Below, one piece after another: positions 1 to 22,919 of a stretch of 22,919 nucleotides of DNA. The notes below the pieces were generated by a model. The model had not been told where the DNA came from and did no database searches. It saw only the letters and a program-made list of their open reading frames with translations. The position numbers and the translations under genes are program-made. Numbering within the stretch: position 1 is the stretch's first letter; each line of letters starts with the position of its first letter. This stretch comes from Lachnospiraceae bacterium EP-SM-12S-S03 (GTDB taxonomy: Bacteria; Bacillota; Clostridia; Lachnospirales; Lachnospiraceae). The stretch spans positions 1 through 22,919 of the forward strand of contig JAJBSL010000034.1 in the NCBI GenBank assembly GCA_020540725.1, written 5' to 3'.

Positions 1-2
1 AT

Positions 3-74
3 GCACGAGTGGCTCAGTGGTGGAGTATCGCCTTGCCAAGGCGAGGGTCGCGGGTTCGAATCCCGTCTCGTGCT
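3..74 (+). tRNA. tRNA-Gly (anticodon GCC)
   Basis: A complete cloverleaf can be folded. The 7-bp acceptor stem pairs GCACGAG (3-9) with CTCGTGC (67-73), and T74 is the discriminator base. The anticodon stem TCGCC/GGCGA encloses a loop with GCC at 35-37, and the T arm carries GGTTCGAATCC. CCA is not encoded. A run of T follows directly and may act as the transcript end, but no separate terminator hairpin is seen before the next gene. Confidence 0.96.
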
Positions 75-155
75 TTTTTGTTATATAAAAACATGAATGT
101 GTCATCATATAAAGGATGTGTTTGAAACATTTGCATATCTGAAAGGAGATTACAT

Positions 156-800
156 ATGGGGAAAAAGGTTGGTAAAGATATTGGAATTCCAAAGTACCAG
201 CAGATCGCAGCCGATATTGCATATAAGATTGTGGATGGAACTTATACGGAAGGTGAGAAAGTATATGCACGTTCTTCGATAGGAAGCAGGTACGGGGTGT
301 CTGCGGAAACAGCAAGAAGAGCAGTGTGTGTGTTGGCAGATTGGGATATTGTTGACATTGAGAAGAACAGCGGAGTCATTATCCGGTCAAAAGATAACGC
401 CCGCAATTTCCTCAATCAGCATGACCATATGCAGTCCATTCAGGGATTGAAGAGAAAAATACTGGAAAATGTGGAACGTCAGCAGAAGGAAACGAAAGAA
501 CTTTATGCGTATTTAAGTGAAGTGATTAAGAGAATAGACAGTTATCGCTCTGTCAATCCGTTTATTCCCTATGAAATTGTGATTACAGATGAGACGCCTT
601 TTCTTGGGGAAACGGTGGGAGATATTAATTTCTGGCAGAAAACATCGGCAACGATCATAGCGATACGGCGAAATGGAGTTTTGATCATGTCACCCGGACC
701 GAAAGCGGTGTTTCGCCAAAATGACATCGTATATTACACCGGGGATGACGAATGTCCGGATAGGGTGAAGAAACTAATGTATCCAAATAAATATAAATAA
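156..800 (+). CDS. GntR-type regulator with C-terminal RCK_C (TrkA_C) domain, BusR-like
   Basis: A 214-residue DNA-binding regulator in three parts. Residues about 12-80 form a GntR winged helix-turn-helix (YQQIAADI... GVSAETARRAV... GVIIRSK). Residues about 91-130 are a charged, probably coiled-coil linker. Residues about 136-208 match an RCK_C domain (ETPFLGETVGDINFW, ATIIAIRRNG, SPGPKAVFRQNDIVYYTG). In known families this order is that of BusR, a repressor of osmolyte uptake in streptococci and lactococci whose RCK_C domain binds cyclic-di-AMP. Ligand binding here is inferred from architecture only. The start has a good ribosome site (GAAAGGAG, 8 nt away). The ddl gene begins 15 nt after the stop, so the two are probably co-transcribed. 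An alternative is a RCK_C domain that senses another ligand. Confidence 0.85.
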   Translation: MGKKVGKDIGIPKYQQIAADIAYKIVDGTYTEGEKVYARSSIGSRYGVSAETARRAVCVLADWDIVDIEKNSGVIIRSKDNARNFLNQHDHMQSIQGLKRKILENVERQQKETKELYAYLSEVIKRIDSYRSVNPFIPYEIVITDETPFLGETVGDINFWQKTSATIIAIRRNGVLIMSPGPKAVFRQNDIVYYTGDDECPDRVKKLMYPNKYK

Positions 801-815
801 GGGGAGAGAAATCAA

Positions 816-1856
816 ATGAAACAGAAATTACTTGTTTTGTGTGGAGGACAGTCCAGCGAACATATTGTTTCCAGAATGTCCTGTACATCTGTATTAAAAA
901 ATCTGAATGAAACAAAATATGAGATTACGTTGGTTGGAATTACAACAGATGGAGCATGGTATTATTTGAATCAGGAACAAGAAGACCTTGCGAAAGATAC
1001 ATGGCTTGACAATAGCAAAAAAGTAGACGGTATATTCGAACTGCTGAAAAGTCAGGATGTGGTATTGCCGGTTCTTCACGGTTTGTATGGCGAGGACGGA
1101 ACCATACAGGGCTTGTTTGAACTTGCAAAGCTTCCGTATGTAGGATGTCGTGTGCTTGGTTCAAGTGTATCTATGGATAAGATTTATACAAAGAAAATCG
1201 TAGATAGTGTGGGTGTTCCCCAAGTGAAATCCGTGTATGTAAAGAAACGTTATGACGGGAAACTAGTAGTAGTCAATGCACAGTTCGATGAGATTGAGGA
1301 TGTGGAGAACCACATTATGGAAACTTTAGGAATGCCTTGTTTTATCAAGGCAAGCCGTTCCGGTTCCAGTATGGGATGCTATCGCTGTGATAGAGAAGAA
1401 GACTTACTGAAAAAACTGGAAGAGGCGTCCCATTACGATCGTCATATCGTAGTAGAGGAATGTGTAAACTGTATTGAACTTGAGACGGCAGTTCTTGGGA
1501 ATGATGATGTGATCGTATCGAAAGTAGGGCAGATTCTTCCGCATGGAGAGTTCTATACATTTGAATCAAAATATGAGGATGAAGAAAGTAAAACATGTAT
1601 TCCGGCTCTTGTAGATCAGGAGATTCAGGAAAAGATCAGGGAATATGCGGCAAAAGTGTTCAAAGCAGTAGATGGACATGGGATGAGCCGTGTGGATTTC
1701 TTCCTTGATAAAGATACAAATAAAATATATTTCAATGAAATCAATACAATACCGGGATTTACCAAAATTTCCATGTATCCACAGCTTATGAACGATTTTG
1801 GGATTGGATATTCGGAATTACTGGACCGTCTGATTGCATTGGCATTTGAAAGATAA
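816..1856 (+). CDS. ddl: D-alanine--D-alanine ligase
   Basis: A 346-residue ATP-grasp ligase that joins two D-alanines in the cytoplasm for the peptidoglycan stem peptide. Visible landmarks are the N-terminal LCGGQSSEHIVS motif with E15, the LHGLYGEDGTIQG segment (88-99), the ATP-binding K178 with the following SRSGSSMG loop, the omega-loop EFYTFESKY with Y247, and the C-terminal RVDFF and NEINTIPGFT magnesium and substrate motifs (N310). The Tyr in the omega-loop fits a D-Ala-D-Ala ligase; the His typical of VanA-type D-Ala-D-Lac ligases is absent. The length is usual for the family. The ribosome site AGGGGAGAG precedes ATG 816. It sits 15 nt behind the BusR-like regulator and is closed by a strong terminator, so the pair forms a short operon. 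Confidence 0.95.
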   Translation: MKQKLLVLCGGQSSEHIVSRMSCTSVLKNLNETKYEITLVGITTDGAWYYLNQEQEDLAKDTWLDNSKKVDGIFELLKSQDVVLPVLHGLYGEDGTIQGLFELAKLPYVGCRVLGSSVSMDKIYTKKIVDSVGVPQVKSVYVKKRYDGKLVVVNAQFDEIEDVENHIMETLGMPCFIKASRSGSSMGCYRCDREEDLLKKLEEASHYDRHIVVEECVNCIELETAVLGNDDVIVSKVGQILPHGEFYTFESKYEDEESKTCIPALVDQEIQEKIREYAAKVFKAVDGHGMSRVDFFLDKDTNKIYFNEINTIPGFTKISMYPQLMNDFGIGYSELLDRLIALAFER

Positions 1857-1872
1857 ATCGAGAAAAAGAAAA

Positions 1873-1921
1873 AGCGGCTGTGAATGTGTAAAGAAGTACA
1901 CGTTCACAGTCGTTGTTTTTT
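1873..1921 (+). terminator. Rho-independent terminator after ddl
   Basis: Arms 1873-1890 and 1897-1914 pair over 18 bp, with three G-U wobbles, around a 6-nt loop. A TGTTTTTT tract follows at 1914-1921. It begins 17 nt after the ddl stop and separates the regulator-ddl unit from the permease. Confidence 0.93.
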
Positions 1922-1943
1922 GTTGATTTTCCGTTTATATTGG

Positions 1944-1972
1944 TTGCAAAATTGACAACTTTCATATATACT
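1944..1972 (+). promoter_or_regulatory. Sigma-A-type promoter of the APC permease
   Basis: The -35 is TTGCAA at 1944-1949, the spacer is 17 bp, and the -10 is TATACT at 1967-1972. Transcription should start near 1979. The promoter is overlapped by the first of two palindromes, so bound protein would probably block RNA polymerase. Confidence 0.72.
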
Positions 1973-2018
1973 AAAGTTGTCAGAAAAGTAACAACTTTAA
2001 ATTTGATATAAGTTGTCA
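1953..2018. promoter_or_regulatory. Tandem palindromic operator before the APC permease
   Basis: Two copies of TGACAACTT-N12-AAGTTGTCA occupy 1953-1982 and 1989-2018. The first is perfect and its arms extend to 10 bp (1953-1962/1973-1982). The second has one mismatch (A at 1990). Their centres are 36 bp apart, and within each copy the half-sites are 21 bp apart, about two helical turns. The first copy covers the -10 and the second lies between the start of transcription and the ribosome site. This is what a dimeric or tetrameric repressor site looks like. Which protein binds is not shown; the nearby GntR/RCK_C regulator is the obvious candidate. Confidence 0.8.
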
Positions 2019-2033
2019 ATAGGAGGGAAGATT

Positions 2034-3488
2034 ATGAATGAGAAAAAATCGAAATTTGATAAAGTTTTGAGCAGCAAAGATGTATTTGTAATTGCCTTTG
2101 GAGCTATGATCGGATGGGGCTGGATTGTTATGGCAGGCGAATGGATCGATTATGGAGGAAGTGTAGGAGCCATGATTGCTTTTGCCATCGGAGGTTTTAT
2201 GGTATTGTTTGTCGGACTTACTTATGCAGAACTTACATCTGCCATGCCGGAATGCGGAGGAGAGCATATTTTTAGTCTTCGCGCATTTGGGAAAAACGGT
2301 TCTTTCATATGTACATGGGCAATTATTCTTGGATATGTTGGCGTGGTAGCTTTTGAGGCATGCGCATTTCCAACTGTAATCAAATATATTGCACCGTCTC
2401 TTGTAACGAAAGGATATATGTATACCATTGGCGGATTTGATGTGTATGCGTCCTGGGTAGCGATTGCAGTCGTAGCAGCAGTGATCATTACGTTTATTAA
2501 TTACAAAGGAGCAAAAACAGCGGCGGTTGTACAGACGATTCTGACAGTTGTGATCGGGCTTGTTGGCATCGCACTGATCGCCATGTCGGTTGTTCGAGGA
2601 GATGCAGCCAATCTAGACCCGTTGTTCGTAGAGGGCAATGAAATCGGCGGTGTGTTTAAGGTGGCAGTTATGACCCCGTTTATGTTGATGGGATTTGATG
2701 TGATACCACAGGCGGCGGAAGAGATTAATATACCGTTTAAGAAAATAGGGAAAATCATTATCTTTTCTATTCTGATGGCAGTTGCATGGTATGTGCTGAT
2801 TATTCTGGCGGTTTCGCTTATTATGACATCAGGAGAAATGAGTGCTTCTGAACTTGTGACAGCAGATGCTATGAAGAAAGCATATTTTAACAGTAATATT
2901 GCATCCATCATATGTATCATTGGTGGAATCATGGGAATTGTCACAAGCTGGAATTCTTTCTTTATGGGCGGATCAAGAGCGATCTCCGCACTTGCAGAAT
3001 CGCATATGGCGCCTGCATTTCTTGCGGATATTCACGAGAAGACAAAAACACCTACAAAATCAGTGCTTTTAGTAGGGCTGATTGCGGTGGCAGCTCCGTT
3101 TTTCGGAAAATCTATGATGACCTGGATCACAGATGCAGGAAGCTTTGCCGTATGTCTGGCATACATGATGGTTTCTGCTTCGTTTTTAAAACTTCGTAAG
3201 AGCGAACCGGATATGAATCGCCCGTATAAGGTGAAGAATGCAAAAATAGTCGGTGGCATGGCAGTACTGACTACAGCAATTATGTGTTCTTTGTATATTC
3301 TTCCGGGAGAGTCACAGCTTATTATGGAAGAATGGATCATCGTAGGAGGATGGATTTTACTGGGAATCGTGTTCTATATTTACGCGAAAAATTCTTATGG
3401 AGAAGTGTTTGGAACACGTAGTAAATTGATTTATGAAGATGTAAAAGAGACGAAACATAAATTCGCAAAAGCAATGGAAGTTCGTTGA
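2034..3488 (+). CDS. APC-superfamily amino acid/polyamine permease
   Basis: A 484-residue integral membrane protein with about twelve hydrophobic segments. It opens with the APC signature region GAMIGWGWIVMAG in the first membrane helix. TYAELTSAMPECGG and a later NSFFMGGSRAISALAES segment are also typical of amino acid-organocation antiporters and symporters. The substrate cannot be told from the sequence. ATG 2034 is chosen because AGGAGGG lies just upstream at 2021-2027; a TTG at 2013 is in frame but falls inside the second palindrome and has no ribosome site. The gene stands alone between the ddl terminator and the folate riboswitch promoter, which begins at its own stop codon. The tandem operator suggests strong repression under some condition. 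Confidence 0.9.
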   Translation: MNEKKSKFDKVLSSKDVFVIAFGAMIGWGWIVMAGEWIDYGGSVGAMIAFAIGGFMVLFVGLTYAELTSAMPECGGEHIFSLRAFGKNGSFICTWAIILGYVGVVAFEACAFPTVIKYIAPSLVTKGYMYTIGGFDVYASWVAIAVVAAVIITFINYKGAKTAAVVQTILTVVIGLVGIALIAMSVVRGDAANLDPLFVEGNEIGGVFKVAVMTPFMLMGFDVIPQAAEEINIPFKKIGKIIIFSILMAVAWYVLIILAVSLIMTSGEMSASELVTADAMKKAYFNSNIASIICIIGGIMGIVTSWNSFFMGGSRAISALAESHMAPAFLADIHEKTKTPTKSVLLVGLIAVAAPFFGKSMMTWITDAGSFAVCLAYMMVSASFLKLRKSEPDMNRPYKVKNAKIVGGMAVLTTAIMCSLYILPGESQLIMEEWIIVGGWILLGIVFYIYAKNSYGEVFGTRSKLIYEDVKETKHKFAKAMEVR

Positions 3489-3513
3489 TAAGGTGAAAAA
3501 TGTGTGATACAAT
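3485..3513 (+). promoter_or_regulatory. Promoter of the folT-thyA-folA operon
   Basis: The -35 is TTGATA at 3485-3490, the spacer is 17 bp, and the -10 is TACAAT at 3508-3513. The -35 overlaps the stop codon of the permease. The predicted start near 3520 puts the whole riboswitch in the transcript. Confidence 0.78.
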
Positions 3514-3529
3514 GTACTGGAAAAAATAA

Positions 3530-3636
3530 AAAGCAGAGTAGAAATGTGTGCGTTAAGTGCCGGCTGGACGGGGAGTTGTCAGTAGGACGAAAAGTAAGAA
3601 TTACTTGCGGTACACATTTTGCATCCCGCTGCTGCA
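3530..3636 (+). ncRNA. Tetrahydrofolate (THF) riboswitch, class I
   Basis: The conserved core of the THF riboswitch is readable: GAGTAGA at 3536-3542, GCGTTAAGTGCC at 3550-3561, GGACGGGGAGTTG further on, and a closing segment with ACACATTTTGCATCCCGCTGC. The outer stem pairs AGCAG 3532-3536 with CTGCT 3629-3633, and the inner part pairs AAATGTGT 3542-3549 with ACACATTT 3612-3619. This family binds reduced folates and usually lies before folT, as here. When folate is plentiful it should lower expression of the downstream genes. Confidence 0.95.
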
Positions 3637-3650
3637 CATGACAGATATTT

Positions 3651-3693
3651 ATACCTGCTATGCGTGGCGCAAGGACTACTGCAAAGGAGGTAT
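3651..3693 (+). promoter_or_regulatory. Ribosome-site sequestering stem of the THF riboswitch
   Basis: ATACCT at 3651-3656 is complementary to AGGTAT at 3688-3693, which includes half of the folT ribosome site AAAGGAGG (3683-3690). No terminator hairpin with a T-run lies between the aptamer and the gene. The simplest reading is control of translation initiation: ligand-bound RNA favours the stem that hides the ribosome site. Confidence 0.55.
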
Positions 3694-3698
3694 TTTTT

Positions 3699-4262
3699 AT
3701 GGGAAAAATGAAGGCACTCTTTGTAGACTCCTGGCATGAGTTAAGACATGTAAAAACGTTAGTAATGACAGCGATGTTTATTGCGATGGGAGTCGTATTG
3801 GGATTTTTCTTCTCAATACAGATTACAGATTCATTGAGACTGGGATTTTCGTTTATTGCAAATGAGATGACGGCTTTGTTGTTTGGACCGGTGGTAGGCG
3901 GTCTGATGGGTGGTGTGACAGATATTTTGAAGTTTATCATCAAGCCGACAGGACCGTTTAATTTCGGTTTTACATTCAATGCGATCCTGGGAGCAGTGAT
4001 TTACGGTATGATGCTTTACAAGAGGCCAGTAAATTTCAAACGGATTCTGGCAGCGAAAATCATTGTGTCTGTTATAGTGAATGTATTTTTCGGGACGCTG
4101 TGGCTGAGTATGATGTATGGCAAGGGATTTATTGCATTGCTTCCGCCGCGTGTGCTGAAACAGATCATATTCGTTCCAATCGAGAGTCTGATCTTCTATA
4201 TCGTTGCCAAGACTCTGTCGGAAACAAAAGTGCTGAGTATGATGAAAGCAAAAAGCAGATAA
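3699..4262 (+). CDS. folT: ECF transporter S component, folate-specific (FolT)
   Basis: A 187-residue membrane protein with five to six hydrophobic segments, the usual size of an ECF substrate-binding subunit. The stretch RLGFSFIANEMTALLFGPVVGG followed by DILKFIIKPTGPFNFGFTFNAILGA is characteristic of the folate S component. It works with the shared EcfA/EcfA'/EcfT module, encoded elsewhere, to import folate. ATG 3699 is selected by AAAGGAGG at 3683-3690; an ATG at 3660 is in frame but has no ribosome site and lies in the riboswitch expression platform. It is the first gene after the THF riboswitch and is followed by thyA (39 nt) and folA, so uptake, use and recycling of folate are encoded together. 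Confidence 0.93.
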   Translation: MGKMKALFVDSWHELRHVKTLVMTAMFIAMGVVLGFFFSIQITDSLRLGFSFIANEMTALLFGPVVGGLMGGVTDILKFIIKPTGPFNFGFTFNAILGAVIYGMMLYKRPVNFKRILAAKIIVSVIVNVFFGTLWLSMMYGKGFIALLPPRVLKQIIFVPIESLIFYIVAKTLSETKVLSMMKAKSR

Positions 4263-4301
4263 TTATGAAACAGTAAGACATGAAGGGAAGGATTTTAAAG
4301 T

Positions 4302-5150
4302 ATGAGTTATGCAGATAAAGTATTTATTGAGATGTGCCGTGATATTATCGATAACGGCGTAAGTACGGAGGGGGAGAAGGTTCGTCCAAAGTGGGAAGAC
4401 GGGACATCAGCTTATACAGTGAAGAAGTTTTGCGTTGTCAATCGGTATGATCTTTCCAAAGAATTTCCGGCGCTTACACTTCGCCGAACAGGAATCAAAA
4501 GTTGTGTAGATGAGATGTTGTGGATCTGGCAGAGAAAGTCAAATAATATCCATGATCTAAAGCCTCACATTTGGGATAGTTGGGCAGACGAAGACGGATC
4601 GATCGGGAAAGCATATGGTTATCAGATGCAGGTGAAACATCAGTATAAAGAAGGAATGATGGATCAGGTAGACCGAGTCATCTATGATTTGAAAAACAAT
4701 CCATATAGCCGCCGGATCATGACCAATATTTATGTACATCAAGATCTGCATGAAATGAATCTGTATCCTTGTGCATATAGTATGACATTTAATGTAACGA
4801 AGAAGAAAGATGATGAGAAACTTGTGCTAAATGCGATTTTGAATCAACGTTCTCAAGATGTGCTTGCGGCAAATAACTGGAATGTATGTCAGTATGCGGT
4901 GCTTGTGCATATGCTTGCGCAGGTTTGCGATATGCAGGTTGGAGAGTTTGTACATGTAATTGCGGATGCGCATATTTATGACAGACATATCCCGCTTGTG
5001 GAAGAATTGATTTCCAGAGAACCGCTTCCGGCACCGACATTCTGGCTGAATCCGGAAGTGAAGGACTTCTATGCATTTACAACGGATGATGTAAGGCTTG
5101 ACAATTATGAGACAGGTCCGCAGATTAAGAATATTCCAATTGCTGTTTAG
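4302..5150 (+). CDS. thyA: Thymidylate synthase
   Basis: A 282-residue enzyme that methylates dUMP to dTMP with methylene-tetrahydrofolate, giving dihydrofolate. The catalytic cysteine is C157 in LYPCAYSMTF, phosphate-binding arginines are in SRR (136-138), and RSQD (183-186), N194 and the HIYDRHI segment (224-230) mark the nucleotide site. HIWDSW and AYGYQ also fit. It is a divergent form: the usual PCH motif reads PCA and the usual LGxPFN reads LAANNWN, recalling the PCV-type ThyA of Bacillus subtilis and phage phi3T. It is 39 nt after folT and 12 nt before folA. The neighbouring folA recycles the dihydrofolate it makes, which supports this call. Confidence 0.94.
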   Translation: MSYADKVFIEMCRDIIDNGVSTEGEKVRPKWEDGTSAYTVKKFCVVNRYDLSKEFPALTLRRTGIKSCVDEMLWIWQRKSNNIHDLKPHIWDSWADEDGSIGKAYGYQMQVKHQYKEGMMDQVDRVIYDLKNNPYSRRIMTNIYVHQDLHEMNLYPCAYSMTFNVTKKKDDEKLVLNAILNQRSQDVLAANNWNVCQYAVLVHMLAQVCDMQVGEFVHVIADAHIYDRHIPLVEELISREPLPAPTFWLNPEVKDFYAFTTDDVRLDNYETGPQIKNIPIAV

Positions 5151-5162
5151 GAGGATAAGAAC

Positions 5163-5663
5163 ATGAATTTAATTGTAGCTGTAGATAAAAACTGGGCCAT
5201 TGGATGTAACAATCGGCTTTTGGTAAGTATTCCGTCAGATATGAAATTTTTCCGGGAGACAACGATGGGAAAAGTTGTAGTAATGGGGCGAAAGACATTA
5301 GAAAGTTTTCCGGGAGGACAGCCATTAAAGAATCGGACCAATATCGTGATCACAAGTGATTCTGATTATAAGGTGAAAGACGCGATCGTTGTTCCTAGCA
5401 TTGAGGCGGCAGTAGGGGAACTGAAGAAATATGAGGAAGAAGACATTTTTGTGATCGGCGGTGAAAGTATATATCGTCAGATGCTTCCATATTGTAAGAC
5501 GGCATATGTGACAAAAATTGATCACGCATATGATGCAGATACATTTTTCCCGAATCTGGATGAGATGGAAGACTGGAAGCTTACAGGAGTGACTGAAGAA
5601 CAGACATATTTTGATCTTGAGTATGTGTTTGCAAGATACGAAAGAATAGAAAGAAGCGAATAA
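5163..5663 (+). CDS. folA: Dihydrofolate reductase
   Basis: A 166-residue NADPH-dependent reductase converting dihydrofolate to tetrahydrofolate. Clear DHFR landmarks are WAIG (11-14), the catalytic D26 in IPSDMKFF, VVMGRKTLESFP for NADPH binding, and VIGGESIYRQ near the middle of the chain. The length is normal for a bacterial enzyme. The ribosome site AGGAGGAT-like sequence (AGGAGGATAA) sits just before ATG 5163, 12 nt after thyA. It is the last gene of the riboswitch-controlled folate operon. No strong terminator is visible before the ilvE promoter. Confidence 0.96.
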   Translation: MNLIVAVDKNWAIGCNNRLLVSIPSDMKFFRETTMGKVVVMGRKTLESFPGGQPLKNRTNIVITSDSDYKVKDAIVVPSIEAAVGELKKYEEEDIFVIGGESIYRQMLPYCKTAYVTKIDHAYDADTFFPNLDEMEDWKLTGVTEEQTYFDLEYVFARYERIERSE

Positions 5664-5689
5664 AGCAGAAGATAAAACAGAGTGTGCTC

Positions 5690-5718
5690 TTGAATTTCTC
5701 TATACATCGTATTATAAT
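5690..5718 (+). promoter_or_regulatory. Promoter of ilvE
   Basis: The -35 is TTGAAT at 5690-5695, the spacer is 17 bp, and the -10 is a perfect TATAAT at 5713-5718. It lies between folA and ilvE and indicates separate transcription of ilvE. Confidence 0.8.
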
Positions 5719-5762
5719 GGACGAAAATAGCAAACTTTTTGCAGGAGACGGAGGAAAAGAGA

Positions 5763-6788
5763 ATGGCAAAAGCAGATATGGATTGGAAAAACATTGGATT
5801 TACGTACAGACAGACGGAACAAAGATACGTTTCCGATTATAAAAATGGTGCATGGGATAACGGCAGACTTACAACAGATGCGAATGTTGTGCTGAATGAA
5901 TGTGCCGGAGTTCTGCAGTATGCTCAGACGGTATTTGAAGGCTTGAAAGCCTACACGACAGAAGATGGACATATTGTGACATTCCGTCCGGATCTGAATG
6001 CGAAGAGGATGGTAGATAGTGCAAAAAGACTTGAAATGCCTCCATTTCCGGAAGAACAATTTATCGAGGCGATAGAAAAGGTTGTGGCAGCGAATGCTGA
6101 TTTCGTACCTCCGTACGGATCAGGGGCAACCTTATATATCAGACCATATATGTTCGGAACCAATCCGGTAATTGGAGTGAAACCTGCAGATGAATATCAA
6201 TTCCGTGTATTTGTCACACCGGTTGGTCCGTATTTTAGCGGAGGAGCGAAGCCAATTACCATCCGCGTTTGTGATTATGACCGTGCGGCACCTCACGGAA
6301 CCGGGCATATCAAAGCAGGACTGAATTATGCCATGAGTTTGTATGCGATTGTAGATGCACATAAGCAAGGATTTGATGAGAATATGTATCTGGATTCGGC
6401 AACAAGAACGAAGGTAGAAGAGACCGGCGGAGCAAACTTTATCTTCATTACGAGAGAGAATAAGCTTGTTACTCCGAAATCTGATACGATTCTCCCGTCC
6501 ATTACGAGACGTTCTCTTGTCCATGTTGCACAAGAATATTTGGGGATGGAAGTAGAAGAAAGAGAAGTGCTTTTTGATGAAGTGAAAGATTTTGCGGAAT
6601 GTGGTCTTTGCGGTACAGCCGCGGTGATTTCTCCGGTAGGGAAGATTGTGGATCATGGGGAAGAAATCTGTTTTCCGAGCGGAATGGAAAAGATGGGCCC
6701 GGTAACAAAGAAATTGTATGATACATTGACGGGAATTCAAATGGGACATATCAAAGCTCCGGATGGATGGATCAAAGTAATACAATAA
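5763..6788 (+). CDS. ilvE: Branched-chain amino acid aminotransferase
   Basis: A 341-residue, PLP-dependent class IV aminotransferase for the last step of leucine, isoleucine and valine synthesis and the first step of their breakdown. The PLP lysine is K184 in GTGHIKAGLNYA. Other family marks are QTVFEGLKAY (55-64), FRPDLNAKRM (74-83), RPYMFGTNP, VEETGGANFIF and CGTAAVISPVG. The length and motif spacing match the longer, class II-type enzymes. ATG 5763 is chosen because GACGGAGGAAAAG lies just before it; an upstream TTG at 5739 is in frame but lies before that ribosome site. The gene has its own promoter and ends inside a long hairpin, so it is probably a single-gene unit. Confidence 0.95.
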   Translation: MAKADMDWKNIGFTYRQTEQRYVSDYKNGAWDNGRLTTDANVVLNECAGVLQYAQTVFEGLKAYTTEDGHIVTFRPDLNAKRMVDSAKRLEMPPFPEEQFIEAIEKVVAANADFVPPYGSGATLYIRPYMFGTNPVIGVKPADEYQFRVFVTPVGPYFSGGAKPITIRVCDYDRAAPHGTGHIKAGLNYAMSLYAIVDAHKQGFDENMYLDSATRTKVEETGGANFIFITRENKLVTPKSDTILPSITRRSLVHVAQEYLGMEVEEREVLFDEVKDFAECGLCGTAAVISPVGKIVDHGEEICFPSGMEKMGPVTKKLYDTLTGIQMGHIKAPDGWIKVIQ

Positions 6789-6833
6789 GGAAGGGAATCC
6801 TGATTGCAGGATTCCCTTCCTTATTGTATTACT
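6776..6833. terminator. Very long perfect hairpin at the ilvE stop codon
   Basis: Arms 6776-6802 and 6807-6833 are perfectly complementary over 27 bp around the 4-nt loop ATTG. The left arm includes the last codons and stop of ilvE. The G/C-rich inner part (GGAAGGGAATCCTG) followed by CCTTATTGTATT resembles a terminator, although the T-run is broken. It is symmetrical, so it could act on both strands. Confidence 0.7.
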
Positions 6834-6985
6834 ATAGTTATTTAAATATGAAAATGTATATATCACTTTTCTATTAATATATTTTGGGAAATTATAACAA
6901 AAATATTACTATTTAATTGTGAAAAGATGTATAATTTGCAATAAGAAGAAAAAACGATAAAATCAATGGTTTTGGGGGTGACATT

Positions 6986-8029
6986 ATGGGAGGAATGAAA
7001 GTGTTAACGAGCAGGGAGAAAAAAGATTTAACGATATTTATATCGGTTACTTTGGGTTTAACTATAATAATGAGTTTATTTATACCTAAATGTTACGAGA
7101 TAAATGGCGATGCTGTTCTTTTTACAAATATACAGGCTTATTTCCCGATGACAGGGGTCATTATTGTTTTGTTATATAATATGAGAAAAAAAGCGTTTCG
7201 ATTGAAAAGTTTTTTTATTTTATTTCTTTCTATTAGTGGAATAGCAATGTGTTCTGGAGTTGCTACATTATTTTTAGATTACAATATATGTATGGCGATA
7301 GAAAATATGGCATGTCGTATTGGTTCTTTACTTTCACTTTTGTTAATTTTTTATTTATCTGATCCAGGTGATAAGATTAGAATTAACATAAAAAAATCCA
7401 CAGTAAAAGAATGGATTACATACACTTTTTTATTTTTAATCTTACTTTTAGCAAGTATTTTTTTAGAATCTATATTAAGAATAATGCTTGGGATTGATAA
7501 AGAAAACTATTTGGCACCTATATTTACTTCTAGCGAAAATATCGTGGAAATAATATTGGTATTGTTAATAAGTCCTATTAATTATGTGACTTGCTTTATA
7601 ACGTTTTTAGGAGAAGAGTTTGGGTGGCGTAGATTTTTACAACCACTTTTAGAGAAAAGATATGGTATGAGATTAGGCGTTTTGATTTTGGGAACTGTAT
7701 GGGGGATATGGCATTTACCACTTTCAATATATGTTTATTCAGAAAAAAATTGGAGTATTTCTTTTTTAAGTCAGATAGTTCTAGGTATATCAATTGCAAC
7801 TTTCTTGGCATATGTTTATTTAAAAACTAAAAATATATGGATAGTTACATGGCTACACTATTTTTATAATCTTTTTTCTCTTACATTATCTGATTATTTG
7901 GCGAAAGATGTTGAAAGTGTAGAGAAATTTGTAGTATCTAGCATAGCATGCCTTGTTTGTTTCTTACCGCTTTTAAAGTCTAAAATATTCAGGGATAGTG
8001 CTATTTTAGAGGATATGTTTATTAGTTAA
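6986..8029 (+). CDS. CPBP-family intramembrane metalloprotease (ABI/CAAX-type)
   Basis: A 347-residue membrane protein with about eight hydrophobic segments. The CPBP motifs are all present: EEFGWR with E210, E211 and R215, a second motif ending in H243 (VWGIWH), and H291/N295 in HYFYN. These residues form the zinc-type active site in known members. Bacterial homologues include proteins of bacteriocin self-immunity and of unknown function; no bacteriocin gene is visible here, so the target is unknown. ATG 6986 has GGGGGTGA upstream; ATG 6995 is possible but too close to its GGAGG. The coding sequence is visibly richer in A and T than its neighbours and is boxed in by two terminators, which suggests acquisition by transfer. 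A -10-like TATAAT lies at 6930-6935 with a poor -35. Confidence 0.86.
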   Translation: MGGMKVLTSREKKDLTIFISVTLGLTIIMSLFIPKCYEINGDAVLFTNIQAYFPMTGVIIVLLYNMRKKAFRLKSFFILFLSISGIAMCSGVATLFLDYNICMAIENMACRIGSLLSLLLIFYLSDPGDKIRINIKKSTVKEWITYTFLFLILLLASIFLESILRIMLGIDKENYLAPIFTSSENIVEIILVLLISPINYVTCFITFLGEEFGWRRFLQPLLEKRYGMRLGVLILGTVWGIWHLPLSIYVYSEKNWSISFLSQIVLGISIATFLAYVYLKTKNIWIVTWLHYFYNLFSLTLSDYLAKDVESVEKFVVSSIACLVCFLPLLKSKIFRDSAILEDMFIS

Positions 8030-8061
8030 TAAGAAGTGGTTTAGTTGTTTTCAAAGTTTGA

Positions 8062-8090
8062 ACAAAAACGGAACTTGGTTCCGTTTTTGT
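8062..8090 (+). terminator. Rho-independent terminator after the CPBP protease
   Basis: Arms 8062-8074 and 8078-8090 pair over 13 bp around the loop TTG, and the right arm runs into TTTTTGTTATTTT. It lies 32 nt after the protease stop. Confidence 0.92.
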
Positions 8091-8174
8091 TATTTTAAAC
8101 GGAGCGTAGCTCTGCTATGATTAATAAGTTGCTTTTCTTCAATCACAGGAAAGATAGAACCGGTAACAAAGGAA

Positions 8175-8202
8175 TTGACAGAGATTGAAAAGTGTGTATA
8201 AT
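8175..8202 (+). promoter_or_regulatory. Strong promoter before the 300-residue protein
   Basis: The -35 is a perfect TTGACA at 8175-8180, the spacer is 16 bp, and the -10 is a perfect TATAAT at 8197-8202. The leader of about 80 nt holds the heptamer repeat and the GAGAGGAGGAA ribosome site of the next gene. Confidence 0.85.
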
Positions 8203-8214
8203 CAAAAATATAAA

Positions 8215-8242
8215 TAGTAAGTCGTAAGTAGTAAGTAATAAG
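8215..8242 (+). repeat. Four tandem heptamers (TARTAAG-like)
   Basis: TAGTAAG, TCGTAAG, TAGTAAG and TAATAAG follow each other without gaps in the predicted 5' leader of the next gene, just downstream of its promoter. Function unknown; replication slippage is a simple origin. Confidence 0.75.
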
Positions 8243-8288
8243 CAAAAATCAAAATTCAGTTGTTAGTTTCCCGAGAGGAGGAATCATT

Positions 8289-9191
8289 ATGAAGGAATGG
8301 ACATTATCTCAAAGATATGCGATTGTTGCATTGGATGGATTGGAGAGCCTGCATCCGTCTATGGCGAAAGATGCAGTGCTGCGTGGAATTGCTGCAGCAA
8401 AGATACTGGAAGTATGTATGACGGCAGAGGAGGAGTGCGATTGTGATACATTTCAGGAAAAGCTAAAAACGGCGGTGGAAGAGGCAAAGTCAATTCATAA
8501 AAAAGAGAGAAAAGAGCTGGAACATGAGATGGCTTCGCTATTGGAGGCGGATGGTGTGTTGGAAGAAGTTCCGGATATTTTAGGATGTGACATCAACTAT
8601 TACACAGCCGGAGTGGAACTAAAAGCTTATCGAAGTGACAGCGATGTTTATTTACGAATCCGGGAAGAATTGCGTGCTGAAATATTAGAAGAGGGAGAAG
8701 TGAGCATAGACAGCGTTATTTTGTTGTGGCTGTTTCGGGAGAGTGGTTGTATTCATGATCTGTTTTCAGCCAAAGAACAGGAAAGGCTTCAGAATCGTAT
8801 GCTTACGTTGGCAGCGGAACAGGAGATGTATCATAGTCTATGGCAGGCAGAATTTTACAGTGCAGTAGAAAAACTGACAGAAAAGTTTTTGAGAGTAAAA
8901 AAGAAATTATTCAAAAACCCATATCTAGAAGGGGTCAATCTGATTTTCCCTTATTTGGAAAGACGAAATGCGATTTTTATTGATTTTGTAGTACTTGGAA
9001 CGAATGTAGAACAACGAAGAATTGCAGTGATGGAACATTTGGTGCAACATGGCCATTATGTAGAGGAAGTAAAATCAGGTAGTGAAACACTTTTGAAAGT
9101 AGACAATAATTATTACCGTATTTTCCCGGGAACAGTGCGTGCATACAAAGTACCGATCCAAGGAGCGAATATTGTTCCGGTGTACTGGTAG
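8289..9191 (+). CDS. Hypothetical protein, 300 residues
   Basis: I do not recognise the family with confidence. The protein is mostly helical and acidic, with no signal peptide and no clear membrane segment. The N-terminus (WTLSQRYAIVALDGLES... AVLRGIAAAKILEV, about 4-42) and the middle stretch SVILLWLFRESGCIHDLFS faintly recall the all-helical GPP34/GOLPH3 fold, but this is only an impression. A Lys/Glu-rich coiled segment covers about 60-88. The C-terminus (about 228-300) looks like a small alpha/beta domain. A strong consensus promoter and the ribosome site GAGAGGAGGAA precede it, so it is probably well expressed. A small MerR-type gene starts 33 nt after its stop and is likely co-transcribed. 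Confidence 0.8.
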   Translation: MKEWTLSQRYAIVALDGLESLHPSMAKDAVLRGIAAAKILEVCMTAEEECDCDTFQEKLKTAVEEAKSIHKKERKELEHEMASLLEADGVLEEVPDILGCDINYYTAGVELKAYRSDSDVYLRIREELRAEILEEGEVSIDSVILLWLFRESGCIHDLFSAKEQERLQNRMLTLAAEQEMYHSLWQAEFYSAVEKLTEKFLRVKKKLFKNPYLEGVNLIFPYLERRNAIFIDFVVLGTNVEQRRIAVMEHLVQHGHYVEEVKSGSETLLKVDNNYYRIFPGTVRAYKVPIQGANIVPVYW

Positions 9192-9224
9192 AAGAGAAAA
9201 ACAGAATGGGAAAGAGTGGATTTA

Positions 9225-9476
9225 ATGTCGAGACAAAGAAGTATGGAGAAGATACTCGCCTCTGAATATGTAACAATCGGAGAGCTGGTGCGGTTAACAG
9301 GCAGCAGATACAGTACTTTGAAATTCTATACAGAGGAGGGGATGCTTCCTTTTCAACAGGAGGAAGAGAAGTTGACAAGGCGATACCAAAGAGAAGAAAG
9401 CGTGGCACGAATCGAATATATTCGAAAACTGCGTCAAGAGGGAGAATCGATTCCGGATATAAAAAATAGGCTGTAG
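9225..9476 (+). CDS. Small MerR-type helix-turn-helix protein
   Basis: An 83-residue protein that is almost only a MerR DNA-binding domain: YVTIGELVRLTG, a second helix with YSTLKFYTEEGMLPF in place of the usual RTLRYYDEIGLL, then TRRYQREE and IEYIRKLRQEGESIPDIKNRL. It lacks the C-terminal dimerisation helix and effector domain of full MerR regulators, and no cysteines suggest metal sensing. ATG 9225 is taken; GTG 9216, three codons upstream, is equally possible. It lies between the 300-residue protein and the methyltransferase, whose promoter begins right at its stop codon, so it may control either neighbour. Confidence 0.75.
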   Translation: MSRQRSMEKILASEYVTIGELVRLTGSRYSTLKFYTEEGMLPFQQEEEKLTRRYQREESVARIEYIRKLRQEGESIPDIKNRL

Positions 9477-9505
9477 TTGATTCGGAAACTGATATTTGGT
9501 ACAAT
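9477..9505 (+). promoter_or_regulatory. Promoter of the methyltransferase-hslO-nadE operon
   Basis: The -35 is TTGATT at 9477-9482, the spacer is 17 bp, and the -10 is TACAAT at 9500-9505. It starts at the base after the MerR stop codon. Confidence 0.7.
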
Positions 9506-9542
9506 AGGAAAGGATATAGGAGATGGAAAGGAGGACTCTTTC

Positions 9543-10298
9543 ATGGAGGCATATACTAATTTTGCGGCAGTCTATGATACTTTCATGGATAATATTCCAT
9601 ATGAAGAGTGGGGAGACTATCTGAAAGAACTTTTGAAAAAGAATCAGGTGGAAGAAGGACTTGTGCTGGATCTTGGATGCGGAACAGGGACGATGACAGA
9701 GATTCTTGCAGAAGCCGGGTATGATATGATCGGTGTGGATAATTCCGAAGATATGTTAGAGATCGCAATGGAGAAGAAAGAGAAGTCCGGTCATGATATT
9801 CTGTATCTGCTCCAGGATATGAGAGAGTTTGAACTTTATGGAACCGTGAAAGCAGTGGTAAGTATTTGCGATTCCGTGAATTATATTACCGAGGAAGAAG
9901 AACTTCTGGAAGTGTTCCGGCTTGTGAACAATTATCTGGATCCGAAGGGAATCTTTATTTTTGATTTTAATACAGAGTATAAGTACCGGGAGATCTTAGG
10001 AGATTCTACAATTGCGGAAAACAGGGAAGAATGTAGTTTCATTTGGGAGAATTATTATTATGAAGAGGAACGGATTAATGAATATGAATTGAGTCTTTTT
10101 ATTCGGGAGGAAGATTCAGATCTGTATCGTAAATATGAAGAAACACATTTTCAGAAAGCGTATGATCTGCCGGTGATCCAACGTCTGATTGAAGAGTCCG
10201 GCTTGGAGTATATTGCGGCCTATGATGCCTTTTCCCATAATGCACCGACAGAAGAAAGTGAACGTATTTATATTATAGCAAGAGAAAGAGGAAAATAA
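9543..10298 (+). CDS. Class I SAM-dependent methyltransferase
   Basis: A 251-residue cytoplasmic methyltransferase of the Methyltransf_25/11 type. The SAM-binding motif I is VLDLGCGTGTMTEIL (41-55), followed by the acidic GVDNSEDML loop that holds the ribose, then QDMREF and VSICDSVNYI. The substrate cannot be told; the C-terminal part with many aromatic and acidic residues is usual for small-molecule enzymes of this group. ATG 9543 is preceded by GGAAAGGAGG, while the open frame upstream overlaps the promoter. Only 2 nt separate its stop from hslO, so it is the first gene of a methyltransferase-hslO-nadE operon. Confidence 0.9.
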   Translation: MEAYTNFAAVYDTFMDNIPYEEWGDYLKELLKKNQVEEGLVLDLGCGTGTMTEILAEAGYDMIGVDNSEDMLEIAMEKKEKSGHDILYLLQDMREFELYGTVKAVVSICDSVNYITEEEELLEVFRLVNNYLDPKGIFIFDFNTEYKYREILGDSTIAENREECSFIWENYYYEEERINEYELSLFIREEDSDLYRKYEETHFQKAYDLPVIQRLIEESGLEYIAAYDAFSHNAPTEESERIYIIARERGK

Positions 10299-10300
10299 GA

Positions 10301-11188
10301 ATGAAAGAATATAGTGACTATATTGTAAGAGCAACGGCGGCCAATCACCAGATCCGTGCATTTGCTGCTACAACGAGAGACGTTGTAGAGACTGCAAGAC
10401 AGAGACATAATACAAGCCCGGTGGCAACGGCGGCGCTTGGAAGACTCCTGACAGGAGGGGCTATGATGGGAAGCATGATGAAAAATGACAAAGACATGCT
10501 GACCATTCAGATCAAATGTGAAGGACCGATCAAAGGTCTTACGGTAACAGCCGATATGCATGGAAATGTCAAAGGATATGTGGAGAATCCGGACGTGATG
10601 CTGCCGCCAAACAGCAAGGGGAAATTGGACGTGGCAGGAGCATTGGATTTGGGTGTTTTAAGTGTGATTAAAGATATGGGACTCAAAGAACCATATGTAG
10701 GACAGACGATTTTACAGACAAGTGAGATCGCAGAGGATTTGACATATTATTTTGCAACCTCAGAACAGGTGCCGTCTTCCGTTGGACTCGGTGTTTTGAT
10801 GGAGAAAGATAATACAGTAAAGCAAGCCGGAGGTTTCATTGTCCAGGTAATGCCGTTTATTGAAGAAACGGTGCTGGCGAAGCTGGAGGAAAATGTAAAG
10901 AAGATCACTTCCGTAACAGCCATGCTTGATAAAGGATATACACCGGAACAGATATTAGAAGAAGTGCTTGAAGGGCTGGATGTGGAATTTACAGATGAAA
11001 TTCCGACACAGTTTGCATGCAATTGCTCAAAAGAAAGAGTGACAAAAGCGATTATCAGCATCGGGAAAAAAGACATTCAGGAGATGATCGAGGATGGAAA
11101 AGACATTGAGGTAAATTGTCATTTCTGTAATACACAATATACTTTTACAGTAGAAGAGTTAAAAGAAATCATTAAAAGGAGCAGATAG
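10301..11188 (+). CDS. hslO: Redox-regulated chaperone Hsp33
   Basis: A 295-residue cytoplasmic chaperone that is switched on by oxidation and holds unfolding proteins. The C-terminal zinc switch is intact: C240 and C242 in CNC, then C273 and C276 in CHFC. The N-terminal core shows the family stretches ARQRHNTSPVATAALGR, LTIQIKCEGPIKGL, and the linker IEETVLAKLE. The length is usual. It starts 3 nt after the methyltransferase and ends 3 nt before nadE, with AAAGGAGCAG inside its last codons serving as the nadE ribosome site. Translational coupling of all three is likely. Confidence 0.96.
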   Translation: MKEYSDYIVRATAANHQIRAFAATTRDVVETARQRHNTSPVATAALGRLLTGGAMMGSMMKNDKDMLTIQIKCEGPIKGLTVTADMHGNVKGYVENPDVMLPPNSKGKLDVAGALDLGVLSVIKDMGLKEPYVGQTILQTSEIAEDLTYYFATSEQVPSSVGLGVLMEKDNTVKQAGGFIVQVMPFIEETVLAKLEENVKKITSVTAMLDKGYTPEQILEEVLEGLDVEFTDEIPTQFACNCSKERVTKAIISIGKKDIQEMIEDGKDIEVNCHFCNTQYTFTVEELKEIIKRSR

Positions 11189-11191
11189 GAT

Positions 11192-13111
11192 ATGAAACAA
11201 GGATTTGTCAAAGTTGCAGCTATAACACCGGATATGCGTGTTGCGGATGTGGAATATAATACAGAAGAGATTTGCAAGAGTATTGACGAGGCCGTAAAAG
11301 AAGGGGCGAAAGTCATCGTATTTCCGGAACTTTCGATTACAGGCTATACATGTGGAGATTTATTTTTTCAAGAGGCGCTTTTGAAGAGTGCCGAGGAAGG
11401 ATTGAGAAAGATTGCTTCCTATACAAAAGGAAAGGATGCGCTTGTATTTGTAGGGATGCCATTTATACATGTGGGAAAACTCTACAATGTAGCAGCGGCA
11501 GTGAATGACGGAGAAGTACTCGGTCTTACAACAAAAACGTTTCTTCCGAATTATGATGAATTTTTTGAAATGCGTTATTTTCAGCCGGGACCGACAACAG
11601 CAGATCTGGTAGATTTCTATGGGAGAAAAGTTCCTTTCGGACCGCAGATTTTATTTGAATGTAGAGAAGAAAAAGATCTTGTAGTGGCTGCCGAAATCTG
11701 TGAAGATGTATGGGCTCCGGTTGCGCCGAGTGTGCAGGCAGCCATTCAGGGAGCAACGATCATTGCGAACTGCTCTGCAAGTGATGAGGCAATCGGAAAA
11801 GAGGGCTATCGTAGAGAGTTGATCAAGGGGCAGTCGGTAAAATTAATTTCGGGCTATGTGTATTCCAGTGCAGGATATGGAGAATCGACAACAGATCTTG
11901 TATTCAGCGGACATAACCTGATTGCGGAAAAAGGAACAATTCTTGCAGAATCGGAACGATTTAGAAATGGAATTATTTACAGTGAAATTGATGTAAAACG
12001 TTTGGCATGGGAAAGACGTAAAAACACAACATTCCAGATGTCGCATTTCCCATATGAGACCGCAAGAGTAAAGTTTTCTCTAAATATGGAAGATACGATT
12101 CTGACAAGAAAGTTATCTCAAACTCCGTTTGTTCCGAATACGGAAGAAGAGACAAAGGCACAGTGTGAAGAAACATTGATGATTCAGGCTATGGGACTTA
12201 AGAAACGTCTGGATCACACAAATTGTAAAAATGCGGTTGTGGGAATTTCGGGAGGTTTGGATTCCACATTGGCACTTCTTGTGACAGCGAAGGCATTTGA
12301 TCTTCTTGGAATTGACCGGAAAAACATTCTGGGGGTAACGATGCCGTGTTTTGGAACAACAGACAGAACTTACCAGAATGCATGTCTTCTGGTAGAAGAA
12401 ATTGGTGCTACATTGAAAGAAGTAGATATCAAAGAAGCGGTAACACAACATTTGAAAGACATTGACCATAGTCTGGAAGTTCATGATACAACTTATGAAA
12501 ATGCACAGGCAAGAGAGCGCACACAGGTGCTGATGGATCTTGCAAATGAGATGAATGGCATGGTGATCGGAACGGGAGATATGTCAGAACTTGCGCTTGG
12601 ATGGGCAACTTATAATGGAGATCATATGTCTATGTATGCGGTAAACAGTTCTGTGCCGAAGACTTTTATTAGACATGTGGTAAGGATTTATGCCGAAAAC
12701 TGTCAGGAAAAAGCGCTGAAAGAAGTTCTTCTTGATATTCTGGATACACCGGTAAGTCCGGAGCTTCTCCCACCGCAGGATGGCGAGATTGTCCAGAAGA
12801 CGGAGGATCTTGTAGGTCCGTACGAGCTGCATGATTTTTACCTTTACTACATGCTTCGTTATGGATATGAACCAGGGAAAATCTATCGACTGGCAAAATA
12901 TGCTTTTGAGGGAACGTATGATGGAGAGACGATTTTGAAATGGCTTAAGAAATTCTATTGGCGATTTTTCTCACAACAGTTTAAACGTTCTTGTATGCCG
13001 GATGGTCCTAGGGTAACCGGAATCGCCCTTTCACCAAGAGGAGATTGGAGAATGCCGAGTGACGCGTGTGTGGCAGTCTGGATGAAAGAACTTGAAACAA
13101 TCCGTCCGTAG
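11192..13111 (+). CDS. nadE: Glutamine-dependent NAD+ synthetase
   Basis: A 639-residue two-domain enzyme making NAD+ from nicotinic acid adenine dinucleotide, ATP and glutamine. The N-terminal nitrilase-type glutaminase has the Glu-Lys-Cys triad E46 (FPELS), K115 (TTKTFLP) and C170 (AEICEDVW). The C-terminal synthetase has the ATP pyrophosphatase loop SGGLDS at 353-358 and the conserved GTGDMSELALGWATYNGD region. The length is that of the glutamine-using type, so ammonia is delivered internally. It is the last gene of its operon and is followed by a hairpin shared with the convergent S1 gene. Confidence 0.96.
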   Translation: MKQGFVKVAAITPDMRVADVEYNTEEICKSIDEAVKEGAKVIVFPELSITGYTCGDLFFQEALLKSAEEGLRKIASYTKGKDALVFVGMPFIHVGKLYNVAAAVNDGEVLGLTTKTFLPNYDEFFEMRYFQPGPTTADLVDFYGRKVPFGPQILFECREEKDLVVAAEICEDVWAPVAPSVQAAIQGATIIANCSASDEAIGKEGYRRELIKGQSVKLISGYVYSSAGYGESTTDLVFSGHNLIAEKGTILAESERFRNGIIYSEIDVKRLAWERRKNTTFQMSHFPYETARVKFSLNMEDTILTRKLSQTPFVPNTEEETKAQCEETLMIQAMGLKKRLDHTNCKNAVVGISGGLDSTLALLVTAKAFDLLGIDRKNILGVTMPCFGTTDRTYQNACLLVEEIGATLKEVDIKEAVTQHLKDIDHSLEVHDTTYENAQARERTQVLMDLANEMNGMVIGTGDMSELALGWATYNGDHMSMYAVNSSVPKTFIRHVVRIYAENCQEKALKEVLLDILDTPVSPELLPPQDGEIVQKTEDLVGPYELHDFYLYYMLRYGYEPGKIYRLAKYAFEGTYDGETILKWLKKFYWRFFSQQFKRSCMPDGPRVTGIALSPRGDWRMPSDACVAVWMKELETIRP

Positions 13112-13135
13112 AAGAAAATAGAATAGAGAGAAAAT

Positions 13136-13186
13136 GAGCATCCCTACATGAAGCAAGAGTATGATTTGACTTCTGTAGGGATGCTC
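13136..13186. terminator. Bidirectional terminator between nadE and the S1 gene
   Basis: Arms GAGCATCCCTACA (13136-13148) and TGTAGGGATGCTC (13174-13186) are perfectly complementary, and GAAG 13150-13153 with CTTC 13170-13173 extends the stem after a one-base bulge. TTGTAATTGT follows on the plus side. The two genes converge here. Confidence 0.8.
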
Positions 13187-13216
13187 TTGTAATTGTAACG
13201 ACTATTAAATGGAAGT

Positions 13217-13885
13217 CTATAATTTCATGTTTTTAAAAAGGTCACCAAGGCTTGTTCCGATGTCTTCTGTCTGTGGGATTTCAACCTCTTCCACAATTTC
13301 TTCTTCCGGTTCCATGAGAGCTTTTATACTCAGGCTGATCTTACCGTCTTTTATACCAATCACTTTTACCTGAATGTGATCTCCTACATGCAGTACATCA
13401 GAAGGAGACTTGATTCGCTTGTCTGAAATCTGAGAAATGTGTACGAGACCGGAAAGTCCGTTGTCGAGGCGGATAAACGCACCATAATTCTGCAAGGATT
13501 CTACGCTACCTTCCATTACACTGCCTGTTTCTACCATGCTCATTTTCCGGGCGTTTTCCTGACGTTCTTTTTCTTTTAAAATTTCACGGGCAGAAAGAAC
13601 AAGTTTATTTTCTGCCGGATCCACATCGATAACACGGACTTCAATTTCCTGTAATAAATAAGATTCAATGTTGTCGACATAGGAAAGGGAAAGTTTGGAG
13701 GCGGGAATGAAACCACGCAATCCTTCCAGATATACAATGACTCCGCCGCTTACGATTCCTTCAATCTTCACCGTCAAGTTCTCCTGCTCGTCCATATATC
13801 GAGTTACAATGTTCCAAGGGTTGGCATTATCGAATTGATCCTCGTAATCTGCCATTGATTCAGTTTGTAAATTTTCGTCGTTCAT
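13217..13885 (-). CDS. S1 RNA-binding domain protein (two S1 domains)
   Basis: A 222-residue protein with two S1 OB-fold domains at about 36-103 (KIEGIVSGGVIVYLEGLRGFIPASKLS... KLVLSAREIL) and 119-190 (ETGSVMEGSVESLQNYGAFIRLDNGLSGLVHISQIS... KISLSIKAL). The second is the more canonical. An acidic tail follows. It resembles the short ribosomal protein S1-like proteins of Clostridia and other Firmicutes rather than full-length RpsA with four to six domains, so it may bind ribosomes or mRNA. The start at 13885 is preceded by GAGGTG; an ATG four codons earlier lacks a ribosome site. It faces nadE tail to tail and is divergent from the pyrophosphatase. Confidence 0.9.
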   Translation of the reverse strand: MNDENLQTESMADYEDQFDNANPWNIVTRYMDEQENLTVKIEGIVSGGVIVYLEGLRGFIPASKLSLSYVDNIESYLLQEIEVRVIDVDPAENKLVLSAREILKEKERQENARKMSMVETGSVMEGSVESLQNYGAFIRLDNGLSGLVHISQISDKRIKSPSDVLHVGDHIQVKVIGIKDGKISLSIKALMEPEEEIVEEVEIPQTEDIGTSLGDLFKNMKL

Positions 13886-13930
13886 AATGCACCTCATTTA
13901 CGTTTTTTTTGTTAATTTTTTATTTATTCC

Positions 13931-13959
13931 ATTATAGCACAAAATATATACAAATTAAA
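13931..13959 (-). promoter_or_regulatory. Possible promoter of the S1 gene
   Basis: On the minus strand a perfect -10 TATAAT (13931-13936) lies 17 bp from a weak -35 TTTAAT (13954-13959). The surrounding DNA is AT-rich, so the -35 is uncertain. Confidence 0.45.
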
Positions 13960-14043
13960 ACAAAAGTGTAGTAAAATATAGTTGACGAAAGCCAAAAAAA
14001 GTGGCACCCTAGTATTACTACTATTAAGGATGGAAAAGAGACG

Positions 14044-15699
14044 ATGGAGAACAGAAAAGCAAAAAAAGTATATGTGGTAGGACATAAGAACCCGGATACA
14101 GATTCTATCTGCTCTGCTATTGCGTATGCCAATTTGAAAAGGCAGATTACGGGAGAAAATTATGTTGCAAAAAGAGCGGGCCAGATCAACGAAGAGACCC
14201 AGTATGTTCTGACCAGATTCGGCGTGACACCTCCGGGGCTTCTTGATAATGTGCGGACACAAGTGAAGGATATTGATCTGAATAAGATAGCGGGAGTAGC
14301 AAGTAATGTTTCTTTAAGAAGAGCCTGGGAACTGATGAAAGAGAATAAGAATAAGTCCATTCCTATTTTTGCAGAGAGTGGAGAACTGGAAGGACTGATT
14401 ACGGTAGGAGATATTGCCAAATCCTACATGGACATGTATGGGCGGAATCTTTTGTCTGAGGCGAAGACGCAATATAAGAGTATTGCAGAGACGTTGGACG
14501 GTGAATTGGTAACAGGGAACGGAGAAGCTTACTTTGACAGAGGAAAAGTGGGAATTGGTGCATCCAATGCAGAAGCGATGGAAGACTTTATCGATCCCGG
14601 AGATCTGATCATACTGGGCAACAGATATGAGGCGCAGTTTTGTGCTATTGAGATGGATGCAAGTTGTATTGTTGTATGCCAGGATTCTGAAGTATCGAAA
14701 ACGATCAGGAAACTTGCGGAGGAGAAGGGATGCGTCATCATCAGCACTCCGCACGACACATTCACGGTAGCCCGTCTGATCAATCAGAGTATTCCGGTGA
14801 AACATTTTATGACAAAGGATAATCTCGTAATGTTCCGGCCAGGAGATTACATCGAGGACATTAAGGATGCGATGGCGAAGAAACGGTATCGAGACTTCCC
14901 GATTGTAGATAAGAGAGGAAGATTTTGTGGATTTATATCCAGAAGACGATTGATGGATGCGAAGAAGAAGGAAGTAATCCTTGTGGATCATAATGAGAAG
15001 ACGCAGGCTGTGGACGGGATTGATGAAGCAAGTATTTTGGAGATTATTGATCATCATAGATTGGGAACAGGGATTGAGACAGTGGGCCCGGTTTATTTCC
15101 GGAACCAGCCGGTAGGTTGTACAGCCACCATTGTGTATCAGATGTATCGCGAGAGTGATGTGGAAATTAATGCCACGATCGCGGCCCTTCTCTGTGCGGC
15201 AATTACATCAGATACTTTGATGTTCCGTTCGCCAACCTGTACGCCGGTAGATGAGAAGGTTGCGATGGAACTGGCAGAAATTGCAGGTATCGACATTGAA
15301 GAACTTGCATCCAATATGTTTCGTGCAGGAAGTAATTTGATAAATAAGACGCCTCAGGAGATTTGCTTTCAGGATTTTAAGAAATTTGAAGTGAGCGGTA
15401 TAGATCTGGGAGTCAGTCAGATTAATTGCATGAGTAAGGATGAACTGAACGAGATCAAAGAACGGGTACAGCCATATATGAAGACGGCGCTTCTTGAGAA
15501 GGGGTTGGATGTAATGTATATGATGCTGACTAATATCATTGAAGAAACTACAGAGTTACTTTGTATCGGCAGCAACGCAAGAGGGATCGTTACGACAGCC
15601 TTTGATCTTCCGGATGCGATTGAAGATATTGTGTTAAAAGGTGTAGTATCGCGAAAGAAACAATTGATACCGGCGATTGTAGTTTCATTACAGAATTAA
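14044..15699 (+). CDS. ppaC: Family II (Mn-dependent) inorganic pyrophosphatase with CBS and DRTGG domains
   Basis: A 551-residue DHH-type enzyme splitting pyrophosphate to phosphate. The metal motifs are GHKNPDTDSI (H14, D18, D20) and the later DHH at 336-338, with the DHHA2 substrate domain after it. Inserted between the metal motifs are a first CBS motif (about 78-122), a DRTGG domain (about 180-260) and a second CBS motif (about 258-310). In known family members this insert binds adenine nucleotides (AMP or ADP inhibit; ATP or diadenosine polyphosphates activate), which explains why the protein is nearly twice the length of plain family II enzymes. The ribosome site GGATGGAAAAGAG precedes ATG 14044. 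A flavin reductase-like gene follows after 10 nt. Confidence 0.94.
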   Translation: MENRKAKKVYVVGHKNPDTDSICSAIAYANLKRQITGENYVAKRAGQINEETQYVLTRFGVTPPGLLDNVRTQVKDIDLNKIAGVASNVSLRRAWELMKENKNKSIPIFAESGELEGLITVGDIAKSYMDMYGRNLLSEAKTQYKSIAETLDGELVTGNGEAYFDRGKVGIGASNAEAMEDFIDPGDLIILGNRYEAQFCAIEMDASCIVVCQDSEVSKTIRKLAEEKGCVIISTPHDTFTVARLINQSIPVKHFMTKDNLVMFRPGDYIEDIKDAMAKKRYRDFPIVDKRGRFCGFISRRRLMDAKKKEVILVDHNEKTQAVDGIDEASILEIIDHHRLGTGIETVGPVYFRNQPVGCTATIVYQMYRESDVEINATIAALLCAAITSDTLMFRSPTCTPVDEKVAMELAEIAGIDIEELASNMFRAGSNLINKTPQEICFQDFKKFEVSGIDLGVSQINCMSKDELNEIKERVQPYMKTALLEKGLDVMYMMLTNIIEETTELLCIGSNARGIVTTAFDLPDAIEDIVLKGVVSRKKQLIPAIVVSLQN

Positions 15700-15709
15700 G
15701 GAGAAGGAT

Positions 15710-16276
15710 ATGGCAAAACAAACATGGAAAGGCGGCAATATGCTTTATCCCCTTCCGGTAGTTATGGTGAGCATGGCATCGGCGGAAGGAAGAGCAAATA
15801 TCATTACGGTTGCGTGGGCCGGGACGATTTGTACGAATCCACCGATGCTTTCCATCTCGGTAAGACCGGAACGGTTTTCCTATGATATTTTAAAAAGTAC
15901 CGGAGAATTTGTTGTGAATCTTACGACGGAGGATTTGGCATACGCAACGGACTATTGTGGTGTCCGTTCTGGAAAAGATGTGGATAAGTTTAAGGAAATG
16001 AATCTTCATGAGGAAAAAGCAAGTAAAGTTAAAGCGCCTTTGATCAAAGAAAGCCCGGTTAATATCGAGTGTAAAGTAAGAAAAATCGAGGAACTGGGTT
16101 CTCATCATATGTTTCTCGCAGAAGTAGTAGCTGTAAATGTGGATGAGAGCTATTTGAACGAGAAAAATAAGTTTGAACTTTCAAAATCAAATCCGATTGT
16201 GTATTCTCATGGAGAATATTATGGATTAGGCAATCTGCTTGGAACATTTGGTTATAGTGTGAAGAAAAAGAAATAG
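15710..16276 (+). CDS. Flavin reductase-like (flavoredoxin-type) FMN-binding protein
   Basis: A 188-residue protein of the flavin reductase-like split-barrel family. Family marks are the N-terminal YPLPVVMVSM, ANIITVAWAGTICTNPPMLSISVRPERFSYDIL (flavin-binding core, about 29-62), EFVVNL, and SHHMFLAEVVAV. Such proteins carry FMN and move electrons in anaerobes; the redox partner cannot be seen. The gene starts 10 nt after the pyrophosphatase stop, with AAGGAGAAGG between them, so the two are co-transcribed, although no functional tie is obvious. A terminator follows at once. Confidence 0.9.
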   Translation: MAKQTWKGGNMLYPLPVVMVSMASAEGRANIITVAWAGTICTNPPMLSISVRPERFSYDILKSTGEFVVNLTTEDLAYATDYCGVRSGKDVDKFKEMNLHEEKASKVKAPLIKESPVNIECKVRKIEELGSHHMFLAEVVAVNVDESYLNEKNKFELSKSNPIVYSHGEYYGLGNLLGTFGYSVKKKK

Positions 16277-16277
16277 G

Positions 16278-16318
16278 AAAATTGCGCTTCCGAATTGATG
16301 GGAGCGCAATTTTTATTT
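16278..16318 (+). terminator. Rho-independent terminator after the flavin reductase gene
   Basis: Arms 16278-16291 and 16300-16314 region pair as AAAATTGCGCTTCC with GGGAGCGCAATTTT, with one G-U wobble and an 8-nt loop, and run into TTTTATTT. It begins 1 nt after the stop codon. Confidence 0.92.
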
Positions 16319-16425
16319 GCATAAACAGCTCTGTATATTTCTATACATCAAAAAACGTAATCAGTTCATAGGAAATATATGCAAGCATATATATGAAATA
16401 AGGTGCTTGATGAGAGAATGTGAGA

Positions 16426-17142
16426 ATGATGCGACACTGCAAAAATATATTGCTTTTTTGCGGCTTCTTGTATACGCTGCTCCTCATACAGACATGGGGA
16501 ATTACAATTCCGGCAAAAGAAAATGCGAAAGAAACATCAGAGACAGAACATATTGTGACAGAAAACGGTCAGGAAAAGAAGAGGGAAAAACCGAAAATAG
16601 CAATTACATTTGATGATGGACCGCATCCTGACTTTACCCCCAAACTTCTGGATGGTTTGAAAGAAAGAAATGTAAAGGCAAGCTTTTTTGTCATTGGAAA
16701 TCTGGCACAGGCAAATCCGGATCTGATCCGAAGACAGAAAGCAGAAGGACATTTGATCGGAAATCATACATATAATCATGTAGATATTACAAAGATGTCA
16801 GATGAAAAAGCAAGACAAGAGATCAGAAAAACAAATGAAGTATTGCAAAATATCACCGGGGAAGAAGTGAATTTTGTACGTCCACCATTTGGAATATGGC
16901 AGAAAAAACTGGAGAAGGAATTGGAAGTGCTTCCGGTACTTTGGTCTGTAGATCCACTGGATTGGACGACGGAGAATGCAGATGAAATCGTGAATAAGGT
17001 AGTGACGAAGGCAAAAGAAAATGATATTATATTAATGCACGACTGTTATCAAAGTTCGGTGGATGCGGCGCTTCGCATCATTGATATCCTGATGAAAGAA
17101 GGATATGAATTTGTAACAGTGGATGAAATGATTTTAGATTAG
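16426..17142 (+). CDS. Polysaccharide deacetylase (NodB homology domain), membrane-anchored or secreted
   Basis: A 238-residue protein. A hydrophobic N-terminal segment (about 8-26) is a signal or anchor, followed by a short charged linker, so the enzyme acts outside the cell. The NodB motifs are complete: TFDDG with D63 and D64, H114 and H118 in HTYNH for the metal, RPPFG (152-156), LWSVDPLDW, and LMHD with H205. Such enzymes remove acetyl groups from peptidoglycan or other glycans, often giving lysozyme resistance; the substrate here is inferred. ATG 16426 is taken; a GTG at 16420 is two codons upstream. An 18-bp palindrome lies at 16375-16392 ahead of it. tcdA follows after 9 nt. Confidence 0.92.
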   Translation: MMRHCKNILLFCGFLYTLLLIQTWGITIPAKENAKETSETEHIVTENGQEKKREKPKIAITFDDGPHPDFTPKLLDGLKERNVKASFFVIGNLAQANPDLIRRQKAEGHLIGNHTYNHVDITKMSDEKARQEIRKTNEVLQNITGEEVNFVRPPFGIWQKKLEKELEVLPVLWSVDPLDWTTENADEIVNKVVTKAKENDIILMHDCYQSSVDAALRIIDILMKEGYEFVTVDEMILD

Positions 17143-17151
17143 GAGAATTAC

Positions 17152-17868
17152 ATGATAAACGAATATTCCAGAACGGAATTACTAATAGGAAAAGAAGGAA
17201 TTGCGAAACTTAAGAATGCGTCGGTTATGGTGTTCGGCGTGGGAGGTGTGGGTTCCCACTGTATTGAAGCGTTAGCGAGGAGTGGTGTGGGAAAACTCAT
17301 TCTCGTAGATAATGATACAGTATCCTTAACCAATCTTAACCGGCAATCTATTGCATATCACAGCACGATTGGACAGTTCAAGACGAAGGTAATGGCAGAA
17401 CGTATCCAAGATATCTGTCCGGAAATTCAAGTAACTACTTACGAAATGTTTGTATTGCCGGATAATATAGGAGAACTTTTTCAAGAACCGGTGGATTATA
17501 TAATAGATGCCATTGATACTGTAACTGCCAAACTTGCACTTGCTGAACTGGCAAAGGAGAAAGGAATACCGATTATAAGCAGTATGGGGACGGGAAATAA
17601 ACTCCACCCGGAACTATTTGAAATTACAGATATTTATAAAACGTCAGTCTGCCCGCTATGTAAAGTCATGAGAAAAGAGTTGAAAGCTCGTGGAATCAGA
17701 AAACTAAAGGTGGTATATTCAAAAGAGACCCCGGTGGACACCTCAGGACGCGCGACCGAAGAGGATAAAGGGAAAAGAAGAGCTCTTCCGGGAAGTATTG
17801 CTTTCGTACCTCCGGTGGCAGGCTTAATGCTTGCAGGCGAAGTGATCAGAGAAATTGCAGGAGTATAG
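17152..17868 (+). CDS. tcdA: tRNA threonylcarbamoyladenosine dehydratase
   Basis: A 238-residue enzyme of the E1/ThiF-MoeB fold that cyclises t6A to ct6A at position 37 of ANN-decoding tRNAs, using ATP. Marks are the nucleotide loop GVGGVG (29-34), D53 in LVDNDTV, NLNRQ (61-65), DAIDTV (119-124), C167 and C170 in CPLC, and the closing RRALPGSIAFVPPVAGL. The length matches TcdA rather than the longer MoeB or ThiF proteins, and no ThiS/MoaD partner lies nearby. The ribosome site AGGAGAA precedes ATG 17152. It lies 9 nt after the deacetylase and 10 nt before rarA. Confidence 0.93.
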   Translation: MINEYSRTELLIGKEGIAKLKNASVMVFGVGGVGSHCIEALARSGVGKLILVDNDTVSLTNLNRQSIAYHSTIGQFKTKVMAERIQDICPEIQVTTYEMFVLPDNIGELFQEPVDYIIDAIDTVTAKLALAELAKEKGIPIISSMGTGNKLHPELFEITDIYKTSVCPLCKVMRKELKARGIRKLKVVYSKETPVDTSGRATEEDKGKRRALPGSIAFVPPVAGLMLAGEVIREIAGV

Positions 17869-17878
17869 GAGATAAGAA

Positions 17879-19192
17879 ATGGATTTGTTTGAATATATGG
17901 CGGAAAATACAAAAGAAAAGGAATCCCCTCTGGCATCCAGACTCAGACCGACTACTTTGGAGGAAGTGGTAGGACAGCAGCATATTATAGGAAAAGATAA
18001 GCTTCTCTATCGCGCAATCAAAGCAGATAAGATCAGTTCCATTATATTTTACGGACCACCGGGAACAGGAAAAACAACACTTGCCAAAGTGATCGCAAAT
18101 ACAACAAGTGCAGAGTTTAAACAGATCAATGCGACGATTGCCGGGAAAAAAGACATGGAAACCGTCGTAGAAGAGGCGAAAAATACACTTGGAATGTATG
18201 GGAAAAAGACAATTCTTTTTGTAGATGAGATCCACCGGTTTAATAAAGGGCAGCAGGACTATCTTTTGCCTTTTGTGGAAGACGGAACCTTGATTCTGAT
18301 CGGAGCCACAACCGAGAATCCTTATTTTGAAGTAAATAAAGCTTTGATTTCTCGTTCCAGCGTATTTGAGCTGAAGCCTTTAAGCGAAGAGGACATTAAG
18401 ACGCTGCTTATGAGAGCGGTTTATGACAGGGAAAAAGGAATGGGAAGCTATGGGGCCGTAATTGAGAATGAGGCGATTGACTTTTTGGCAGATATTGCAG
18501 GCGGAGATGCGAGAAATGCTTTGAATGCGATTGAATTGGGAATTCTTACCACACCGAGAAGCAAGGATGGGAAAATTCACATTACCATCGATGTGGCTTC
18601 AGAATGTATACAAAAAAGAGTTGTTCGTTATGATAAAAGCGGAGACAATCATTATGACACCATTTCCGCATTCATTAAAAGCATGCGTGGTTCCGATCCG
18701 GATGCGGCCGTTTATTATCTTGCGAAGATGCTTTATGCAGGAGAAGATATCAAATTTATAGCAAGACGTATTATGATCTGTGCATCCGAGGATGTGGGAA
18801 ATGCAGATCCGCAGGCTCTTACGGTGGCGGTTTCAGCAGCTCAGGCAGTGGAAAGGGTAGGTATGCCGGAGGCACAGATTATTCTGTCGCAGGCGGTACT
18901 TTACGTGGCAACCGCACCCAAAAGCAATTCTGCATGCAATGCAATCTTTGCTGCCATGGAAAATGTGAGAAATCAGAAGACAACGGTGCCTTCGCATCTA
19001 CAGGATTCCCATTATAAAGGCTCGGTGGATTTGGGACATGGAATTGGATATAAATATGCACATGATTTTCCGAACCATTATGTGAAACAACAGTATTTGC
19101 CGGATGAGATTCAAGATTCGGTATTCTACGAACCGTCAGATATGGGATATGAGAAGAAGATCAAAGAACATCTAAAACGTATCAAGGGGTAA
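17879..19192 (+). CDS. rarA: Replication-associated recombination protein A (AAA+ ATPase)
   Basis: A 437-residue clamp-loader-like ATPase that acts at stalled replication forks (also called MgsA). Walker A is GPPGTGKTT (59-67), Walker B is ILFVDEIHRF (112-121), sensor 1 is GATTENPYFEV and the arginine finger is in SRSSVFEL. The C-terminal tetramerisation part shows AASECIQK-like and ARRIMICASEDVG... segments typical of the family, ending with YEPSDMGYEKKIKEHLKRIKG. The length is usual. It starts 10 nt after tcdA with AGGAGATAAG between them, and a terminator follows 27 nt after its stop. Confidence 0.96.
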   Translation: MDLFEYMAENTKEKESPLASRLRPTTLEEVVGQQHIIGKDKLLYRAIKADKISSIIFYGPPGTGKTTLAKVIANTTSAEFKQINATIAGKKDMETVVEEAKNTLGMYGKKTILFVDEIHRFNKGQQDYLLPFVEDGTLILIGATTENPYFEVNKALISRSSVFELKPLSEEDIKTLLMRAVYDREKGMGSYGAVIENEAIDFLADIAGGDARNALNAIELGILTTPRSKDGKIHITIDVASECIQKRVVRYDKSGDNHYDTISAFIKSMRGSDPDAAVYYLAKMLYAGEDIKFIARRIMICASEDVGNADPQALTVAVSAAQAVERVGMPEAQIILSQAVLYVATAPKSNSACNAIFAAMENVRNQKTTVPSHLQDSHYKGSVDLGHGIGYKYAHDFPNHYVKQQYLPDEIQDSVFYEPSDMGYEKKIKEHLKRIKG

Positions 19193-19219
19193 GTGGGAAA
19201 AGAGAATATACGGATAAAG

Positions 19220-19252
19220 AAACAGATCGGACTTTTTCGTTCCGATCTGTTT
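19220..19252. terminator. Bidirectional terminator between rarA and the ABC permease
   Basis: Arms AAACAGATCGGA (19220-19231) and TCCGATCTGTTT (19241-19252) are perfect, with a 9-nt loop. T-rich sequence follows on the plus side and TTTCTTT on the minus side, so it can serve both convergent genes. Confidence 0.88.
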
Positions 19253-19276
19253 TCGTAATGAGAACAAAATGCAGTT

Positions 19277-20122
19277 CTATTTGATATCCCGTTTGTTGAA
19301 TGTATAAAGTCCAATGCATGTGGATACTACGAGGAAAAAGATTCCCACAAGAATGCTTCGTGTCATTAGTTTTCCTGTAAGAGTATTGGTTGCAACTTCA
19401 TTCATGTTCATACTTAAAAGATAGTCAGATAAGGTCACTGTTTTCCCGAATAACTTTTTGAACAACATTTCTCCAATCATAATGAAAAGAGATACAAATT
19501 CCAAAACGCAGATATTTGTTGCCAGCGAAGCTCCGTTCTGTCGTACTAACATGCTGAACATAATAAATAGCGAAGCGAAGGCTGCGATGAGCAAAAGTTC
19601 AATGAGACTTCCTTTGATCAATGTGCTTTTCATGGAAGAAGAAACATCGCCAAATCCCCAAAGAGCTGTTGCCACAGTAGTGGAAGCTGCTACAGAAAGC
19701 AAGGTGAGGAAAAAGGAAGCCCCAATACCTACGATCAGCTTAGACAAATAGATTTGGGTCCTGCTGAAATTTTTGGAGGCAAGATTCTTCATGGTTCCGT
19801 GAGTGAATTCACTTCCTACAAAAAGGGAAAGGAAGACAGCCATAAGAATAGAAGTATTACTTGCAAACTGTGAGAGAAGAAGCGCTGAGGCGCTTAAGTC
19901 GTCATGATTTGCAGGAAGATTCCCCATGGAAATATTTACTCCGTTTTCCTGCAGCATTTGTTCGTCAGCCTGAGCTTGGCTCTGTACATTCCCCATTGCT
20001 TTGTAAGTGAAATCCAGGAAAAACATCATAACAGAAGAAAGAACTACCGCTACAATGATGCAGATCCAGAAAGATTTTGCTTTCCTTAATTTGTAAAGAT
20101 CACTTTGAATTAAATGTAACAT
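19277..20122 (-). CDS. ABC-2 type transporter permease (BcrB/lantibiotic-immunity-like)
   Basis: A 281-residue membrane protein with six predicted hydrophobic segments (near residues 19-40, 92-110, 138-160, 172-200, 205-225 and 250-272) and a soluble loop after the first. The start MLHLIQSDLYKLRKAKSFWI and the SEFTHGTMKNLASKNFSRTQIYLSKLI stretch are typical of permeases paired with BcrA/NisF-type ATPases. Together they would expel or detach peptides such as bacitracin or lantibiotics, or serve another membrane-stress role. The ribosome site GGAGG lies inside the last codons of the ATPase gene; the ATG comes 1 nt after that stop, so translation is coupled. The substrate is unknown. Confidence 0.88.
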   Translation of the reverse strand: MLHLIQSDLYKLRKAKSFWICIIVAVVLSSVMMFFLDFTYKAMGNVQSQAQADEQMLQENGVNISMGNLPANHDDLSASALLLSQFASNTSILMAVFLSLFVGSEFTHGTMKNLASKNFSRTQIYLSKLIVGIGASFFLTLLSVAASTTVATALWGFGDVSSSMKSTLIKGSLIELLLIAAFASLFIMFSMLVRQNGASLATNICVLEFVSLFIMIGEMLFKKLFGKTVTLSDYLLSMNMNEVATNTLTGKLMTRSILVGIFFLVVSTCIGLYTFNKRDIK

Positions 20123-20123
20123 A

Positions 20124-20852
20124 TTATCTACCTCCAATTGCTTTCAAAAAGTATTCTTCAAGATCTGGTTCGTTGCTATTTCCATCAGAGCAACGTTTCC
20201 ATAAATCTTCTTCCGTGAGTTCTTCAATTAGTTTTCCCTTATGTATAATGCCATATCTTGTGGCAAATTTGGAAAGTTCTCCCAAAATGTGGCTGGAGAT
20301 TAAGACTGTGAGTCCCTTTGCCTGGTTCAAATGAACGATTAATTCACGGATCTCCTTAATTCCTTCCGGATCCAATCCGTTTGTAGGTTCATCCAGAATG
20401 AGCAGTTCCGGTTCTCCTATGAGAGCGATAGCGATGGCAAGACGCTGACGCATTCCAAGAGAAAAGTTTTTGGCTTTTTTCTTATTTGTATCATGAAGTC
20501 CTACAAGTTCAAGGATTTCATCGATTTTTCTAAGGTCAGTAATATTCTGCAATTTGCATTGTACTATCAGATTCTCTCTTGCGGTCATGTTCGGGAAAAG
20601 AGCCGGAGATTCAATAACTGTGCCAAGTTTTGCGCGCTTTTCCACCAGATGATCACTTCCAAAGAGAGAGAGATTTCCTATGGTGGGCTTAGCAAGTCCG
20701 CATACCATACGGATCAAAGTTGTCTTTCCGGCTCCGTTTTTCCCGATAAATCCATAAATATCGCCTTTGCATATTGTCATGGAAACATGATCTACAACTA
20801 TTTTGTTTCCATATTTTTTAGTGAGATTCTTTGTTTGTAAAATAACATCCAT
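20124..20852 (-). CDS. ABC transporter ATP-binding protein (BcrA/lantibiotic type)
   Basis: A 242-residue ATPase. Walker A is GKNGAGKTT (37-45), the signature is SLGMRQR (131-137), Walker B is LLILDEP (150-156) with catalytic E155, and the switch histidine is in ISSH. In place of the Q-loop glutamine it has E81 in VIESPALF. This E-loop is known from bacitracin and lantibiotic self-protection ATPases, and it is the best clue to the type of transporter. The ribosome site GGAGGGAA precedes the ATG. It is the first gene of the pair and has its own consensus promoter overlapped by a dyad. No two-component system lies next to it in this window. Confidence 0.94.
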   Translation of the reverse strand: MDVILQTKNLTKKYGNKIVVDHVSMTICKGDIYGFIGKNGAGKTTLIRMVCGLAKPTIGNLSLFGSDHLVEKRAKLGTVIESPALFPNMTARENLIVQCKLQNITDLRKIDEILELVGLHDTNKKKAKNFSLGMRQRLAIAIALIGEPELLILDEPTNGLDPEGIKEIRELIVHLNQAKGLTVLISSHILGELSKFATRYGIIHKGKLIEELTEEDLWKRCSDGNSNEPDLEEYFLKAIGGR

Positions 20853-20871
20853 TCTGTTCCCTCCTGAGTTG

Positions 20872-20903
20872 TATTATTGTACCATTAAGTTAATACAATA
20901 ATA
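20872..20903. promoter_or_regulatory. Operator-like dyad on the ABC transporter promoter
   Basis: TATTATTGTA (20872-20881) and TACAATAATA (20894-20903) are perfect inverted repeats of 10 bp, with 12 bp between them. The right arm covers the whole -10 of the promoter for the ABC pair. This suggests a repressor site. No regulator gene lies next to it. Confidence 0.65.
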
Positions 20904-20926
20904 TGACTGTGAAAAAGAAATGTCAA
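20898..20926 (-). promoter_or_regulatory. Promoter of the ABC transporter pair
   Basis: Read on the minus strand, the -35 is a perfect TTGACA (20921-20926), the spacer is 17 bp and the -10 is TATTAT (20898-20903). The leader before the ATPase start is about 40 nt. Confidence 0.8.
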
Positions 20927-20970
20927 GAGAAAAATCATTTTTTTGAAACAACAAGAATCTATGTAATAAA

Positions 20971-21005
20971 AAAGAGACTATCGATTTGATAACGATAATC
21001 TCTTT
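20971..21005 (-). terminator. Terminator after the DUF4364 gene
   Basis: Arms 20971-20983 (AAAGAGACTATCG) and 20993-21005 (CGATAATCTCTTT) pair over 13 bp with one mismatch and a 9-nt loop. On the minus strand it is followed by TTTTTTATTAC. It starts 11 nt after the DUF4364 stop. Confidence 0.85.
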
Positions 21006-21016
21006 AAAAAACAATC

Positions 21017-21529
21017 TTATAATAAAGTTTTCATGAGAAGAGCATAAATTTCTTCACTTTTTTGTCTCCAGTTATTTACGATGGCCTGCGCCTCTTTTTC
21101 AGATGGGACGGTAAGAGTAAGGTCGATCAGATTAGCTTCGTTTTCTATGACCCTGCATTGTACGGAGAACTCTCCAAGATTATTTGGGAAATAGTCTGCT
21201 TTTACCGATACTTCATTTTTTAATTCGTACCGATGTTCTTTAAAAAATGCATCAATATCGTTTTTGATTGCAGGAGAAATCTTATTCCCGAAAAATTGCA
21301 GAGTGGATGCACCTTCTTCGGTTAAGTGGTAAAGAGTACGGTTGTGCGTAATTTCTTCGCGGACAAAACGTGCTTCAACCATTTCCGAAAGCGCCTGTTG
21401 GAGCTTAAAGTAAGTGGTGTATCCTTTGTCTAAAACAAATTCGGAAATCTGGCCATTGGTCAGCGGAAAATCTACTTTCTCCAACATGTATAATACAATA
21501 AGTTTATATAATGTAAATGATTCAGACAT
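21017..21529 (-). CDS. DUF4364 family protein
   Basis: A 170-residue protein of a family common in Clostridia and without known function. The N-terminal half (about 1-85) reads as a winged helix: FTLYKLIVLYMLEKVDFPLTNGQISEFVLDKGYTTYFKLQQALSEMVEARFVRE, then THNRTLYHLTEEGASTL. This resembles PadR or MarR-like folds and suggests DNA binding. The C-terminal half is an alpha/beta region ending in a helix. Its ATG overlaps the last 8 nt of the radical SAM gene, and the ribosome site AAAGGAG lies inside that gene, so the two are translationally coupled. It might regulate, or work with, that enzyme, but nothing here proves it. Confidence 0.9.
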   Translation of the reverse strand: MSESFTLYKLIVLYMLEKVDFPLTNGQISEFVLDKGYTTYFKLQQALSEMVEARFVREEITHNRTLYHLTEEGASTLQFFGNKISPAIKNDIDAFFKEHRYELKNEVSVKADYFPNNLGEFSVQCRVIENEANLIDLTLTVPSEKEAQAIVNNWRQKSEEIYALLMKTLL

Positions 21530-22460
21530 CTAAATACTCCTTTCCCTGCCGGATATCCCGGCTTTTAAGATATTTCTGTATCGTATTAAGAACCAGACGT
21601 TTGTTGCCTGTCCATTTCGGTTCTATGAGAATGTCTTTCGGTCCATCACCGGTCAATCGATGAATGACAATGTCGGGACGGAGTATGGAAATACATCTAC
21701 TCAATAATACCACATATTCGTCTAGTGTGGGAAGATGAAAATGATGTTTTTCATAATATACAGCAAGATCAGTGTTTTCCAAAACATGTAAAAGCTGCAA
21801 TTTTATTCCTTGGATATCCATATGATTCAAATAAGAAATGGTTTCCAGCATCATTTCTTCGGTTTCATCCGGCAGATATAAAATCACATGCACAATAATA
21901 TCGATTCCAACAGCACGAAGTTTTGAAACAGAATTTTCAAAAACAGGAAGAGGATAGCCTCTTCGGATAAATGCGGCACTTTTTTCATGGATAGTTTGAA
22001 GTCCTAACTCGATCCATACAGGTTTGATCTGATTTAATCGTGCGAGCAGGGCAATGATTTCTTCATTTAAGCAATCCGGTCTTGTAGCAATGGAAAGAAT
22101 TTTGATTTCTGGTTCCATAATGGCTTCTGTAAATATTTTCTCCAAATATTCGAAGGGGGCATATGTGTTTGTATAAGCCTGAAAATATGCAATGTAAGAG
22201 TGACCGGTATATTTTCGTGCAACTAAGTTCTTTCCATCGGCAATCTGCTTGGCAATACTTTTTGAAGGGGAAGCAGCAAAGTCCCCGGATCCACCTGCAC
22301 TACAGAAAATGCAGCCGCCGTTTCCAACGGTACCATCGCGGTTAGGGCAGGTCATTCCACCGTTCAGGGAGATTTTGTATAATTTTTCACCATAAATTTT
22401 CTTTAAATAGTAATCAAGGGAGTAGTAACGTTTCTCACTGTAATCTATTAAATTCTGCAT
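21522..22460 (-). CDS. Radical SAM protein, TIGR01212/YhcC family
   Basis: A 312-residue radical SAM enzyme. The iron-sulfur cysteines are C38, C50 and C53 in TCPNRDGT...GGCIFC, the spacing of the YhcC/TIGR01212 family, whose 4Fe-4S cluster binds SAM. Other family marks are YFQAYTNTYAP, SIATRPDCL, WIELGLQTIHEKSA and HVILYLPDETEEMM. The reaction of the family is not established; a role in nucleic acid or protein modification has been suggested from its likeness to Elp3-type enzymes. The start at 22460 has AAGGAAAAA upstream. It overlaps the DUF4364 gene by 8 nt and lies divergent from the rRNA operon. Confidence 0.92.
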   Translation of the reverse strand: MQNLIDYSEKRYYSLDYYLKKIYGEKLYKISLNGGMTCPNRDGTVGNGGCIFCSAGGSGDFAASPSKSIAKQIADGKNLVARKYTGHSYIAYFQAYTNTYAPFEYLEKIFTEAIMEPEIKILSIATRPDCLNEEIIALLARLNQIKPVWIELGLQTIHEKSAAFIRRGYPLPVFENSVSKLRAVGIDIIVHVILYLPDETEEMMLETISYLNHMDIQGIKLQLLHVLENTDLAVYYEKHHFHLPTLDEYVVLLSRCISILRPDIVIHRLTGDGPKDILIEPKWTGNKRLVLNTIQKYLKSRDIRQGKEYLDV

Positions 22461-22690
22461 AATAATTTTTCCTTATCAATATAGTTATAAATGTATGCCG
22501 CACGATATTTGGATATGGGTCAGAATTGTTGGAGTGCACAGCACAAAGCAATTCGTGCGGCATCGTTTGATTTCAATATCATAATAAGAGTATGCTATAA
22601 ATTGAATGGTAATACAATGGTCTTTTGCATGATTTACGCTGTTTTTCGGGAAATAAAATATAAAATTGAAGAAAAATGTAAAAAATTGAA
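22461..22690. other. Non-coding stretch between radical SAM gene and rRNA promoters
   Basis: About 230 bp without a credible gene. It holds the inverted repeat described separately and AT-rich DNA with no clear promoter for the radical SAM gene. The A/T-rich part next to the rRNA promoter may act as an upstream element for RNA polymerase. Confidence 0.7.
22495..22563. other. GC-rich multi-part inverted repeat of unknown role
   Basis: ATGCCGCACGA (22495-22505) is perfectly complementary to TCGTGCGGCAT (22553-22563). Inside, AATTG 22524-22528 pairs with CAATT 22549-22553, and GTGC 22534-22537 pairs with GCAC 22541-22544. It is much richer in G and C than the DNA around it, has no T-run after it, and lies 34 nt upstream of the radical SAM start. 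It could be a structured leader of that gene or a small RNA. I do not recognise it. Confidence 0.5.
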
Positions 22691-22698
22691 AAAAGTTG

Positions 22699-22727
22699 TT
22701 GACATCCGGTGATATCTTTGATATTAT
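22699..22727 (+). promoter_or_regulatory. rRNA operon promoter P1
   Basis: The -35 is a perfect TTGACA at 22699-22704, the spacer is 17 bp, and the -10 is TATTAT at 22722-22727. An A-rich tract before it looks like an UP element. Confidence 0.85.
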
Positions 22728-22791
22728 AACTAAGCGCTTGTGAGACAGGCAAACACATCACAAACAACTTTCAAAAAAATAAAAAAAGTTG

Positions 22792-22820
22792 TTGACAAAG
22801 AAACAAAGATGTGATATTCT
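22792..22820 (+). promoter_or_regulatory. rRNA operon promoter P2
   Basis: The -35 is TTGACA at 22792-22797, the spacer is 17 bp, and the -10 is TATTCT at 22815-22820. The same AAAAAGTTG-type stretch precedes the -35 in P1 and P2, 93 bp apart, as in tandem rRNA promoters of Firmicutes. Confidence 0.85.
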
Positions 22821-22826
22821 AATATG

Positions 22827-22919
22827 GCTGTCGCAAGAGAGTGAAAACAAAAAAGAACCTTGATAATTAAACAATAGACAACAACACAAACCTGAAAATT
22901 CTTAAGAGAATAAATTCAG
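22827..22919 (+). other. Leader of an rRNA operon (upstream of 16S, gene outside window)
   Basis: After P2 comes the AACCTTGATAATTAAACA-type sequence at about 22856-22873, which is usual in Firmicutes 16S leaders. The last bases (22892-22919) form an imperfect hairpin between CTGAA and TTCAG, probably part of the processing stem. No 16S rRNA sequence is reached. Confidence 0.78.

Follow-up and report, generated by a model that had tools for sequence, protein, structure and literature searches.

Organisation of the locus

The stretch of DNA analysed here, hereafter the window, comprises 22,919 nucleotides of the genome of Lachnospiraceae bacterium EP-SM-12S-S03. Its first part carries a gene for a putative transcriptional regulator, a ligase gene and a permease gene, the last of which is preceded by a promoter and two palindromes:

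156-800, + strand: busR homologue of 214 aa, the proposed regulator, with a GntR wHTH and a TrkA_C (RCK_C) domain; two genes upstream of the permease
816-1856, + strand: D-alanine--D-alanine ligase gene, separating busR from the permease unit (NF002528, 384 bits, cut-off 262)
1873-1914, + strand: intrinsic terminator closing the upstream unit (18-pair stem, T-run; shuffles mean 0.0)
1944-1949, + strand: -35 box TTGCAA of the permease promoter (consensus match, 17-bp spacer)
1953-1982: site 1, predicted BusR site, TGACAACTT-N12-AAGTTGTCA, which is GAC-N22-GTC (exact match)
1967-1972, + strand: -10 box TATACT, within site 1 (consensus match)
1989-2018: site 2, predicted BusR site, TAACAACTT-N12-AAGTTGTCA, which is AAC-N22-GTC (one mismatch)
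2021-2027, + strand: ribosome-binding site AGGAGGG
2034-3488, + strand: APC-superfamily amino-acid permease of 484 aa, the putative controlled gene (ATG at 2034)

A tRNA-Gly(GCC) at 3-74 directly precedes busR. Beyond the permease, a tetrahydrofolate riboswitch (RF01831, 3532-3633, 91 bits) is found directly upstream of a gene for a folate-type ECF transporter S component (3693-4262, TIGR04518).

The permease matches the Pfam families PF13520 (E 7e-38) and PF00324 (E 7e-30), and its best solved relatives are amino-acid transporters (e.g. 5oqt, E 5.7e-26). Its nearest named relatives are proteins of Cellulosilyticum and Clostridium annotated as 'APC family permease' (64-65% identical), and its score against TIGR00909 (183 bits) is below the cut-off of 557. 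As regards a compatible-solute transporter target for the operator, the gene found here is an APC-superfamily permease that resembles amino-acid transporters. The strong terminator (region 1868-1925 folding at -27.6 kcal/mol, z -8.6) parts the permease promoter from the upstream genes, and the permease appears to have a promoter of its own. This promoter, TTGCAA-17-TATACT (1944-1972), was called a good one in the first-pass annotation; no other sigma-70-like match occurs in 1840-2060, but the bare consensus match is no better than chance (one found; shuffles mean 0.8). From the position of the -10 box the permease transcript would start at about 1979.

The palindromes

The first-pass annotation had described two palindromes of the same geometry, with one base differing across their arms, and this description holds in full: 35/36 arm bases match across the pair, the single change lies in the left arm of site 2 (TAACAACTT), and the offset from site 1 to site 2 is 36 bp. 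This arm has AAC in place of the published GAC, which counts against BusR, although many sites near other busR genes likewise carry the TAACAACTT arm. The placement was also borne out, in that TATACT lies inside site 1 and site 2 reaches up to the ribosome-binding site, ending two bases before AGGAGGG. Three of the four half-sites across the pair read GAC, in inverted orientation and 22 bp apart. Within the window, matches to TGACAACTT-N12-AAGTTGTCA at up to three mismatches are confined to these two sites, whereas 100 dinucleotide shuffles of the window gave a mean of 0.01 matches and a pair in none. At 3.43 turns, the 36-bp offset brings the two sites into no obvious helical phase.

The first pass had recognised no standard operator in these palindromes. 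The half-site and the 22-bp spacing are, however, those of BusR, and a BusR gene lies in the same window. GAC-N22-GTC is the published BusR site; the Streptococcus agalactiae protein binds it in tetrameric form, and the spacing is set by the coiled coil of the tetramer (PMC8517857). The busA promoter of that organism has two BusR sites, one over the -35/-10 region and one nearer the start codon (PMC8517857), and two BusR footprints have been reported on it (PMC5919688).

A BusR homologue encoded in the window

The open reading frame at 156-800 encodes a BusR homologue, an assignment made from sequence comparison, with c-di-AMP binding and tetramer formation being putative. Its product matches GntR (PF00392, residues 13-75, E 1.2e-8) and TrkA_C (PF02080, residues 139-194, E 4.7e-10), and its best PDB match is S. 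agalactiae BusR itself (7b5t, E 7.8e-46, residues 8-206, ungapped full length) and not a FadR/HutC/MocR protein. The second match (7wjg, 'Putative transcriptional regulator (GntR family)', E 2.7e-41) is also ungapped; the next GntR protein of another kind, 3tqn, aligns over residues 11-113 only (E 4.4e-6). The linker (coiled coil) segment, 75-138, is 64 aa long in 79 of 80 homologues.

Residues are numbered here as in S. agalactiae BusR, by our reading two below the 7b5t chain positions. Among the DNA-contact positions R38, R53 and G72 are kept in the window protein, K54 is R, K36 is Y and G70 is N. The changes at K36 and G70 count against the assignment, as both residues are important to the S. 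agalactiae protein in binding DNA (PMC8517857); at position 36, Y is the commonest residue of the set (36/80 homologues). R38, R53, G72 and T165 are invariant across the 80 homologues, W159 is present in 76, and G180 and P181 in 78. In the window no BusR-like site precedes busR, which therefore gives no indication of autoregulation, in contrast to the divergent arrangement of one relative (G006) described below.

Taken together, the spacing, the layout and the linked regulator single out BusR as the best assignment. We consider it very probable that the palindromes form a tandem BusR operator, at which one c-di-AMP-activated tetramer per site would repress the permease. The ligand pocket bears on an alternative, which we regard as improbable, in which the operator is BusR's and its main signal is ionic strength or another ligand, not c-di-AMP. 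Eight of the 11 pocket residues are identical in the window protein (G154, N157, W159, A164, T165, I166, G180 and P181), the changes being I153V, V158F and H160Q. H160 contacts a phosphate of c-di-AMP, and its replacement by Q speaks for the alternative, as does the presence of R or K at position 157 in many distant BusR proteins; Q is, however, the commonest family residue at position 160 (41/80). DNA binding by Lactococcus lactis BusR is described as depending on ionic strength too, in vitro. Against this, a diadenylate cyclase domain was found in 6/6 relatives tested.

Conservation among Lachnospiraceae

The family set consisted of 299 genomes of Lachnospiraceae. A BusR match above 60 bits is present in 20/299, and any match at E <= 0.001 in 111/299, the weaker ones being mostly to the wHTH alone. 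With up to one mismatch allowed, the narrow pattern occurs in 6/299 genomes: G124, G001, G033 and G006, all BusR-positive, and G048 and G192. The reversed control of this pattern is commoner than the pattern itself (19/299), so the bare count is meaningless and only the place and the company of the sites carry weight. By company, the regulator that co-occurs with the motif in related genomes is BusR: the narrow pattern is found in 4/20 BusR-positive genomes vs 2/279 others (Fisher p 2e-4). At up to three mismatches, six genomes (G124, G001, G033, G006, G670 and G552) hold 17 sites vs 7 for the reversed control, which exceeds the pattern in G006 (1 vs 2) and G670 (1 vs 4).

By place, the closest counterpart is G124, in which busR, two sites 36 bp apart and placed as in the window, and a permease 88% identical to that of the window follow in this order, the ligase gene being absent between busR and permease. 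Ten genomes represent the genus of G124, and BusR is found in G124 only. In G006 a single site lies between a divergent permease (58% identical) and busR (34%). A perfect 8+8 core stands ahead of another APC-type permease in G001, Sellimonas caecigallum (Lachnospiraceae), the sole relative confirmed by contig scan; at the busR locus of this genome no site at up to three mismatches was found within 2 kb; its BusR is 73% identical. In G033 a site with two mismatches follows busR, ahead of a serine acetyltransferase gene. Sites with one and two mismatches (L179, G033 C132:55847, and L183, G001 C1:445696) also lie about 255 bp before a peptidase gene, read as the same in both genomes, which is possibly a further BusR target or a shared relic.

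The arms are thus conserved before the permease in part of its family, which at E <= 1e-70 occurs in 21/299 genomes: as a pair in G124 and as one site in G006. Scanned over 83,832 bases with up to four mismatches allowed, the other 19 loci yielded neither an N22 nor an N23 site. The contrast has a weak point, in that the permeases of these loci are 48-62% identical and perhaps not strict orthologues; several of them stand in long open frames or directly follow another gene, so that their promoters may be outside the 1.5 kb covered. In one of the 19 (G055), BusR is present on another contig. Permease homologues at L066-L069, L074, L078, L079 and L081 occupy open frames that greatly exceed the permease in length (883-989 aa) and may be fused to a second domain.

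Spacing of sites across the class

BusR at E <= 1e-20 is present in 66/391 class genomes. For the spacing scan we used 80 busR loci, made up of the window, 19 of 21 family matches (two partial ones, G270 and G206, being left out) and 60 of 66 further class matches (from 67 matches, with G001 counted once and six weak ones left out: G514, G469, G376 twice, G584 and G488). Non-coding DNA within 2 kb of busR was scanned at up to four mismatches in 18, with spacings from 12 to 41. Two adjacent spacings stand out, N22 with 26 sites in 21 loci and N23 with 46 sites in 35 loci, vs dinucleotide-shuffle means of 0.56 and 0.66 (maximum 3 in 50); N21 gave 3 sites and N24 none. N30 forms a secondary peak, with 26 sites spread over 23 loci. 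From the look of the sites we interpret it as a -35 box, TTGACAA, that stands some 8 bp beyond the left arm and is phased with the operator, and not as an extra spacing; all other spacings gave 10 sites or fewer. At up to three mismatches, 16 of the 80 loci have N22 only, 25 have N23 only, one is mixed and 38 are without a site.

The 36-bp offset of the window, which the first-pass annotation had treated as a fixed geometry, recurs in the tandem N22 pair of L043 and is not a general rule, since further N22 pairs are 34 (L047), 35 (L117) and 48 bp (L114) apart. Tandem N23 sites are offset by 48-51 bp in ten loci and by 36 bp in one (L170).

In a BusR tree, midpoint-rooted and with some long branches (that of G006 included), 15/16 N22 rows fall in one fully supported 27-row set alongside 3 N23 rows, and of the remaining 53 rows 23 are N23 and 1 is N22; L148, with mixed N23/N27 sites, was grouped with N23. 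The spacing labels require 5 changes on this tree (at least 4 of them forced by starred branches) vs 13 when shuffled. We newly propose, from predicted operators, that a deep BusR clade would use GAC-N23-GTC rather than the published N22, with linker length unchanged. N23 loci include L055, L062, L131, L134-L136, L141, L143-L145, L147, L155-L157, L161 and L168-L171.

The wider consensus GTNACAACTT-N12-AAGTTGTNAC occurs in 10/391 class genomes, and its reversed control in 2/391. BusR is present in 9/10 of the genomes with this consensus (p 6e-7), a test that is not fully independent because the consensus came partly from linked sites. Eight of the 14 sites concerned adjoin busR. The six elsewhere comprise five in BusR-positive genomes (G687, G635, G546 and two in G529) and one in a genome without BusR (G601). 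Four of those five precede genes read as transporters, without a family search: an OpuA-type ABC system (G687, about 230 bp away), an OpuC-type ABC system (G529), an amino-acid ABC system (G546) and an MFS sugar-type carrier (G635). The remaining site of the five is within an ORF.

These distributions argue against the view, which we hold very unlikely, that the palindromes belong to a different regulator and that the neighbouring BusR gene is coincidental. The ligase gene and the terminator do separate busR from the permease in the window, where BusR binding is a prediction, but the window sites have the exact BusR geometry, N22 and N23 sites cluster at busR genes, and the ligase-free order of G124 and the divergent arrangement of G006 place the sites directly between regulator and permease.

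Genes beside the sites

One cluster of proteins beside the sites consists of 18 betaine/proline-type ABC ATPases (representative over the proV cut-off), and others are DapB-like (6), AlaDh/PNT-like (5) and OpuAC-type binding proteins (3). The APC permease cluster holds three proteins, those of the window, G124 and G006; a further 14 site-adjacent proteins form two clusters whose representatives have no family match. Four targets were seen once each: a BCCT carrier (L149), a locus with a Na+/H+ exchanger (L054), a serine acetyltransferase (L046) and an amino-acid binding protein whose best match, cystine, is below cut-off (L055). Within 3 kb of busR, a relative of the window permease is found at 3/80 loci and a betaine-type ABC relative at 45/80, or 38/80 when weak ATPase-only matches are dropped.

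The DapB-like gene (representative over the TIGR00036 cut-off) adjoins N23 sites in L131, L133, L135, L147, L152 and L153. In most of these cases the sites separate the DapB-like gene from a divergently oriented busR, which hints that an amino-acid pathway gene is under BusR control. Tandem N23 sites also lie between busR and one conserved protein family in L134, L136, L143-L145, L148, L155, L157 and L169; the representative of these nine proteins has no Pfam or NCBIfam match at the thresholds used.

Discussion

Our analysis places two palindromes of BusR geometry over the promoter and leader of an amino-acid permease gene, in a window that also encodes the linked regulator, and finds them conserved in two relatives. 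Tetramer formation, activation by c-di-AMP and repression are attributed to the window protein by analogy with the characterised BusR proteins, and on this footing we propose a model for the control of the permease. A BusR tetramer from 156-800 would occupy each 30-bp site. One wHTH would read each of the outer half-sites, which are separated by three helical turns, and their distance would be set by the coiled coil of the tetramer. Binding of c-di-AMP to the RCK_C domains would free the wHTH and so raise the affinity for the operator; for the characterised protein, c-di-AMP lowers the operator KD from 577 to 5 nM (PMC8517857). BusR on site 1 would cover the -10 box and the start region and block access to the promoter, and BusR on site 2 would cover the early transcribed leader. 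Permease transcription would thus be off when c-di-AMP is high, and when it is low the permease would be made and its solute imported.

The duplication of the palindromes had been read in the first pass as pointing to cooperative binding by a multimeric repressor. The operator pair of a multimeric repressor is supported, the sites being conserved before the closest relatives of the permease, but the cooperative part is not. BusR is reported to bind as one tetramer per GAC-N22-GTC site, and the published EMSA of the two-site busA promoter is described as giving two complexes, 1:1 per site, on linear rather than looped DNA (PMC8517857); by analogy, cooperation between two tetramers would not be indicated at the window.

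Site 2 lies in the leader and adjoins the ribosome-binding site, which might suggest that the palindromes act as RNA, in a hairpin or attenuator. We hold this extremely unlikely and reject it, since the leader (1976-2036) is no more stably folded than its shuffles (z -0.36) and matches no Rfam family; near busR genes, moreover, it is the arms and their spacing that recur, and not a stem. Chance repeats in AT-rich DNA, for which the low complexity of AT-rich leaders and nothing else would speak, are refuted by the absence of a pair in the shuffles and by conservation in G124 and G006.

We tentatively put forward, with doubt slightly outweighing belief, that the BusR of Clostridia is a general c-di-AMP switch of solute and amino-acid uptake, with a ruler that can be reset from N22 to N23 without a change in length. 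Sites beside APC permeases belong to two distinct regions of the BusR tree, window/G124 being one and G006 the other, and to these permeases may be added the APC-type permease of G001, amino-acid ABC binding proteins (linked in G046, unlinked in G546), the BCCT carrier, the cation/proton exchanger locus and the serine acetyltransferase gene. Predictions of a role other than in betaine uptake have some precedent, because arsC, hom and thrB have been predicted as further BusR targets in L. lactis (PMC7051946). With its operator kept before the permease where busR is linked, the locus lends itself to a direct test of such targets in relatives of gut Lachnospiraceae. The motif could be used to chart c-di-AMP transcriptional regulons throughout Clostridia, and the division into N22 and N23 sites would put the ruler model to a clean test.

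Comparison with known systems

A study of c-di-AMP and BusR in Clostridioides difficile reportedly exists. Our literature search, which had most subscription papers outside its reach, returned no paper on BusR controlling an amino-acid permease; in one paper that it returned, the permease concerned was BcaP, in a CodY reference.

The window resembles the BusR-busAB system of S. agalactiae in regulator family, domain order and GAC-N22-GTC spacing (PMC8517857, PMC5919688), and likewise has two sites, over -35/-10 and nearer the start codon, before a solute transporter gene. The comparison of the sites themselves covers GAC and the spacing. The systems differ in their targets, a glycine-betaine ABC transporter in S. 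agalactiae and an APC permease here, and in linkage: busR and busAB are described as 655 kb apart in S. agalactiae, whereas the busR of the window is linked to the permease. In this respect the window is closer to the BusR-busA system of L. lactis, in which busR is upstream of the transporter gene and the TrkA_C domain binds c-di-AMP (PMC6108528, PMC10243994); there, however, a betaine transporter is controlled and busR is described as lying immediately upstream, with no ligase gene between (PMC6108528, PMC10243994).

The same N22 arms, in tandem between busR and the transporter gene, are found at other Clostridia loci in which busR accompanies an OpuA-type ABC system, at offsets of 34 (L047), 48 (L114) and 35 bp (L117) vs 36 bp in the window; the target at these three loci is a betaine-type ABC transporter, assigned by similarity only, unlike the permease of the window. 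The proposed mechanism is an ordinary one, of a known kind, and what is new is the amino-acid permease as a target class and the N23 group of predicted BusR operators.
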